Assembly (NCBI GenBank): GCA_009692115.1
Contig: SHZU01000006.1
Location: forward strand, 1 to 64,000
Direction: 5' to 3'
From: Gemmatimonadota bacterium
GTDB lineage: Bacteria; Gemmatimonadota; Gemmatimonadetes; Gemmatimonadales; GWC2-71-9
DNA: 64,000 nucleotides
Shown here: positions 1 through 64,000 of the stretch, in pieces
How the letters are laid out: every line of letters starts with the position of its first letter
How positions within the stretch are numbered: the first letter of the stretch is position 1
Made by a program: the position numbers and the translations under genes
The notes under the pieces: generated by a model
The model's input: the letters and a program-made list of their open reading frames with translations, nothing else
What the model was told of the DNA's origin: nothing
Database searches by the model: none

Positions 1-132
1 GCCACCGCGCTCGACGACATCGACTTCGATGCCTCGGAAAGCGTGATCGGCCCCTACGAGAAGCGGAACTGGGACGGGAGCCGGATGCGGGCCATCAGCG
101 TCACCTGTGTGCGGGGCGAACTCCTCGTCTAA
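1..132 (+). CDS. C-terminal end of an unidentified protein (start outside window)
   Basis: The frame is open from the first base and closes with TAA, giving the last 43 residues, which end in VTCVRGELLV. The codons favour G or C in third position like the neighbouring genes, so I take it as a real gene end. I recognise no motif and cannot name a function. About 100 bases without a gene separate it from the serine hydrolase downstream. Confidence 0.5.
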   Translation, partial: ATALDDIDFDASESVIGPYEKRNWDGSRMRAISVTCVRGELLV

Positions 133-234
133 TCCGTCCGGGGGCGTTCCCAAGCTAGCGCGATGGCGGCGCGTCTGATTGCGGTCCATCGGAGAGGCCC
201 GTAGGTTCGCAAAAGGAATTCATGGGAGGGCCCG

Positions 235-1692
235 ATGCGCTTGAATGAACTGTGCCGCCGGATGACCACTCTCACTGCCCTCGAACCGATCCTTCAGGCC
301 CAGCTCGCCGAACTGGCCCCCAAGAGCCTGGTCCCCGGATACGTGGCGGGCGTCTACCACGCCGGCCAGCAGATCACGCCGGTCCACGGAATCGCCAATC
401 TCAACACCGGCGCCCCGATGACCGCCGACACCGGCTGGCTCCTCGGGTCGATCACCAAGGTCCTCACCACCACGGCGTTGCTCCGGCTGGTCGAACGAGG
501 CCAGGTGGATCTCGATCAACCCGTGGTTCGCTACGTGCCCGATTTCCGGCTCAGCGAGCCGGGCGCGGCGGAGCGGATCCTGGTCCGTCACCTGGTGAAC
601 CACACCAATGGCATCGATGCCGACACCTTGATGCCCACCCGCGAGTTCGGGCCCAGGGCCGTGGCGTCCTATATATCCGCCCTGGCCAGCTGCGGCACTC
701 TCTTCGAGCCGGGCACTTTCAGCCACTACTCGAACCCCGGCTTTACCCTGGCCGGGCGGATCATCGAGCTGGTGACCGGACTGCCATTCAACGAGGCGTT
801 CGAACGGGAGATCTACGCCACCGTCGGGATGCCCGACTCGTCCACCTCGGCCACCCAGGCCATCCTTCGGCGGACGGCGATCGGCGCTTTCGCCGACCCA
901 GCCACCGGCGGCGTCAGGCCGTCCCACCTCTTCATGTTGCCGGTGTCCGCGGCCCCCGCCGGGGCAACCTCGATCGTCACGGCGGCCGACCTGATCGCGT
1001 TCGGGAGAACCCACCTCAACCACGGCGTTTCGCCTAACGGTACCCGGGTGATCTCCCGCGAGTCCGCGGAACTGATGCGGACCGCGAGCTTCGGGCCTGG
1101 CACCCCGAACTGCGAGCCGTCAGGCCTGGGGTGGCGCCTCACCCCGATCGGCGGCACCGTGGCCCTCGGCCATGGCGGCGGATCGCCGGGCGGGACCTCG
1201 TCGCTGGTGGTCTTCCCCGAGCTCGACCTGATCGTGGTGGGCTTCGGCAGCGGGCCGGGGTCGGTCGCCATCCACGACGCGGTGATCGCCACCGTGCTCA
1301 AGGAACTGGCGGGGCGTTCGGTCGAAGCGCCGTACCAGGTGTCGGCAGGTCCAACGGACCTCACGCCCTACGAGGGCGAATACCGGCACTTCCAGTCCCG
1401 GACCACGATCAAGGCGGTCGACGGCGTCCTCGAGATGGCGTCTGCCATCGAGCCCTGCGACGAGGAACACCACCGGTTCCTGGCGGATTACATGGGTGGC
1501 GCGCTCGCGTTCCCCGCCGTCAGATGGGTGCCCCTCACGCCAACCCTGTTCGCGGTGGCCGGTGCACCAGCCGAAATGTTCCATGGGGTCTGGGGCCGGA
1601 TGGGGCTGGCATCGTTCCACCAGCCCGGGCCCGACGGGCGCTTCAAGTTCATGCACAGCTTGTGGCGGGCCGCTCGCCGTACCGGAGCCTGA
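235..1692 (+). CDS. Serine hydrolase, beta-lactamase / class C fold
   Basis: A 485-residue protein of the serine beta-lactamase-like superfamily (class C, esterase and D-aminopeptidase relatives). The nucleophile motif S-I-T-K is at residues 72-75, Y-S-N at 165-167 and an HGGG motif near 312 replaces the K-T-G box. A C-terminal domain of about 110 residues follows the catalytic core. There is no signal peptide with this start, unlike the homologue at 14361, so it may act in the cytoplasm. GGGAGG lies 4-5 bases before the chosen ATG; ATG at 262 is an alternative. The substrate cannot be read from sequence; peptidase, esterase or amidase are all possible. Confidence 0.85.
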   Translation: MRLNELCRRMTTLTALEPILQAQLAELAPKSLVPGYVAGVYHAGQQITPVHGIANLNTGAPMTADTGWLLGSITKVLTTTALLRLVERGQVDLDQPVVRYVPDFRLSEPGAAERILVRHLVNHTNGIDADTLMPTREFGPRAVASYISALASCGTLFEPGTFSHYSNPGFTLAGRIIELVTGLPFNEAFEREIYATVGMPDSSTSATQAILRRTAIGAFADPATGGVRPSHLFMLPVSAAPAGATSIVTAADLIAFGRTHLNHGVSPNGTRVISRESAELMRTASFGPGTPNCEPSGLGWRLTPIGGTVALGHGGGSPGGTSSLVVFPELDLIVVGFGSGPGSVAIHDAVIATVLKELAGRSVEAPYQVSAGPTDLTPYEGEYRHFQSRTTIKAVDGVLEMASAIEPCDEEHHRFLADYMGGALAFPAVRWVPLTPTLFAVAGAPAEMFHGVWGRMGLASFHQPGPDGRFKFMHSLWRAARRTGA

Positions 1693-1716
1693 CCCGATGC
1701 CGACAGTGGCCAAACA

Positions 1717-1751
1717 CAAGCGCCAGCGACCCGACGGGCCGCTGGCGCTTG
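1717..1751. terminator. Long inverted repeat between convergent genes
   Basis: A perfect 12-bp stem (1717-1728 with 1740-1751) and an 11-base loop sit between the ends of two convergent genes. There is no clear T-run on either side. The position suggests a bidirectional transcription stop; this is inferred from position and structure. Confidence 0.55.
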
Positions 1752-1773
1752 ATAATCGATGAACCGATTGTTA

Positions 1774-3756
1774 CTACTTTGCCGCCAAGTTCTTCACGGC
1801 GCCGGCCAGGAGCCGAACCTTGGCCGCGTCCGAAGAGTCGTTGGCGTCCGAAGCCACCTGCGACGCCAGCTGGCCCAACGCGGAGCTGCGCCCCGAGCCT
1901 GAAGCCTTTTCCGCCGACGCCAGGGACTGCCGAATCGCTGAGATCCGTCCGCCCTGCAACCCACCTGACCGCTCCAGCTGATCGAGGTAAGCTCGTGCCA
2001 GCGGGTAGCTCGCCGGCCAGACGTGCTTGGGCTGACCCTGGGCGTTGAGGTAATCCAGCTTCACGGTCTTGGCGGCGTCGATCTCATTCTGCGTCATTGC
2101 CGGGCTCGCGGTCAGCTCGAAGACGTCGAGTCCCCGGCCAATCTCGGAGCTGACCATGTACCCGTTGTACCAATAGACCGACCAGGAGCCGGCGTTACCC
2201 ATCCGCGCCCCATCCACCGGGCCGCGATCGAAGAACGCGATTTCCTTGGGGTGCTTGGGATCGGTCCAGTCGAACACGGTGATCCCGCCCTGATAGAAGG
2301 CTTGAACCATCACATCACGCCCGGGAATCGGGATCATTGAGCCGTTGTGGGCGACACAGTTCTCGAGCGAGGTCTGGGCCGCGGGGATCTTGTAGTAGCT
2401 CTGGAACACCATCCGGCCGTTCTCAATCGTGAAGATGGCGTCAGCACCCCATTCCTTCGGGTCCGTGGCCCGGCACTTCGGGCCGCCGCCGCCGCCCCAC
2501 TCGTCGCTGAACAGGATCTTGGTGCCGTCGTTGTTGAACGTGGCCGAGTGCCAGTACGAGAAGTTGGTGTCGGATACCGCGCCGATCCGCCGGGGGTTGG
2601 CCGGATCTTTGATGTCGATCAACAGGCCGTAACCCTCGCAGGCGCCGCCAGCCATCCCGATGCCTGGAGCCAGGGTGATGTCGTGGCAACTGGTGACACC
2701 GGGGTGCGTGTGGCCGTCGTCCTTCCCGCGACCGATCATCTTGGCGATCATCGCGGGCAAGCCGGCCCGGAGCGCCGCGCTATCGGCTGAGGTGGGCAGG
2801 CCGCTGCCCTGGCGGGCCTGAACGACGGAATCGAGCAGCATCTTGGCAAAGCCCGCGGGGAGCACTTGATCGCCCCCGCCAAAGCTCACGACGAATTCAC
2901 CCCGGGCTCGCGCGGCCTGGACCGTGGCAAGGTCGTCCGGGGCGGCCCCGTGCGCCTTGACGGCCTTGAGGTCGTTGAAGATCCGCGGCGTGCTCACGAT
3001 GGCGGCCTTCGAGGGATCCTTGAGCGGAACCTGGATGACCTCGATCCGGAACTCGGCCGTGTTGGGGTCGTTCTTGTCGCCGATGCACCCGGGAAGCTCC
3101 AGATCCGAACGGCTGGGCGAGGATCCCGAGATGTAGACGTAGACGTTCTCGGTGTCCTTGGGATCAACCAGAACCGAGTGGGTGTGGGAGCCCCGGCAGG
3201 TCTGCACGTTGGCCACGTTCCGCGGGTTGCCGGGGTCGGTGATGTCGAAAATCCGGATCCCCTTGATCCGCTCTTGACTCACCGGGTCCTTGACGCCCTG
3301 GTCGCCGCAGTCGATCCGGCCGGTGTTCCCCTCGGCGGACACGAAGAGCAGGTTCTTGTAGGTCGACACATCGCTCTGCGAGGCTGGGCAATATTTGCTG
3401 TATGTGAGTGAGGGACTGGCGGGACTGGAGATGTCCCACACCTGGTACCCGTTGTAGTTGCCCTGGAACACTAGGTTGCCGCTGAAGGCCAGGTCCGAGT
3501 TGGTGCTGCCGACGAATTGGGCCGATGGCTTCGTGTTGGAGACCAGGCGCATGTTCCACGCGGCCTCGCCCGCGTCGTACACACCGGCCTTGAGGCCGAC
3601 CCGAGGGTCGGGATTCGGCGGCGTAATCGACAAGGCAGCCCTCGGGTTCGGCATCGAGCCGCCCGAGCTGCTGGTATTGGAGCACCCTGCCAGGGCCACC
3701 AGGCCGAGCGCGAGCGGGGCAAGCGGACGAGCGAGACGCATGGAGCGGTTCCTCAT
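1774..3756 (-). CDS. LVIVD-repeat lipoprotein, beta-propeller
   Basis: A 660-residue protein with a lipoprotein signal: hydrophobic core, then LVALAGC with the lipidated Cys at 25. The body has LVIVD-type repeats (YQVWDISSPASP, GIRIFDITDPGNPRN, ITVFDWTDPKHP, LDVFELTA), expected to form an extracytoplasmic propeller. The C-terminal 100 residues are helical and Ala/Ser-rich. The start ATG overlaps the upstream DUF305 stop by 4 bases (ATGA), so the two are probably translationally coupled; ATG at 3741 is an alternative with AGGA 9 bases ahead. The function of LVIVD proteins is not settled; cell-surface binding is the usual guess. Confidence 0.85.
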   Translation of the reverse strand: MRNRSMRLARPLAPLALGLVALAGCSNTSSSGGSMPNPRAALSITPPNPDPRVGLKAGVYDAGEAAWNMRLVSNTKPSAQFVGSTNSDLAFSGNLVFQGNYNGYQVWDISSPASPSLTYSKYCPASQSDVSTYKNLLFVSAEGNTGRIDCGDQGVKDPVSQERIKGIRIFDITDPGNPRNVANVQTCRGSHTHSVLVDPKDTENVYVYISGSSPSRSDLELPGCIGDKNDPNTAEFRIEVIQVPLKDPSKAAIVSTPRIFNDLKAVKAHGAAPDDLATVQAARARGEFVVSFGGGDQVLPAGFAKMLLDSVVQARQGSGLPTSADSAALRAGLPAMIAKMIGRGKDDGHTHPGVTSCHDITLAPGIGMAGGACEGYGLLIDIKDPANPRRIGAVSDTNFSYWHSATFNNDGTKILFSDEWGGGGGPKCRATDPKEWGADAIFTIENGRMVFQSYYKIPAAQTSLENCVAHNGSMIPIPGRDVMVQAFYQGGITVFDWTDPKHPKEIAFFDRGPVDGARMGNAGSWSVYWYNGYMVSSEIGRGLDVFELTASPAMTQNEIDAAKTVKLDYLNAQGQPKHVWPASYPLARAYLDQLERSGGLQGGRISAIRQSLASAEKASGSGRSSALGQLASQVASDANDSSDAAKVRLLAGAVKNLAAK

Positions 3757-4442
3757 TTGGAGTGTCGTTCTAGGATGATCGAGAACAGCAGCTTTTCCAT
3801 CCGGGCAATTTCAGTCGTCTGATCGATGTTGACGTCGGCGGCAAACTTGAACACCAACTGATCCTGCCCGGCGCCGTAGGTGTCGAACAATTCCTTGACC
3901 ATGGCGGTGGCGCCGTTGTGGTGCTGGATCATGAACTTGAGGAAGAGTTGGTCGAACTCGGGGCCCCGAGCGGCGGTGAGTTGGCGCATCTGCTCGGGGG
4001 TGAGCATCCCGGGCATCAACATGTCGTGTTCGACGCCATTCATCACCATCTTTGTGCCGGCGGGGTTGGGCTCCGGCACCGGTTGGCGCCGCTCGCGGAG
4101 CCAGTTCTGCATCAGAGCGATTTCGTCCTGCTGGGCGTTGATGACCCGGCCAGCGAGGGTCACCACGGTGGGACGGGCCCCATTGGTGGGGGCCAACCGA
4201 GCCATCGCAATCGCCTGGGCGTGGTGGCTGATCATTCCCGACATGAACCGGATGTCGGCTTCGGTGTAGGCGTAACGGGCGCTGTCGGCCTGGGCTTTGG
4301 CGATGCTGCGTTCCAGCGACGCCGCGACCTCCGCGCTCGGGATCGGGGCCGGAGTGGTGGTGGCCGGCTGGCCGGCGCAGGCCATGGCGGCGGCGCCAAA
4401 CAGCGCCAATCCAACCCCGCGATTGAGGATGATGCTTGTCAC
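3753..4442 (-). CDS. DUF305 family protein, exported
   Basis: A 229-residue protein with an N-terminal hydrophobic signal ending near A-C-A-G, possibly a lipoprotein. It has the paired helices typical of DUF305: FMSGMISHHAQAIAMA and FLKFMIQHHNGATAMV, both with the HH pair and Met-rich faces often discussed as metal-binding. I chose GTG at 4442 because AAGGAG lies 8 bases ahead; a longer reading from 4487 has no such site. It is first in a two-gene operon with the LVIVD lipoprotein. A role in handling copper or other metals in the envelope is suggested by the His/Met pattern but unproven. Confidence 0.85.
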   Translation of the reverse strand: MTSIILNRGVGLALFGAAAMACAGQPATTTPAPIPSAEVAASLERSIAKAQADSARYAYTEADIRFMSGMISHHAQAIAMARLAPTNGARPTVVTLAGRVINAQQDEIALMQNWLRERRQPVPEPNPAGTKMVMNGVEHDMLMPGMLTPEQMRQLTAARGPEFDQLFLKFMIQHHNGATAMVKELFDTYGAGQDQLVFKFAADVNIDQTTEIARMEKLLFSIILERHSK

Positions 4443-4671
4443 ACGACTGTCTCCTTGAGCCTCCGACGACCGGCTGGCTACCTCCAATACTACTTAGATA
4501 TTGGCCAAACGGATTCAACCCGTGCCTCCGTCGCCCTTGGGGGGGTAGCCGCCCAGGACAGAGGAGAGACATAACGGCAGGCGGCACAAAAGGTTACAAC
4601 CCGGGCCGTCGAAGGATGGCGCACCCGGCCCACCGGCGGTATCGTAGACGGTCCTCACCTTATTCAGCTTC

Positions 4672-4839
4672 GTGCGAAAGACCGCAAAAATCCTCGGCGG
4701 GGTTCTCGTCGTTGTCCTCGTCCTCGGGGCGGGGGCCTCTGGGTACATCCAGGCCGCCTGGGACCGGGACTACAGTGCCGTCCCTGCCGACCGGGCCCTG
4801 ACCCGCTCGGGCCCGATGTTGGTACCGAAACGAACCTGA
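4672..4839 (+). CDS. Short membrane-anchored peptide, possibly a gene remnant
   Basis: A 55-codon frame starting GTG holds one strong membrane segment (residues 8-23, rich in V, L and G) followed by GYIQAAWDRDYSAVPAD and a short tail. The layout resembles the anchor of membrane-bound c-type cytochromes, but no CxxCH follows before the TGA. It may be a truncated cytochrome gene or a true small membrane protein. The rest of the 450-base gap (4443-4891) holds only leader sequence of the two divergent genes as far as I can see. Confidence 0.35.
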   Translation: MRKTAKILGGVLVVVLVLGAGASGYIQAAWDRDYSAVPADRALTRSGPMLVPKRT

Positions 4840-4891
4840 GGCGTACTTTGGTATCGCGCTTGGGTACCTGACCGCCCCTTGGAGATCTCGG

Positions 4892-6502
4892 ATGAACCTC
4901 CGCGTTTTGATGCTAATGCCCGGCCTGGTCGTTCTCCTGACCGGAATGGCGTCGGGGCAGGCCGCTCCGGTCCCGATCCGAGCGGACCTCCTGCTGCTCG
5001 GGGGTCGGCTGCTGGACGGGGCCGGCGGCGACTGGGTCTCCGCCGACATTGGGATCACGGGAGACAAAATCAGTTTCGTCGGACATGCCGAGAGCGCCCG
5101 CATTCGGGCCCGGGACACCGTGTTGGTGAAGGAGCTCTTAGTCACGCCCGGGCTCTGGGATGTCCACTCCCACGAGGAGGCCGGCCGCGAGCCCGGGCGG
5201 TGGGGGCGTCCCTTCGTGACGCAAGGAGTCACGACCGTTATCCTCGGCATTGACGGTTTCGGCGACAACGACATTGCGGCCACGTTCGCGCGCTATCGGA
5301 AGCAGGGCATCACCCTCAACGCCGCGCGGTTCGTGGGGCACGGCCCCGCGCGCACCATGGTGATGGGGAACGACTTCGCCCGCCCCGCCGCGCCGGCGGA
5401 GGTCGACCTCATGAAGGCCTACATTCGCAAAGGCATGGACGAAGGGGCCTTGGGCTTCTCGACGGGGCTCGCCTACAACCCAGGCTACTACTCCTCGACC
5501 GACGAAGTCATCGCGCTCAACCGGGTGGCGGCGGAGTACGGCGGGGTCTACGATACCCACGACCGCGACATGGGCGTGTCCTATAAAGGAGTTGGTTTCC
5601 TCAATTCGGTCACCGAGGCCATCCAAATCGCGGAAGAAGGCGGGACGCCGCTAGTGTTCAGCCACTTCAACTCGCTCGGACTGAAGGCGCATCCCGACAT
5701 GCCGGAGGCCATCCGCCGGATCGAGGCGGCCCGAGGGCGGGGGGTCAACATCATGGGGGCGCAGATCGTCTACACCGCCTCCGAGTCGAGCGTCGACGGC
5801 CACCTGATGCCGCGGTGGGCGCCGGCCGGGGGCCCGGACTCGTTGCTGGCTCGGTTGAAGGATCCGGTTTCCTGGGCCAGGATGGAACCCGAGATCGCCG
5901 AAATCCTGGCCAACCGGGGTGGGCCGACCAAGATCCTCATCACCGAAGGCCCCAAGGAATTCACCAAGCGCTCGCTTAGCGACATCGCATCCAGGTGGGG
6001 GGTGACACCGACCGAGGCGATTCGCCGTCTCCTGATCCAGACCCACGGCACCCGGCTGATGGACATGAACCTCGACATTTACAGCATCGAGAACGTCCGC
6101 ACCCTGGCCCGGAAGGACTGGATCATGACGACGACCGACGGCTACACCCCGGCCAGCGACAGCACCTATACTCACCCGCGGACCTATGGCGGCTTTACCC
6201 GGAAGTTCACCCAGCTCGTGCGGGACGAGAAGCTGATCACCATGCCCTACGCCATCCGCGGGATGACGTCGCTCCCCGCCTCGTTCTACGGAATCCCGAA
6301 CCGCGGCCTCATCAAACCAGGATTCTTCGCCGACATTGCGGTGTTCGATGAGGCGAGGATCCAGGAAAAGGCCACCTACGACGAGCCCCGTCAATACTCG
6401 GAGGGCACGGTCCATGTTCTTGTGAACGGCAAGTTTGCGCTCAAGAACGGAAAAGTCACCGGGGTCCTGGCGGGCCAGCCGATCCGCCGCGGCGGCCGGT
6501 AG
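4892..6502 (+). CDS. Exported amidohydrolase, N-acyl-D-amino-acid deacylase-like
   Basis: A 536-residue protein with a cleavable signal peptide (hydrophobic residues 4-20, cut near ASGQA). The first metal motif is in VTPGLWDVHSHEEAG (HxH), and the N-terminal half and C-terminal small beta domain (LLLGGRLLDGAGG ... LVNGKFALKNGKVTGV) are typical of the D-aminoacylase branch of the amidohydrolases. Family members remove acyl groups from D-amino acids or hydrolyse related amides. GGAG lies 8 bases before ATG. The Asp/Glu racemase-fold gene follows one base after the stop, so both are probably one operon acting on amino-acid derivatives. Confidence 0.85.
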   Translation: MNLRVLMLMPGLVVLLTGMASGQAAPVPIRADLLLLGGRLLDGAGGDWVSADIGITGDKISFVGHAESARIRARDTVLVKELLVTPGLWDVHSHEEAGREPGRWGRPFVTQGVTTVILGIDGFGDNDIAATFARYRKQGITLNAARFVGHGPARTMVMGNDFARPAAPAEVDLMKAYIRKGMDEGALGFSTGLAYNPGYYSSTDEVIALNRVAAEYGGVYDTHDRDMGVSYKGVGFLNSVTEAIQIAEEGGTPLVFSHFNSLGLKAHPDMPEAIRRIEAARGRGVNIMGAQIVYTASESSVDGHLMPRWAPAGGPDSLLARLKDPVSWARMEPEIAEILANRGGPTKILITEGPKEFTKRSLSDIASRWGVTPTEAIRRLLIQTHGTRLMDMNLDIYSIENVRTLARKDWIMTTTDGYTPASDSTYTHPRTYGGFTRKFTQLVRDEKLITMPYAIRGMTSLPASFYGIPNRGLIKPGFFADIAVFDEARIQEKATYDEPRQYSEGTVHVLVNGKFALKNGKVTGVLAGQPIRRGGR

Positions 6503-6503
6503 C

Positions 6504-7145
6504 GTGGCGCGGGTCGCGCTGATCCACGCGCTGCAGCAATCGATCGCGCCGGTCAACGAGGAAATGGCCCGGAGCTGGCCCGAGGCCGAGCGGATCAACC
6601 TGTTGGATGATTCACTCTCAGCGGATCTGGCCCGGTCCGGAGGACTCGATGTCGCCATGACCGAGCGCTTCCTCATCCTGGCCGACTACGCCGTCCAGGC
6701 CGGCGCGGATGGGCTTCTGTTCAGTTGCTCGGCGTTTGGTCCCTGCATCGAGGCGGTCGCGCGCCGGTTGGCCCCGCGTCCCGTGCTCAAGCCGAACGAG
6801 GCAATGATCGAGGAGGCCGTGAGGACCGGCGGCCGGGTTGGGTTGGTGGCCACGTTCGCCCCGACCCTGGCCTCGATGCGGCCGGAGTTCCCGCCGGAGC
6901 TGGACGTCCGCGTGGCACTCGCCGACGGCGGGCTCGCGGCGCTCCAAGCCGGGGACGGCCCGCGTCACGACGACCTGGTGTCGGCGGCGGCCCGGCGACT
7001 GGTGGAGCAGGAGGGGTGTACCACGATTGCGCTGGCCCAGTTCAGCATGGCCCGCGCGGCACCGATGGTGGCAGCCGCGACCGGGAGGCCGGTGCTGACT
7101 CCGGTCGCGAGCGCCGTCCGGGCCATGCGGGAGCGCTGCCGCTAG
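6504..7145 (+). CDS. Asp/Glu racemase-fold protein with only one active-site Cys
   Basis: A 213-residue protein of the aspartate/glutamate/hydantoin racemase superfamily. I start it at GTG one base after the deacylase stop; an upstream in-frame ATG would lie inside that gene. The first catalytic Cys is present (LLFSCSAFGPC, about residue 75), but the second, normally in a G-C-T or A-C-T motif, is replaced by IALAQFSMA near residue 178. Two-base racemases need both Cys; arylmalonate decarboxylase-type relatives manage with one. The product may therefore be a decarboxylase or isomerase rather than a racemase. No signal peptide. Confidence 0.75.
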   Translation: MARVALIHALQQSIAPVNEEMARSWPEAERINLLDDSLSADLARSGGLDVAMTERFLILADYAVQAGADGLLFSCSAFGPCIEAVARRLAPRPVLKPNEAMIEEAVRTGGRVGLVATFAPTLASMRPEFPPELDVRVALADGGLAALQAGDGPRHDDLVSAAARRLVEQEGCTTIALAQFSMARAAPMVAAATGRPVLTPVASAVRAMRERCR

Positions 7146-7171
7146 CTACATTCATGGGGACCGGACCACCG

Positions 7172-7205
7172 CGCCCCTCGGAGTTGCAGGAGACCCCTCA
7201 TGGCA
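7172..7205 (+). repeat. 34-bp direct repeat, copy 1 (leader with ribosome site and ATG)
   Basis: This 34-base stretch is identical to 12346-12379. It contains GGAGTTGCAGGAGA and an ATG followed by GCA. Here the ATG opens a frame that stops after five more codons, in front of the CHAT pseudogene; in copy 2 it starts an intact propeller gene. Confidence 0.85.
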
Positions 7206-7659
7206 ACCCTATCCCCGTAGCTTGCCGTGGAGCGGGGCTGAGGCCGTTCAGGTGGCGAAGGCGTTTGACCGGGTGGAGCGGCTGACCGGTGCCGCCGCCT
7301 CCAAGGCGAATCTCTCGGCGGCGATGAACCGGGTCGAGGTGATCCACGTGGCGACTCATGCCTCGCTCAATGCCGACAATCCGTTGTTTTCGCGGATCGA
7401 CCTGGCGCCGGGCGGGGACGGGGATGGGCGGCTCGAGGTCCACGAGATCGACGGTCTTCGGACGACGGCCCGCTTGGTTTTCTTGTCGGGATGCGAAACG
7501 GCCCGCCGGGCGCCGATTCGGAGCGGAGCGGATCCCGGGGAAGATCTCGCGACCCTGGCGCTCGCGTTCCACCGGGCCGGGGCGGCGAACGTGGTGGCGA
7601 CGTTGTGGCGGTGTCGGACCGGGGCGCGGGCTCATCTCCGTATCAGTATCATCAGGTGA
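7204..7659 (+). pseudogene. CHAT-domain (caspase-like) protein remnant
   Basis: The translated stretch has clear CHAT features in order: LPWSGAEAVQVA, VIHVATHASLN with the catalytic His, NPLFSRIDLAPGG, LVFLSGCETA with the catalytic Cys, and LATLALAFHRAGAANVVATL. It has lost its N-terminus (normally repeats or other domains) and its C-terminus. After ATLWR the frame slips: one added base near 7610 would restore the usual W-R-V-x-D-R-G-A. No good start codon is present. CHAT proteins are cysteine proteases, some in defence or cell-death systems; this copy looks dead. Confidence 0.75.
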
Positions 7660-7841
7660 GGGTCGTTGCCCTAGTGGGTGAGCTAGACTCTCGGTCTTTG
7701 GCGCCGTATGTTGGAACCGGTACCAACTTGCTCAGCAAGAACAATCGGGTGTCGCGTCGATGCTGGCTCGCGGGTACAGACTGCTGTAAGACCACTAAAC
7801 AGCGCCTCGGTAGATCGGCGCTGGGATTCCTGGAGAATCCC

Positions 7842-10028
7842 GTGTTACCACGAACCCAGAGGGTGTTGGTGACGCTGGCGCTGGCCTATGGCGCGGTGCC
7901 CGCCCTCGTCCCCGCTGGCGCGCAGACGAGCGCTCTCCTCGCCAAACCGTTCTTCGAGGCAATTCGCGCCGAGAGCTCGGGCGAGCTGCCGCTTGTCCAC
8001 TTCCAGACCATCCAGACCCGCTTCAGTGGATTTGCGCCGTCAAAAGGTCACGATCAGATCGCCGACTATCTAGCCGGGCGGGCCCGCGAGTACGGCTTGG
8101 CGGATGTGACGATCGAGGCCTTTCCGGCTGATGGGAGGAAGTTCTTCTGGACGTTTCTGACAGAGCCGGCCTGGGAGGCCGACGTGGGCACCCTCACGAT
8201 GATCTCGCCGCGCCGGATGCTGCTCGCCGATTTTGCGGTTCACCGGGTGGTACTCGGCCGCTTTAGCTCGAGCGGGGAGGTGACGGCGGAGCTCGTCGAT
8301 GTGGGCACCGGGCTTCGCCCCGCCGACTATGCCGGGAAGGATGTGCGGGGCAAGATGGTTCTGGCGTCGGGTGAGCCGGGCGCGGTGCATGCCGAGGCGG
8401 TCTGGAATCAGGGCGCGGCTGGGGTGGTGTGGTACCGCACCGTCGAGGCCATCGATTTCCCGGATCTGATCAGCAACCCGACGCTGCTGCCATGGTTTGG
8501 GCCGAAGGGTGAACCCACGGGGTTTGCCTTTGGTTTGTCCTATGCGAGAGGCACCGAGCTCCGGGAGCTGTTGAACCGAGGGGAGCACATCACCCTCAGG
8601 TCGGTCGTGAAGACCGCCATGGGTCCGGGCGAGTACAAGGTGGTGAACGCCGTCATTCCCGGCACCGAACCTAACTTGCCCGAGGTCTACATCTACGCCC
8701 ACGATAACTATCGCAACACGGGCGGCGCCAACAATCTGAGCGGCCTGGGTACGACCGTCGAGATCGCCCGGGTGCTCAGCACGTTGATCGCTGAGGGCCG
8801 ACTGCCTCGGCCCCGCCGGACCATCCGGTTCTTGTGGGGCCCGGAGCACTACGGCAGCATCTACAACTTGTTCGGTGATCCCGCTGAGCGGAAACGGATT
8901 CTCGTCATGCTCAACGTCGACATGGCGGGGTTCCATCAGGAGCGGGCGAAAGCCATCTTCAGGATGTACCGACTCCCGTACTCTCATCCCCATTTTCTGA
9001 GTGATGTCGCCGAGGACTTCATGCATGCCGTCGGCCGGGCGAATTCAACGGCCATTCGGAATGCCGCAATCCACTCGGCGCGGCCCGGACCGGGCTTCGA
9101 GGACCCGACCTTTGCGCCGAGCGGGAGCCGCGATCAGTTCCATTACGCCATCGAGCCGTTCTGGGGCCCGAGCGATCATGAGGACGTGGGCGATGCGAGC
9201 CTGGGGGTGCCGGCCGTCCTCTATAATGACTGGCCTGACATCTATCTTGGGACCCAGCAGGACGACATCACGAAGATGGACGCCACCCAGTTGCGGCGTT
9301 CGGTGATCACGGTCGCCGCGACCGGATACTACCTGGCGGCGGTATCGCCCGAGGCGGTGACCACACTGGCCCCGGTCGTAGTGGGCTATGCCCAGTCCCG
9401 GATGGCAGCGGAGGGCCGGCGCGCCGCGACGATGTTGACCGGTGCCGAGCCGGCTTCATTTCAAGAGCGCTATCGCGAGGCGGCCAACGTGTTGGCTCAG
9501 TCAACCGCGCGTGAGACGGCGGCGATCGAAACACTTAGCGGCCTCACTAGCACGCCATCGGGGCGCTCGGCCATTGTCAGGGCGCGGAAACAAATCGAGG
9601 CGCTGGGCGCCGCCAACACCACGGGCTTCCATGAGCTTGCGGCCGCGCTGGCCGCCGATCGTCGGCTGACGCTCGCCATGCCGGGGCCCACAACAACAGA
9701 AACTCAGCTGGCGACGATCATCCCCCAGCGGACCGACAGCCTCCGCGGCCCGGTCAACTTCTTTCGACCCGAGTACGGCATGGAGTGGCTTCGGCAACAA
9801 ACCGGCGACCCCAATTGGCGCGGCAAGATCAACCTCGCCAAACGGGGTCACTACCTGCTCTTCGAAGCGCTCAATTTCGCGAACGGTACCCGGAACCTGC
9901 GGGAGATTCGGGACGCGGTCGGGGCGGAATACGGCGTGGTTGATGGCGCCGATCTGGAACAGTACTTCCGATTCTTGGCGTCGGTCGGCGTCGTGTCGCT
10001 CCGTGTCATTCCTCCAAAGGCGAGATAG
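7842..10028 (+). CDS. Exported M28-family peptidase homologue with altered metal site
   Basis: A 728-residue protein with signal peptide (residues 1-26, cut near AGAQT), a PA-like insert (about 120-280) and an M28 core (about 270-480). M28 signature regions align as IYAHDN, GGANNLSG, GPEHYGS, LNVDMAG and PSDHEDVGDA. Against Vibrio aminopeptidase, the bridging Asp is Asn and one Glu ligand is His. The C-terminal 150 residues are extra and end in a small helical domain (REIRDAVGAEYGVVDG). GTG is preceded by GGAG at 6 bases. The PLP enzyme gene follows 5 bases downstream, so both are likely co-transcribed. Substrate unknown. Confidence 0.8.
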   Translation: MLPRTQRVLVTLALAYGAVPALVPAGAQTSALLAKPFFEAIRAESSGELPLVHFQTIQTRFSGFAPSKGHDQIADYLAGRAREYGLADVTIEAFPADGRKFFWTFLTEPAWEADVGTLTMISPRRMLLADFAVHRVVLGRFSSSGEVTAELVDVGTGLRPADYAGKDVRGKMVLASGEPGAVHAEAVWNQGAAGVVWYRTVEAIDFPDLISNPTLLPWFGPKGEPTGFAFGLSYARGTELRELLNRGEHITLRSVVKTAMGPGEYKVVNAVIPGTEPNLPEVYIYAHDNYRNTGGANNLSGLGTTVEIARVLSTLIAEGRLPRPRRTIRFLWGPEHYGSIYNLFGDPAERKRILVMLNVDMAGFHQERAKAIFRMYRLPYSHPHFLSDVAEDFMHAVGRANSTAIRNAAIHSARPGPGFEDPTFAPSGSRDQFHYAIEPFWGPSDHEDVGDASLGVPAVLYNDWPDIYLGTQQDDITKMDATQLRRSVITVAATGYYLAAVSPEAVTTLAPVVVGYAQSRMAAEGRRAATMLTGAEPASFQERYREAANVLAQSTARETAAIETLSGLTSTPSGRSAIVRARKQIEALGAANTTGFHELAAALAADRRLTLAMPGPTTTETQLATIIPQRTDSLRGPVNFFRPEYGMEWLRQQTGDPNWRGKINLAKRGHYLLFEALNFANGTRNLREIRDAVGAEYGVVDGADLEQYFRFLASVGVVSLRVIPPKAR

Positions 10029-10033
10029 CTATC

Positions 10034-11269
10034 ATGCACCGGCAACACTGGTCCCGGCGCGATTTCCTAGCCCAGTCAACCGCCACCGCGGCCGTAGTCG
10101 GCGGCGTCGTCGCCTCCGGCCGAGCCGCACTGGAAGTACAGCAGCCTGCTTCGGCGTATGCTGAATTCCTCAAGGCTGGTATCGAGGAGCTTCCCACCCC
10201 GGCGTTGATGATCGATCTCGACATCTTCGAGCGGAACCTCAAGACGATGCAGGACGCTTGCCGGAGCCAGCACGGGAAGTACCGTCCCCACGGCAAAGCC
10301 CACAAGTCCGCTGTTCTGGGGAAGAAGCAGCTTGCCGCGGGGGCGGAAGGCCTCTGCGCCGCGAAGCTCGGCGAAGCCGAAGTCTTCGTGAAGGGTGGGA
10401 TCACAGACGTCCTGATCACGACCGCGGTGGTCGGGCGACGCAAGATCCAGCGTCTCCTTGCGCTCGCCGAGGTTGCTCCGGCCATCAAGGTCGTGGCGGA
10501 TAGTACCCGGAATCTCGACGAGCTGGATGCGGCCGCTACTGCCGCCAAGCGGACGCTCACGGTGTTGGTGGACGTCAATGTGGGGCAGAATCGGACCGGG
10601 GTGGACACCCCGGGCGAGGCGGTCGCGTTGGTCCAGCATCTGACGAAGCTGTCGTCACTCAGGTTCGGGGGCATTCAGGCCTACGCGGGCATGAACATGC
10701 ACGTGGTCGGTTTCCAGAACCGCCGCGACGCCTCGATGATGGCGCTCGACCGGGCGTTGGCCGCCAGGTCGGCGCTCGAAAAGGCCGGCTTTGCGATTCC
10801 AATCCTGAGCGTGGGCGGCACCGGCACTTACAACATCGACCTCAAAGTGCCGGGGGTCACTGAGATTCAGCCGGGTTCGTACATCTTCATGGACGCCCAC
10901 TACCGCGCCATTGGTGGCGAGCACAGCGAAGCCTTCTTGGATTTCGGGACCTCGTTGTCGGTGCTCACCACGGTGATCAGCCGGGCCAAGGGTCGGGCCA
11001 TCACGGACGGCGGCAACAAGGCCCTGTCGACCGATGAATCGATGCCTTCGCCGAAGGGCCTCACCGGGATTGAATACCGGCAGGGCGGCGACGAGCATGG
11101 GATCATCGTGCTCAAGAATCCCAGTCGGGATCTCCAGGTAGGCGACAAGGTCGAGTTCGTGCCGGGCCACTGCGACACGACGGTCAATCTGCATAACGTA
11201 TTCTTCGGGGTCCGCAATGGAATGGTGGAGTCGGTGTGGCCGGTTGAAGCTCGCGGGCGGGTCGATTGA
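10034..11269 (+). CDS. Tat-exported PLP enzyme, D-threonine aldolase / DSD1-like
   Basis: A 411-residue fold-type III PLP protein. The N-terminus has a twin-arginine motif (SRRDFLAQ) before a hydrophobic stretch, indicating Tat export with cofactor already bound. The Schiff-base Lys is in PHGKAHKS (K88), followed by strands typical of the alanine-racemase barrel. The C-terminal VPGHCDTTVNLHN carries the His and Cys that bind a divalent metal in D-serine dehydratase and D-threonine aldolase relatives. Likely reactions are retro-aldol cleavage or dehydration of D-3-hydroxyamino acids. Its stop overlaps the next gene's TTG start by 4 bases. Confidence 0.85.
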   Translation: MHRQHWSRRDFLAQSTATAAVVGGVVASGRAALEVQQPASAYAEFLKAGIEELPTPALMIDLDIFERNLKTMQDACRSQHGKYRPHGKAHKSAVLGKKQLAAGAEGLCAAKLGEAEVFVKGGITDVLITTAVVGRRKIQRLLALAEVAPAIKVVADSTRNLDELDAAATAAKRTLTVLVDVNVGQNRTGVDTPGEAVALVQHLTKLSSLRFGGIQAYAGMNMHVVGFQNRRDASMMALDRALAARSALEKAGFAIPILSVGGTGTYNIDLKVPGVTEIQPGSYIFMDAHYRAIGGEHSEAFLDFGTSLSVLTTVISRAKGRAITDGGNKALSTDESMPSPKGLTGIEYRQGGDEHGIIVLKNPSRDLQVGDKVEFVPGHCDTTVNLHNVFFGVRNGMVESVWPVEARGRVD

Positions 11270-12300
11270 AACGGAACCCGGTCGCCACAGTCGGGTTGAC
11301 GGTCGCTGTTGCCGCCGCGCTCGTCGCGCCTGGAGCCGCGCAAACCGGCAAGACTCACCAGTTGAAGCCGACCGTCTCCACCGTGGAGTGGGGCTATTAC
11401 GACGCCACGGCGAAGCCGGCACTGACCGTCGCATCGGGTGACGTGGTGGAGGTGGAGACCGTACTCCACTCGGCCGAGGTCCTGGGGCGGTACGGAATGG
11501 AAGCGAAGTGGGTCACCGACGAGATGCGAGCGTTCAACCAAATCAAGGACCGCGGAATCGGTGGCCATCTTCTGGTCGGCCCCGTCTACGTCCGAGGGGC
11601 GGAACCGGGCGATGTGCTCGAGGTAAGAATCCTCGAAGTCCGCGGGCGGGAGCCGTTCGGAATCAACCTGTTCAGACCGAACGGCGGCACGCTCCCGGCA
11701 GACTTCCCCTACGGATACTTCAAGACCGTGCCGGTGGACCTCAAAGCGAACGTCGCGCATTTCGCACCGAACATCGAATTTCCGCTGGCGCCATTCTTCG
11801 GCAGTCTCGGCGTGGCGCCTCCGGCGATGATGGGACGGATTTCGAGCGGGCCGCCGGGCGTTCATACCGGGAATCTCGACAACAAAGATCTGGTGTCGGG
11901 GACGACCCTCTATCTGCCGGTTCACGTCACCGGCGCGCTCTTGTCCATTGGCGACGGTCATTTGGCGCAAGGACACGGGGAGGTGGATGGGACGGCGCTC
12001 GAAGGTGCCCTGTGGGGACGCCTCCATCTGATCGTGCGGAAAGACCTCAAGCTGACGTGGCCCCGGGCCGAAACTCCGACCCACTACATCACCATGGGCC
12101 TCAACGAGGACCTCGACGAAGCGGCCCGGATGGCTACCCGCGAGATGGTTAAGCACTTGAGCGATACTTACCAGCTCACACCAGCCGACGCTTACGCTTT
12201 GGCGAGCATGGTGGTGGACTTGCATGTGACCCAGCTGGTCGACGGCGTCAAGGGTGTCCACGCGACCGTGCCAAAGAGCATCTTCAAGAGGCGGCCCTGA
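11266..12300 (+). CDS. Exported acetamidase/formamidase family protein
   Basis: A 344-residue FmdA/AmdA-family amidase with a Sec signal peptide (VGLTVAVAAALVAPGAAQ). The family features GDVVEVET, GPVYVRGAEPGD, GIHT-like PPGVHTGNLDNKDL and the acidic GDGHLAQGHGEV segment are all present. It starts at TTG overlapping the upstream TGA (TTGA), so translation is probably coupled. Family enzymes release ammonia from short amides; export of this one to the periplasm fits a nitrogen-scavenging role with the preceding D-amino-acid enzymes. Substrate not inferable. Confidence 0.85.
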   Translation: MKRNPVATVGLTVAVAAALVAPGAAQTGKTHQLKPTVSTVEWGYYDATAKPALTVASGDVVEVETVLHSAEVLGRYGMEAKWVTDEMRAFNQIKDRGIGGHLLVGPVYVRGAEPGDVLEVRILEVRGREPFGINLFRPNGGTLPADFPYGYFKTVPVDLKANVAHFAPNIEFPLAPFFGSLGVAPPAMMGRISSGPPGVHTGNLDNKDLVSGTTLYLPVHVTGALLSIGDGHLAQGHGEVDGTALEGALWGRLHLIVRKDLKLTWPRAETPTHYITMGLNEDLDEAARMATREMVKHLSDTYQLTPADAYALASMVVDLHVTQLVDGVKGVHATVPKSIFKRRP

Positions 12301-12345
12301 AGGTCTCGCTCGTAACGCCTTCCGGTCGAACCCCGCCGTCGCCTT

Positions 12346-12379
12346 CGCCCCTCGGAGTTGCAGGAGACCCCTCATGGCA
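12346..12379 (+). repeat. 34-bp direct repeat, copy 2
   Basis: Identical to 7172-7205. It supplies the ribosome-binding region (AGGAGA, spacing about 7) and the first two codons of the propeller gene starting at 12374. Confidence 0.85.
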
Positions 12380-13501
12380 GATCACCGAGCCCGCCTGGCG
12401 ACGATCCTTCTCGCGATCGGGGTGACCCCGCCCCCGTCGCCGGAGATTGCGTTCGTGGCTAACGGCGAATCAGGCACGGTCACCCTGGTAGACCTCGCGG
12501 CCCGCACCGTGGTCGGGACCATCGACGTCAATCCCGCCCGCACCGTCCGTCGGGGCCCCGGCCGCCCGAACTATGCCCAGGACACCGACGTCTCCCCCGA
12601 CGGCCGCACCCTCTACGTCTCCCGCGGCTATCTCGGCGACGTCGCGGCCTTCGACATCGCGAGCGGCCGGCCGCTCTGGACCCGATCCCTCGAAACGCTC
12701 CGCGCCGACCACCTAACGATCACTCCCGACGGGAAGAGTCTCTTCGTCTCGGCGATGCTCGACAACCGGATTTACCGGATCACCGCCGCCACCGGTGAGA
12801 TCACCGGTCACCTGATCGCCGGGGTCAACCCCCACGACAACAAGATCTCGAAGGACGGAACGCTCCTCTACAACACCAGCATTGGTCCCCTGGCTTCCCT
12901 CGCCCGCCCGGCGGACGCGCCGGCGCTGACGGAAAAGCCGGGCTTTCCCAACCAGCTGACCATCGCCGATGTGAAGACCCTGGAGATTCGCGACCGGATC
13001 GATGTCGAGAAGCCGATTCGGCCGTGGCACTTCGCCCCGGGCGAACGGGGCCTCTACGCCCAGCTGGCGAACGAACATGCGGTGGTCGCCTTCGACCTCA
13101 CTACCAACCGAGTGGTCAAGCGTCTCGAGCTGACTGTGAAGGAGGGAATAACGACAGCGGACTCCGACTTCGAGGCGCCCCATCACGGCTTGGCCCTTAC
13201 CCACGACGGCGCCACCCTCTGCCTGGCCGGCCGCGCGTCCGACTATGCGGCCCTCGTCCACGCGCCGGAACTCACCCCGATCGCCACCATCCCGGTGGGC
13301 GATGGGCCTGGTTGGGCGGAAGTCTCGGAAGACGGGCGGCTCTGCCTCATCGCCAACACCCGGAGCGACGATCTCTCGATCATCTCGATTCCGGATCGCC
13401 GGGAGGTCGTCCGGCTGCCGATGGGAGACGGGCCCAAGCACATCACCGTCGCCAGGCTACCGGCCGCGGTGATCGCGGCGGTCAAAGCGCGCTCGCGGTG
13501 A
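12374..13501 (+). CDS. YVTN-type beta-propeller protein
   Basis: A 375-residue seven-bladed-propeller-type protein with repeated YVTN/WD-like units: EIAFVANGESGTVTLVDLA, DTDVSPDGRTLYVSRG, LTITPDGKSLFVSA, AEVSEDGRLCLIANTRSDD. The N-terminus has a short hydrophobic segment (LATILLAIGV) that may act as a signal. AGGAGA in the 34-bp repeat precedes ATG. Such proteins bind or sense rather than catalyse in most studied cases. It is the last gene of the plus-strand run and faces the S51 peptidase gene tail to tail, 11 bases away. Confidence 0.8.
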   Translation: MADHRARLATILLAIGVTPPPSPEIAFVANGESGTVTLVDLAARTVVGTIDVNPARTVRRGPGRPNYAQDTDVSPDGRTLYVSRGYLGDVAAFDIASGRPLWTRSLETLRADHLTITPDGKSLFVSAMLDNRIYRITAATGEITGHLIAGVNPHDNKISKDGTLLYNTSIGPLASLARPADAPALTEKPGFPNQLTIADVKTLEIRDRIDVEKPIRPWHFAPGERGLYAQLANEHAVVAFDLTTNRVVKRLELTVKEGITTADSDFEAPHHGLALTHDGATLCLAGRASDYAALVHAPELTPIATIPVGDGPGWAEVSEDGRLCLIANTRSDDLSIISIPDRREVVRLPMGDGPKHITVARLPAAVIAAVKARSR

Positions 13502-13512
13502 TCGAAGGCCCG

Positions 13513-14295
13513 CTACGCGATCGGTTCCGGCTCCATCACCTTCTCCGACACCGTCCCACCGCTCGCGCTGACGTAGTAGACCTTGGCACCGTCCCGCGCC
13601 GACACCACCCGCTTGACGTCGTTGTCCTCGAAGTAGATCCCGGCGTCGTTGTCGCAAGCGTACCCGGGCTTCATCTCGCCCGAGCCGATCAGCTTGTGAT
13701 ACAGCGGCCGCCGCCCCGCCTCGGCGTCATAGTGCGGCGAGTGGCTGCTCTTGAGGAAACCCAGGCATTTCACGATCGAAAGCGCCTTGGGCCGCGAATC
13801 GGTGGTGCCTTCCTCGAACCAACACAGCGAACCGGCGCTCGCGCCGCCCAGGACGATGCCCTGGTCCCACGCCCGTCGGAGCACGACGTCGATGCCCTGC
13901 GCCCTCCAGATGGCCTGCTGGTTCAAGGTATTGCCGCCCGACACCACGATGGCGTCCATCGACAGGAAAACCTCGTCCCACCCCTCCTTCTGGCTCAGGC
14001 TCTCGATGAACGAATCCTGGACGTGCGGTTCGACGTCGAGCGGGGCGCAGTCCTTGAAGAAGGCGAGCTTGCCGGCGGCGCTGTCGGCGGAGGCGGTCGG
14101 TAGGTAGCAGATCCGGGGACGCTTCTTGCCGGTGAGCGTGGCCATGTACCGGATGAAGGCGGTGTGAAACCCGCCGCCCGCGATCAGGATCTTCCGGCTG
14201 GAGCAGGACGCGGCCAAGGAGTCCAAGGGGAGACGGGCGGTGCCGATGCTGAACGAGCCGAGGGCCGAGGCGGCGACGAAATCCCTGCGATTCAT
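13513..14295 (-). CDS. Exported S51 peptidase, cyanophycinase / dipeptidase E-like
   Basis: A 260-residue S51-fold protein. The nucleophile elbow is LGGASAGSLCW, with the likely His in SSHSPHYDAE; the strand ILIAGGG and VSGGNT are also typical. The N-terminus begins MNRRDFVAAS, a minimal twin-arginine-like signal, then a hydrophobic stretch. Relatives cleave isoaspartyl or N-terminal aspartyl bonds, or cyanophycin. The divergent gap to 14361 is 65 bases and must hold both promoters. Confidence 0.8.
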   Translation of the reverse strand: MNRRDFVAASALGSFSIGTARLPLDSLAASCSSRKILIAGGGFHTAFIRYMATLTGKKRPRICYLPTASADSAAGKLAFFKDCAPLDVEPHVQDSFIESLSQKEGWDEVFLSMDAIVVSGGNTLNQQAIWRAQGIDVVLRRAWDQGIVLGGASAGSLCWFEEGTTDSRPKALSIVKCLGFLKSSHSPHYDAEAGRRPLYHKLIGSGEMKPGYACDNDAGIYFEDNDVKRVVSARDGAKVYYVSASGGTVSEKVMEPEPIA

Positions 14296-14346
14296 CTGGT
14301 TGGCTTTCGGTTGAGCTTGGGGATGACGAAATCCACCGGCGTGCGG

Positions 14347-14352
14347 TAAACT
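14347..14352 (+). promoter_or_regulatory. Possible -10 box for the serine hydrolase at 14361
   Basis: TAAACT lies 8 bases before the ATG, with ATGACG 18 bases further upstream (14323-14328) as a weak -35. No ribosome site is visible, so a very short or absent leader is possible. This is the weakest of the start-proximal -10 candidates. Confidence 0.3.
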
Positions 14353-14360
14353 AAGCCTTC

Positions 14361-15959
14361 ATGAATGACCTCCGCCAGAACCTTTCGGATGTTCTCGGCT
14401 CGGCCCACCGGATCGCGGCCATCCTGGCCCTCGGCCTTGTCGTGCCTCGGCCCGCCGCCGCTCAAGAACGGCCCACGGAGAACGAGGCCCGCCTCATCGA
14501 GGTCCTCAAGGCCGACATTCCCCAGATCCTTCGATTGACCGGGGCCCCGGGTCTCAATCTGGCCATTGCCCGCCGAGGCCAGGTGATCTGGGAGGAAGGG
14601 TTCGGGTTCGCCGATCTCGAGCGGCGGATCCCGATGACGGCGGCGACCGTGACCCACTCCGGCTCGATGGGCAAGACCTACACCGCGACCGCCGTGATGC
14701 AGCTGGTGGAGCAGGGCATCCTCGAGCTCGACGGGCCGGTCAATCGTTACCTGTCCGGCTGGCAGATCGCCAACCCGCTCGGCGGCCGCGACGTCACCAT
14801 TCGGGATCTGTTGACCCACCGGAGCGGCCTGGCCGGGAACGGAGCCTGGAGCGTGCTCCGCGATCCGAAGCCGCTCGCCGAGCACGTCCCCGAAGCCTAC
14901 GGCAAGAAGCAGAACGATTTCTACGGCGGCCTGCTACCGACCTGGGCGACCCGCGCCGGCGAGAAGTATGACTACTCGAATCTCGGCATCGCGACGTTAG
15001 GGTATCTGGTCCAGGTCACCAACCCCGAGAAGCTCTCGTTTTCCGACTACGTCCAGCGTCACATCATCGATCCCCTGGGAATGACCTCGACTCAATTCCC
15101 TCCGGTGCAGGATTCGGCCCACATCCGGCCCGATATCTGGGCCAAGATGTCCCGGGGCTATGCCGGCCTCGGCTCGATCCGGATTCCGACGCCCGCGATC
15201 TATTTCGAGGATCATCCCGCCGGCACCGTGGTCACCAAACCGAGCGACCACATCCGGATCTTGCTCGCCATGCAACACGACGGGCGGTACAACGGCTACC
15301 AACTCCTCAAGCCTGAGACCGTCAAACTGATGTTGACGCCGTACCCGGGGACGGAGTCGCCCACCGTGGGCCTGGTGTGGGCCCTGGCGGACTGGGACAA
15401 GCCCTATCGCCGGATCTTCGCCCACTCCGGCGCGCACATGTGGGGGTGGACCAACACCTACCTCGCTTTTCCCGGGCTCGATCTCGCCATCGCGGTCTTC
15501 ATGAATCAGTGGGCGCTTCCGAACGACGCTCAGGGCGCCCGCTACCAGGAGGCGGGGTTGGTCACCAACTTCGTCCGATCCTGGGTGGAGCGGGACCTGA
15601 CCGGTACCCTCCGGCCGGTGGCGGCTCATTCATGGGCTTGGAAAGTGTCCTATGTCCAGGGCCTGATGATGGTGGAAAGCGTCAATGGCGTCTTGGGCAT
15701 CAAGGAGCCACTCTCGGCCGCAACGATCGACATGATGGTCCGCGGCGCCGCGCCCCGGATCGAGCGGAACGGGGCTTCGGTCTGGGACCCCGAAGGGTTT
15801 CGGGCCGGCATCGCCGACATGGCCGGCGCCGAGTTGACGCCGACGGGGATCGCCGCGTTCTTCCAGTCCGACCGGCTCCGGGTGCTCCTGGAAGAACTTC
15901 CCCTACTCTACCTCGAGCTCGGCGGTCGAGGCAATCTCCCTGATCCGAAGCCGAGGTGA
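14361..15959 (+). CDS. Exported serine hydrolase, beta-lactamase / class C fold
   Basis: A 532-residue protein with signal peptide (residues about 16-35, ending RPAAAQE) and a class C beta-lactamase-like core: GSMGK with nucleophile Ser, YDYSNLG for the Y-x-N motif and FAHSGAHMWGW for the third motif. About 150 residues follow the core. It is related to the enzyme at 235 but exported. Its last 106 bases form part of a 121-bp repeat whose second copy sits just before the M19 gene, implying that the M19 gene was once the immediate downstream neighbour. Confidence 0.85.
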   Translation: MNDLRQNLSDVLGSAHRIAAILALGLVVPRPAAAQERPTENEARLIEVLKADIPQILRLTGAPGLNLAIARRGQVIWEEGFGFADLERRIPMTAATVTHSGSMGKTYTATAVMQLVEQGILELDGPVNRYLSGWQIANPLGGRDVTIRDLLTHRSGLAGNGAWSVLRDPKPLAEHVPEAYGKKQNDFYGGLLPTWATRAGEKYDYSNLGIATLGYLVQVTNPEKLSFSDYVQRHIIDPLGMTSTQFPPVQDSAHIRPDIWAKMSRGYAGLGSIRIPTPAIYFEDHPAGTVVTKPSDHIRILLAMQHDGRYNGYQLLKPETVKLMLTPYPGTESPTVGLVWALADWDKPYRRIFAHSGAHMWGWTNTYLAFPGLDLAIAVFMNQWALPNDAQGARYQEAGLVTNFVRSWVERDLTGTLRPVAAHSWAWKVSYVQGLMMVESVNGVLGIKEPLSAATIDMMVRGAAPRIERNGASVWDPEGFRAGIADMAGAELTPTGIAAFFQSDRLRVLLEELPLLYLELGGRGNLPDPKPR

Positions 15960-15974
15960 CGTCATGAAACGCCG
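15854..15974 (+). repeat. 121-bp direct repeat, copy 1
   Basis: This stretch covers the 3' end of the serine hydrolase gene and then GTCATGAAACGCCG. It matches 17152-17272 at 119 of 121 positions by my alignment, with differences at two sites only. After the repeat, copy 1 diverges and reads into a short frame ending at 16059, a stub of the M19 start. See copy 2. Confidence 0.95.
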
Positions 15975-16043
15975 AACGGTTAGGGTTCGATCTGGCGTCG
16001 GCCTGCGAATGGGGGCCACCGCTCATCCCGGCCTGATCGATGC

Positions 16044-16049
16044 TAGATC
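16044..16049 (+). promoter_or_regulatory. Possible -10 box 6 nt before the ATG at 16056
   Basis: TAGATC stands exactly 6 bases before the ATG, and no ribosome site is visible. There is no convincing -35 at the expected distance, so support is positional only. Confidence 0.35.
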
Positions 16050-16055
16050 ACCGGA

Positions 16056-17105
16056 ATGACTCGCCACCATCGCTCGCTCGGTAGCGCCCTCCTGTTCGCT
16101 CTTGCCACCTGTGGCGGGGGGAACGGGGGCACCGGACCCACCGACAACCCGTGGGGCGTGACGGCCACGGGACCGGGTGTGCTCTCGGTGTCCCCGATCG
16201 ATACGGCGTCGGTGATCTATACCACTCCGCTCGGCAAACTCGGCCCACCGTGGCACACCCTGCCGACCGATCATGTCTATATCTCGTTCGTCGACCCCTA
16301 CGGCGGCAATCAGCAGCACAATGACTGCCGCAAGCGCCCGATCTACGCCGCCGGGAGTGGCGTCATCACTTTGGTCTTGGCGACCGAGGCGCGCGGCGAC
16401 ACCAAGGTCGACATCCAGATGACGAAGACCTTCCACTACTACTACGATCACGTGCTGCTCTTGCCGGGCATGGTCCCCGGAACCCGGGTCACCGCCGGGC
16501 AGCCGATCGGGACTACCACCGGTTTCTGCCCGTCGTTCGACCTCGGCGCCTACGACCGTGATGTCACGCTTCCCGGCTTGGTGAACCCAGCCCGCTACGG
16601 CCTCGGAACCCGGTACGCGGTCTCGCCGTACAAGTACCTCGCCGAGCCGCTTCGGAGTCTCTACTACTCGCGGTCACGGCTGTTGGAGGGGGCGCCGGTC
16701 GACAAGGACGGCCGGATCGACTTCGGCGTGGCCGGTCGGCTGGTGGGCGACTGGTTCCACTCCTCGCTCCCGGTGGATCATCTAAGCACCGGAAGTATGG
16801 CAGGGTGGGTCAAATCGCTGGCGTTCGTGCCCGACTGGTTCAGCGGCCGGCCCCAAGTGTCGGTGGGCGGCACCATCGCGTCCCCGTTCTTCGGGAACAT
16901 CGGAGCGAATGACCCCCACCCGGCCACCGTGAGCCCCGCGAGCGGCGTGGTCGGTTACCAGATTTCCCGGCCCGGTGCAACCGAGACCTTTGGCTGGTTG
17001 CTGGTCCAAATGACCGCCGCCGACCGGATCAAGGTGGAGTTCTTCCTCGGAGCGACCGCCCGGCCGGGAGCCTTCACCAGCGCCGCGGCTGAGTATCTTC
17101 GGTAG
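16056..17105 (+). CDS. Lipoprotein with degenerate M23/LysM-type peptidase-like fold
   Basis: A 349-residue protein with a lipoprotein-like signal (LLFALATC, then a Gly-rich linker). Residues about 80-150 resemble the M23 peptidase scaffold: VYISFVDPYG, IYAAGSGVITLVL, HYYYDHVLLLPGMVPGTRVTAGQPIG. The GxxxHxxxD and HxH zinc motifs are not clearly present, so it is probably a non-catalytic or strongly divergent member. It lies alone between two copies of a 121-bp repeat, which suggests arrival by insertion or recombination. Function unknown. Confidence 0.6.
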   Translation: MTRHHRSLGSALLFALATCGGGNGGTGPTDNPWGVTATGPGVLSVSPIDTASVIYTTPLGKLGPPWHTLPTDHVYISFVDPYGGNQQHNDCRKRPIYAAGSGVITLVLATEARGDTKVDIQMTKTFHYYYDHVLLLPGMVPGTRVTAGQPIGTTTGFCPSFDLGAYDRDVTLPGLVNPARYGLGTRYAVSPYKYLAEPLRSLYYSRSRLLEGAPVDKDGRIDFGVAGRLVGDWFHSSLPVDHLSTGSMAGWVKSLAFVPDWFSGRPQVSVGGTIASPFFGNIGANDPHPATVSPASGVVGYQISRPGATETFGWLLVQMTAADRIKVEFFLGATARPGAFTSAAAEYLR

Positions 17106-17151
17106 GGGCCACGACGTTCCAGCCCGGTCCGGAGAGCACGGATGTTCTCGA

Positions 17152-17272
17152 CGCGTTCTTCCAGTCCGACCGGCTCCGGGTGCTCCCGGAAGAACTTCCC
17201 CTGCTCTACCTCGAGCTCGGCGGTCGAGGCAATCTCCCTGATCCGAAGCCGAGGTGACGTCATGAAACGCCG
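17152..17272 (+). repeat. 121-bp direct repeat, copy 2
   Basis: Second copy, 1,298 bp downstream of the first. It carries a detached 3' end of the serine hydrolase gene and runs into the true start of the M19 gene at 17262. The 1,298-bp unit between equivalent points holds just the lipoprotein gene at 16056. The simplest reading is a single-crossover type integration or tandem duplication that split a two-gene operon. Confidence 0.95.
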
Positions 17273-18338
17273 TGATCTGCTCCAAGGCGCGTTGGCGGCG
17301 GGAACCCTCCCGATGCTGCCGTTCGGTTCGGCTCCGGCACGGGCCGCATCCCAAGATCAACCAATCGTGGTCGAAGGGCTCTTCGCGGGCACCATCCGGC
17401 TTTCGCATCTCCGCGGAATGCAACAGGGCGGTGTCCATTGTGGCGTGGCCGGCGGGCCGTCGGACATGGCGTCGTTTGCCGCACTGCTCGGGTTCTTCGA
17501 CCGGTACAAGGACGAGGTCGTCCTGGCCAAGTCGGTGGCGGATATTCGCGAGGCCCGGCGGGCCGGCAAGATCTCCAACGTGTTCTGCTGGCAGGCCGCC
17601 GACGCTTTGGGGCAACAGTTCAATTCGCCGCTCGGCACTTCGGCGACCGCCCTTCGGGCGTTCCACGAAGTGGGTCTCCGGATCGTGGGCCTCTGCTACA
17701 ACACCGTGAACGCATTCGGCGGCGGCTGTCTCGAACCCACGGTTGGGCTGACCCGGGCCGGCCATCGTCTCGTCGAAGAGATCCATCGCCTCAAGATCGT
17801 GCTCGATGTCGGGGGCCACACCGGCGAGCAAACCTCGCTCGACGCGATCGCGGTCTCCCGGGGTGTTCCGGTGATTTGCAGCCACACCAACGTCGCGTCG
17901 ATCGCCAACAACAACCGCTGCATCAGCGACCGGGTCATCGACGCGATCGCGGCCACCGGCGGGGTGATCGGGATCACGGCGGTCAACGATTTCCACGTCC
18001 GCGGTCGAGGCAACACCGGCCGGGTGCCGCACGTCGGGATCGATGCCCACATCGATCAGTACGAGTACATCCGGAAGCGCGTCGGGATCGATCACGTCGG
18101 GATGGGCACCGACTTCGTCGATGGGATGCCGATTCCCTACGACGGCGGGGTCAACCGGGACATCATCCCGCTGGACATGATCGACGAGCCGTGGAAGTTC
18201 ATCGACGGATTTGGCAGCATCGGGGAACTGCCGAATCTGATTGCCGGCTTCAAGCGGCGTGGCTGGTCCGACGCCGACCTCGCGAAAGCGATGGGCGGCA
18301 ACTGGCTTCGGGTCTACCGCCAAGTATGGGGTGGCTGA
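17262..18338 (+). CDS. Exported M19 dipeptidase homologue lacking the HxD motif
   Basis: A 358-residue protein of the membrane dipeptidase (M19) family. The signal begins MKRRDLLQGALAAG, a twin-arginine-like type. Conserved family parts are ICSHTNVASI, NNRCISDRVI and VGMGTDFVDG. The N-terminal HxD zinc pair is absent (VVEGLFAGTIRL) and the usual D-L-S-H is DVGGH. It may have a changed metal site or be inactive. ATG at 17262 is inside the 121-bp repeat; GAGGTGA lies 7 bases ahead. Renal-type relatives hydrolyse dipeptides, including ones with a D-residue. Confidence 0.75.
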   Translation: MKRRDLLQGALAAGTLPMLPFGSAPARAASQDQPIVVEGLFAGTIRLSHLRGMQQGGVHCGVAGGPSDMASFAALLGFFDRYKDEVVLAKSVADIREARRAGKISNVFCWQAADALGQQFNSPLGTSATALRAFHEVGLRIVGLCYNTVNAFGGGCLEPTVGLTRAGHRLVEEIHRLKIVLDVGGHTGEQTSLDAIAVSRGVPVICSHTNVASIANNNRCISDRVIDAIAATGGVIGITAVNDFHVRGRGNTGRVPHVGIDAHIDQYEYIRKRVGIDHVGMGTDFVDGMPIPYDGGVNRDIIPLDMIDEPWKFIDGFGSIGELPNLIAGFKRRGWSDADLAKAMGGNWLRVYRQVWGG

Positions 18339-18647
18339 GCGTCGTCAGTGAGTTCCCGCTGAGGCCCGTTCCGGGACCGCCCGGTCGTGCCGGAATCGGT
18401 CAAGGGCAAACGGCGCGATCAACGGTGGCACCCGGCCCGTCGCGAGGAGTTCGGCCATCGGGGTGGCCTGTCCGTCACCGAGGTGGACCCCGAAGGTGAA
18501 GCAGGCGCTCGTGGCCGGCTGCCTTGCGGTGGCGGAACGGGTGTCGCGGCTGCTCGGTCACCGGTAACCCACCGTCGCTGACTTGGTACCGCGGATCGGC
18601 AGGGGCGTTACCCTTGAGGGTGGGAGCGTTCTTCAAGGGAGGTGCCC
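18339..18647. other. Intergenic stretch with unassigned gene debris
   Basis: About 310 bases with no convincing gene. One frame ending with TAA at 18565-18567 reads KQALVAGCLAVAERVSRLLG, which looks like a protein C-terminus but has no start and no family I can name. The promoter of the downstream MBL gene must lie here. Confidence 0.4.
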
Positions 18648-19721
18648 GTGACGATTCGTGGCCTCGGTGTGGTCCTGGTGGCGGTGCTGGTGGCACCGGC
18701 AACGGCTCAGAAGCGCAACGCCGATCGGCCGGCCGGCGCCAGATACGAGGGCCGGGCGTTCGACTTCAAGAAGATCGCCGAAGGTGTCTTTCTGGCGGCC
18801 GGTACCGGCAACTTGAGCGCCGAGTCGAACGCCGTCATTGTCGTCAATGACCACGATGTCTTGGTAGTCGACGGGGAAACCAGTCCGGCGGCCGGCTGGG
18901 CTTTGATGAAGGAGCTCCGGTCGATCACGGCCAAGCCGGTTCGCTACTTGGTGATTTCCCACTTCCATTACGATCACGCTCACGGAACCCAGTTCTTTCC
19001 GCCAGGCATTGAGATCATCGGCACCGAATTCACTCGCCGGATGCTGGCCGAAGGCAAGTCGCTGAGTCATCCCACGGCCGCCGGCAACCGGACGTTTTCG
19101 GCGGCCCAGATCAGCAACCTCACCAAAGCTCTCGACACGGCCTCAACACCGGCCGGCCGGAAGGACATCGAGAAGCGACGGATGGTCTGGCAGGAGTACG
19201 TCGCGTCGATTGCCACGATTACGCCGGTGCCGCCGAACGTGACGGTGACGGACCGGATGACGTTGACCCGGGGCGGCCGCGAGATCGTGATCTTCCATCC
19301 CGGACCCGCCCACACCGCCGGCGATCTCGTCGTCTGGCTTCCCAAGGAGAGGATCCTGGCCACCGGCGACATGCTGCAACCCAACCTCCCGTATCTGGGC
19401 GATGGGTTCATTCAACAGTGGACCACGGCCTTGGATTCGCTCAAGGCGCTGGCTCCAGCGGTGATACTCCCGGGTCATGGTGACCCGATCACCGATCTGG
19501 CCGTGTTGGATCACTTGCGGGATTATTTGCGGGACTTGTGGACCCAGTCCGTGGCGCTCAAGCAGGAGGGGCTGGCCTTTGCCGAGGCGGCCAAGCGTCT
19601 CGATTTGACGAAGTACGACGCCTACTATCCTCGGTTCCCAGGTTGGACGGATGAAATGGTGGCCCGCCGGCGGGCCGGTTCGGTCAAACGGGTCTACGAT
19701 TTAGTGGACGGCCTCAAATAG
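18648..19721 (+). CDS. Exported metallo-beta-lactamase-fold hydrolase
   Basis: A 357-residue MBL-fold protein with a signal peptide (LGVVLVAVLVAPATAQ). The full metal set is visible: HFHYDHAHG, AHTAGDLVVW, LATGDM and LPGHGDP. I start at GTG 18648 because AAGGGAGG ends 5 bases ahead; an in-frame GTG at 18642 overlaps that site. The fold covers lactamases, lactonases and thioesterases; the substrate is not inferable. Its end overlaps the convergent M19 gene by 8 bases. Confidence 0.85.
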   Translation: MTIRGLGVVLVAVLVAPATAQKRNADRPAGARYEGRAFDFKKIAEGVFLAAGTGNLSAESNAVIVVNDHDVLVVDGETSPAAGWALMKELRSITAKPVRYLVISHFHYDHAHGTQFFPPGIEIIGTEFTRRMLAEGKSLSHPTAAGNRTFSAAQISNLTKALDTASTPAGRKDIEKRRMVWQEYVASIATITPVPPNVTVTDRMTLTRGGREIVIFHPGPAHTAGDLVVWLPKERILATGDMLQPNLPYLGDGFIQQWTTALDSLKALAPAVILPGHGDPITDLAVLDHLRDYLRDLWTQSVALKQEGLAFAEAAKRLDLTKYDAYYPRFPGWTDEMVARRRAGSVKRVYDLVDGLK

Positions 19722-20841
19722 GCGGGCCGCTGCCCCACACGGTTCCGAACAACCGGAGGAAATTCCCCCCGATGATCTTCTCGATCCGGGCATCGGAGTA
19801 GCCCCGAGCCGCGAGCCGCTCGGCAATCGACTCCATCCGCCTTGGCGTGTTCAGGTCGGCCACGAACATGAAGTCCTCCTCCCGGGGCGCCGCGATGCCT
19901 AACCGCTTGCGCCCCTCCACGAACTGCTGGTGCTTCCGGGTGTACTCCGGGGTGACCTGATGCGGCGTAATCGAGAGGTCACTCCCGATCCCGACATGAT
20001 CCTCGCCGCAGACATTGACGGCGTGCTCGATTTGCCGGATCAGGTCGTCAGCCGTCGGCTGGCCGGCGGCGTTGATGAACGGCATCAGGTAGATCCCGAT
20101 GACACCGCCCTTGTCGGCCAGGCGCTTGAGGGTCGCGTCGGACTTGCTCCGAGGGTGATCGAACACCGCTTTGCAGCCACTGTGGGTGATCGCAACCGGG
20201 GCGGATGACGCCGCAATGCCGTCATCGGTGGTCCGGGTGCCGCAATGACTCAGATCGACGACCATGCCGAGCTGGTTCATCCGGGCCACCACCGCCCGGC
20301 CGTGGACGCTCAGGCCGGCGTCGGCCGGTTCGAGGCAGCCGTCGCCGAGGAAGTTCCGGACGTTGTAGGTGAGCTGGACGATCTTGACGCCGTAGCGATG
20401 GAAGAGGTCGAGGCGTGCGGGATCCCCTTCGAGCATGACGGCGTCCTGGAATCCGTAGATCAGCCCGACTCGGCCGGTCCGCTTGGCGTCGGTCAGCTCG
20501 GCGATCGTTCGGACCCGGCAGAACACGTCGGGATGGGCCGCCAACTCGCGCTCCCAATAGCCGATACTGGCGAAAGTGTCGTCAAAACTGGCGTGACCCC
20601 GTCCGCCACCGCTCAGCGTCAGGTTGACGGCGGTCAGCCCTGACGCGCGGGCGTTGGCCACCATCTCGTCGGTCAACGGTCCCGTCCCACTATCAGGACT
20701 ATTGAACGGACCGGGACTGGCCAGGCAGTCGATGACGGTGGCCTTGGCATAGCCGGGCCAGGACCGGCGGGCCAGCGGGCGGAAGTGCCGGGCCAGCGGC
20801 AACGCCGCGGCCGACGAGACCACGAAGTCGCGTCGCTTCAT
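19714..20841 (-). CDS. Tat-type M19 dipeptidase homologue
   Basis: A 375-residue M19-family protein with a twin-arginine-like signal ([19 protein letters not shown]). VVDLSHCGTRTTDDG, VAITHSGCKAV and VGIGSDLSITPH match the family's second half. As in the homologue at 17262, the N-terminal HxD pair is missing (VIDCLASPGPF), and the bridging Glu region reads IYGFQDA. It is last in a three-gene operon after BKACE and acyl-CoA dehydrogenase, joined by ATGA overlaps. Dipeptide or acyl-amino-acid hydrolysis is the family role. Confidence 0.8.
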   Translation of the reverse strand: MKRRDFVVSSAAALPLARHFRPLARRSWPGYAKATVIDCLASPGPFNSPDSGTGPLTDEMVANARASGLTAVNLTLSGGGRGHASFDDTFASIGYWERELAAHPDVFCRVRTIAELTDAKRTGRVGLIYGFQDAVMLEGDPARLDLFHRYGVKIVQLTYNVRNFLGDGCLEPADAGLSVHGRAVVARMNQLGMVVDLSHCGTRTTDDGIAASSAPVAITHSGCKAVFDHPRSKSDATLKRLADKGGVIGIYLMPFINAAGQPTADDLIRQIEHAVNVCGEDHVGIGSDLSITPHQVTPEYTRKHQQFVEGRKRLGIAAPREEDFMFVADLNTPRRMESIAERLAARGYSDARIEKIIGGNFLRLFGTVWGSGPPI

Positions 20842-21998
20842 GACTGGCGCTCCTTGATCATGGCCTTGGCGATGATCAGTTGCTGAATCTGCGTGGTGCC
20901 TTCATAGAGGCGAAACACCCGGACATCTCGGTAGAGCCGTTCCGCGGCGCACTCGGAGATGTAGCCGGCTCCGCCATGGATTTGGAGCACCCGGTCGGCC
21001 ACCCGGCAGCACATTTCCGAGGCGAACATCTTGCTGCAGGACGCCTCGACCGACACCCGCTCGCCTCGGTCGAGCCGGCGGGCCGTGTCGAGGACCATGC
21101 AGCGGGCCGCGTAGGCCTCCGCCTTGCTGTCGGCCAGCATGGCCTGGATCAACTGATACTCCGCGATCGGCTTGCCGAATTGGGGCCGTTCCAAAGCATA
21201 GGTCAAACCCTCGTCGATCAGTCGTTCGGAAATCCCGACGCACATGGCCGCGATGTGCACCCGTCCCCGGTCGAGCGCCCGCATCGCCACTTTGAACCCC
21301 TGGCCCTCCTGGCCGATCAGCGCCGAGGCTGGAATCCGGCAGTCCTCGAAGATCACGTCGGCCAGGTGGGCGCCTTTCTGGCCCATTTTCCGGTCGGGCT
21401 TGGCCACCGAGAGGCCCGGCGTATCCCGTTCGACAATAAAAGCGGACACCCCGGCGGCCCCGGCTTTCGTGGGATCGGTGCGGGCCATGACGATGAAGAT
21501 CCCGGCCTCTGGGGCGTTGGTGATGTACCGCTTGGTGCCGTTCACGACGTAGTGGTCCCCGTCGCGCCGGGCGGTGGTGGTGAGGGCCCCGGCGTCGGAG
21601 CCGGAATCCGGCTCGGTCAGGCAGAACGCCGCGATCAGCTCGCCGCTGGCGAGGCGCCGGACATACCGGTTCCGCTGTTCATCGTTGCCGTCATGGAGGA
21701 TGCTCGACGAGCCGAGCCCGTTGTTGATCCCGGTGACCGACCGGAAGGCCGGCGCCGCCCGGCAGAGCTCGAAAAAGACCTGGACCGACTCCTCGGCATT
21801 GAGCCCAAGCCCGCCGTACTCGGCCGGGATCGTGATCCCGTAGAGTCCCATCGCCTTCATGTCCTGCAGGATGTCGGCCGGCATCCGGTCTTCCCGGTCG
21901 ACTTTCTCCTCGGCGGGAATCAGCCGCTCGGTGACGAACCGGCGGATCGTCTGGAGCAGCTCGGTCAGGGTGTCGGCGTCGAGCGCGGCGGCGGTCAT
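20838..21998 (-). CDS. Acyl-CoA dehydrogenase
   Basis: A 386-residue flavoenzyme of normal family length. Signature segments include [25 protein letters not shown] for substrate and FAD contact, IHGGAGYI and [19 protein letters not shown]. The catalytic Glu lies in YEGT. It oxidises an acyl-CoA to the 2-enoyl form and passes electrons to ETF. Both ends overlap neighbours by 4 bases (ATGA), so it is the middle gene of an operon with a BKACE enzyme, which suggests catabolism of an amino-acid-derived keto acid. The exact acyl-CoA is unknown. Confidence 0.93.
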
Positions 21999-22811
21999 GA
22001 GTTGGTGATCTTGAGCATGGCTCGGGCTTCGTCGGGGGTGGCGATCTCGCGCTGGAGTTCCTTGGCCAGCCGCACGGTGCGCTGGACCAACTGCTCGTTG
22101 GTGGCCAGCACTTTATACGAGTAGAAGATGTTGTCCTCGAGGCCAACGCGCGAGTTGCCGCCCAGGACAATGCCGAGGGCGGAGGCGGGCAAGCCGGGCC
22201 TTGGCCACGCCGATGACGCTCCAGAGGGCCCCTGGCGGCAGGGTACCGATCATGTGAATCAGGTGTTGGGGGGCGTAGGGCAGCGCGTTCTGGACGCCCA
22301 TCACGAAGTCGAAGTACGGCGGATCCTTGATCAGCCCTTTCTTCATCAGGGTCATGCCGGCGTGGATATGGCTCACGTCGAAACACTCGATTTCTGGTTT
22401 GACGCCGTATTCGATCATCTTCCCGGCGTAGTACTGGACATCGACGGGGTCGTTGATGTATGGTCCCCGGGCCAGATTGACCGAGCCGACGTTCAGGCTC
22501 ATCATGTCGGGGCGGAGGTCAACGGCCCGGATCCGGTCGTCGCGGTGGGTTGGGAACCGGAAGCCGGTCGAGATTTGGATGATCAGCTTGGTATGCTTCC
22601 GGAGCCCTTCCAGGACCGTGGCAAAGAACTGGTAGTCGAGACACGGCTTCTGGTCTTTGTCGCGGGCGTGGTAGTGCAGGATGCTGGCGCCGGCCTCCCA
22701 GCACTTGATCCCGTCTTCGATCAGTTCACTCGGCGTCACCGGCAAGTGCGGCGTGTCCGACTTGAACGAGAACGAGCCAATCGGGGCCACGGTAATAATC
22801 AGTTTGTTCAT
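21995..22811 (-). pseudogene. BKACE (beta-keto acid cleavage enzyme) gene with one frameshift
   Basis: The first frame from ATG 22811 gives KLIITVAPIG, ILHYHARDKDQKP with the zinc HxH, and ECFDVSHIHAG, up to [10 protein letters not shown]. The second frame continues with [20 protein letters not shown], including the family's zinc Glu, to the end. The join is near 22190-22200, where one extra base is enough to explain the shift; total length is 817. BKACE enzymes condense a beta-keto acid with acetyl-CoA. GAGGAA precedes ATG. The break could be a real mutation, a sequence error or, less likely, a programmed shift. Coupling to acyl-CoA dehydrogenase is intact. Confidence 0.85.
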
Positions 22812-22900
22812 GGGTTCCTCTTTCGAACTTGAACGTACCAGCCGGACTTTAGTACCAACAGGCCGACCCTTCGTATCCCGTCACCGACTTGGAGGTCCCG

Positions 22901-24436
22901 ATGGCCCGGCTTCGTCTTCTCGCCTTGCTCGCCTTGCTCCCGCTGTCGCTCTCGGCTCAGGTGGTCCAGGAACGGCTCGACCTCGACGCGCTCCGCCGGA
23001 TCAAGGACGAAGGTATGAACCGGTCCGAGGTCATGGCCACCGCCGGCTACCTCGCCGACGTCATCGGGCCCAGGCCCCAGGGGTCCACCGCCGTCAAACA
23101 GGCCAACCACTGGACCGCCGACCGGCTCCGGGCCTGGGGCCTCGCCAACGTCGTCGTCGAGCCCTGGGGCACCTGGGGCCGGGGCTGGGAGCGGGTCCGC
23201 TACGCCGCCAACCTCACCAAGCCTTACCCCCAGCCGCTGGTAGCGCAACCGATGGGCTGGAGCGGGAGCACCAAGGGCACCATCAAGGCCCCGGTCGTCA
23301 TTCTCGACGCCACCGACTCGGCGTCGTTCCCAAAATACCGCGGTACGCTGAAGGGCAAGTTCGTCCTGTTTGGCGAACCCCCCAAGCTCCAGCCGAATTT
23401 CTACATCGAACCGTGGCCCTTCCTCGCGATGGAGGACCCGCCGCGCCGCCGCCGGCTGTCGCAGGAAGACCTCGACAATCCGAATCTCAAGCCCGACTTC
23501 GCCTGGTCCCCCCTGGCGACCCGGCTCGAACGGCGGAAGGCCGGAGACCGCTATGCCGACGTGTTCCGCCAGCTCAAGGGTGAAGATATCGCCGCTCTGA
23601 TCCTTTGCTCGCCGCTGCCCTACAATATCATTCGGGTCATGGCCGTGCCCGGCTGGCAGGACGTCCGCCAAGCCAAAGAGGGCGCCCCGATCGCGGCGAT
23701 GGTCGCTTCTTTCGAACAGTTCGGCCAAATGTACCGGAACATCAAGCGGGGCATTCCGGTCGAGCTCGAGGCGGCGATCGAGAACCGGTTCGTGACCGAC
23801 GATTCCCTGGGCTATAACACCCTTGCCGAGCTTCCGGGTACCGATCTGGCGGCCGAATCGGTGATGTTCGGCGGTCATCTTGATAGCTGGCACGCGGGGA
23901 CCGGGGCCACCGACAACGCCGCCGGCGTGGCGATCGGAATGGAGGCCATCCGGATTCTCAAGGCAGCTGGCCTCAAACCCCGTCGCATCATTCGCCTCGG
24001 CGTCTGGACCTCGGAGGAAGGCCGCCACCTCGGCGTCGCCGGTTGGGTGGCCAAGCACCGGGATCAATGGCCCAAGATCTCCGCATATTTCAACGTCGAC
24101 AACGGCGCCGGCCGGCTCCGGGGGCTTTGGGACCAGTCGAATCCGTTCATCGCGCCGATCTTTCAGCAGATCTTCGCCCCGGTGCGCGACCTAGGGGTGA
24201 TGGTCATCAAACAGGGCAATGTCGGCGGCAACGAGCATCAGGACTTCGACGACGTCGGGATTCCCGGGTTCACCTACCTCCAGGATCCGCTCGAATACGT
24301 TCTGCGAAGCCACCATACCAACGCCGACACCTTCGAGCGGCTGATCGAGGATGATCTCAAGCAGGCCGCCATTGTTCTCGCCTGGACTGCCTATACCGTC
24401 GCCAACCGCGATGAGATGATTCCCCGGAAGCGGTGA
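22901..24436 (+). CDS. Exported M28-family zinc peptidase with PA domain
   Basis: A 511-residue peptidase with signal peptide (LLALLALLPLSLSAQ). It keeps a canonical M28 metal site: GGHLDSWHAGTGATDNAAG, TSEEGRHLG, FNVDNGAGR and a late HH in RSHHTNADT. A PA-type insert covers about 120-290. ATG at 22901 has GGAGG 5 bases ahead; a TTG four codons earlier lacks a site. It releases N-terminal residues or dipeptides in the periplasm by family. It contrasts with the altered homologue at 7842. The cadherin-like gene follows after 3 bases. Confidence 0.9.
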   Translation: MARLRLLALLALLPLSLSAQVVQERLDLDALRRIKDEGMNRSEVMATAGYLADVIGPRPQGSTAVKQANHWTADRLRAWGLANVVVEPWGTWGRGWERVRYAANLTKPYPQPLVAQPMGWSGSTKGTIKAPVVILDATDSASFPKYRGTLKGKFVLFGEPPKLQPNFYIEPWPFLAMEDPPRRRRLSQEDLDNPNLKPDFAWSPLATRLERRKAGDRYADVFRQLKGEDIAALILCSPLPYNIIRVMAVPGWQDVRQAKEGAPIAAMVASFEQFGQMYRNIKRGIPVELEAAIENRFVTDDSLGYNTLAELPGTDLAAESVMFGGHLDSWHAGTGATDNAAGVAIGMEAIRILKAAGLKPRRIIRLGVWTSEEGRHLGVAGWVAKHRDQWPKISAYFNVDNGAGRLRGLWDQSNPFIAPIFQQIFAPVRDLGVMVIKQGNVGGNEHQDFDDVGIPGFTYLQDPLEYVLRSHHTNADTFERLIEDDLKQAAIVLAWTAYTVANRDEMIPRKR

Positions 24437-24439
24437 CCG

Positions 24440-25579
24440 ATGCACATGCTCCTGTTGGCTCTGGCGATCGGGTCGCAGCCGAACCCCAAGCCACGGCCAC
24501 CGGTACTGACCGACGAATTCGACCTCTTCCTGGTGACCGCCGCGACCGAGGCCGGCGCTGTCGTTGGGCGGATTCAACCGGTCTTTCCCAATGACAAGCC
24601 GATCCGCTGGTCGTTGATCAAGCCGGTGCCGGGTGGCGATCCGCGGGGCTACCTCCGCGGGGGCCAGCTCGACGCCACCACGATCGTGACGATCGATTCA
24701 GCCACCGGCGTCCTCCGCCTGGTCCGGCATCCGGATCGCTATCCGCAGACCCTCTATGCCGAGGTCAGAGCCACCAACGACGACGGGTTCATGGAGCAGG
24801 TCCTGATCATCGTGGCGCTCGCCGAGGCGCCCCGCCGGGAACAGGCGCTCGACATTTTTCCGAAGCGGAGCCAAGTGCACGGCATCCGGTTCCTGGCCAC
24901 GGCCGGGGTCGACCCGGCCAAAATCGGCCATGCCACCAAGGTGGCGAAGGCTCTCTTGTCCAAGGACCTGAAGGGTTCAGGGCGGATCGTGGCCGCGCTG
25001 AAAAAACAGGAGCGGATGATGACGCTCTTCATGACCTTCGAGGAGCGAAACACAGCCGTCGGCTTTCAGATGTTCGCCGGTGACTACGATGCCCAGGACC
25101 TCGAAGACGAGGAGATCATCCCCGACTACTTCCGGCTTGGCGGGCCGGATACCCTCCGGCGGGATGCCTCGGTCGAGGAGATCACCCATCTCATCCATGG
25201 CGCCGGGATCGTCACGGCTTACCCCAAGATCCAGCAACGACTCGAACGGGCGACCCAGGCCGCGATCGACCGGAAGTTCTTCCGGCCGTGGGACGGTTTG
25301 CCCGCCGATTCATTCAGCCATGAGTATCTCACGATCGGCTTGGAGATCGTCTACGGCGGCCGCCAGCGGTCTCGGTATATGGGCCGGATCATCGCGGCGG
25401 GTGGCAGCCCGCAGCAGCCATCGTTTCGCTTGAGCCTGGACAACGATCGGCTGCTGACGGCGGAGAATCTCAGGCGGTACGATCGGGAACTCTATGAGAT
25501 CGTCCGGTTTCTATTCCCGACGAAGGAGGAGTTCTTCGCGGAAATGGGATGGACCGGCCCGCCTTCCAAACCGGATTGA
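24440..25579 (+). CDS. Unknown protein: cadherin-like N-domain plus ExxHxxH-containing domain
   Basis: A 379-residue protein. A short hydrophobic N-terminus (MLLLALAIG) may be a signal. Residues about 25-125 look cadherin-like: AVVGRIQPVFPNDKPIRWSL, then a TIDSATGVLRL segment and LYAEVRATNDDGF. The C-terminal half has VEEITHLIHGAGI, which contains ExxHxxH, and a downstream SHEYLTIGLEIVYG that could offer a further ligand. No named family comes to mind. The 3-base gap to the M28 gene suggests co-expression. It may be an adhesive substrate-binding partner or a divergent metallopeptidase. Confidence 0.65.
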   Translation: MHMLLLALAIGSQPNPKPRPPVLTDEFDLFLVTAATEAGAVVGRIQPVFPNDKPIRWSLIKPVPGGDPRGYLRGGQLDATTIVTIDSATGVLRLVRHPDRYPQTLYAEVRATNDDGFMEQVLIIVALAEAPRREQALDIFPKRSQVHGIRFLATAGVDPAKIGHATKVAKALLSKDLKGSGRIVAALKKQERMMTLFMTFEERNTAVGFQMFAGDYDAQDLEDEEIIPDYFRLGGPDTLRRDASVEEITHLIHGAGIVTAYPKIQQRLERATQAAIDRKFFRPWDGLPADSFSHEYLTIGLEIVYGGRQRSRYMGRIIAAGGSPQQPSFRLSLDNDRLLTAENLRRYDRELYEIVRFLFPTKEEFFAEMGWTGPPSKPD

Positions 25580-25603
25580 CGATCTGGCCCGGGACGAACC
25601 ATG

Positions 25604-25800
25604 CCCGGCAGCCGATTCAAGCGGAAGGACCGACCGCTCCGGCTGGATCGCCGAAATCCCAATCACCACCGGGCAATTCTTGCCATCAGTACGGCCTTTT
25701 GGGATGCCATGCTCCGGCAGGACCAAGCGGCCCGGGCTTGGCTTGACGGCGAGGGACGCGCGCGGTCATCGAGCCGGGCGATCGGTGGCAACACAAGTAG
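25604..25800 (+). pseudogene. C-terminal remnant of an alpha/beta-hydrolase-like protein
   Basis: One frame reads [20 protein letters not shown] then ARAWLDGEG; a neighbouring frame finishes [13 protein letters not shown] before TAG at 25798. That pair resembles the C-terminus of exported dienelactone-hydrolase-like proteins as I remember them. No start, no catalytic core and a frameshift between the parts show a dead fragment. Confidence 0.5.
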
Positions 25801-25834
25801 CCGGGCGGTGGGATCGCTACCCGGGCGCCGCCGC

Positions 25835-27427
25835 TCAGCGGGCTTGCCAGGTCACCAGCAAGCCGACCAGCGAGGCCAACGCGATGCTATGGAAGAAGAC
25901 ATACCGGAGGATTTCTCCCTCCTTGCCTTCATATTTCGTCACCACCCCGGCCACCACGATGCTCTGCGCGTCGATCATCTTGCCCATAACGCCGCCCGAG
26001 GAGTTCGCCGCCGCCATCAGAGTTGGATTTAGTCCGAGCTGCTCGGCGGTGATTCGCTGGAGGCTCCCGAACAGAACATTGGAGGACGTATCGGATCCGG
26101 TTAGCGCCACGCCGAGCCAACCGAGCAGGGTGCCAAAGAAGGGATAGAAGGCGCCGGTCCGGGCGAACGCCAGTCCGAGAATCGCGTCGAGCCCGCTATA
26201 CCGGGTGAGGTAGCCCAGCGCCATCATCACGGCAATCGTCACCAGCGACGTTCGCACCGCCAGGAACGTCTTCCCGTAGGCGCGGACCACCTCGCCCGGC
26301 CGATAGCGAAGCATGACCGCGGTCACGAGCGCCGCGATCAGGATGGCCGTCCCGGTTGCCGAGAGCCAGTTCAAGGTGAAGATCGCCCCCTCGGCGGCCG
26401 GGGTGGCCACCACCGGGGCGGTTCGCTGGACCAAGTTGTGGAGGCCCGGCACCGGAACTTTCGGTGCCGAGATACCGTTGAGCAGACTCTTCACCGCCGG
26501 AATGCCCCAGGCAAAGACCAAAACGCTGAGCACAGCCCAGGGGAGCCACGCCTGGGCTGTGGTCGGGCCGCTTGGCTTGGCCGTGGCGGCCACCCTGGGT
26601 CCGGCGGTCTTCGGACGCCAGATTTTGAGGAACAACGTGAGGCCCGCCATCGACGATACCGCGGCGACGATATCCACCAACCACGGTCCGTGGTACGTCG
26701 CCATCAGGTACTGCGGTACCGCAAAGGTGACCCCCGCGACCAGAACGGCGGGCCAGACTTCCTTGAGGCCCTTGAATCCGGCGTAGGCGGCCACCAGCCA
26801 GAACGGAACGATGACCGAAAACCAGGGAAGCTGCCGCCCGACCTGGGCCGATAACTCATGGAGGTCGAGGCCCGTCACGGCTTGGAGGGCGATGATCGGA
26901 GTGCCTAACGCCCCGAACGCGACCGGTGCCGTGTTGGCAATCAGCGACAGGGCCGAGGCCTGGAGCGGCGAAAAGCCCAACGCAATGAGCAACCCGCCGG
27001 TGACCGCGACCGGGGTGCCGAATCCGGCGGCACCCTCGACAAACGCACCGAAACTGAACGCGATCAGCAACAGTTGCAGCCGTGGGTCGTCAGTCAAGCC
27101 GGCAATGCTTCGCCGGAGCACATCCAAGAGCCCCCGGTCCTCGGCCAACCGATAGAGAAACAGGACGTTCAGCACGATCCAGCCGATCGGGAACAGGCCG
27201 TAGGCCGCTCCGAATCCGGTGCTGGCCAACGCCATCGATGGCGGCATTCCGAGCAGGGCCACCGCGAGGACCAGGGCGGAGCCGAGCCCGATGGCCGCTG
27301 CCACCGGGGCCTTGAGGCGAAACCAGGCCAGCGAGGCTAGCAGCGCCACGACCGGAATGGCGGCCAGCAGCGCCGACAGCAGCGGGTGCCCCAGCGGATC
27401 GTAGACCTGAGGCCATGGACTCGTCAT
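25835..27427 (-). CDS. lldP: L-lactate permease family transporter
   Basis: A 530-residue integral membrane protein with about 12-14 hydrophobic segments, normal for LctP/LldP. Family landmarks are [37 protein letters not shown] and, near the end, [14 protein letters not shown] and [16 protein letters not shown]. It imports lactate or glycolate with protons. It lies 3 bases after the dipeptide epimerase stop, so both form one transcript. Lactate uptake would be an odd partner for an epimerase unless both serve recycling of murein products (D-lactyl and L-Ala-D-Glu parts); this is speculation. Confidence 0.92.
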
Positions 27428-27430
27428 CGC

Positions 27431-28429
27431 TCAGCCCCACAACGCCGGCGTTGGGAACGACATGACGCCGCGCTCGTAGCGGAGACCATTGGGCCGGTCG
27501 GAGGAGTGGAGCAACGGGCCGTCAAGGTCGATGAACTGGGCCTGCTGCGCGATGACGGCACCAGGAGCCATGGCGAGCGAGGTGCCCGCCATGCAGCCGA
27601 TCATGATGCCAAGGCCCCGGGCCCGGGCGTCGGCGGCTAAGGCCAGCGCCTCGGTCAGCCCGCCGGTCTTGTCGAGCTTGATGTTGACCACGTGGTAGAG
27701 TCCAACCAGTCCCGGCAGTGACGACCGATCGACACAGGATTCATCGGCCGCGAGCGGGATGGTGCCGGTATACCCGGCCAATTGCCGGTCGGTGCCCTTC
27801 TTCACGGGTTGCTCGATCAGCGCGACATTCAGCGCCGCCAACTCGGGCCCGAGTTGGTTCAGCAAGTCCACGGTCCAACTCTGATTGGCGTCCACGATGA
27901 ACCGGGCGGAAGGACATTCCTCATGGGCGATCCGGACGGGGCCGAGATGGGAGACGGCGTCGGCCTTCATCTTGATCAGCGGCCAATCCCGGATGGCCCG
28001 GGCCTTGGTGCGGACCTCCGCGTCGGAACCGATCCCGATCGTCATGGCGGTCGTCACCGGCCCCACCTGATCGAGACCGGCGGTGCGCCACGCTGGAATC
28101 CCGCTAGTCTTGGCTTCGAGATCCCAAAGGGCACAGTCGACCGCGTTCCGGGCTCCGCCGGCCGGCAGCAGGTCTTGGAGCGCCGCCCGGGTGAGACCGT
28201 CGGTCAACCCGCGGCGGACCTGGTCGATCTGAGCGATCATCGAGGCGAGGGATTCGCCCTCGTAGTCGACGCCCGAGGCCTCTCCCCAGCCCGTTTGGCC
28301 CCGCGCGTCCGTCAGACGGACGACGATGACCCCGAGTTCGGTTTCCACTCCGCGGGCGATCCGGAACGGCGTGTGGTAGGGCCACCGTTCAGTGGTGACG
28401 GCGCATCGCAGCAGTTGGTTGTCGTTCAT
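27431..28429 (-). CDS. Dipeptide epimerase, L-Ala-D/L-Glu type
   Basis: A 332-residue enolase-superfamily enzyme of the muconate-lactonizing group. The KxK base is in PLIKMKADAV, metal ligands in IVDANQSW, ALIEQPV and AADESCVD, and the second Lys in VVNIKLDKTGG. This pattern is typical of L-Ala-D/L-Glu epimerase, which inverts the second residue of murein-derived dipeptides; specificity within the group varies. No signal peptide. TAGATT lies exactly 6 bases before ATG with TTGGCG 17 bases above, suggesting a leaderless transcript. Confidence 0.85.
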   Translation of the reverse strand: MNDNQLLRCAVTTERWPYHTPFRIARGVETELGVIVVRLTDARGQTGWGEASGVDYEGESLASMIAQIDQVRRGLTDGLTRAALQDLLPAGGARNAVDCALWDLEAKTSGIPAWRTAGLDQVGPVTTAMTIGIGSDAEVRTKARAIRDWPLIKMKADAVSHLGPVRIAHEECPSARFIVDANQSWTVDLLNQLGPELAALNVALIEQPVKKGTDRQLAGYTGTIPLAADESCVDRSSLPGLVGLYHVVNIKLDKTGGLTEALALAADARARGLGIMIGCMAGTSLAMAPGAVIAQQAQFIDLDGPLLHSSDRPNGLRYERGVMSFPTPALWG

Positions 28430-28435
28430 CGAACG

Positions 28436-28464
28436 AATCTACGTCTCGCGCCGGGGTTCGCCAA
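28436..28464 (-). promoter_or_regulatory. Promoter of the epimerase-lldP operon, leaderless type
   Basis: On the minus strand: TTGGCG (28459-28464), 17-base spacer, TAGATT (28436-28441), then 6 bases to the ATG at 28429. No ribosome site fits in that space. Confidence 0.5.
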
Positions 28465-28522
28465 CGGGACGATCGGCCGAGTCGGTGCTAGATTGAACCC
28501 CTACCTTCACAGCCGGTGCCCT

Positions 28523-30151
28523 TTGAACCCCAGCCGTCAACTGGTCGTCTGGTCGGGAGCGATGCTCGTTCTTGGATCCGCCCCGGCGGACCCGTATCCC
28601 CGGAACGCCGATCTCGACGTCATCGACTACCGCTACCAACTCGCGCTCTCCGACAGTTCCGATCAGATCCGGATGGAGGCGACGATCGCCTTCCGGTTCC
28701 TCGCGGCCGGGCGAACCCGGTTGGCACTCGACCTCGTGGGCCGAGGCGACTCCGGGCGCGGCATGGTGGTCGGCCAAGTCGCCGACTCGGCCGGACCGCT
28801 GACCTTTACCCATCGGGCCAACCGGCTCGAGATCGCACTTCGGCGGCCGGGCCGCTCCGGCGAACGGAGCCGAGTCTCGATCGCGTACCATGGCGTCCCG
28901 GCGGCGGCCCTGAAGATCGGCCCCAACAAGTCCGGCGACCGGACGTTCTCCAGTGACAACTGGCCCGACCTGGCCCGCCACTGGCTGGTCGGCGTCGACC
29001 ACCCCTACGACAAAGCCACCTCCGAATTCATCGTCACGGCGCCGGCGCACTACCAGGTCGTGTCGAACGGCCTCCTGGTTGAGCAAACCGATCTCGCGAG
29101 CGGCTTCCGCCGGACCCATTGGCGCCAGTCGGTGCCGATCGCCACCTGGCTCCAGACGTTAGGCGTGGCCCGGTACGCCATCGAGCACTCGGGTACCGTC
29201 GATGGCACGCCGATCCAGGCCTGGGCCTATCCGGCGGACCGGGAGCGGGCCTTCGCGGATTTTGGCGGGCCGACCAAGGCGGCGCTCCGGTTCTACAACG
29301 AGTGGGTTGGCCCCTACGCCTATGAGAAGCTCGCCAACGTCGAATCGGTGGCGGCGGGGGGCGGGATGGAGGCTGCGACCGCGATCGGCTACACCGAGCG
29401 TCTGATCGGCACCGCCCGGGTCCGGGAGGTCGTCGTGCACGAGATCGCCCATCAATGGTTCGGCAACGCGGTGACCGAATCCGACTGGAACGATGTCTGG
29501 CTCAGTGAAGGGTTCGCGACCTACTTCACGCTGCTGTTCACCGAGCACGACGCCGGGCGCGATGCCTTCGTCGAGGGGCTCCTGAAAAGCCGGGCCACCG
29601 TGCTCGACTACGATGCCAAGCACCCCGGATACCAAGTGGTGCATGCGAATCTGACCGACATGTCCGAGGTCACGAGCTCGCAGACGTACCAGAAGGGGGC
29701 CTGGACGCTCCATATGCTCCGCGGCTTGGTCGGGACTGACACCTTCTGGCGGGGGATTCGAGAATATTACCGCGAGTACCGGAACGCCAATGCCACGACC
29801 GAAGACTTTCGGCGGGTCATGGAGGCTGCGTCAGGCAAGGATCTGGATTGGTTCTTTCGGCAGTGGCTGACCCGGTCAGGGGCACCGAAGCTCGAGGGGG
29901 GATGGCGCTATGATGCCGGCGCCAAGCGGATCGAGATCAATCTGAGCCAGACCCAGGATGGTGAGCCGTTCCGGGTGCCGCTTGAGATCGGGATCCGGTT
30001 TCCCGGGGAATCCGGGATCCGAACCGAGCGGGTCGAAATCACCGGCGGCCAAGCCCGGTTCGCCTTCGACTCACCCCGGGAGCCGGCCTCCGTGACGCTC
30101 GACCCGAATCTCTGGGTCCTGATGGAGGCCAAGTTCGACCGGCGGCCGTAA
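28523..30151 (+). CDS. Exported M1-family metallopeptidase
   Basis: An M1 peptidase of about 542 residues if started at TTG 28523, which gives a signal peptide (RQLVVWSGAMLVLGSAPA); ATG at 28562 is the alternative with GGGAG close by. The frame stays open far upstream, but that part lies opposite the epimerase gene. The zinc site is HEIAHQWFG with Glu in LSEGFATY; the exopeptidase motif reads GGGMEAATAI rather than GxMEN. Domains: N-terminal beta saddle, thermolysin-like core about 200-400, C-terminal beta part. It trims peptides in the periplasm. The start is uncertain. Confidence 0.85.
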   Translation: MNPSRQLVVWSGAMLVLGSAPADPYPRNADLDVIDYRYQLALSDSSDQIRMEATIAFRFLAAGRTRLALDLVGRGDSGRGMVVGQVADSAGPLTFTHRANRLEIALRRPGRSGERSRVSIAYHGVPAAALKIGPNKSGDRTFSSDNWPDLARHWLVGVDHPYDKATSEFIVTAPAHYQVVSNGLLVEQTDLASGFRRTHWRQSVPIATWLQTLGVARYAIEHSGTVDGTPIQAWAYPADRERAFADFGGPTKAALRFYNEWVGPYAYEKLANVESVAAGGGMEAATAIGYTERLIGTARVREVVVHEIAHQWFGNAVTESDWNDVWLSEGFATYFTLLFTEHDAGRDAFVEGLLKSRATVLDYDAKHPGYQVVHANLTDMSEVTSSQTYQKGAWTLHMLRGLVGTDTFWRGIREYYREYRNANATTEDFRRVMEAASGKDLDWFFRQWLTRSGAPKLEGGWRYDAGAKRIEINLSQTQDGEPFRVPLEIGIRFPGESGIRTERVEITGGQARFAFDSPREPASVTLDPNLWVLMEAKFDRRP

Positions 30152-30158
30152 TCGGGGC

Positions 30159-30949
30159 TCAGTCCGGGTCGCCGTCCCGATCCTCATCTTCGAAGGCGTG
30201 GAACGAGCGCCGGATGTTCTGTTCGATCTGCGAGCGGACCTGCTGTGACGGCGCCATTGGGTTGAGGATCGCTCCTGCGGCTCCGGCGAACCACGTCCCA
30301 AGATCGATCTGCAGGGTCATGGCCGCGGGCTTGCCGGCCGTCACTTCGACCGGCGTGTCCAAATCGATCTTCACCTCGGCGGTGACGGCGGTGGTGAACG
30401 TGAAGGGGGCGCCATTGAAGGTACCGGTCACCTTGACGCTGATGTCGGCGAATTCGGGATGGGCCTCCAAGAAGCCGCCTCCCTCAGTGCCCCCAACCGG
30501 GGTATGCACCTGCATCTTCAGTTCTTTGTAGATGCCCTCGGGGAGGTCCACGGTGAAGGCCGTCTGCGCTTGGGGGCCAACCGGCGGGTTCAAAATCCTC
30601 GGTTCGAGCCATAAATCCGCGCATTCCGAATTGCCCCCGCGCCGCCCGCCCGCATCGGATCGGTGCCCGCCAGTTGGCCCCGCGAGAGGATCCGGAGGCC
30701 ACCGGTGACCGTCATCCGGGCGGCCACCACGTTGCTCTTGCCGAACGCCGCGCCTCGGACCCCAGTCGAGTCGAGCGATACGTCGATTCCGCCTAACGCC
30801 ACGCCCGGATTGAACGTCAGCAAGGCCTGGCCGGCCAGCCGTTGGTGGAAGGCCTCGAGCAGCCCGACCGCCTCCCGGCGGTGGGCCTCGACGTGGGTCA
30901 CCACCGAACGTTCGGCCGCCGTCAAGGCCCGCAGCAGCGTGGCCAGCAT
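30159..30949 (-). pseudogene. Unknown protein gene interrupted by a frameshift
   Basis: Frame one from ATG 30949 reads MLATLLRALTAAERSVVTHV up to GAIRNARIYG. A second frame takes over near 30610-30630 and runs WLEPRILNPPVG, then DISVKVTGTFNGAPFTF, DLGTWFAGAAGAILNP and an acidic tail to 30159. The two halves fit one protein of about 260 residues. The switch lies beside a GGGGG run. The C-terminal part resembles exported beta-sandwich proteins bound to metals or cells, but I know no exact family. It sits 9 bases after the SDR gene and is likely co-transcribed. Confidence 0.55.
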
Positions 30950-30958
30950 GGCGGTAGG

Positions 30959-32410
30959 CTACCGCCGGGTGGTAGCGGCGGCAATGCCTCGGAGCATCCC
31001 TCCGAAGATGACCAAGTGGAGCGGGTACAAAGCGTACCAATAGAGCAGGCCCGCGAGGCCGCGCGGGTCGAAGATGGCCGTCTGGCGGATGTCCGATGAG
31101 GTCCCGGTTTCCGTGACCTCGAATTGGAGCCAGGCCCGGCCCGGGAGCTTCATCTCCGCGGAAAGCCGGAGCAGACGATTCGGCTCGACCGACTCGACCC
31201 GCCAGCAATCGACCGTGTCGCCCGGTGCCAAAGCCGTCGGATCACGCCGGCCGCGAAGTCCCGGCCCCCCGGCTGCCAAGTCGATGAGACCGCGAAGCCA
31301 CCACCACCCGTTGCCGTAATACCAACCGGTCCGGCCTCCAATCCGGGCGATCGGTGCGAACGCCTGTTCCGGTCCGACCGCCACTCGGATGACCCGAGAG
31401 TCGACTAGTCGAGTTCCGAACCGAACTCCGGCCCACGACCCGCCACTCGGCGTCATCGAGAGCGCGTCCGACCAGCGGGTCAGCGCGAATTCCTGGTCCT
31501 CGTTGCTCAAGGCCCGAGCGAGGGCCGCGCGAACTCCCATTGGTCGAACCGGGAATAGGGCCAGGGCGCTCTCGTCCCGAACCACGGTTTCGTTCCGAAG
31601 GCCGTCGATCAGCTTCCGGCCCACCCGGGCATACACGGGCGTCACCAAGCGGAGCCAGAGGCTCGACAAATGAGGCGTCAGGATCGGGACGGGGATCATC
31701 AGGCGGCGAAGTCCGCGAAGGCGGGCGTACTCCCGCATCAAGTCACCGTACGACACCTGATCTGGGCCGCCGATCTCAATGATTCGGCTCTGGTCGAGGG
31801 GCAGATCGAGGGCAGCCGCCAGATACGCGAGCACGTCCTCGATTCCGATCGGTTGGGCCAAGGTTCGGACCCATCGGGGGGTGACCATCACCGGGAGCCG
31901 TTCGACCAGCGCCCGGATCATTTCGAACGACAGGCTGCCCGAGCCGAGGATGATCGAGGCCCGAAACTCGAGCGTGGGAATACCCGACTCGCTGAGGATT
32001 CTACCGACCGCTTGGCGGCTCCGGAGATGGGCCGACAATTCCCGACCGTCGCCCAACCCGCCCAGGTAGATGATGCGGCGCACGCCGGTCGCGCGAGCGG
32101 CCGCCACCAACGCCTCGGCCCCCGCTCGCTCCTCGTCCTCAAAGGTGCCGGCCGTACCCATGGCGTGGGCCAGGAAATACACCGTGTCGACCCCGACCAT
32201 GGCAGCTTGAACGGTCGGCGGGTCAGCGAGATCTCCGCGCACCACGTCGGTGCCCGGCCGAACCCGCCCCGCGAGGTATTCAGGGCGCCGGGCCATGCAA
32301 CGGAGCCGTTCCCCGCGAGCCTCCAGGACCGGGAGAAGTCGGCCGCCGATGTAGCCGGTGGCGCCGATGATTAACGTAAGTCGTTGCTTGGTATTGCTTT
32401 GCGGTTCCAT
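30959..32410 (-). CDS. NAD(P)-binding protein with C-terminal DUF2867-like domain
   Basis: A 483-residue protein. The N-terminal 280 residues are an atypical short-chain dehydrogenase fold: LIIGATGYIGGRLLP for the nucleotide loop, VYFLAHAMG, YLGGLGD. The C-terminal 150 residues (GWYYGNGWWWLRGLIDL, FEVTETGTSSDIRQTAIF) match DUF2867, fused to such domains in many bacteria. The end has a membrane-like segment (LLYWYALYPLHLVIFGGML). The role is unknown. The promoter has an unusually clear sigma-70 form and ends 6 bases before ATG, with two 9-bp repeats over the -35. Confidence 0.85.
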   Translation of the reverse strand: MEPQSNTKQRLTLIIGATGYIGGRLLPVLEARGERLRCMARRPEYLAGRVRPGTDVVRGDLADPPTVQAAMVGVDTVYFLAHAMGTAGTFEDEERAGAEALVAAARATGVRRIIYLGGLGDGRELSAHLRSRQAVGRILSESGIPTLEFRASIILGSGSLSFEMIRALVERLPVMVTPRWVRTLAQPIGIEDVLAYLAAALDLPLDQSRIIEIGGPDQVSYGDLMREYARLRGLRRLMIPVPILTPHLSSLWLRLVTPVYARVGRKLIDGLRNETVVRDESALALFPVRPMGVRAALARALSNEDQEFALTRWSDALSMTPSGGSWAGVRFGTRLVDSRVIRVAVGPEQAFAPIARIGGRTGWYYGNGWWWLRGLIDLAAGGPGLRGRRDPTALAPGDTVDCWRVESVEPNRLLRLSAEMKLPGRAWLQFEVTETGTSSDIRQTAIFDPRGLAGLLYWYALYPLHLVIFGGMLRGIAAATTRR

Positions 32411-32416
32411 GGGACC

Positions 32417-32454
32417 AAAATATCAATTCGTACCTGTTTTGTCAATGTTTTGTC
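32417..32454 (-). promoter_or_regulatory. Leaderless promoter with 11-bp-spaced operator repeats
   Basis: Minus strand: TTGACA (32440-32445), 17 bases, TATTTT (32417-32422), then 6 bases to ATG at 32410. GACAAAACA occurs twice (32435-32443 and 32446-32454), starting points 11 bp apart, covering the -35. Repeats of one helical turn over a -35 are a layout known for CarH-type MerR regulators; the regulator here is unknown. Confidence 0.65.
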
Positions 32455-32504
32455 CGGATTTATGACCCCTTCCTTCTCAGGCCGAGTAGCCCTTCAATTC
32501 GAGC

Positions 32505-33173
32505 GTGGAACTCCCCGTCGTCGTCGAAACGCTGGCCTGCCCGGTGTCCGCCCTGTTGCTCGAGGCCCCGCGCCCCGTCGCCGGGTACGTCCTGGCGCAC
32601 GGTGCCGGTGCCGGCATGCGGCATCCGTTCATGGCGGACGTCGCGGCCGCTCTCGCCGCCGCTGGTGTCACGACGCTTCGGTATCAGTTCCCATTTATGG
32701 AAGCCGGAAGCAGCCGTCCGGACTCGCCCGCGGTGGCCGCCGCGACCGTTCGGGCCGCGGTCGATCGGGCCCGGGCCCTCCTCCCCGGCCTTCCCCTCGT
32801 TGCCGGGGGCAAGTCCTTCGGGGGCCGGATGACGTCGACGGCGGCGGCCGAGGCGGCGCTCGAGGGGGTGCGGGGTCTGGTATTCCTCGGCTTTCCGCTC
32901 CATCCGCCGAAACGTCCCGCCGTCACCCGGGGCGATCACCTCGATCGGGTTGCGGTGCCGATGCTGTTTCTTCAGGGGACTCGGGATGACTTGGCGGATC
33001 TCGAGTTGATCCGTTCGGTCGGTGGCCGGTTAGGCGCTCGCGCCACGGTGCATGAAATCACCGAGGCCAATCATGCCTTCGCGGTGCCGAAACGGACCGG
33101 CCGGACCGCCGCCGAGGTCATCGTCGAGCTCGCGGTCACCACCGCCGAGTGGATCGGGAGGCTCCCGCGGTGA
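32505..33173 (+). CDS. Alpha/beta hydrolase, KANL3/TEX30-like
   Basis: A 222-residue alpha/beta hydrolase. AHGAGAGMRHPFM is the oxyanion region, GKSFGG holds the nucleophile Ser, GTRDDLAD the acid and EANHAFAVP the His. The small size and these motifs fit the KANL3/TEX30-type family common in bacteria. No signal peptide. It starts at GTG. The stop overlaps the GTG start of the helicase by 4 bases, so the two are coupled. Substrate unknown. Confidence 0.85.
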   Translation: MELPVVVETLACPVSALLLEAPRPVAGYVLAHGAGAGMRHPFMADVAAALAAAGVTTLRYQFPFMEAGSSRPDSPAVAAATVRAAVDRARALLPGLPLVAGGKSFGGRMTSTAAAEAALEGVRGLVFLGFPLHPPKRPAVTRGDHLDRVAVPMLFLQGTRDDLADLELIRSVGGRLGARATVHEITEANHAFAVPKRTGRTAAEVIVELAVTTAEWIGRLPR

Positions 33174-36073
33174 CGCCGCCCTCGCGTCCGACACCGTCCC
33201 CGGCCCAAAGCAAAGCCATTGGTGCGGGCGCGGGACCGGTACTGGTCCTGGCGGGCCCCGGTGCCGGCAAAACGTTTTGCCTGATCGAGCGGATCCGGTT
33301 TCTGGTGGACCAAGGCGGCGTTGACCCCGAGCGGATCTGCGCGCTGACCTTCACCAACAAGGCCGCCGAGGAAGTGGCCGCCCGGCTCCGCCGCGAGCTC
33401 GGGCCCCGGGCCGACGCGGTGACTCGGTCCACCATTCACTCCCTGTGCGTCAAGATTCTCCGGACCCACGGCGAAGCGTTAGGCCTGGAGAAGGGGTTCG
33501 GGATTGCCGACGAAGACTACCAGAAAGAACTGCTCGGCTGGCTCAAGGTCCCGCCTCAGTGGCGAAGCAATCTGCTCGGCCGCTTCGGTCTGGCCCGGCT
33601 CGGCGCGAAACCGCTTCAGGAGGACAACGCCCGGACCTTCAAGCGCTACCGTGCTCATCTGGTCAAGCGTGGGATGATCGACTTCGACGACATCGTCCAT
33701 CTGACCAAAGAGCTCTTCGACCGGTTTCCGGAAACCGCCGCCGAGGTGGCCGGCCGGTGGGACCATCTCCTGGTCGACGAGGTCCAGGATCTGAATCCGG
33801 TCCAGTTTTCGATCGTGACCACGCTCGGGCGGGCGCACGGCAACGTCTTCGTCGTCGGCGACGACGAACAGTCGATCTTCTCGTGGACCGGGGCCGATCC
33901 CCGGCTGATCGCGACGTTCGCCAACGAGTTCCGCGCCGTGGACCGGATCGTGCTCGACGAGAACCGGCGCACCGCGGGGCAAATCTTTGCCCTGGCCCGC
34001 CGCCTGATCTCGAGCAACGTGCCGCTGTTCGGCCCGAAGCACATCACGGCGACCCACGAGTCGGAGTACCCCGTCCTAACCCGCTCGTTTCCCGATGAGC
34101 ACGCCGAGGTTGCCTGGCTCCTCGAGGACGTCCAAGCCGATCGGGCGGCCTCCGGCCTCCCCTGGGGCGAATACGCCGTTCTCTACCGCAAACACGCCGA
34201 TGGTAATCTCCTCGAAGGGGCCCTGATGCAGGCCGGCTTGCCGTGCCGCCTGGCTCACGGCCGGGCGCTGGCGGACGACTTGGCCGTCCGGTATCTGATC
34301 GCGGCGCTCAAGGTGATCTCGTACCCCGGCGACCCGGTCATCGACGAAGGCTTTGCGCGGGTGGTCCTGCCGGAGGCGCTCTGCGATGCCCTTCGGAAGG
34401 CCGCGCTGAAGGACCGGATCGGCTTCCTCGGAACCCTCCATCGCCAAGTCCGGGCCCGCCCCCGCACCGACGAGGAAGGACGGAAGATTCGCCGGGCCTT
34501 GGCAGCGATACAGAACCTGACGGCGTTAGGTCAGCGGCACCGGCACCTGGCGCGGCTGGTCGACGAGATCCTGTCCCAACGGGTCGGTGCCTACCACACG
34601 ATCCTCGAGCAACGGGCCGAGGAGCTCTCCGATCCGGCGGGGTATCCGGAAGTGGCGCGGCTTGCCGGGGAGCTGGAGCGGGTCCGGGATGCTCGGGCCC
34701 CGATGCTGATTCAAGCAATGGGGGGACTCGAGATCGGCTTGGCCGGAATGCTGGCCGGGGCCGGGATCCGCTTGTTTGAGGTTAGGACGACCCCGCCGGC
34801 CGGCCAATTCGTGCTCGGACCGGCGTGGTCGTGCCCCGATCTGGGGTTGGCCCTCACGGTATTCAAAGCACTCCAGTTCCTGACCGCCACGACCGAGCGG
34901 GCGGCCGGCAACTTCGTGGCGGTCGATCTCGAAACCACCGGCCGGGACGTGGCCACGGCCGAGATCGTCGAGCTCGGAGCGGTCCGGGTCCGTGACTGGG
35001 AAATCGTGGCGGAGTTCCATCAGCTGGTGAAGCCGGCTGTCCCGATCGAGCCGGGCGCGAGCGCCACCCACCACTACAGCGACGCGGATGTGGCCAACCA
35101 GCCCTCGTTTGACGAGGTGTGGCCCCGGTTCAAGGCCTTTGCCGCGACCGACGAGCTGGTGGCCCACAACGGCTACGACTTCGACTTCCCGATTCTCCGC
35201 CGGATGTCGGGCGACCGGGACTTTGTGACCTACGATACGGTGCCCTTGGCCTGGTCCCTCCGGCTCGGCAGCGCCAAGCTCCAGCACTTGGCCGCCCGGT
35301 TCGGGGTCGACCCCGGCACTGCGCACACCGCGCTCTCGGACGTCCGGACGCTGGCCCAGGTCTACCGGAAGCTGGAAGAGGAAAAAGTGGCCCGAGCCAG
35401 ACGGGTGGCCCTCTCGAATGTGCTCGACTATCTCGGCATCTCCCTGGCCCTCTCCGACCCCGACACCTTGGGAACGGAAGCCGGTCTCTTGCGGGACATC
35501 ACCGCGGTCTATGCCTTGGGCCGGTTCAGCGACTGCCTGGAGTTCTACCGGGCCGAACGCGACCGTTGGAACCAGGGTGCCATTCCGGTCGACGAACTGA
35601 TCGAACGTCTCGGCGGCCAGTCGCTGATGCTCAAAGTCCGCGCCGAGAAACGCTCCGACCAGCGCTACCCCGCCGCCATGGCCCGGGTCCGCCGCCTCCT
35701 CGAGGCTCTCTCGGAGGAGACCCTCGAAGCCGAAATCCAGGAATTCCTGAGCCGCGTAGCCCTCTCCAAGAGCGACGGCATCGAAACCGACCAAGACCGG
35801 ATCAACCTCCTCACCCTCCACTCCACCAAAGGCCTAGAATTCTCCCGAGTCTACATCGTCGGCGTCGAAGACGCCGAGATGCCCGGCCTCCAATCCCTGC
35901 CGAGTGCCGAGCGCCGAGCGCCGAGTGCCGAGCTCGAAGAATCCCGCCGGCTCCTGTACGTCGGAATGACCCGGGCCAAGGAGCGTCTGGTCATGACCCG
36001 GGTGGAAGCGAGGGACGGCAAGTTGACCGGCGGCCACCGCTTCCTCGATGAGATGGCCCTCGTCCCTATTTGA
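33170..36073 (+). CDS. UvrD-type helicase with embedded DEDDh 3'-5' exonuclease domain
   Basis: A 967-residue fusion. Helicase motifs: Walker A GPGAGKT at about 29-35, FTNKAAEE, VDEVQDLNPVQ, DDEQSIFSWTGADP, ENRRTAG, then TLHSTKGLEFS near 884 and LLYVGMTRAKERL near 930. Between them, about 582-750, sits a DnaQ-like exonuclease: VDLETTG (D586), AHNGYDFDF and HTALSDV, the full D-E-D-H-D set. The helicase could unwind and the nuclease trim 3' ends in repair. GTG 33170 has GGGAGG 7 bases ahead. A 7-bp tandem repeat lies at residues about 910-921. The end overlaps the convergent GNAT gene by 8 bases. Confidence 0.88.
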   Translation: MTPPSRPTPSPAQSKAIGAGAGPVLVLAGPGAGKTFCLIERIRFLVDQGGVDPERICALTFTNKAAEEVAARLRRELGPRADAVTRSTIHSLCVKILRTHGEALGLEKGFGIADEDYQKELLGWLKVPPQWRSNLLGRFGLARLGAKPLQEDNARTFKRYRAHLVKRGMIDFDDIVHLTKELFDRFPETAAEVAGRWDHLLVDEVQDLNPVQFSIVTTLGRAHGNVFVVGDDEQSIFSWTGADPRLIATFANEFRAVDRIVLDENRRTAGQIFALARRLISSNVPLFGPKHITATHESEYPVLTRSFPDEHAEVAWLLEDVQADRAASGLPWGEYAVLYRKHADGNLLEGALMQAGLPCRLAHGRALADDLAVRYLIAALKVISYPGDPVIDEGFARVVLPEALCDALRKAALKDRIGFLGTLHRQVRARPRTDEEGRKIRRALAAIQNLTALGQRHRHLARLVDEILSQRVGAYHTILEQRAEELSDPAGYPEVARLAGELERVRDARAPMLIQAMGGLEIGLAGMLAGAGIRLFEVRTTPPAGQFVLGPAWSCPDLGLALTVFKALQFLTATTERAAGNFVAVDLETTGRDVATAEIVELGAVRVRDWEIVAEFHQLVKPAVPIEPGASATHHYSDADVANQPSFDEVWPRFKAFAATDELVAHNGYDFDFPILRRMSGDRDFVTYDTVPLAWSLRLGSAKLQHLAARFGVDPGTAHTALSDVRTLAQVYRKLEEEKVARARRVALSNVLDYLGISLALSDPDTLGTEAGLLRDITAVYALGRFSDCLEFYRAERDRWNQGAIPVDELIERLGGQSLMLKVRAEKRSDQRYPAAMARVRRLLEALSEETLEAEIQEFLSRVALSKSDGIETDQDRINLLTLHSTKGLEFSRVYIVGVEDAEMPGLQSLPSAERRAPSAELEESRRLLYVGMTRAKERLVMTRVEARDGKLTGGHRFLDEMALVPI
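35898..35932 (+). repeat. Five tandem copies of a 7-bp unit (YGCCGAG) inside the helicase gene
   Basis: Units run at 35898, 35905, 35912, 35919 and 35926. They encode a Ser/Ala/Glu/Arg-rich linker between helicase motifs V and VI. As 7 is not a multiple of 3, gain or loss of one unit would shift the frame before motif VI. Confidence 0.95.
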
Positions 36074-36881
36074 TGAGTTGCCACTTCGTACGGGTATAGG
36101 CGACCCGGAACCCGTGTCGCTCGGCATTCCGCTGGGATGCGCTGCCGGGAAGGGTGGTGATCATGGCCACGTCGCAGCCCTGCTTCACCGCAAACCGGAG
36201 CCTCGTGCCTAACAGGGCGAGCTGGGCTCCGTGACGGCGTTCCCCGGGAATGGTGCTTGCGCCGGCCAGGAGTGCCACCCCGCCCGTGATCGAGAGTGCA
36301 CCCGCCGCGATCGGCCGGCCCCCGCGATCGGCCACGAAGGTCAAGGCGCCCGGGCGCCGGGCCCCGATCTCCGACAACTCGGCCATCATCGGGGCGTACT
36401 CGGGGAATTCACTCCAGCCTTCGGTTGCGGTGTCGGCCCAGGCCCGCCACTCGTCGGGTGCGGTCTGCCGAACGGTGACCTCCGCCGACGCGCCTGGGAT
36501 ATCGACGGCCTCGTCGATCGGCCGATAGAGGACATTCGACCACTCCATCGGCCGGTACCCGCGGGCGGGTAGCAGCGCCATGGTGGAGAGGTCCGCGAGC
36601 GGGCTCACCTCATGGAAGGTCGGGGCGCCCCGATCGCCGAAGAACCGTTCGATCCGCTCCAAGACCTCGGGCGTGCCCGGTTCAAAGACTCCGAGGCCGA
36701 AGGTCTGGGTGATTGGCGAATCGACACCGTCGAACATGGCGTAGGCGCCGGCCACGTCGATCCACTCCGCGCCGCTCTCGGGCCGGAGGGTCCGGCGGCC
36801 TTCGACGAACTGGGCGCAACCGGCTGCTTCGGTGCGCTCGAGCCGCCGGGCCAATGCGAGATCGGCAAACGGGACGCTCAC
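36066..36881 (-). CDS. GNAT-family N-acetyltransferase
   Basis: A 271-residue protein with a C-terminal GNAT domain: TFVADRGGRPIAAGALSI, GASTIPGERRHGAQLALL for the acetyl-CoA loop, and SASQRNAERHGFRVAYTRTK at the end. The N-terminal half resembles a second, degenerate GNAT-like domain. No signal peptide. Its ATG overlaps the DUF72 stop by 4 bases. The acceptor substrate is unknown. Confidence 0.85.
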   Translation of the reverse strand: MSVPFADLALARRLERTEAAGCAQFVEGRRTLRPESGAEWIDVAGAYAMFDGVDSPITQTFGLGVFEPGTPEVLERIERFFGDRGAPTFHEVSPLADLSTMALLPARGYRPMEWSNVLYRPIDEAVDIPGASAEVTVRQTAPDEWRAWADTATEGWSEFPEYAPMMAELSEIGARRPGALTFVADRGGRPIAAGALSITGGVALLAGASTIPGERRHGAQLALLGTRLRFAVKQGCDVAMITTLPGSASQRNAERHGFRVAYTRTKWQLIK

Positions 36882-37576
36882 AGCTTGGTCTTGAGACTCA
36901 TGGCGACGGGCGGGCCGGAACCAGGTGAGTGGTCATGCTTGAAATAGATGTAGGTGTCGCTCCACCCGAAGCCCGCGATTCGGGCGGCCCACGCGGCCAG
37001 GCTCGCCTCGTCGTAGTCGAGCTTGTGGAGCCGGACGTAGCCCCAGCCCGCGGTGGCCACCAGCGGCGTCGGCACGCCGTTCTGGTCCGAAATGCACAGG
37101 GGAATACCCCGGGCCTTGAGGACGTCGAAGACCTGGTCATCGTCAAACCAGGTTTGGTTCCGAAACTCGATCGTGATCCGCCACCGCTTGGGTACGATAT
37201 CGAGGAAGGCCTCCAGCCGGGGAATGTCCTTCTTCAAGTGCGGCGGGAGTTGAAACAGCGTAGGGCCGAGTTTGCTGCCTAACACGGCAACGGTCTGGGC
37301 CAGATACCCGACCAGTTCCCCCGCGTCCCGGAGTTGGGCGTGATGGGTAATCCGCTGACTGGCCTTGATGGCGAACTGGAAGCCCTCCGGGACCTCGGCG
37401 GTCCAATCGAGCAGGTTCTTTTCGCGGGGCATCCGGTAGAACGTGTTGTTGATCTCGACCGTCTGGAATTGGCTCGCGTAGTACGCCAACATGCCCTTGT
37501 CGGGGAGTTTGGCCGGATAGAACGGCCCTTTCCATTCCTTGAACGCAAATCCGCTGGTCCCGACGTACGACGCCAT
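36878..37576 (-). CDS. DUF72 family protein
   Basis: A 232-residue protein, normal size for DUF72. Landmarks are YVGTSGFAFKEWKGPFYP at the start, VEINNTFYRMP, FQFAIKASQRITHHAQL, LFQLPPHLKKD, TIEFRNQTWF and YIYFKHDH at the end. The fold is a TIM-barrel-like one of unknown function, sometimes tied to nuclease-like activity by structure. First gene of a two-gene operon with the acetyltransferase. Confidence 0.92.
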   Translation of the reverse strand: MASYVGTSGFAFKEWKGPFYPAKLPDKGMLAYYASQFQTVEINNTFYRMPREKNLLDWTAEVPEGFQFAIKASQRITHHAQLRDAGELVGYLAQTVAVLGSKLGPTLFQLPPHLKKDIPRLEAFLDIVPKRWRITIEFRNQTWFDDDQVFDVLKARGIPLCISDQNGVPTPLVATAGWGYVRLHKLDYDEASLAAWAARIAGFGWSDTYIYFKHDHSPGSGPPVAMSLKTKL

Positions 37577-37682
37577 CAGGAGGCGCGGGCCAGGCCGAAG
37601 GAAATGGTGGCGGTACCGATCGAACGAGCGGGCATGGGGGCCCTCCTGGCGTTGGCCTCTAAGGTACTGGCGGCCGCCCCGG

Positions 37683-37710
37683 TTGAGAATGTCCGGTTCG
37701 GGGCTACCAT
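37683..37710 (+). promoter_or_regulatory. Promoter of the PQQ dehydrogenase gene, leaderless type
   Basis: TTGAGA (37683-37688), 16 bases, TACCAT (37705-37710), then 6 bases to ATG at 37717. No ribosome site is visible. Confidence 0.5.
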
Positions 37711-37716
37711 TCCCGG

Positions 37717-39618
37717 ATGCGAAGAGCCCTCCTTGCCCTGCTGGCCCCTGCTGCTCTCTCGGCCCAGACCGACTGGCCGGTCTACGGCGGCGACCCCGGC
37801 GCCATGAAATACTCCGCCCTCGCCGACTTGAATCCCGGCAACGTGGGCCGGCTGACCAAGCTCTGGGAATGGAGCACCGGCGAGGCCCCGATGGCTCAGT
37901 GGAAGACCCGGCCCGGACTGTTCCAGGCCACCCCCCTGATGATTGGCGATACTCTGTTCTTGCCGACCTCGTATAACCAAGTGGCCGCCCTCAATGCCGC
38001 CACCGGGCGCGAGTACTGGCGGTTCGACCCCCGGGCCTACGAGGCCGGCCAGGCGCCTAACGGCACGGGCTTCGTCCACCGGGGGGTTGCCAGCTGGAGT
38101 GATGGAAAGACCCGCCGGATCTTTCTCAATAGCCGGTGGCGCCTGATCGCCCTCGATGCCGCGACCGGCCGGCCGATTCCGTCGTTTGGCGCGGGCGGCG
38201 AGGTCGATTTGGCGGGAGATCTGGTGTGGCAGGTCAATCGACGGCGCTACACCAACACCTCGCCTCCGGTGGTGTGGGGTAACCTGGTCATCGTCGGGAA
38301 CGGCGTGGCCGACAAGTTTGCCTACAAGAACGACCCCCCGGGCGATATCCAGGCTTTCGATGCGAGGACCGGCAAGCGAATCTGGAAATGGAGTCCGATT
38401 CCCCAAGGAGGCGACGGATCCGAGACCTGGGAAAACGAATCCTGGCGGTTCACCGGTCACACCAACGTGTGGGCGCCCTTCAGCGTCGACGTGGCGCGAG
38501 GACTCGTCTATCTCCCGGTCAGCACGCCGAGCAACGACTGGTACGGAGGAGCCCGGAAGGGCGACAATCTCTTTGCCGAGTCGCTGGTCTGCCTCGACGC
38601 CCGCACCGGGGAAAAACTGTGGCACTTCCAGACGGTGCACCATGGGCTCTGGGACTACGACCTCCCGACCGCGCCGGTGCTGGGCCGGGTCACCCAACCC
38701 GGCGGCCCCGTCGATTTTGTCGCCATGCCGACCAAGATGGGGATGCTGTTCGTCTTTGATCGGGTCACGGGCACGCCCCTTTGGCCGGTCGAGGAGCGGC
38801 CGGTTCCCGCCAGTGATGTCCTCGGCGAGCGGGCCGCGCCGACCCAGCCGTTTCCCACCAAACCGGCGCCCTACGCCCGCCAGGGCTTCAGTGCAACGGA
38901 CGTGGTCGATTTTACGCCGGCTCTGAAAGAGTTGGCGACGAGGACCGTGACCAGCTATCGAACTGGGCCGCTGTTTACACCGCCCTCGCTTCAGGGGACG
39001 GTGGCTTCGCCGGGACTGATTGGCGGGTCGGGGTGGGGCGGGGGAGCGTATGACCCGGAAACCGGGATCATCTATTTGAAGGCCACCAACCAACCGGCCC
39101 TGCTCAAGTTGGTCACGCCACCACCGTCCGACTCACTCGACGCGGCCTACGCGCTCGATTTTACCGCCAGTCTCGACCTCAACGCCAAGCTGTTGTCGAG
39201 TCCCGACGACCCGCAGCGGGCGGCGGCCTCCCTGCCGATCAGCAAGCCTCCGTATGGAACGCTGACGGCCATCGATCTCGCGACCGGCGATCACCGGTGG
39301 CAAGTGCCCCTCGGCGACTCGCCGGAGATCCGGAATCACCCGCTCTTAAAGGGTGTGGCCCTGCCTCCGCTCGGCGTGGCCGGCGCTCCCGGGGCCATCG
39401 TGACCAAAGGGGGGCTGCTCTTTGCGACGGGTGGCGGCTCGGCCCTGATTGCGCTCGACAAGGCAACCGGGAAGGTGCTCTGGCAGGCGCCGCTCGGCGC
39501 GATCGGTTACGCCAATCCAATGACCTATCGGACCCGGGCGGGGCAGCAGGTGGTGGTGATTGCCACCGGCGGCGGGGCGGCGCCGGCCAAACTCCAGGCT
39601 TTTTCGTTACCGCGGTGA
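37717..39618 (+). CDS. Exported PQQ-dependent dehydrogenase (quinoprotein)
   Basis: A 633-residue protein with a signal peptide (LLALLAPAALSAQ). Repeated Trp-docking propeller motifs (AALNAATGREYWRFDP, LIALDAATGRPIPSFG, VCLDARTGEKLWHFQ, LIALDKATGKVLWQAP) and HHGLWDYDLPTAP are typical of membrane-glucose-dehydrogenase-like quinoproteins. No heme motif CxxCH, so electrons must go to a separate acceptor. It oxidises an alcohol or sugar in the periplasm; the substrate is unknown. No PQQ synthesis genes are in the window. The 3' end overlaps the PIN toxin gene by 12 bases, tail to tail. Confidence 0.9.
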   Translation: MRRALLALLAPAALSAQTDWPVYGGDPGAMKYSALADLNPGNVGRLTKLWEWSTGEAPMAQWKTRPGLFQATPLMIGDTLFLPTSYNQVAALNAATGREYWRFDPRAYEAGQAPNGTGFVHRGVASWSDGKTRRIFLNSRWRLIALDAATGRPIPSFGAGGEVDLAGDLVWQVNRRRYTNTSPPVVWGNLVIVGNGVADKFAYKNDPPGDIQAFDARTGKRIWKWSPIPQGGDGSETWENESWRFTGHTNVWAPFSVDVARGLVYLPVSTPSNDWYGGARKGDNLFAESLVCLDARTGEKLWHFQTVHHGLWDYDLPTAPVLGRVTQPGGPVDFVAMPTKMGMLFVFDRVTGTPLWPVEERPVPASDVLGERAAPTQPFPTKPAPYARQGFSATDVVDFTPALKELATRTVTSYRTGPLFTPPSLQGTVASPGLIGGSGWGGGAYDPETGIIYLKATNQPALLKLVTPPPSDSLDAAYALDFTASLDLNAKLLSSPDDPQRAAASLPISKPPYGTLTAIDLATGDHRWQVPLGDSPEIRNHPLLKGVALPPLGVAGAPGAIVTKGGLLFATGGGSALIALDKATGKVLWQAPLGAIGYANPMTYRTRAGQQVVVIATGGGAAPAKLQAFSLPR

Positions 39619-40032
39619 GGATCGAAACGGGTTGACCACCTCGAGCCCGTCGAGGCGCCAGCCGTGCTGGAGGTCCTCGGAGTAGAGGCGAGTGCAGCCG
39701 GAGGCCAGGGCGGCCCGGATGATGAGGCCGTCCCAGAACGACAGTTGATGGAGCCGGTGGAGGTCGATGGCGCCGAGAATGTCGTCGAGTCCGATGGGCA
39801 CCAATTCGAATCGGCCGAACAACTCAGCTTTGCGGCGCGCGACGGGTGCCGTGACGCCGAGCTTCCTGGTCGCGGCGACGAAGTACTCCTGGACAACCTG
39901 CGTCGAGATGACCCCGGACCGATCGAGCCGGTGCTTGGCGATCAACTCCAAAGCCCTGGTCTGCTTCGCCGGCGCGTCGGCGTCGTCGGTGGAGACCAGG
40001 ACGTTGGTGTCGAAGAAACTACGACCGCTCAT
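39607..40032 (-). CDS. vapC: PIN-domain toxin, VapC type
   Basis: A 141-residue PIN RNase. Acidic residues are FFDTNVLV, VVQEYFV, SFWDGLII and SEDLQHG, the expected D-E-D-D set. I use ATG 40032, which overlaps the antitoxin gene end by 14 bases; an ATG six codons earlier is possible. VapC toxins cut tRNA or rRNA to halt growth until neutralised. The gene is downstream of, and coupled to, the ribbon-helix-helix antitoxin. Confidence 0.88.
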   Translation of the reverse strand: MSGRSFFDTNVLVSTDDADAPAKQTRALELIAKHRLDRSGVISTQVVQEYFVAATRKLGVTAPVARRKAELFGRFELVPIGLDDILGAIDLHRLHQLSFWDGLIIRAALASGCTRLYSEDLQHGWRLDGLEVVNPFRSSPR

Positions 40033-40246
40033 GGAGGCTGCTGCGGTCAAACGTCCAGCCCTTGGACCGCCCCCCCGATTCGAGCGACAGCTGTTTCAAC
40101 TCCTTCAGTTCGGCATCCATGGCGCCCTCCCCGGCCAGATAGGCCAAATGATCCCTGACGACTTGGTTGAGACTCTTGCCCATGGCCTCGGCGACCTTGC
40201 GGGCTCGCTCCACGAGTTGCCGGTCGACGGACAGGGTGATGTTCAT
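40019..40246 (-). CDS. vapB: Ribbon-helix-helix antitoxin, VapB type
   Basis: A 75-residue protein: the N-terminal strand MNITLSVDRQLVERARKVAE and helix KSLNQVVRDHL form the DNA-binding ribbon-helix-helix, and the tail binds toxin. I start at ATG 40246 because a full promoter ends 6 bases ahead; a 40-codon longer reading would cross that promoter. It should repress its own operon through the palindromes just upstream. Confidence 0.85.
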   Translation of the reverse strand: MNITLSVDRQLVERARKVAEAMGKSLNQVVRDHLAYLAGEGAMDAELKELKQLSLESGGRSKGWTFDRSSLHERS

Positions 40247-40282
40247 GTCCACGTAATACGTGTCCACGTATGAAGGTGTCAA
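40247..40282 (-). promoter_or_regulatory. Promoter and operator of vapBC module 1
   Basis: Minus strand: TTGACA (40277-40282), 18 bases, TATTAC (40253-40258), 6 bases, ATG. A 16-bp inverted repeat ATACGTGTCCACGTAT (40256-40271), an 11-bp palindrome (40251-40261) and GTCCACGTA twice (40247, 40262) overlap it. Antitoxin binding here would block the polymerase directly. Confidence 0.75.
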
Positions 40283-40482
40283 CGGCTCTCCTGGGTTCGG
40301 GTCAGCCATCAAGATCGCGGGACCCCGCGGGTCGGTGGTAACCCATTGAACGACTAAAGACATCAATCCGACGCAGGGGCCGGGCTATTATTGGGAATCA
40401 TGGCCGACCAAGAGCCATCCCTGCGGAGCAACTGGCCGCGTACCGGGCCAAACGGTCCGCTTCGAAGGACGGCTGATGGCCG

Positions 40483-41901
40483 TCAGGGCTTGGTGGCGGG
40501 GGGCCGAGGCTTGAGGAATCCGGACAGGAAGTCGCCCGCTTTGGAAAGGTTGGCCGCAGCCCGGCCCAAGAGATAGCCCACGGCCGTTGGCCAGTCGAGT
40601 TGTTGCAGGGCCTTGGTGTCGGACAACGAGGCAAACAATTCCCGCCGCATCCGCCACAACGACGGGCCCGCCGACATGATCGGGTTGTACTCGGCGTCGT
40701 ATCGCACCCCAACGCCTTCGATCAGCGCCGATGTCCTGGCAAAGTACACCAGGTCGCTCGGCAGCCGGATCGGCCAATTGTACAGCTCCTTCATGATTTC
40801 CCGGGTCAGCATGTCGACCCGTTGCCGGGTGGTGGTCCGTTGAGCCGCCAGATCGAGCAGCATATTGACGAGGCGCTCGATCACCCCGCGGTCGGCCCCG
40901 GCTTCGACCAGCCCGAGCGCGTAGAATCCGTCGACCACGCCGGCAGTTTGGTTTTGAATGGCCGCGAACACCGTATCGACCAAGACCTTCCGGCGTTCCC
41001 GGGGGACTTGAATGACCACGCCGAAATCAAGCAGGACGATCCGGCCCGCGGGATCGACCAAGACATTGCCGGGATGGGGATCGGCGTGGAAGAACCCGTC
41101 GATCAACATCATCTGGATGTAGAGCTCCTGAAGCCGCTCAACAAAATCGGGAATCCGGAGCCCGCCGTACCGGGCGGCGGGGTCGAGCCCATCGATCCGG
41201 ATCCCGGCGATGTACTCCATCACCAACACGTCCCGTCCCGACACCTCGTCGACCACCTCGGGAATCCGGATCCGCGGGTTCTTGGTGAAGTTGGCGCGGA
41301 CCGCCCGGATGTTGGCGGCCTCGATCACGAAGTCCATCTCGTCGCCGATTCGCCGCTCGAACTCTTCGACGATGGCGGTGAGCGCGTGGGTGTGGATGTT
41401 CGGCATCCACCGGGCCACCCGTTCTGAGAGCATTCGTGCCACCTTGATGTCGGTGGCCACCAGCGGCCGGACGCCGGGGCGGAGTACCTTGACCGCCACT
41501 TCCCGCCCGCGGTACGAGGCCCGATGAACTTGCCCTAACGACCCGGCCGCGAGCGGGGTCGCATCGAACCGTTCGAAGATCTCGGCCACCGAGCGCCCTC
41601 GCTCGGCTTCGACGATCCGCTCGATCTCGGCGTACGGCACCGGGGGCACTTGGTCGGTGAGAGTTCCAAGCGCGTCGGCATACTCGTCCGGCAAGAGGTC
41701 GGTCCGCCCCGAGAAGATCTGCCCCAGCTTCACGAAACTCGGCCCGAGGGTGGTGATCGCCCGGAGCAGCCGCCGGGCCCGGGCCTCATGAAACGCACGG
41801 CTCCGCGGAATCGGCCCCCCAAAGACCAACCACCGCCGCCGGTCCCGGATGACCGAGACCAGCAACGGCCCCGCATGGCGCAGGATCACGAGGAGCCGCA
41901 T
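40483..41901 (-). CDS. ABC1/UbiB-family atypical kinase
   Basis: A 472-residue UbiB-family protein. PSFVKLGQIFSGRTDLLP holds the K-x-G-Q motif, AAGSLGQVHRA the Ala-rich loop, VAVKVLRP the Lys, FFHADPHPGN the catalytic segment and LLDFG the metal Asp. Relatives support ubiquinone or other isoprenoid quinone synthesis through ATPase activity. I start at ATG 41901, 16 bases after the upstream stop; a longer reading would overlap that gene. Likely co-transcribed with it, though the functional link is unclear. Confidence 0.9.
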   Translation of the reverse strand: MRLLVILRHAGPLLVSVIRDRRRWLVFGGPIPRSRAFHEARARRLLRAITTLGPSFVKLGQIFSGRTDLLPDEYADALGTLTDQVPPVPYAEIERIVEAERGRSVAEIFERFDATPLAAGSLGQVHRASYRGREVAVKVLRPGVRPLVATDIKVARMLSERVARWMPNIHTHALTAIVEEFERRIGDEMDFVIEAANIRAVRANFTKNPRIRIPEVVDEVSGRDVLVMEYIAGIRIDGLDPAARYGGLRIPDFVERLQELYIQMMLIDGFFHADPHPGNVLVDPAGRIVLLDFGVVIQVPRERRKVLVDTVFAAIQNQTAGVVDGFYALGLVEAGADRGVIERLVNMLLDLAAQRTTTRQRVDMLTREIMKELYNWPIRLPSDLVYFARTSALIEGVGVRYDAEYNPIMSAGPSLWRMRRELFASLSDTKALQQLDWPTAVGYLLGRAAANLSKAGDFLSGFLKPRPPATKP

Positions 41902-41917
41902 AGGGGTCGGCGCCGAG

Positions 41918-44900
41918 CTACGAAATCTTTGCCGGGGCGGTTCGTGGCACGATGCCGCCAAGACCCTTGCCTTGCAGCATCTTGTTGAAGGCGTCGAGGT
42001 CGCGGTTGATCAGGCGGTCGAGTTCGTTCCGGGCGCTCTTGGCGCGGTCCTTCAAAACGCCGCCCACTTCCCGCTGCGGCGTGGTGGGGCCGTTATCGGT
42101 GCTGACCACGTCGCCGAGCAGGTAGACCATCTTCTCGCCGACCTTGGCGGCGTACCGGATCAGGTCCTGGCCCCGGCCGGTGATCCGGAGTTGGGTGAGT
42201 TGCTCTTCGACCGCGATGAACTTCTGCTCCAGTGAGTCAGCGGCTGCTCCAATGGCCTTCTCTTCTTTGGTGACGGCCTTGAGGGTCGCGAGTTGGGTCC
42301 GGATCACTTCGATGGTGTTGACCATGTCGACCACGCCGTCGAGCTCACTCCGCATCTCCGTGGCCATGGCGGCTTGGGCCCGGAGGTCGGTGTCGGTGCC
42401 GGCGGTGTTGGGGTCTTTGCGGACCTCGAGCGGCTGGGTTTCGGTCCGGACGCCGACGGTGAGCCGGATCGTGTATCGACCCGGGGGCACCAGCATCGAG
42501 TGCTGTTGAAGGCTCGGGCTCCGGCGGCCGGCCAATTCAGCGGCCACATACGGGGCGTAGAGCGGTTCGGTTCGGAGGAGGACCTGCTTGGTCGGCTCGG
42601 TCTGGAGGTTCCAGGTCACCCGGTTGATGCCGGCGGCCTTCGGCGCGTTGGCGAGCTTCCGAACCTCCTTGCCCTCGGCATCCAGCAGCGTCACCGAGAC
42701 GGAGTCGGCGGCTCCCTTGAGCCAATAGTTGATTGAGGCACCGTACGGCGGGTTCTGGCCAGTGACGGGATCGTAGCTCGCCGTCATCGGCGCTTCGACG
42801 CCTCGGAACCGATAGGCGGGGCGGGGTCGAAACAGGTGAACGTCCTTGGTCGTGACATCGGTGGTCAGCTGCTGGAGCGGAGTGATGTCGTCCATGATCC
42901 AGAAGCCGCGGCCGTAGGTCGCGAGCACGAGGTCGTTGAAGTGCTCCTGGACGGTGATGTCGTGCACCGGGGCGTACGGCAGGTTGCTTTGAAGCGATTG
43001 CCACAACTCGCCGTCATTGAACGAAATCCAGATCGAGTTCTCGAGCCCCAAGTAGAGCAGGCCACGCCGCACCGGATCCTCCTTGATCCAATGGGCGTAC
43101 GAGAGCGGCGTCTTGCCGATGCCGCCGACGATCAGCTTCCAGGTCTTGCCGAAGTCGGTGGTCCGGTACACCCAAGGATCCCGGTTATCGACTTGATGGC
43201 CGTCGACCGTGATGTAGGCCGTGCCGGCATCGTAGCGGGACGCGACGATGTTGCTGATGGTTCCCCAGTCGAGGAGGCCGGCAATGTTCCGGGTGAGGTT
43301 GGTCCAGGTCCGGCCGCCGTCCTGGGTGAGTTGGACCAGTCCGTCGTTGGTACCGGCCCAAATCAGCCCCGCCTGAAGCTTCGACTCGGCAATCGCGAAG
43401 ACCACGCCGGCGTACTCGACGCCGATATTGTCCGGGGTCAAGCCGCCGGACATACCCTGTCGGCTCTTGTCGTTCCGGGTCAGGTCGGGGCTGATGAGCT
43501 GCCAGGTCTTCCCGCCATCGGTCGTGGCGTGGACGTGCTGGCTCCCGACGTAGACCTTATTCCGGTTGTGGGGCGAGATCACCAGGGGGAAGGTCCACTG
43601 AAACCGGTACTTCACTTCGGCGGCGGAATGCCCGGCCGTCATCTCGGGCCAAATCTCGACGTTTTCCGCGATCCCGGTCCGGTGATCGTAGCGGGAAACG
43701 ATGCCGCCGACGCTCCCGAACCCGGAGGCGCTCGACCAGATGATGTTGGGGTCTTCCGGGTCCGGCGTAGCCCATCCGCTCTCGCCGCCGCCGACCGAAT
43801 GCCAGAGCCCGCGGGGGATGCCGGCGTCGCCACCGAAGCCGGACATCCGGCTGTTGCTCGGTCCCCGGGCCGAGGGGCCGTCTTGGCGGTTGCCGTAGAC
43901 GTAGTAGGGGATCCGGTTGTCGACGGTGACGTGGTACATCTGGGCCACCGGGAGCTGGACTTGATTCCACGTCTTGCCGCGGTTGGTCGTGATCGAGATC
44001 CCGCCGTCGTGCCCGACCGCCATCCGGTTGGCGTTGGTGCCGTCGATCCAGATGTCATGGTGGTCGCCGCCGGGCACCTCGACGTTAGGTGGATCGATCG
44101 AGGTCTTGCCGCCGTCGAGGGTTTTGGTCCAGCTTGCGGCCAGGAAGTACGCTTCGTTCTCATTGTCCGGCATCACGGCCATGCGGGTGTAGTATTGGGT
44201 CCGCCCGCCTAGGTTCCGGTCGTTGCTGGTCATTTGCCACGTGGCGCCGGCGTCGTCCGAACGCCAGAGCTCACCGGCCTCGGCCTCGACGCCCGGAAGC
44301 GGCACGCCGTCGCTGGTTTCGATCAGCGCATACACCCGATTGGAGTTCGATTGCGCCACCGCGAGGTCGGTTTTTCCGAATGGCTTCGTCGGAAGGCCAT
44401 TGCCGGTGAGCCGCTTCCAGGTGGTACCCGCGTCGGTGCTCTTCCAGATCCCACTCCCGGCCCCGCCGCTGGTCCGGCCCCAGGTGTGGACGACGAACTG
44501 CCAGGTCGAGGCGTAGAGAATCCGGGGATTGTTGGGATCCATCACCAGGGCGTACGCCCCGGTGTTGTCATCGACGAACAGGACCCGCTCCCATGACTTT
44601 CCGCCGTCCACGGTTCGGTAGACGCCCCGCTCCGGTTGAGGCCCGTAGCCCCGACCCACGGCCGTGGCGTACACGAGATCGGGGTTGGTCGGGTGGATTT
44701 GGATGCGGCCGATCCGGCCGGTATTCTCGAGGCCGGCCCTGGCCCAGGTCTTACCCGCATCGGTCGACTTGAACATGCCCCAGCCAACGGAGATGGTGCT
44801 TCGGATGTAGGGTTCACCGGTGCCGGCCCAGACGACGTTCGGGTCGGACGGCGCCACCGCCAGCGCCCCGACGGACGACACGGGCTGGGCGTCGAAGATC

Positions 44901-45169
44901 GATTCCCAGTGGATCCCGCCGTCGACGGTCTTGAAGATCCCTCCGGAGGCCGCGCCAGCGTAATAGACGTTCGGATCGCGCGCTATACCGGCCACGCTGG
45001 AGACCCGGTTGCCCTCAGGCCCGATATACCGGTACTTGAGTTGGCCCAGGAGTTCGGAGCTCACCAAGGGCAGGGGCGGGGTTGGCGCGGGGTCGCGTTT
45101 GCGTTGGGCGGCGGCTGGAGCGTGAAGCAGGGCGACGAGGGCCATGACGATCGAGAGCGTGCGCGGCAT
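41918..45169 (-). CDS. Large exported BNR/sortilin-like propeller protein
   Basis: A 1,083-residue protein with a signal peptide (MALVALLHAPAAAQ). Many Asp-box repeats of the VPS10/sortilin/sialidase type run through the first 750 residues: GIFKTVDGGIHWESI, GMFKSTDAGKTWARA, GVYRTVDGGKSWERV, GIWKSTDAGTTWKRL, HATTDGGKTWQLIS. The last 250 residues are a beta domain (PGRYTIRLTV) and a coiled-coil. Often called glycosyl hydrolase, but no catalytic residues can be pointed to. TATATT in the leader (45203-45208) is a likely -10. Divergent from exonuclease III. Confidence 0.85.
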   Translation of the reverse strand: MPRTLSIVMALVALLHAPAAAQRKRDPAPTPPLPLVSSELLGQLKYRYIGPEGNRVSSVAGIARDPNVYYAGAASGGIFKTVDGGIHWESIFDAQPVSSVGALAVAPSDPNVVWAGTGEPYIRSTISVGWGMFKSTDAGKTWARAGLENTGRIGRIQIHPTNPDLVYATAVGRGYGPQPERGVYRTVDGGKSWERVLFVDDNTGAYALVMDPNNPRILYASTWQFVVHTWGRTSGGAGSGIWKSTDAGTTWKRLTGNGLPTKPFGKTDLAVAQSNSNRVYALIETSDGVPLPGVEAEAGELWRSDDAGATWQMTSNDRNLGGRTQYYTRMAVMPDNENEAYFLAASWTKTLDGGKTSIDPPNVEVPGGDHHDIWIDGTNANRMAVGHDGGISITTNRGKTWNQVQLPVAQMYHVTVDNRIPYYVYGNRQDGPSARGPSNSRMSGFGGDAGIPRGLWHSVGGGESGWATPDPEDPNIIWSSASGFGSVGGIVSRYDHRTGIAENVEIWPEMTAGHSAAEVKYRFQWTFPLVISPHNRNKVYVGSQHVHATTDGGKTWQLISPDLTRNDKSRQGMSGGLTPDNIGVEYAGVVFAIAESKLQAGLIWAGTNDGLVQLTQDGGRTWTNLTRNIAGLLDWGTISNIVASRYDAGTAYITVDGHQVDNRDPWVYRTTDFGKTWKLIVGGIGKTPLSYAHWIKEDPVRRGLLYLGLENSIWISFNDGELWQSLQSNLPYAPVHDITVQEHFNDLVLATYGRGFWIMDDITPLQQLTTDVTTKDVHLFRPRPAYRFRGVEAPMTASYDPVTGQNPPYGASINYWLKGAADSVSVTLLDAEGKEVRKLANAPKAAGINRVTWNLQTEPTKQVLLRTEPLYAPYVAAELAGRRSPSLQQHSMLVPPGRYTIRLTVGVRTETQPLEVRKDPNTAGTDTDLRAQAAMATEMRSELDGVVDMVNTIEVIRTQLATLKAVTKEEKAIGAAADSLEQKFIAVEEQLTQLRITGRGQDLIRYAAKVGEKMVYLLGDVVSTDNGPTTPQREVGGVLKDRAKSARNELDRLINRDLDAFNKMLQGKGLGGIVPRTAPAKIS

Positions 45170-45212
45170 GAGAAAATCCTGTGAGGTGCGGAGTTAGGGC
45201 GGAATATAGCGA

Positions 45213-45241
45213 TTGACGCCGGGGCCCGCGTCGCCTACCCT
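45213..45241 (+). promoter_or_regulatory. Promoter of exonuclease III gene, leaderless type
   Basis: TTGACG (45213-45218), 17 bases, TACCCT (45236-45241), then 6 bases to GTG at 45248. It lies in the 78-base divergent gap with the propeller gene. Confidence 0.6.
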
Positions 45242-45247
45242 CCCAGG

Positions 45248-46030
45248 GTGAAACTCGCCACCTGGAACGTCAATTCGATCCGCGCTCGGCTGCCCCGGCT
45301 TCTCGACTGGCTCGGCCGCGCCAATCCCGATGTCGTCTGCCTGCAGGAACTCAAGGTCCCTGACGCCGACTTTCCGCTCGCTGAACTTGAAGCGGCCGGA
45401 TACCGCGCGGCCTTTTTCGGCCAGCGGACCTACAACGGAGTTGCGATCCTGGCCCGGGAACCGATGACCGATGTCTCCGTCGGGATGGCCGACGACAGCC
45501 CGGACGACCAAGCCCGCCTGATCGCGGCTACGGTCGGTGGCGTCCGGATCATCTCGGCCTATTTCCCGAACGGGCAGGAGGTCGGGAGTGACAAGTGGGC
45601 CTACAAGCTCGATTGGATGGCCCGCCTCGAGCGGCATCTGGCCCGGACCTACCGGCCCAACCAGCCGCTGGTGCTGGCCGGCGACTTCAATGTGGCCCCT
45701 GACGATCGCGACGTGGCGCGTCCCGAAGAATGGCGCGAGAGTGTCCTCTGCCACCCGGACGCCCAGGCGGCGTTAGGCCGGATCGGGGCGTGGGGCCTGG
45801 TCGACGGGCTTCGGCTCACTGAACCAGGGCCCGGGCCATATTCGTGGTGGGATTACCGGATGCTGGCGTTTCCCAAAGGCAATGGGCTCCGGATCGACCA
45901 CATCTATGTGACGGCGCCCCTGGCAGGGCGGTGCGTCAAGGCCTGGGTCGAGCGGAACGAGCGGAAAGGCAAGCTGCCGTCCGATCATGCCCCGGTCATG
46001 GTGGATCTCGTGGAGGGCTCTCAGGCGTAA
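45248..46030 (+). CDS. xth: Exodeoxyribonuclease III
   Basis: A 260-residue enzyme of typical length. Motifs: LATWNVNSIRARLPRLL, CLQELKVPDADFP with the metal Glu, LAGDFNVAPDDRDV, YSWWDYRMLAF and IDHIYVT, SDHAPVMVDL with the catalytic Asp-His. It cleaves at abasic sites and trims 3' ends in base excision repair. It starts at GTG 6 bases after a -10-like box. The 3' end runs into the S9 pseudogene, which overlaps the stop. Confidence 0.95.
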   Translation: MKLATWNVNSIRARLPRLLDWLGRANPDVVCLQELKVPDADFPLAELEAAGYRAAFFGQRTYNGVAILAREPMTDVSVGMADDSPDDQARLIAATVGGVRIISAYFPNGQEVGSDKWAYKLDWMARLERHLARTYRPNQPLVLAGDFNVAPDDRDVARPEEWRESVLCHPDAQAALGRIGAWGLVDGLRLTEPGPGPYSWWDYRMLAFPKGNGLRIDHIYVTAPLAGRCVKAWVERNERKGKLPSDHAPVMVDLVEGSQA

Positions 46031-46472
46031 CGCTGCCCTGTTGGTGCTGGCCGTGACCGGCCCGATGCTGGCCGCCCAAACCCGGCGACGCTGGTGAGAA
46101 GACGACCTTGAGAGCCTGATCTCGGTGTCGGAACCGGCGCTTCGACCGGATGGCGTCCAACTGGTGTACGTCCGGGGCCGGGCCGACCTGGCCGCCAATC
46201 TGAACCGGAGCGAGATCGTCTTGGTGGCCACGGAAACCGGCCGGGTCCTGACGCAGTGGGAGGGGAGCTCGCCCCGGTGGTCGCCGAACGGACGGGAAAT
46301 CGCCTCAGCGGGGAGCCGTGACGGCCGGAACGGCATCTGGGTCCGGCAGGTCGAGTCCGGCACCGACCGGTTCTTGGTCGAGACACCGCAATCCAACGCC
46401 TGGCTGGGCCGCGGTGCCGCCAATAACTTCGAGTGGTGGCCGGACGGGCAGTGGATTGCCTTCGTGGCCGCC
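46023..46472 (+). pseudogene. S9-type peptidase N-terminal remnant (TolB-like propeller)
   Basis: The frame reads NAALLVLAVTGPMLAAQT, a signal peptide, then after an in-frame TGA at 46095 EDDLESLISVSEPALRPDG and repeats such as RWSPNGREIAS and FEWWPDGQWIAFVA. This is the DPP/S9 N-terminal layout; the catalytic domain is missing. The sequence then joins, without a gap, the tail of an unrelated transhydrogenase gene near 46472. Confidence 0.7.
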
Positions 46473-46931
46473 GGGGGCGTGATTGGATATCCCAGCCTGG
46501 CCGCCACCTCGAGCGAGCAGGGGCGGCTGGCGGCGTGTCATGCGTTAGGCGCGCCGGCCCATCCGATGGCACCGCACTTCCCGATCGGGATCTATGCGAT
46601 TCCAGAGATCTCGATGGTGGGTGAACCGGAGCATGTCCTGACCAAGAAGAAGGTGCCGTACGAAGTGGCATTGCCCGGTACCGGGAAATTGCCTGGGGCC
46701 AGATCCTGGGCGACGGCGACGGCTTGCTCAAGCTCCTGTTTGCCCGGGAGGACCGCCGGCTGCTCGGCGTCCATGTCATCGGAACTGGAGCCACAGAACT
46801 CCTCCACATTGGCCAGACCGTGATCGGCCTCGGTGGTGGTCTCGACTATTTCCTCCGGACCGTGTTCAACTATCCGACCTTGGCGGAGTGCTAACAAGGT
46901 GGCGGCGCTGAATGCGTCGAACAAAATGATG
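46473..46931 (+). pseudogene. sthA: Soluble pyridine nucleotide transhydrogenase C-terminal remnant
   Basis: GVIGYPSLAATSSEQGRLAA and [20 protein letters not shown] match the SthA/dihydrolipoamide-dehydrogenase dimer domain. After VPYEV the frame shifts and continues [30 protein letters not shown] and FNYPTLAEC; a further one-base insert at 46892 precedes KVAALNASNKM. The FAD and NAD domains are absent. Two frameshifts and the lost N-terminus mark it as dead. From 46932 to 47075 I see nothing else but the leader of the next gene. Confidence 0.75.
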
Positions 46932-47063
46932 GCCGGCGAGGAGTACGGGGTTCGGGGGGCCGCGGCCACCGCGCTGCCATCGGCCCGGCCCGAGATCCTC
47001 AAGGCGGCCACCTACTAGGCAGCGGTACCACAACCCGGCGGGGTGTGCGGCCGGGCCTGTCGC

Positions 47064-47069
47064 TATCTT
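47064..47069 (+). promoter_or_regulatory. Possible -10 box 6 nt before the M1 gene
   Basis: TATCTT lies exactly 6 bases before the ATG at 47076, in a leader without a ribosome site. No good -35 at 16-18 bases. Confidence 0.4.
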
Positions 47070-47075
47070 TTTGTC

Positions 47076-49697
47076 ATGAAACGACTGCCGATTGCCGCGG
47101 CCGCGGCGTTGCTGCTGGCGCCGCCTCTGCTCTCCGCCCAGGCTCCCGGACCCGCTTTCTTGGGGCATGGGGTATCCCATGGCCTTGCGGTCTGGCGGGC
47201 CCGGACCATTCGGGATGTCCGGTATGACCTGAAGCTCGACCTCACCCCGCTCGACAGCGCCATCGGTCAGGTCACGATTCGCTTCGTCCGCCAGGGTGGC
47301 GACGATGCCATTGTCGACTTCCGGGGCCGCCGGCTCCGGTCCGCCACCGCCAACGGCCGGCCGGTTTCACCGGGCGCATTCAACGGGAACCACCTTCGGA
47401 TCCCTGCCGGACTCCTTGCTTCGGGCCCGAACACGGTCGAGATCTCGTTCGTTTCCGACATCGCCCCGTCGGGGGCCAGCATCATCAAGGTGCACGACCC
47501 CGCCGAGCGAACCGACTACCTCTACACGTTGCTGGTTCCGGCCGACGCAAATCAGCTCTTCCCTTGTTTTGACCAGCCCGACCTCAAAGCCCGGGTCACC
47601 CTGGCCCTCACGACACCCCGCGACTGGAACGCGCTCGGCAACGGTTCCCTGGCGCGAACCGACTCAGCGGCCGACCGGACGACCAGTCATTTCACCGAAA
47701 CCAAGCCGCTTCCAACCTATCTGATTGCCTTCGCCGCCGGACCCTGGGCCCGGGTTGCCTCGACCCACAAGGGCCGGACGGTGAACCTGTTGGTTCGTCG
47801 GTCCCGCGCCACAGAGGCCGACACCGATACGCTCCTGGCGCTCCAGCACCGGGCCCTCGACTGGATGGAGCAGTACTTCGGAACGCCATATCCCTTCGAG
47901 AAATACGATATGGTCCTGGCCCCCGCCTTTCCGTTCGGCGGCATGGAACACCCCGGCGCGATCATGTACAGCGAGGATCGGTTCATTTTTCGGGAGCGGC
48001 CTACCCTGACGCGGCGGCTCGACCGGTTCTCGACCATCCTCCACGAGACGGCCCATCAGTGGTTCGGCGACCTCGTTACCATGAAGTGGTTCGACGATCT
48101 CTGGCTCAAGGAGGGTTTCGCGACGTACTTGGGCGCCAAGGCCCTCGCCGACCTCGAACCGGGTAGTGACGCCTGGAAGACGTTCTATCAAGGGAACAAA
48201 CCCGCGGCGTACGCCGTGGACCAAACCCTCGGGACCACGCCGCTCTGGCAGCGGATGGCCAACCTCGACCTTGCCAAGAGCGCCTACGGAGCCATCGTCT
48301 ACAACAAGGCGCCGAGCGTGCTGAAGCAACTCAACTACCTGGTGGGTGACTCCGCGTTCCAGCAGGGCGTCCGCTCGTTTCTGACCACTCACGCCTATGC
48401 CAACGCCACGTGGCAGGATCTGCTCTCCGCCATCGGCCGCGCCGGGAACCGTTCGCTGGCGGGGTTCGGGCAGAACTTCATGCTCCGCCGCGGGATGCCC
48501 GTTGTCGATGTGCAGATTCGGATCCGGAACGGGACCATTGCCCGATTGGCGCTCCGGCAACGTCCGGCCCAGGTCACGCTGTCCGGGCCGGCTCCTTGGC
48601 CGATGCGGACTGAGGTCCTCCTCGCGTACCGAGACGCACCGGCGGTGCGGATCCCCGTGACCTTGACCGCCGCAACGACTGAAGTTGTGGCCGCCCGCGG
48701 CAAGCCGGCCCCGCTTTTCGTCTTTCCGAACGCCGATGACTACGGGTATTTCCTCTCGCTCCTTGATTCGGCGAGCACCGAAGCGCTCGAGACCGGGGCC
48801 CTTGGCGGGGTCAAGGACGGACTGCTTCGCTCGATGCTCTGGGGCGCGCTCTTTGACCAAGTTCGCGATGCCCGAATGGCTCCGGCGCGGTACGCGGGCC
48901 TCGTCCTTCGCGAGCTGCCCCGGGAGCAAGATGAGCAGCTCGTCTCCGCGTTGTTGGGGCGGCTCGAGCGGACCGTCCGGGCCTACCTTCCGCCGGCTGA
49001 ACGGGAGCCGGTCCGCCGGGAGGCGGAGCGGGTGCTATGGGCGGGGGCCATCGATGCTACCAGGGCGTACGGGATTCGGCGGGGCCATCTGGATGCGTTC
49101 GTCAGCCTCGCGACGTCGCCGTTCGGGACAGCTCGAATGGTGGCCCTGCTCACCGCCGACTCGGCGGCGGGCGAGCCGGTCCGTGACCCGACTCGTTGGA
49201 ATATCGTGGAGCGTCTCCTGGCGCTTGGCGCGCCGGAGGCGGAGGCCGCGCTGACCGCTCAGGTAGCACGCGACACGACGCCCGACGGCCGCCGCCGTCG
49301 GTTCATCGCCGGCGGGGCGAGACCAACCGCCGAGGCCAAGGCGGACTACTTCCGGCGCTACTTTGCTGATACTGCCCTCAACGAAGATTGGGCCAGCGGC
49401 AGCCTCGGTCCTTTCAACGCGATCGAGCACGAACGCCTAACGCTCCCGTACCTTCGGCCTGCGCTGGATTCGCTTCGGTACATCCAAGCCAACCGCCGGA
49501 TCTTCTTCCTGGGCTCGTGGCTCGGCGCATTTCTCGGGGGCCAGACCGGGCGGGCCGCTCTCGACGTCGTCCAGGAGTTTCTGGCCGACAATCCGAAACT
49601 CCCCGCCGACCTCAGGCAGAAGGTTCTTCAGAACACCGACGAGTTGGAACGAACCGTCCGGGTCCGGCTCGCCCTCCCACTCTCGGGCCGGCCATGA
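47076..49697 (+). CDS. Exported M1-family aminopeptidase
   Basis: An 873-residue enzyme with a signal peptide (IAAAAALLLAPPLLSAQ). The exopeptidase loop is FGGMEHPGAIMY and the zinc site HETAHQWFGDLVTMKWFDDL with Glu in LKEGFATYLG. The C-terminal 300 residues form an ERAP1-like helical domain (RIFFLGSWLGAFLGGQT near the end), so it is close to aminopeptidase N in layout. It releases N-terminal residues from peptides in the periplasm. Other start options upstream lack merit. The MBL gene follows after 10 bases. Confidence 0.92.
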   Translation: MKRLPIAAAAALLLAPPLLSAQAPGPAFLGHGVSHGLAVWRARTIRDVRYDLKLDLTPLDSAIGQVTIRFVRQGGDDAIVDFRGRRLRSATANGRPVSPGAFNGNHLRIPAGLLASGPNTVEISFVSDIAPSGASIIKVHDPAERTDYLYTLLVPADANQLFPCFDQPDLKARVTLALTTPRDWNALGNGSLARTDSAADRTTSHFTETKPLPTYLIAFAAGPWARVASTHKGRTVNLLVRRSRATEADTDTLLALQHRALDWMEQYFGTPYPFEKYDMVLAPAFPFGGMEHPGAIMYSEDRFIFRERPTLTRRLDRFSTILHETAHQWFGDLVTMKWFDDLWLKEGFATYLGAKALADLEPGSDAWKTFYQGNKPAAYAVDQTLGTTPLWQRMANLDLAKSAYGAIVYNKAPSVLKQLNYLVGDSAFQQGVRSFLTTHAYANATWQDLLSAIGRAGNRSLAGFGQNFMLRRGMPVVDVQIRIRNGTIARLALRQRPAQVTLSGPAPWPMRTEVLLAYRDAPAVRIPVTLTAATTEVVAARGKPAPLFVFPNADDYGYFLSLLDSASTEALETGALGGVKDGLLRSMLWGALFDQVRDARMAPARYAGLVLRELPREQDEQLVSALLGRLERTVRAYLPPAEREPVRREAERVLWAGAIDATRAYGIRRGHLDAFVSLATSPFGTARMVALLTADSAAGEPVRDPTRWNIVERLLALGAPEAEAALTAQVARDTTPDGRRRRFIAGGARPTAEAKADYFRRYFADTALNEDWASGSLGPFNAIEHERLTLPYLRPALDSLRYIQANRRIFFLGSWLGAFLGGQTGRAALDVVQEFLADNPKLPADLRQKVLQNTDELERTVRVRLALPLSGRP

Positions 49698-49707
49698 GGC
49701 ACCTGGC

Positions 49708-50487
49708 GTGATCCAACTGGTACGACACGGATTGGTCTCCGAGGTGGTGCTATCGACCGCGGTCAGCCGGACGGTCGGTTTCCGGGTCAGTGCCTTCTAC
49801 CATCGTGGCTTGGTAATCGACACGGGCTTTCCCCGGATGGCCGAGACGTTCTTTTCGTGGCTCGCCACGGTGTCGGTGGCCGGATTCATCGTCACCCACT
49901 TCCACGAGGACCACGCCGGCAACCTTGGGTTGGTCACGGCCCGCGGCATTCCGGCAACCGTGTCGGCAGACACCCTGCGGCGTCATCGGGATCTGCTGCG
50001 GGTGCCCCCCTACCGGTGGGTGGTGTGGGGACACCCCCATGTTAGTGTCCGCGATCCTGAGCCGGCCGATCACCCGTTCCAGTTGATTCCGACGCCGGGC
50101 CACTCCGCGGACCATCTGGCCGTCTACGATCCAGATGCCAGGATCGTGTTCTTGGGAGACCTCTTCCTCGGGGTCAAAGCCGCGCTGGCCCATGCCGATG
50201 AATCGCCGAGCGCCATGGTTGCGAGCCTTCGAACGGTTGCGGTGCTCAATCCGAAAGCCGTGTTCGACTCACACCGTGGCTCGCTCCGGGATCCCGTAGC
50301 GACGCTCACGAGCAAGGCGGACTGGCTCGAAGGGACCATCGAGGCCATTCGCACGGCCGGTCGGGCGGGGCAGCCGGCCGTGGTGATCGTGCGTGAACTC
50401 CTCGGTGGAGAGGACCGGGCGGCGCTGGTGTCGTTCGGCCAACGGTCGAAGCGGAACTTCGTTCAAGCAGTTCTCAACGGTCAGTGA
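49708..50487 (+). CDS. MBL-fold metallohydrolase
   Basis: A 259-residue metallo-beta-lactamase-fold protein with a complete dinuclear site: THFHEDHAGN, PTPGHSADH, FLGDLF and FDSHRGSL. No signal peptide. It starts at GTG 10 bases after the M1 gene. The motifs are those of general hydrolases of this fold (glyoxalase II or lactonase relatives). Substrate unknown. Confidence 0.88.
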   Translation: MIQLVRHGLVSEVVLSTAVSRTVGFRVSAFYHRGLVIDTGFPRMAETFFSWLATVSVAGFIVTHFHEDHAGNLGLVTARGIPATVSADTLRRHRDLLRVPPYRWVVWGHPHVSVRDPEPADHPFQLIPTPGHSADHLAVYDPDARIVFLGDLFLGVKAALAHADESPSAMVASLRTVAVLNPKAVFDSHRGSLRDPVATLTSKADWLEGTIEAIRTAGRAGQPAVVIVRELLGGEDRAALVSFGQRSKRNFVQAVLNGQ

Positions 50488-50567
50488 GGGTCCTACCGAC
50501 ATCGAGTCCGAGAGTCGATTCGCCCGTTTGCCTCGCTCGGCGGTTACGACGTCCAGATCTCCCGAAC

Positions 50568-50593
50568 TTGACACAGTACCATAGTACTAGTAC
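50568..50593 (+). promoter_or_regulatory. TTGACA box and GTAC palindrome before a truncated ABC gene
   Basis: TTGACA (50568-50573) is followed by AGTAC and by the 10-bp palindrome GTACTAGTAC (50584-50593). GTAC-centred inverted repeats are operators of YtrA-type GntR repressors, which often sit before ABC ATPases of this kind. Here it abuts the broken gene, so it may be a relic. Confidence 0.45.
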
Positions 50594-51183
50594 GCCTGAC
50601 CAAGAGCTGCTACCCCGGCTGGCGGTCCGAGGCGGCCGCCGCGCTCCGGCAGGAGTTCGAGTTGCCCCTCGGTGCGAAGATCACGGCGCTTTCGAAGGGC
50701 ATCCGGATCAAGCTGGCGCTACTGCTGGCGTGCTGCCGAGGGGCGGACCTCTTGGTCCTGGACGAGCCCACCGACGGGCTCGATCCGGCGTCGACGGAAG
50801 CAGTGCTCGCGGCGTTGATGGGGGTGGCGGCCACTGAGGGCACCACCATGCTGATCTCGTCGCACCACATCGAGGAGATCGAGCGAGTTGCCGACCGGGT
50901 GGCGCTGGTCAACCGGGGTCGGGTGCTCCTCGAGTCCGGATTGGATGAGGTTCGCAACCGATTTCGGTGGGTCCGGGTCGTGGTGGACGAAGCGAGCGAT
51001 GCCGTGGCCGGCCTCGCGTCTGAGCCCGGGGTGGTTCGGGCCGACCGGTCCGGACGAGTGATCACGCTGTTGGCGGATCTGGAATTGGTCCGCCTCGCCT
51101 TTCCGCGCCGAGTGTACACCCAAAGCCACACGGACTATGTGGCCGAAGTGCTGGTCCACCTCAATCAGACGAGGGGAACGTAG
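50590..51183 (+). pseudogene. ABC transporter ATPase lacking its Walker A end
   Basis: The frame begins without a start codon in KSCYPGWRSEAAAALRQEF and keeps the signature ALSKGIRIKLALLLA, Walker B LLVLDEPTDGLDP and the H-loop LISSHHIEEIE. The first 90 or so residues, including Walker A, are missing, so it cannot bind ATP normally. The C-terminal regulatory part is intact, ending in TAG. No permease partner follows. A 5' deletion is the likely cause. An internal GTG start is possible but would not restore function. Confidence 0.8.
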
Positions 51184-51509
51184 AAATAGGACTTCCGCCG
51201 CCAGAGAAGGCCTTCCTTGAAGCGGTAGCAATCGGCGAATTGGAGGTCAACCGGCGTCCCGTCCTTCTTGGCTCCGACGAATCGGCCCCAGCAGGCGCCA
51301 GCCTCGGGCTCGAGCGCGAAGCACTCGAACCGGTGCTCCCCCTGGATCGCCCGGATTTCCCGATAAAACCGAAGGGTCTGATCGCGGCCTTCGATCAGGG
51401 CGAACCCCGGGCGATCGTAGACGAGATCCGGATGAAAGTAGCGGGCGACGGTTTCCCAGTCGGCAGCGTCGATGGCGCGGAACATGGCTTCGAGGTCGGC
51501 ACGAGTCAC
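51165..51509 (-). CDS. SnoaL-like / NTF2-fold protein
   Basis: A 114-residue protein of the SnoaL-like NTF2 fold: DLEAMFRAIDAADWETVARY, FHPDLVYDRPG, LRFYREIRAIQGEHRFECF, CYRFKEGLLWRRKSY. I start at GTG 51509 because GGGAGG lies 5 bases ahead; an ATG at 51533 is possible. Members bind small hydrophobic ligands or act as isomerases; function here unknown. Its 3' end overlaps the ABC remnant by 19 bases. Confidence 0.8.
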   Translation of the reverse strand: MTRADLEAMFRAIDAADWETVARYFHPDLVYDRPGFALIEGRDQTLRFYREIRAIQGEHRFECFALEPEAGACWGRFVGAKKDGTPVDLQFADCYRFKEGLLWRRKSYFYVPLV

Positions 51510-51632
51510 AGGTCCTCCCGGATGAAGCGACACGAATGGTGACGCACCGGAGCCTATGGCCGTTGCCTCGTTTGGACAAGCGGGTCACGAGGCGGTACCT
51601 TCGGCCGTTGACCCTCCCGATCCGGTACGCCC

Positions 51633-52838
51633 ATGCCCCTGTCCCGTCGTTCGTTTCTGGCGACCGCCGCTGTGTCGCCGCTGGTGTCCCCGTCCCTCGG
51701 GTTACCGAGCGCCGACCCGTCGTACGCCGCCGATCCAGCCCGGTTCGAGCCCTGGATCGAGGTCGATTCGGCAGCGCTTCGGGCCAACGTGGCGGTGCTT
51801 TGGGAACTCGCCGGGGGTCGGCCCATCATGGCGGTGGTCAAGAACAACGGCTACGGACTCGGCATCAGGGCGGTGGCGAGGCCGCTGGACGCCGACCCGC
51901 GGGTGAGCGGATTTGGTGTCGTAAAGGTCGCCGAGGCGTTGGCACTCCGCGACGCTGGGGTTCGGAAACCGATCCTCCTCCTGGCGCTGTTCGACGCTGC
52001 TGACGGGGAAGAACTCGTCCGGCGGGGGATCACGTTGAGTCTGGGTGTTCCGGACATCGGCGCCCGAGTCGCGAAGGCCACCACCGGGGCCGGGCGCTCC
52101 GCCCGCGGGCAGTTCTACATCGACACCGGGATGAGTCGGATGGGGCTCCCGTACCACACGGCCCTTCCCATTCTGCGCGACCTCTCGCGTCAGCCGCGAC
52201 TGGAAATCACCGGGATGATGACGGAGTTGGCTGAGGAGCCTGAGTTTGATGCCGAGCAAGTCCGTCGGCTCTCGACCCTGGCCGCGGAAGCCCGAGCGGC
52301 CGGAGTAACCACCGGACCGTTGCATGCCGCGTCCTCGCACGCGGTCTTCAACCGCAAGGAGACCCTGCTCGACGCCGTGCGTCCGGGGATTTCGCTGTTC
52401 GGCGCCTATCCCACTGACGATGGGAGCGAGCGCTCGATCGCCGCGCTGACGGTGGCGTTTCGTCTCAAGGCCCGGGTGGTCAGAGTGGAGCAACTCCGGT
52501 CCGGCGACACGGTCAGCTACGGCCGCCGGTTCAAAGCCGAGTCACCGACCTGGGTGGCGACGGTCCCGATCGGGCACGCCGACGGGTACCCGCGGTCGGC
52601 GGTTCGAGGCGGGCAGATGTTGATTGGCGGCCGGCCGTATCCGGTGGTCGGGGCCGTGAGTGCCAGCCATGCCATCGTCAACCTCGGTGCGGCCACCGCC
52701 GTGAAGGTCGGCGACGTCGCAATAGTCTTGGGGCCGGACCATGCGGCCATCCATCCGAATACCCTCGCCGGCACGACCGGGATTTCGGTCTACGACGTCC
52801 TGATGCATCTGAGCCCGAGTCTGCCCCGGATTGGGTGA
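51633..52838 (+). CDS. alr: Exported alanine racemase (broad-specificity type likely)
   Basis: A 401-residue fold-type III PLP enzyme with an N-terminal SRRSFLATAAVSPLVSP signal, twin-arginine-like. The PLP Lys is in VVKNNGYGLG (K70; most Alr have VKANAYGHG) and the catalytic Tyr in DTVSYGRRF (Y296). IGHADGYPRS and the C-terminal beta domain are also typical. Periplasmic racemases in other bacteria act on several amino acids and make D-amino acids that tune the wall; this one may do so. There is no ribosome site of note. Monocistronic. Confidence 0.88.
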   Translation: MPLSRRSFLATAAVSPLVSPSLGLPSADPSYAADPARFEPWIEVDSAALRANVAVLWELAGGRPIMAVVKNNGYGLGIRAVARPLDADPRVSGFGVVKVAEALALRDAGVRKPILLLALFDAADGEELVRRGITLSLGVPDIGARVAKATTGAGRSARGQFYIDTGMSRMGLPYHTALPILRDLSRQPRLEITGMMTELAEEPEFDAEQVRRLSTLAAEARAAGVTTGPLHAASSHAVFNRKETLLDAVRPGISLFGAYPTDDGSERSIAALTVAFRLKARVVRVEQLRSGDTVSYGRRFKAESPTWVATVPIGHADGYPRSAVRGGQMLIGGRPYPVVGAVSASHAIVNLGAATAVKVGDVAIVLGPDHAAIHPNTLAGTTGISVYDVLMHLSPSLPRIG

Positions 52839-52895
52839 GGAACCCCGGGGTGCGGTTCCGCACTGCGACGGATCACCCTAGCGGTGAAAGAAGTA

Positions 52896-52963
52896 CCGGC
52901 CCTTCCACCGGGGCCGGGTGGTCTGGGCCGACCGGCGCCCCGCGCCCGCCCCGTCGGCGGGCG
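52896..52963. terminator. Two GC-rich hairpins between convergent genes
   Basis: Hairpin one: CCGGCCC (52896) with GGGCCGG (52911), 8-base loop. Hairpin two: CGCCCGCC (52943) with GGCGGGCG (52956), 5-base loop. They lie in the 129-base gap between alr and the OPT gene, both ending here. No T-run. Confidence 0.45.
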
Positions 52964-52967
52964 GCAG

Positions 52968-54932
52968 CTAGCCGGCCTGGCCCGGCACCTCGACCTCCGA
53001 TTGCCGCGACACCCAGGCGTAACAGGCCACGATCAGCGCCGCGAAGAGCGCCGCCCCCACCCACCGCGAGGCATTCGCGAATTCCGCTCCGACCAGCCCC
53101 AACGGCGCCGGGTTGCTCGTCGCGACGATCAGACCGGCATTGAGGACGCCGAGGAGGCTCTCACCGACGATCAAGCCCGAGGCGAGTAACACTCCAAACC
53201 GGAGCGCCATATCGGCATTGCCCCGCCGGGCCATGGCCCGATTGTAAAGCCACCCGATCACCGCGCCGAGCACCACTGGTTGGGTGGCGTCCATCGGGAG
53301 ATAGATCCCGATCCCGATTGCCAGCGGCGACAACCTGAGCAGTTTGAACACCCCGAGTAACTCGTCGACGAAGATGGCGGCGAGTCCCACCAAGGCCCCG
53401 ATCCCGATCAAGTTCCAGTCGAGCTCCGCGTTGAGGACGCCGCGCGCCAAGGTCGAGATCAAGGCGGCCTGCGGGGCCGGAAGCGGTTCGGCGGTAATGG
53501 CCGAGCGGTTGGGGTCGCCGGGGAAACCATAGGCCTGGTTCAAGAGATCGAGGATCGGGGGAATGATGAGGGACCCGGCCACGACGCCGACGATCAGCGC
53601 CACCTGCTGCCGCCAGGGCGTGGCGCCCACCAGTTGCCCGGTCTTGAGATCCTGGAGATTGTCGTTCGAAATCGTGGCGATCGAAAACACGATCGCCACC
53701 GCAAACAGGGCAAAGGCCACCAACGCGTTCGTGGCGCTTCCACCTAACGTCGGCTGGACGAACACCGCCAGGAGCAGCGCCGCCGACACCGTGGCCAAGA
53801 TCCCGATGCCGGACACCGGACTGTTCGACGCCCCGATCAACCCAGCCATGTAGCCGGCCACCGTGGCGACAAACGCGCCCATCAGCAGCGTGAAGAGCAC
53901 CCCGGTCACGACCAGCGGCCACTTGAGCGGACTCAAGGGGCCGGTGCCGATGAAGTCGGCAAACAGCCAGCCGATCAGCACCAGGCAGACCAGGCTCAGT
54001 CCCCCGATCAGGCTAAGCGGTAGATCGCGATCGTCGGTGGCGCCGGTCTTGGCCGCCGCCCCCGCCCGCGCCGTCGCGATGATGCCGGCCGTAACCGGCC
54101 GGATCAATTTCAGCAGACTCCAAATCGCCGCGACCCCGATCGTCCCGGCGCCGATGAACCGCACCTGGGTCCGCCACACCGTCATGGCCACTTCGGCCGC
54201 CGGCCCGTCAATGCCCGCACTCAACAACGGCGTGGCCACTCCCCAGGCGATCAGCAGTCCGGTGAGCATCGCCAAGCCTACCGAGATGCCGACCAGGTGG
54301 CCCGCTCCGAGAAGCGCCAAGGAAAATCCAAGGTTGAACCCCGTCGCGCCGGTACCGATCCGGAAATAGTTTGCCAGGTTGGCCGCCGCGACCCCGGTGG
54401 CCGCCACGATCTGGGCACCCGCCGCGACCAGCGCGCCGACCAGGACGATCAGCGGACCACGTTTCCGCTCGATGGCATTGGGCGAGGCTTCATCGCCGGT
54501 GGCGCCGACCTTGAGCACTTCGGCGGCCGCGACACCCTCGGGATAGGGCAGCGGGGAGTTGACCACGAGGGCCCGCCGGAGCGGGATCGAAAACAACACG
54601 CCGAGGATGCCGCCCAGCGCGCAGATCGAGAAGGTGACCAAGAACGGGAAGCTTCGCCACCAGCCCACCATGATGAGGCCGGGCAAGACGAAGATAATGG
54701 CCGAGAGGGTTCCCCCGGCCGAAGCGACCGTCTGGACGATGTTGTTCTCTTTGATTGTCCCGGTCCGGAGAGCCCGGAGGACACCCATCGAAATGACCGC
54801 CGCCGGGATCGAGGAGGCGATGGTCAGGCCGACCCGAAGGCCGAGGTACACGTTGGCGGCGGTAAAGACCGCGGCGATGATCGCGCCGAGAATCAGGCCG
54901 CGGAGGGTGAGTTCGGTTTCGGCTTTGGCCAT
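52968..54932 (-). CDS. OPT-family oligopeptide transporter
   Basis: A 654-residue membrane protein with about 14-16 segments. TLRGLILGAIIAAVFTAANV, VYLGLRVGLTIASSIPAAVI, ENNIVQTVASAGGTLSA and PLPYPEGVAAAEVL are OPT signatures of the prokaryotic branch. It imports small peptides or metal chelates with protons. It fits the peptide-salvage theme but no binding protein is adjacent. Leader boxes TATCTT and CATAAT lie at 54945-54957 on the minus strand. Confidence 0.93.
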   Translation of the reverse strand: MAKAETELTLRGLILGAIIAAVFTAANVYLGLRVGLTIASSIPAAVISMGVLRALRTGTIKENNIVQTVASAGGTLSAIIFVLPGLIMVGWWRSFPFLVTFSICALGGILGVLFSIPLRRALVVNSPLPYPEGVAAAEVLKVGATGDEASPNAIERKRGPLIVLVGALVAAGAQIVAATGVAAANLANYFRIGTGATGFNLGFSLALLGAGHLVGISVGLAMLTGLLIAWGVATPLLSAGIDGPAAEVAMTVWRTQVRFIGAGTIGVAAIWSLLKLIRPVTAGIIATARAGAAAKTGATDDRDLPLSLIGGLSLVCLVLIGWLFADFIGTGPLSPLKWPLVVTGVLFTLLMGAFVATVAGYMAGLIGASNSPVSGIGILATVSAALLLAVFVQPTLGGSATNALVAFALFAVAIVFSIATISNDNLQDLKTGQLVGATPWRQQVALIVGVVAGSLIIPPILDLLNQAYGFPGDPNRSAITAEPLPAPQAALISTLARGVLNAELDWNLIGIGALVGLAAIFVDELLGVFKLLRLSPLAIGIGIYLPMDATQPVVLGAVIGWLYNRAMARRGNADMALRFGVLLASGLIVGESLLGVLNAGLIVATSNPAPLGLVGAEFANASRWVGAALFAALIVACYAWVSRQSEVEVPGQAG

Positions 54933-54950
54933 GAGGTCTCGCGCGAGGGA

Positions 54951-55480
54951 TTATGAAGATAACCCGCCGGCGGCGGCCATGAAGGAGTTCAGCTTGACTG
55001 GATCGAGCCGTCCATCTGCTCGCGTCGAGGCCCCCGGCGAGGAAGACCGGAATCGAGACCGCCAGCCGAATCGCCGCGCTGAGATCCCAATCGTGAACCC
55101 GGCCGGTACCACCAAGTTCCTTGATTGCGAGGCCCTGGTTTCCCGAATCGAGCAACAGCCCATTGGCCTCGCTGGAGATCGCGACCGCCTCGGGGATCGA
55201 CTCCGGACCGGTGACGGGAACCACCTGAACCAGCGACACGGCGGGGAGCAACCTGCCCAGTTCGGCGGATTCGCCCGGCGCGAGTCGGTCACAAATCTGG
55301 ATGGTCGATGTCCCACAACGCCGATGTTGCGCCGCGATACCCACCGCTGTTCGGATGTTGGTCAAAAGAAACGTGGCGGTGGGTCCGCATCTCTCGGTCA
55401 ATGGCCGCGATCAACGGCTCCGGAATGACCCCGGGCCCGCTCGGCATGGCCGACACCGCCCCGACCGCGCGCGCCGGCCC
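54951..55480 (-). pseudogene. Phosphoribosylanthranilate-isomerase-like gene remnant
   Basis: Reading minus strand in three frames: SAMPSGPGVIPEPLIAAID, then ATFLLTNIRTA ... LVQVVPVTGPESIPEA, LLLDSGNQGLAIKELGGTG and IPVFLAGGLDAS, and finally DGRLDPVKLNSFMAAAG. These follow the PRAI/TrpF-like barrel order, but the segment after AGGL (normally about 20 residues, with G-V-D-x-x-S-G) is missing and frames change at least twice. It is a decayed gene close behind the OPT promoter region. Confidence 0.6.
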
Positions 55481-55575
55481 GGACGGCCAAGTGCGCCTCA
55501 GCGACACTCGAAATGCAACCAACCTTGATCTGCGGCTTCAACGCCTCGGCTCCCGAGCGGCACCTCGCGTATTAG

Positions 55576-55995
55576 CATCTGCTCGAGGCCCGGCAATTCT
55601 CGCTCTCGGTTGATGTGCCGCTGCTCCAGTGGGGCGCCCGGAAAGAAGCGATCGGGGCCGCCCGCTCGGATCGGGACCGGGCGGTCAGCAATGCGCGCGG
55701 CGTCCTGGCCCAGGCGGCCCAGGATGCCCATTTCGCGGCCCTCCAACTCTCCCAGGCCCGCCGTTCATTGGCGCTCTCGGCCAAGGCGGATACGGTTGCC
55801 GGGAAGCGATTCGAGGTGGCCTACAATCGGTCCGTGATCGGACGGATCCAGATCGACAATCTCTATGTTGCCCAGACTGAGAAGGATCAGGCGCTGGCGC
55901 GGTTCGTTCAATCGCGCCGGGGGTATTGGCAGGCCTACTTCCGGCTCCGGCGCGCCACGATGTTCGACTTCGAGACCGGAAACCCGATTCAATAG
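55576..55995 (+). pseudogene. TolC-family outer-membrane efflux protein, C-terminal remnant
   Basis: The frame after an in-frame TAG reads QFSLSVDVPLLQWGARKEAI, AVSNARGVLAQAAQDAHFAA and QARRSLALSAKADTV, the helical hairpin repeat of TolC-like channels, ending TMFDFETGNPIQ. Roughly two-thirds of the protein is missing upstream and there is no start. No inner-membrane pump genes remain nearby. Confidence 0.75.
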
Positions 55996-56059
55996 CCGGG
56001 TCCGATCCTGGCTGGTATCTTGGAGGGGTTGGTTTCCCCTCACTATTCGGAGTCCCCGC

Positions 56060-57907
56060 ATGCTCAGCTCCGCCGTCCGCTCGATTGCCGTGGTTGCGTT
56101 GCTCGCGGGAACCGCTACCGCGCAACGGACCGTCAAACCCGTCCTCCACGGCCGCCATTGGGTGGCCATCACCGGGAAGCCGCTCGCCGCCACCGCCGGC
56201 GCGATGATTTTTCAGCGCGGGGGCAACGCCGTCGACGCCACCTGCGCGATGCTCGCCGCCGTCACCACGATGTGGGATGTGCTCTCATGGGGTGGTGAGA
56301 CCCAGGCCCTGATCTACCACCCCGGCCTGAAGAAAGTGATCGGGATCAATGCCCTCGGCGTCGCGCCGACGGGGGCCACGCCGGAGTTCTACCGCTCCAA
56401 AGGGATGAACTATCCGCCCGAGTTCGGTCCCTTGGCCGCCGTGACACCCGGTACCCCCGGCGGGCTGATGACCATGCTGGCCGAGTATGGGACCATGTCC
56501 CTGGCCGAGGTGCTGGCGCCGGCCATCCAGATGGCGGACGGGTATCCGATCGAAGCCCAGACCGCCAACAGTATCGAAAGCCAAAAGAACTGGATCAAGC
56601 AGTGGCCCTATTCGAAGGCGCTCTTCCTGACCCATCCCGGCCAGAAGCGGGAGGCGCCTAACGCCGGTGAAATTTTCCAGCAGGCCGATTTGGCCGCCAC
56701 CCTCCGGAAGCTGGTCGAGGCGGAAGCCCGGGCCAAGAAGGCGGGAAAATCCCGGAAAGAGGCGATCTACGCCGCCTACGACCGGTTCTACAAGGGAGAC
56801 ATCGCGGCCGAAATCGCCCGGTCCACCCAGGAACAAGGCGGCTTGATCACGGTCGAGGACCTCGCCAACTGGAAAGTGAAGATCGAGGAACCGCTTTCGA
56901 CCACCTATCGAGGGATCGAGGTCTTCAAGCTCCGGGAATGGCAGCAGGGGCCGGCGTTGCTCCAGGCCCTCAATATCCTCGAGAACGCCGACCTCAAGTC
57001 GATGGGCTACAACAGCACCCGCTACGTCCACACCGTTTATCAGACTATGAGTCTGGCGTTTGCCGACCGGGACTTTTACTACGGTGACCCGGCGTTTCCG
57101 CCGGCGAGCCCGATCAAGGGTCTTCTGTCCAAAGAATACGCCAAACAGCGATTCGGCCAAATCAATTGGACGGAGAACGACCCCACGATCAAGCCCGGCG
57201 ATCCCTATCCGTTCCAAGGCAGCCAGAACCCGTTTCTTGAAGTGCTGAAGAGCTGGCCGCCCAAACCCAAGCCGCAGCCGAACACCACCGACCAGGCCGC
57301 GATGTCGTTCGATGAGGCGTTCCGGGCGGGAACCACGTCCATTCAAGCGGCCGACGAAAACGGCTGGGTCGTGTCGGTCACCCCGAGTGGCGGATGGGTC
57401 CCGGCGGTCATCGCCGGGAAAACAGGGGTCGGTCTGAGCCAACGAGCCCAGAGTTTCGTCCTCGACCCCGCCGAAAGCCCCTTCAACGTGATGGCGCCGG
57501 GCAAACGCCCCCGGGTCACCCTGACGCCGACCCTGGCGTTGAAAGACGGCAAACCCTACGCGTCATTCGCCGTGCAGGGTGGCGATACCCAGGATCAGAA
57601 CCTGCTCCAGTTCTTCCTCAACATGGTGGAATTCGGGATGAACGTGCAGCAGGCCGTCGAAGCGCCGAATATCGCGAGCTACCAAATGCGGAGTTCGTTC
57701 GGGGCCCACGAGTCGCGCCCGGGCCGGATGACGCTGAATGAGAGTATGCCGCCCTGGGTCCGCGATGACCTCAGGAAAATGGGCTACACCCTCGACTTTG
57801 CCCGGAGCACCTCCGGACCGATCAACGCAATCTTCTTCGACTGGGTCCACGGATCGTTTTGGGGCGGTTCGAGCACCGATGGGGAAGACTACGGCATTGC
57901 CTGGTAG
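56060..57907 (+). CDS. ggt: Exported gamma-glutamyltransferase
   Basis: A 615-residue GGT precursor with signal peptide (IAVVALLAGTATAQ). The N-terminal half has GGNAVDATCAMLAA and GTPGGLMTMLAEYG; the autoprocessing nucleophile Thr is in AGTTSIQAADENG (T425), and GGDTQDQNLLQFFLN and APNIASYQ follow. The enzyme self-cleaves into two subunits and removes gamma-glutamyl groups from glutathione-like peptides in the periplasm. GGAG lies 7 bases before ATG. It faces the vapBC module 2 tail to tail, 4 bases away. Confidence 0.92.
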   Translation: MLSSAVRSIAVVALLAGTATAQRTVKPVLHGRHWVAITGKPLAATAGAMIFQRGGNAVDATCAMLAAVTTMWDVLSWGGETQALIYHPGLKKVIGINALGVAPTGATPEFYRSKGMNYPPEFGPLAAVTPGTPGGLMTMLAEYGTMSLAEVLAPAIQMADGYPIEAQTANSIESQKNWIKQWPYSKALFLTHPGQKREAPNAGEIFQQADLAATLRKLVEAEARAKKAGKSRKEAIYAAYDRFYKGDIAAEIARSTQEQGGLITVEDLANWKVKIEEPLSTTYRGIEVFKLREWQQGPALLQALNILENADLKSMGYNSTRYVHTVYQTMSLAFADRDFYYGDPAFPPASPIKGLLSKEYAKQRFGQINWTENDPTIKPGDPYPFQGSQNPFLEVLKSWPPKPKPQPNTTDQAAMSFDEAFRAGTTSIQAADENGWVVSVTPSGGWVPAVIAGKTGVGLSQRAQSFVLDPAESPFNVMAPGKRPRVTLTPTLALKDGKPYASFAVQGGDTQDQNLLQFFLNMVEFGMNVQQAVEAPNIASYQMRSSFGAHESRPGRMTLNESMPPWVRDDLRKMGYTLDFARSTSGPINAIFFDWVHGSFWGGSSTDGEDYGIAW

Positions 57908-57911
57908 GACC

Positions 57912-58325
57912 TTACGGCTCCAGTCGGAAGGATGGCGTGTGGCGGGGCCGGACCGCTGGAAAATGGCGCCGGTCGGTGGTGAGCAAGGTGGTGACCAGAC
58001 CCCGCTCGGCCGCCGCCACGAGGCTCGCGTCGACAAAACCGAGCCCGGCCGACTCATATTGCCTGACCAGGTCGGCCACCCGGGCCAGGTCCTCATCGGC
58101 CAGGAATGGATCGAGGAGGAACTCGCCGTCGGCCAACGCCCGGATGAACAGCGATTCGGCCCGAGACCCGATCCGGGTGGCCAGCAAGTGGGTGACCTCG
58201 GCCAGGATCGTCTCGGGTAACCGAATCTCGCCGGCGTTCCGCTCCCAGAACCCGGTGACCCGGGCGTGCCACGCGTCGTCGCGATCAAGCAGCGCGAACA
58301 CGGCCCCGGTGTCGGCGAGGATCAC
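57912..58325 (-). CDS. vapC: PIN-domain toxin, VapC type
   Basis: A 137-residue PIN RNase: VILADTGAVFALLDRDD, EVTHLLA, GFVDASLVAAAE and LTTDRRHFPAVRP give the acidic set. It starts at GTG 58325, overlapping the antitoxin TGA by 4 bases (GTGA), so translation is coupled. A longer upstream reading is only the antitoxin gene in another frame. The first residue after the strand is DTG rather than DTN, a common variant. Confidence 0.88.
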   Translation of the reverse strand: MILADTGAVFALLDRDDAWHARVTGFWERNAGEIRLPETILAEVTHLLATRIGSRAESLFIRALADGEFLLDPFLADEDLARVADLVRQYESAGLGFVDASLVAAAERGLVTTLLTTDRRHFPAVRPRHTPSFRLEP

Positions 58326-58555
58326 CGATGGGGATCCTGCCAAAGGAGTTCGTCGACCCGTTCCGCCGTATCGGAATGGCCCGAGGCGAACTGGCCGGCC
58401 AAGCTGGGCAGTTTGCGTTTCATGTGGTCCTCCTCCGTGATGTGCTCCAGGAGCGCCTCGCGCACCACTTGGGCGAAGCTCTTTCCCTCTTTGGTTGCGT
58501 AGCGCTGGGCCTTTTTCAAGAGATCCTCTTCCAGGAAAACCGTGGTTCGACGCAT
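58322..58555 (-). CDS. vapB: Ribbon-helix-helix antitoxin, VapB type
   Basis: A 77-residue protein: RRTTVFLEEDLLKKAQRYA and KSFAQVVREALLEHI form the ribbon-helix-helix; the tail carries the toxin-binding part. ATG 58555 is inside an 18-bp palindrome that also forms the promoter's -10, so it should repress itself tightly. Confidence 0.85.
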   Translation of the reverse strand: MRRTTVFLEEDLLKKAQRYATKEGKSFAQVVREALLEHITEEDHMKRKLPSLAGQFASGHSDTAERVDELLWQDPHR

Positions 58556-58591
58556 GGCATATATATGCCATCATGGATATGCCTTCGTCAA
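58554..58591 (-). promoter_or_regulatory. Promoter and palindromic operator of vapBC module 2
   Basis: Minus strand: TTGACG (58586-58591), 18 bases, CATATA (58562-58567), 6 bases, ATG. The perfect 18-bp palindrome ATGGCATATATATGCCAT (58554-58571) covers the -10 and the start codon. A further GGCATATCC half-site lies upstream. The AT-rich core stands out from the GC-rich surroundings. Confidence 0.75.
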
Positions 58592-58681
58592 GGGTCAGCC
58601 AGCCGACGACCCAAGCTAGGGCTTGGGTGAAGTCGGTGGTAACCAGATTTTAGGGGATTTGGAGCCTTCCGCCGCTGCCGG

Positions 58682-60016
58682 CTACCCGGGGATGACGAGT
58701 CGCTCCATGTCTTTCCAGCGGCCACGGGTAAAATCCGGAATGGAGACCGGCTTGCTCCGGTTGGCCACCGACTGCTCGGTGGTCGCGCAGATCACGCTCC
58801 AGGCGGCGGCGTCATAGACGTTCTGGTCGGTCGGGAGCCCCTGCCGAAGGCAGTGGATCAGGCGCCAATCCTCCAGGAAGTCCATTCCGCCGTGGCCGCG
58901 GGTGGCCTGCTTGACCCGGTCCGATTTCCAGAGCGGGTGGTCGTGGCTTTCGAACCATCGCTCGATCGAATCCCACCGATCCTCCCGTTCGCTCTTGCCC
59001 TCGACGTAGACCCGGCGGGGATAGCCTTCGACCAACCCCTTGGTACCCTGCAACACGTACTTGCGGCTATAGGGCCGGGGCAGGTTGGTGTCGTGGGTGA
59101 TGTAGATGGTCTGGCCCCGAGTGGTTCGGATCAGCGAGGTGTTCACGTCACCCAGCCGGTAGGTCTCCCTCCGCTTTGGGCTGTCGGCCGGGATGTGCTC
59201 GGCCGCCCAGGCTTGGAGGCCTCGGGACGGACCGCTCATCGAGACCACGTAGTCGAACTGATTGCCTCGATTGATATCCATGGCCTGGGCAATGGGGCCG
59301 AGCCCGTGGGTCGGGTAGAAGTTCCCATTCCGCTTGGTGGCGTGAGCCCGTCGCCAGAGGCCTTCACCCTCGTCGGCGAACTTGATGGCCCGAAGGTCGT
59401 GATTGTAGCCGCACTCCCCGTGGAGGATTTCGCCAAGGATTCCCTGCTGAGCCAGGTGCCACGCCAGCATTTCGAGCTGGTCGTAGCAGCAGTTCTCCAT
59501 CATGACGCAGTGTTTCTGGTAGCGCTCCGCCGCCTCGACCAACGCCCAGCAATCGTCCACCGTGTAGGCGGCCGGCACTTCGGTGGCGCCGTGCTTGCCG
59601 TGCGCGAGCGCGGCCAGCAGAACCGGGACGTGCCATTCCCACGGCGTCGCGGTGAACACCAGGTCGAGCTCCTCCTCGGCACAGAGCCGCTCGAAGTCGC
59701 GCTCGCCGCGGGTGTAACCGGTCGGTTTCCGGTGGCCCGCCTTGACGGCCAAGTCCTGGGCCCAGGCAACCCGCTCGGGCACGATGTCACAGACCGCGGT
59801 GAGTTCGACCCCGTCGATGGCCAGCAGGTTCTCGACGTGGGTTCCCCCCTGACCGCCGATCCCGACGAAACCGATCCGGACTCGTTCCATTGGTGGGGCC
59901 CGGAAGAAGCCGCCCGGCTGTGGGTCGGCCTGGAGCAGCGAAGGCAGCAGCGAGGAGGCAGCCCCGAGGGCCGCGGTCTGTCCGATGAAGTTCCGGCGGG
60001 TCTGGTCGTGGCTCAT
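58682..60016 (-). CDS. Tat-exported Gfo/Idh/MocA oxidoreductase fold, GH109-like
   Basis: A 444-residue protein with a twin-arginine signal (TRRNFIGQTAALGAASSLL). RIGFVGIGGQGGTHVENLL is the NAD loop and EVPAAYTVDDCWALVEAAE follows the family's cis-Pro region. MMENCCYDQLEMLAW and ILHGECGYNHDLR match the GH109 type, NAD-dependent alpha-N-acetylgalactosaminidases. So it may release amino sugars from glycans in the periplasm; assignment is by motif likeness only. It is last in an operon with M20 and a hydrolase (ATGA overlap). Confidence 0.82.
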   Translation of the reverse strand: MSHDQTRRNFIGQTAALGAASSLLPSLLQADPQPGGFFRAPPMERVRIGFVGIGGQGGTHVENLLAIDGVELTAVCDIVPERVAWAQDLAVKAGHRKPTGYTRGERDFERLCAEEELDLVFTATPWEWHVPVLLAALAHGKHGATEVPAAYTVDDCWALVEAAERYQKHCVMMENCCYDQLEMLAWHLAQQGILGEILHGECGYNHDLRAIKFADEGEGLWRRAHATKRNGNFYPTHGLGPIAQAMDINRGNQFDYVVSMSGPSRGLQAWAAEHIPADSPKRRETYRLGDVNTSLIRTTRGQTIYITHDTNLPRPYSRKYVLQGTKGLVEGYPRRVYVEGKSEREDRWDSIERWFESHDHPLWKSDRVKQATRGHGGMDFLEDWRLIHCLRQGLPTDQNVYDAAAWSVICATTEQSVANRSKPVSIPDFTRGRWKDMERLVIPG

Positions 60017-60876
60017 GGGGGGCTCCCGGTAGTCCGCCGGATGAAGCCGGCGAACCCGGTCATATAGGTATCGCGGTCCAGTTCCCAGGCGGAGTCGTGG
60101 TCGCCGCCTAACGCGATGAACGTCTTCGGGTCGGGAGCCACCCGGAACAGCGTTTCCCCGTGCGCGAAAGGAATCGTCCCGTCGGCCCGGGCATGCATGA
60201 CCAGCAACGGCATCCGGAGTCGGCCGAGTTTGGCTTCGTTGTCGAACCGGTTCTCGGCCAGGGTTTCGATCGGGAGGTACGGGTACCGCCCTTTGGCGAC
60301 ACGGGGCACCGACCGGAAGGTGCCTTCGAGGATCAGTCCGGCCGCGGGCGCTCTGGTGGCCAGCTCGGTCGCGACTCCGCCTCCGAGCGAGTGTCCGTAA
60401 ATGACGATCCGGGCCGGATCGATCCCGATCGTGTCCCGCAGGTAGGTGTACACCGCCCGGGCATCCTGGTAGAGGCCAAGCTCGGTCGGCACTGAGTCGG
60501 TGCTGGCGCCGAATCCCCGGTAATCGAATGCCACGACGTTGATGCCGTGCTTGACCACATCCGCGTAGAACCGCTGCCGTTTGAGCAGGGTGATGTTGCC
60601 GGCATTACCATGGCACGTGATGAGCCAGGGGCCCGCCGAGTCAGCGGAACGGACGATCCAGGCTACCAGTTCGATGCCTGGCGCCGATCCAATCCGCCTG
60701 GCTTCGATTGCGAGGCCAAGCGAATCGGCGATCGGAATCTGCTCACGGCCCCCGTACGAGGTGGGTTGAAACACCATCCGGGGTTCGTTGGCCAGCAAGT
60801 AGACGACCATCCCGCCATAGCTCAGCGCCGAAATGGCCACCACGGCCAGGACGCTCCGCCGGATCAACGGCTTCAT
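60013..60876 (-). CDS. Membrane-anchored alpha/beta hydrolase
   Basis: A 287-residue protein with an N-terminal anchor (SVLAVVAISALSYGGMVVYL). CHGNAGNITLL, FDYRGFGAS, YGHSLGGGVATEL with the nucleophile Ser, HARADGTIPF and GGDHDSAWE give the triad in the ABHD12/13-like layout. I use ATG 60876 (ATGA overlap with the M20 stop); a reading 15 codons longer would overlap that gene. Middle gene of the M20-hydrolase-GH109 operon. Confidence 0.88.
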   Translation of the reverse strand: MKPLIRRSVLAVVAISALSYGGMVVYLLANEPRMVFQPTSYGGREQIPIADSLGLAIEARRIGSAPGIELVAWIVRSADSAGPWLITCHGNAGNITLLKRQRFYADVVKHGINVVAFDYRGFGASTDSVPTELGLYQDARAVYTYLRDTIGIDPARIVIYGHSLGGGVATELATRAPAAGLILEGTFRSVPRVAKGRYPYLPIETLAENRFDNEAKLGRLRMPLLVMHARADGTIPFAHGETLFRVAPDPKTFIALGGDHDSAWELDRDTYMTGFAGFIRRTTGSPP

Positions 60877-62273
60877 GCGCTCTTGTCGCCGGAGGTGAGC
60901 GCCTTGAGGAGTTGATACCAAAACGAAACGGCTTGGTGGAACGGCTCCACGCCGACCCGCTCATCCCGGCCGTGGGCCCGCACGTCATTCGCCTCCTCGA
61001 AGATCGCTCCGACCCCGTACACCGGGATTCCGCCGTTCCGAACGAAGAGCCCGTCGGTTGCCCCGGTCGACATTTCAGGGACCATGGTCGCGCCCGGCCA
61101 CATCTGCTTGGCGATTCGTTCGACCGGCCCGACCACGTCCGAGCGGAGCGGCGACGGCGGGCTCGGCTCGGAGGGCTGGGTCACCGTGATCTGAATGGTG
61201 GGATCGGCGACGACCCGCGCCAGCTCAGCCTGCACCGCTTCTCGGGTATCATCGGGGAGCAACCGGCAGTTCACGGTGGCCTTGGCCAACTGGGGGAGGG
61301 CGTTGTCGGCGTGGCCCCCCAACAGCCGGGTCGCGACACACGTCGTCCGCATCACCGAGTTGAAATAGGGCGACTGGGCGCTCAGCCGAGCGGCGGCGGC
61401 CGGGTCGGCGGTGGCCGCGACGGCCTTCATATCGGCCGCGGTCTGGCCGGTTTCCGCCAGGGCGCTTCGCTCGAAGAACGCCCGGGTGGTTTCGTTGAGG
61501 CGGACCGGAAAATCGAACCCCGCCAGACGGCCAAGTCCCCCGACGAGGTGATAGATCGCGTTGTCCCGAATCGGCAGCGAACTGTGGCCTCCTTTGTTTC
61601 GGGCCTCGAATGAAAACGTCAGGTAGATTTTCTCGGCCGTTTGGACCGAGAATGTCTGAGGCTTCCCGTTGACCAGCAAACCGCCGCCGCCGTCGGTGTT
61701 GAGGGCGTACTCGGCGTCGATCAGCGCCCGGTGTTCCTTCATCAACCAGACGATGCTTTCCTGTACCGTCTCCTCGTCCGCCGTCAGGACCATGATCAGG
61801 TCGCGGTCGGGCACGAACTTTTCTTGCTTCAATCGGATGAAATTAGCCACCAACGTAGCCACCCCGGCTTTGTTGTCCGCCGTTCCGCGCCCGTAGTAGA
61901 AGCCGGCTTCCTCCTTGAAGATGTAGGGATCGAACGACCAGTCCTCCCTGCGGGCGTCGACTACATCCAGGTGCGCCATCAGCATGATTGGCTTCTTGCC
62001 GGAGGCGCGGCCTCGATAGCGGGCCACAAGGTTCTGATACCGCGGCTGGTGGCCAAGGACGGCGATATCGCTCGCTGGGAATCCGGCGGCCTTGAGTCGG
62101 GCCGCGATGGCTGCCGCCAGCTCCGGGGTGTGGCCGGCCGAGTCGCTGGTATTGACCTCGATCAGTTCTTTGAGGATGGACCGCTCGAGGACCCGGGCCG
62201 GGTCGGCGGATTGGGCCAGTGCGGGGGTGCTCACCAGGGACCCAATGATCCCGATTGCCAAGACGACGCGCAT
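60873..62273 (-). CDS. Exported M20-family metallopeptidase
   Basis: A 466-residue M20 enzyme. Signal peptide VVLAIGIIGSLVSTPALAQ. Zinc-site motifs: LMAHLDVVDA, YGRGTADNKAG, TADEETV, TDGGGG and late HGRDERVG. It hydrolyses dipeptides or acyl-amino acids in the periplasm by family. ATG 62273 has GGAG 6 bases ahead; an ATG 15 codons upstream lacks one and would spoil the signal. First gene of its operon; TATATT near 62320 is a likely -10. Confidence 0.9.
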   Translation of the reverse strand: MRVVLAIGIIGSLVSTPALAQSADPARVLERSILKELIEVNTSDSAGHTPELAAAIAARLKAAGFPASDIAVLGHQPRYQNLVARYRGRASGKKPIMLMAHLDVVDARREDWSFDPYIFKEEAGFYYGRGTADNKAGVATLVANFIRLKQEKFVPDRDLIMVLTADEETVQESIVWLMKEHRALIDAEYALNTDGGGGLLVNGKPQTFSVQTAEKIYLTFSFEARNKGGHSSLPIRDNAIYHLVGGLGRLAGFDFPVRLNETTRAFFERSALAETGQTAADMKAVAATADPAAAARLSAQSPYFNSVMRTTCVATRLLGGHADNALPQLAKATVNCRLLPDDTREAVQAELARVVADPTIQITVTQPSEPSPPSPLRSDVVGPVERIAKQMWPGATMVPEMSTGATDGLFVRNGGIPVYGVGAIFEEANDVRAHGRDERVGVEPFHQAVSFWYQLLKALTSGDKSA

Positions 62274-62546
62274 GCGGTGCTCCAAGAAGACCTGCGAGGG
62301 GTTGATACCGAGTCTCAAATATACGCCGCTACTACGAGGAAGGCCGTCGGGCCGTCTTGAGGACGACCCGGCGGCCGGGGTAGGGGACCGAGCTGGTGTC
62401 TTTCGAGCCTACGGGATCGGATTGCCCTCGCGGGCCACGATCGTGGCCTAGTTCGTATCGGCCACCTTGAGTCGGGCGTCTGGGTCCTTCTTCCAGCCTC
62501 TTCAACCCGATGCTGACCGATTTCTTGAAGACCCTCGGAGTCATGT
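62274..62546. other. Leader and intergenic stretch before the M20 operon
   Basis: About 270 bases with no supported gene. It holds the promoter region of the M20 operon (TATATT-like box near 62320 on the minus strand). Short frames on the minus strand have no recognisable content; one ends KKDPDARLKVADTN, possibly gene debris. Confidence 0.4.
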
Positions 62547-62569
62547 AAAAAAAGCGGGCCGAAGCCCGC
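62547..62569 (-). terminator. Rho-independent terminator after the coiled-coil lipoprotein gene
   Basis: On the minus strand, stem GCGGGC, loop TTCG, stem GCCCGC (62554-62569), followed by seven T (62547-62553). It lies 25 bases after the stop of the gene that ends at 62594. Confidence 0.92.
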
Positions 62570-62593
62570 CTCCCTTCCCAACGATCCCGTGGT

Positions 62594-63526
62594 CTAGTTC
62601 TCGACCAAGATCAAGAACTTCGAATTGGCCCAGAAGCTCTCGGGGTTGGTAATCTGGAGAGTGCCCCGGACTTTCCCCTTGGCTTGGGCGGCCAAGTTGG
62701 CAAACGTCAGGTTCTGATTGGTGATGACCTTGTATTGCTTGTCGGCCTTGGGCATCGGGATCTCGGCGGTCTGGCGCCGGTCGATCGCGGTGAACGCCGA
62801 CGGGTCGAGGTTGTCGGCCGGCTTCAGGGTCTCACCGGTGCGAGTCACCAACAAGAACCGGGTCCCGCCGACTTCGCGGATGATGCCCTTGTCCATCAGT
62901 TCTTTCTTGGAGCCAACGACGTAGTAGACCGTGTTCTCGCGAGTGGTCAAGGCCGAGACGGTGTCTTGGAGGACGGTCTTTTCCACGGCCAGCGTGGCCA
63001 CCTGGGCCTTGGTCAGGTTGAGCTCGGACTCGAGGTTGGCGATCGAGGTCTTCTGGCCCTCGATCATCGCCTTCAAACCGTCGATCGTAGTCTGGAAATC
63101 GGCCAAGACAACCCGGAGGCTGTCGGACTCGCCGGTCAACTGTTTGATTTTCCGCTGGCTCGAAGCCAGCCGGGCTTCGCTGTTCTTGAGCCGCGCGGTC
63201 AGGTCCTTCACCTTCTTAAGGACCAAGACCAGGTGGCTCGGTGAGGCGGCCAAAGGGCTTTCCGGGGCCACGACCGGCTCGACCGCCTTCTTCTTGGCGC
63301 CGCCGACGGTCGCCAGCTCGACGTTGATGTCGGCCAGGAGCTTGGTGGTTTCCGCCAGATCGCGGAACAGGCTGTCCTTGGTGGCCGACACAGTGGACAT
63401 TTGCTGGACCTGGGTCCGGAAGAACTCGGTCGAATCGGAGGGGATCGATTGGACCACCTGGCCCCGGGGGGTGGCGTTGCAGGCGAGGCCGGTCAGCAGA
63501 GCGAGGGTGACGAGATGGCGTTTCAT
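62594..63526 (-). CDS. Coiled-coil envelope lipoprotein of unknown function
   Basis: A 310-residue protein. The signal LVTLALLTGLAC gives a lipobox with Cys 15; I start at ATG 63526, as longer readings place 48 residues before the signal. Residues about 35-190 are strongly heptad-like (coiled coil), and the C-terminal 110 form a compact domain with VYYVVGSKKELMDKGIIREVGG and FLLVTRTGETLKPADN. The layout is known from conserved Bacteroidota/Gemmatimonadota envelope proteins of no set function. It has its own terminator. TATCTT near 63575-63580 on the minus strand is a possible -10. Confidence 0.75.
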   Translation of the reverse strand: MKRHLVTLALLTGLACNATPRGQVVQSIPSDSTEFFRTQVQQMSTVSATKDSLFRDLAETTKLLADINVELATVGGAKKKAVEPVVAPESPLAASPSHLVLVLKKVKDLTARLKNSEARLASSQRKIKQLTGESDSLRVVLADFQTTIDGLKAMIEGQKTSIANLESELNLTKAQVATLAVEKTVLQDTVSALTTRENTVYYVVGSKKELMDKGIIREVGGTRFLLVTRTGETLKPADNLDPSAFTAIDRRQTAEIPMPKADKQYKVITNQNLTFANLAAQAKGKVRGTLQITNPESFWANSKFLILVEN

Positions 63527-63760
63527 GGAGCTGTCTTTCTCCGTAGTGGCAAGACCTATCCCTGTCTGGGTCTTCAAGATACGGAAGATGGTCTGGTCGC
63601 TTTCCAAAGCCAAGGGACGACCGAGTCGGCCCGGTTGCACATCCTTAGACAGTGTCGGGTGCCTTGACACTTGCCCTATCTGATCCCGAAATTGTAGTCA
63701 GGCAATCAGTTCGGCCTCATCTTAGGGCCGATGTCCACTTTCTAACTTGAGGGATCCGGT
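63527..63760. other. Divergent intergenic region
   Basis: About 230 bases between two divergently transcribed envelope genes. TTGACA at 63664-63669 on the plus strand has no good -10 at 16-18 bases. No gene seen. Confidence 0.4.
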
Positions 63761-64000
63761 ATGCCTCGTTTCCTGCAATCGTGGCTGTTGGTGTTCACCC
63801 TGAGTGTCGTCCCCGCCTGGCTGGCGGCCCAAACGGGGTCGATCGCGGGCCGAGTCACCGACAGCGCCCGCTCCGTCGGCTTGGGCGGCGCTCAGATCTT
63901 GGTTCGCGATCCCAGCGGTCGGGGCGCCGGGTCGGCCGTGAGTGCCTCTGATGGGAGTTTCCGGGTTGATCAGTTGGCTGCCGGGGTGTATTCGGTCTCG
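63761..64000 (+). CDS. N-terminus of a TonB-dependent receptor-like protein (cut by window end)
   Basis: The first 80 residues: signal peptide (WLLVFTLSVVPAWLAAQ), then a carboxypeptidase-regulatory-like beta-sandwich, GSIAGRVTDSARSVGLGGAQ followed by GSFRVDQLAAGVYSVS. This domain usually precedes the plug of SusC/RagA-type outer-membrane receptors. GAGGGAT lies 7 bases ahead of ATG. The rest lies outside, so a receptor is inferred, not seen; other proteins also carry this domain. Confidence 0.75.
   Translation, partial: MPRFLQSWLLVFTLSVVPAWLAAQTGSIAGRVTDSARSVGLGGAQILVRDPSGRGAGSAVSASDGSFRVDQLAAGVYSVS

Follow-up and report, generated by a model that had tools for sequence, protein, structure and literature searches.

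A lipoprotein gene set between two copies of a hydrolase–M19 gene junction in a Gemmatimonadota genome

In the genome of a Gemmatimonadota bacterium (G000), a 1,173-bp segment carrying one complete lipoprotein gene lies between a serine hydrolase gene and an M19 membrane-dipeptidase gene, and the junction of these two genes, 121–125 bp in length, is found on both sides of the segment. We think it about an even bet (a probability near 0.5) that this arrangement arose through a one-off, additive illegitimate insertion which copied its target junction. The locus offers a readable case of a gene entering a compact operon while the adjacent genes stay unbroken: with the stop codon, ribosome site and start codon copied on both sides, both older genes kept working.

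The duplicated junction and the segment it brackets

Coordinates refer to the window, the whole 64,000-nucleotide stretch of DNA that was analysed, unless a contig is named. Two direct copies, at 15854-15974 and 17152-17272, are identical at 119 of 121 bases, the match that a sequence-only reading of this DNA had reported on the same coordinates. With four extra bases on the left (15850-15974 and 17148-17272) the count becomes 122 of 125, the extension amounting to three matching bases past a mismatch at 15853; the remaining mismatches are at 15889 and 15905 (copy-1 numbering), and the start-to-start spacing of the copies is 1,298 bp. Since the base of copy 1 at 15853 is the one common to relatives, 15854 may be the true left edge of the duplication. 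When the repeat was searched against the whole 3.12-Mb assembly, only two places appeared among the matches listed, with the second copy at E 2.3e-55. No other direct or inverted repeat of at least 45 bp was detected in the window (exact seeds of 14). In a self-comparison of 25 stretches covering 442,966 distinct bases of G000 (14%, window included; limits of 40 bp, 85% identity and E 1e-6), all other matches fell in one stretch, L104, where an inverted match (48 bp, 87.5%) and a direct one (47 bp, 85%) lie ~5 kb apart. The repeat is real and is unusual for this genome.

Copy 1 (15850..15974, plus strand) consists of the final 110 bases of the hydrolase gene including its TGA (15850-15959), followed by CGTC and ATGAAACGCCG, the first 11 bases of the M19 gene. 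The motif GAGGTGA, just 5' of the M19 ATG and partly within the hydrolase stop codon, is by eye the likely ribosome site. Copy 2 (17148..17272, plus strand) holds a displaced stub of the hydrolase 3' end together with the ribosome site and start of the working M19 gene. That each copy spans the end of the hydrolase gene, its TGA and the first M19 codons had been noticed before and is borne out here; the homologue in G001 begins alike, in support of the M19 start at 17262. The hydrolase gene itself (14361..15959, plus strand, 532 aa; beta-lactamase/PF00144 family, by Pfam match and orthologues) is intact, with its last 110 bases in copy 1, as is the M19 gene (17262..18338, plus strand, 358 aa from the copy-2 ATG; by profile match and homologues). 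Both are whole because the copied stretch includes the stop codon of the hydrolase gene as well as the ribosome site and start codon of M19, and their staying whole is what let an insertion persist at such a tight junction. The measured duplication, 121–125 bp, is not the short target-site duplication of a transposon or insertion sequence, and agrees with the earlier argument that 121 bp is too long for an insertion-sequence target site.

The insert proper, as delimited by the repeat boundaries, occupies 15975..17147 (plus strand) and contains one likely gene, with 81 bp before it and 42 bp after it. This open reading frame (16056..17105, plus strand, 349 aa) has a lipoprotein-type signal peptide and a lipobox-like LATC-GGG, both judged by eye. 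Its match to the Pfam M23 family (PF01551) is weak, at 22.2 bits against a curated cut-off of 28.7, and its relative in G093 scores 24.3 bits. HxH is the catalytic motif of M23 peptidases, and it is not apparent in four aligned members of the lipoprotein family. An AlphaFold model built with 4 sequences had a mean pLDDT of 37.5, too poor to use. The sequence-only reading had described the unit as carrying an M23-like lipoprotein gene and nothing else, with no transposase or integrase; the single lipoprotein gene and the lack of both enzymes stand, and the M23 assignment holds only weakly. Where the copied M19 start is fused to the insert, a possible leader ORF of 31 codons arises (15964..16059, plus strand), whose TGA overlaps the ATG of the lipoprotein gene (ATGA), an overlap that may couple translation to the lipoprotein gene. 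Such an ORF also arises in 40% of shuffled flanks when the frame and the ATGA are kept constant, so that we treat the leader as a possible feature only.

The second copy might in principle be an artefact of assembly or binning, derived from a misjoin or from variants among strains. The assembly is a 23-contig draft, and two to three differences per 121–125 bases are of the kind seen between strains; however, the ends of the insert share at most a few bases with the repeat, leaving an assembler little overlap from which to invent the joins, and the neighbouring genes and the lipoprotein gene are intact in a region of even base composition. We therefore consider an artefact very improbable.

Gene order and base polarity in congeneric genomes

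The five congeners of G000 (G001 to G005) were compared at this locus. Hydrolase orthologues with 70–71% identity are present in G001, G002 and G005, with only distant matches in G003 and G004, and the same three genomes have M19 orthologues (76–81%), none being found in G003 or G004 at E 1e-60. The sequence-only reading had been staked on the arrangement not being shared by all relatives, and it is not: the insert is absent behind the hydrolase in all three congeners that have this gene, and the other two of the five have no hydrolase orthologue. In G001 the gene order is hydrolase, an S15/PepX-family gene, M19. The G005 hydrolase has the same S15 gene behind it, up to where the contig ends, and the M19 match opens another contig at its base 1; as far as these contigs reach, the order agrees with that of G001. 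A different gene follows the hydrolase in G002, where M19 matches are on other contigs and no hydrolase match was found in the ~4 kb upstream of M19. As a separate observation, serine hydrolases of the beta-lactamase family are strongly expanded throughout the genus, with at least 24 matches in all six genomes versus 1–10 in many sister-genus genomes; a few sister-genus genomes, e.g. G006 and G025, also reach at least 24.

Because the fused hydrolase–M19 junction is present in both copies of the repeat, the two genes must have been adjacent in the ancestor, head to tail and 4 bp apart, and any S15 gene was gone before the duplication. The earlier proposal of an original hydrolase–M19 operon thus holds as to ancestral adjacency; the contiguous pair lacking the insert was itself seen in none of the genomes compared (one genome per species), and G001 has the S15 gene in between. 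A single event swapping the S15 gene for the lipoprotein gene was set aside, as the fused junction is already in both copies. The S15 gene of G001 finds its best match in G000 at 43% identity, compared with 85% (partial) in G005, 76% in G004 and 65% in G006. An S15 orthologue seems to be missing in G000, and the direct hydrolase–M19 junction may be a derived state that arose when an S15/PepX-type gene was lost; alternatively, G001 and G005 acquired the S15 gene. Loss as opposed to gain elsewhere is not established, because G002 (best match 46%) and G003 (42%) likewise show no evident orthologue.

The two differences inside the repeat bear on which copy is older. Position 15889 is T (Leu) in the coding copy and C (Pro) in the stub, C being common to G001, G002 and G005 (3/3 congeners). 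In an alignment made by eye, the corresponding residue is Pro in the stub, G002, G005, G052 and G006, and Ser in G001; Leu occurs also in a distant paralogue in G005. The working hydrolase thus has Leu at a position where, in the same alignment, the stub and four of six homologues have Pro. At 15905 the stub has G, the base of G001 and G002 (2/3 congeners), and G005 has C. Inside the repeat, the stub appears to keep the older state, and both changes in the working hydrolase (copy 1) look derived. Such a base polarity is equally compatible with two parental alleles and with mutations that arose in the course of the event or later. The copies are 98% alike, so that the duplication is recent relative to the divergence of the genus; over an rpoB stretch, G000 has 83–84% nucleotide identity to G005 and G001.

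Two parental alleles are what a Campbell-type single crossover would supply. A small circle carrying the junction and the lipoprotein gene, looped out for example in another strain, would recombine with the chromosome within shared sequence, doubling the junction and producing exactly the observed anatomy, and the two interior differences would be the donor and recipient alleles. There is an analogue in the part of a published account that deals with conjugation in E. coli (PMC3240628): among 60 Lac-minus clones described there, most had a partial lacZ duplication and not the expected deletion, and at least three were ascribed to single crossing-over; the duplications there flank foreign DNA. 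It counts against our preferred reading, illegitimate insertion, that the interior differences appear to fit an inter-strain single crossover about as well. However, the circle must already hold both joins, in which case the crossover would spread the structure and leave its origin unexplained, and no relative of the lipoprotein gene was found in the plasmids, phages or viral contigs searched. On balance we hold a single crossover, the chief competitor of our preferred reading, to be possible but rather unlikely.

Relatives of the lipoprotein gene and the case for a mobile element

The lipoprotein family is sporadic: of 395 sampled genomes of the phylum, 17 have a member, G000 included (E 1e-20). 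The closest full copy found, 79% identical at the amino acid level, is in G093, a member of a different genus of the same family, and the DNA similarity between the two genes stops at the stop codon. As RpoB of the same two genomes is only 82% identical (over a 523-residue segment), 79% is high for a lipoprotein. The two lipoprotein genes differ with dS 1.09 and dN/dS 0.14, the latter showing that the gene has been under selection; for comparison, dS of the hydrolase within the genus is 1.11 and 1.15, and that of M19 against G002 is 0.97. Horizontal transfer of the lipoprotein gene is suggested by these sequence comparisons, although its dS is near the within-genus values of the hydrolase. In the congeners, a paralogue of 44% identity is present elsewhere in G001 and G005, G004 has a partial match of 42%, and no match was detected in G002 or G003 at E 0.001.

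G000 contains a second, truncated copy of the lipoprotein gene (~171 codons matched) on contig C1 at 418801-419372 (5853-6373 in stretch L039, on the minus strand), directly behind a DNA-alkylation-repair gene that is itself cut off after about 70–85 residues. Its identity to the insert is 94–100% over 16260-16509, 72–84% before this and 90% just after, a pattern that looks like the result of a gene-conversion patch. As it comes without the flanks of the insert, the C1 copy is not the donor. The flanks gave no match at E <0.03 among the matches listed for the six genus genomes, own included, and hence no surviving donor site was found. A tandem array as the source of the insert, for which likeness between its upstream and downstream flanks was scored, was not accepted, the local score being reached in 26 of 500 shuffles. 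In a search for an ancestral lipoprotein locus, the gene neighbourhoods of 14 relatives, that of the C1 copy and the window were also compared among themselves; the window's own lipoprotein gene, overlapped by a longer ORF on the opposite strand, was omitted from this comparison, and the family was traced separately. Shared neighbours occurred mainly in pairs from the same contig or from close relatives (G193/L064, G380/L065 and G001/G005), and the others were weak 26–43% matches between large families.

A mobile element was rejected as the best explanation: no recombinase, terminal inverted repeat, tRNA or phage or plasmid link was found. At the ends of the insert there is no terminal inverted repeat of at least 10 bp (7-base seeds, which seedless imperfect ends would escape), and none of the 20 inverted pairs of at least 10 bp inside 15960-17160 has arms at both ends. 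No tRNA was found in the 64-kb window, and a search of 14300-18400 against Rfam gave nothing at E ≤0.1. The unit has neither the transposase expected of a transposon or insertion sequence nor the site-specific recombinase expected of an att-type element. A genome-wide search with PF00589 returned five matches of the phage-integrase family, on contigs C1, C3, C9, C12 and C15, and none in the insert or on contig C6.

These five matches leave room for a non-autonomous integrative element that used the hydrolase 3' end as an att site in trans, with the repeat as attL and attR. Its layout would be like that of islands which restore the 3' end of their target gene, and the genes after the hydrolase do differ between G001/G005 and G002. 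However, besides the lack of an integrase in the insert and on its contig, the size is only 1.2 kb, and no second hydrolase 3' stub was found near the orthologues of G001, G002 and G005 (stretches of 6.6–10 kb). We regard such an element as highly improbable. We give still less credence to a bolder version in which the lipoprotein family would be a nomadic single-gene cargo, spreading as a minimal unit that is mobilised in trans and attaches at the hydrolase 3' end, and the C1 copy a second, decayed landing.

A possible route of insertion and its known counterparts

The insertion that we favour would have taken place in steps. The hydrolase and M19 genes would first have become head-to-tail neighbours 4 bp apart, perhaps through loss of an S15/PepX-type gene, a possible earlier step. 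A piece of 1,173 bp, bearing a single complete lipoprotein gene, would then have been added at the junction, 121–125 bp of the target being copied on both sides; the anatomy of this addition is observed, while its polarity we infer. As to mechanism, repair of a broken or stalled replication fork may have copied or captured the piece and resumed synthesis 121–125 bp upstream of the point of departure. The inserted DNA was probably external, or came from a locus since lost. The repeat should permit precise RecA-dependent loss of the insert, and recombination between the copies would make the present arrangement a reversible state.

End joining is another way in which a piece of DNA could be captured. 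Ku was not detected in G000, where a gap in the draft is possible, and is present in 5/5 congeners and in 82 of 101 genomes of the family. This is mildly an argument against end joining specifically, and capture by Ku-type end joining is the less likely for it. Among the six genomes of the genus, that of G000 is the smallest, at 3.1 Mb versus 3.9–5.4 Mb.

A larger tandem duplication of hydrolase and M19 could also have come first, its inner part (the rest of M19 copy 1 and the front of hydrolase copy 2) being later replaced by the lipoprotein segment. The order of pieces would be right, namely hydrolase end, M19 start, insert, hydrolase end, M19, and the portion of PMC3784515 concerned with transformation describes unequal exchange that yields tandem duplications, there of about 100–900 kb. 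This route is improbable in our judgement: it needs two events and two truncations, and the edges of the repeat are sharp on both sides with no further remnant found. The sequence-only reading had favoured a single crossover or a tandem duplication; tandem duplication by itself could not supply a gene unrelated to the locus. The DNA may have been joined either by repair with template switching or by a single crossover of a circle.

Several known systems resemble the locus in part. Single-crossover insertion-duplication likewise leaves a foreign segment between direct copies of the target, with intact neighbours and an insert that can loop out; in contrast, no circle or vector is known here, and ~121 bp of homology is short. 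Genomic islands flanked by attL and attR keep the 3' end of their target gene and leave a displaced stub at the far end, with a long direct repeat. The present locus shares all of these traits, with the hydrolase 3' end kept and its stub at the far end, and differs in having one gene, no integrase, and no stub near the congener orthologues. Microhomology-mediated template switching produces a templated insert together with a short duplication where synthesis left and resumed. The locus has such an insert plus short duplication, although a template for the insert was not found here.

Homology-facilitated illegitimate recombination has been described in S. pneumoniae, A. baylyi and P. stutzeri (PMC3240628, in the part treating this process). 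There, too, ~1 kb of foreign DNA is joined at one illegitimate end; the usual result in that account is a deletion of similar size, whereas here there is a duplication, and in place of a loss of target DNA at the illegitimate end we find the hydrolase and M19 genes complete. Set beside these systems, the locus is an ordinary, well-preserved insertion scar, and no new mechanism is indicated.
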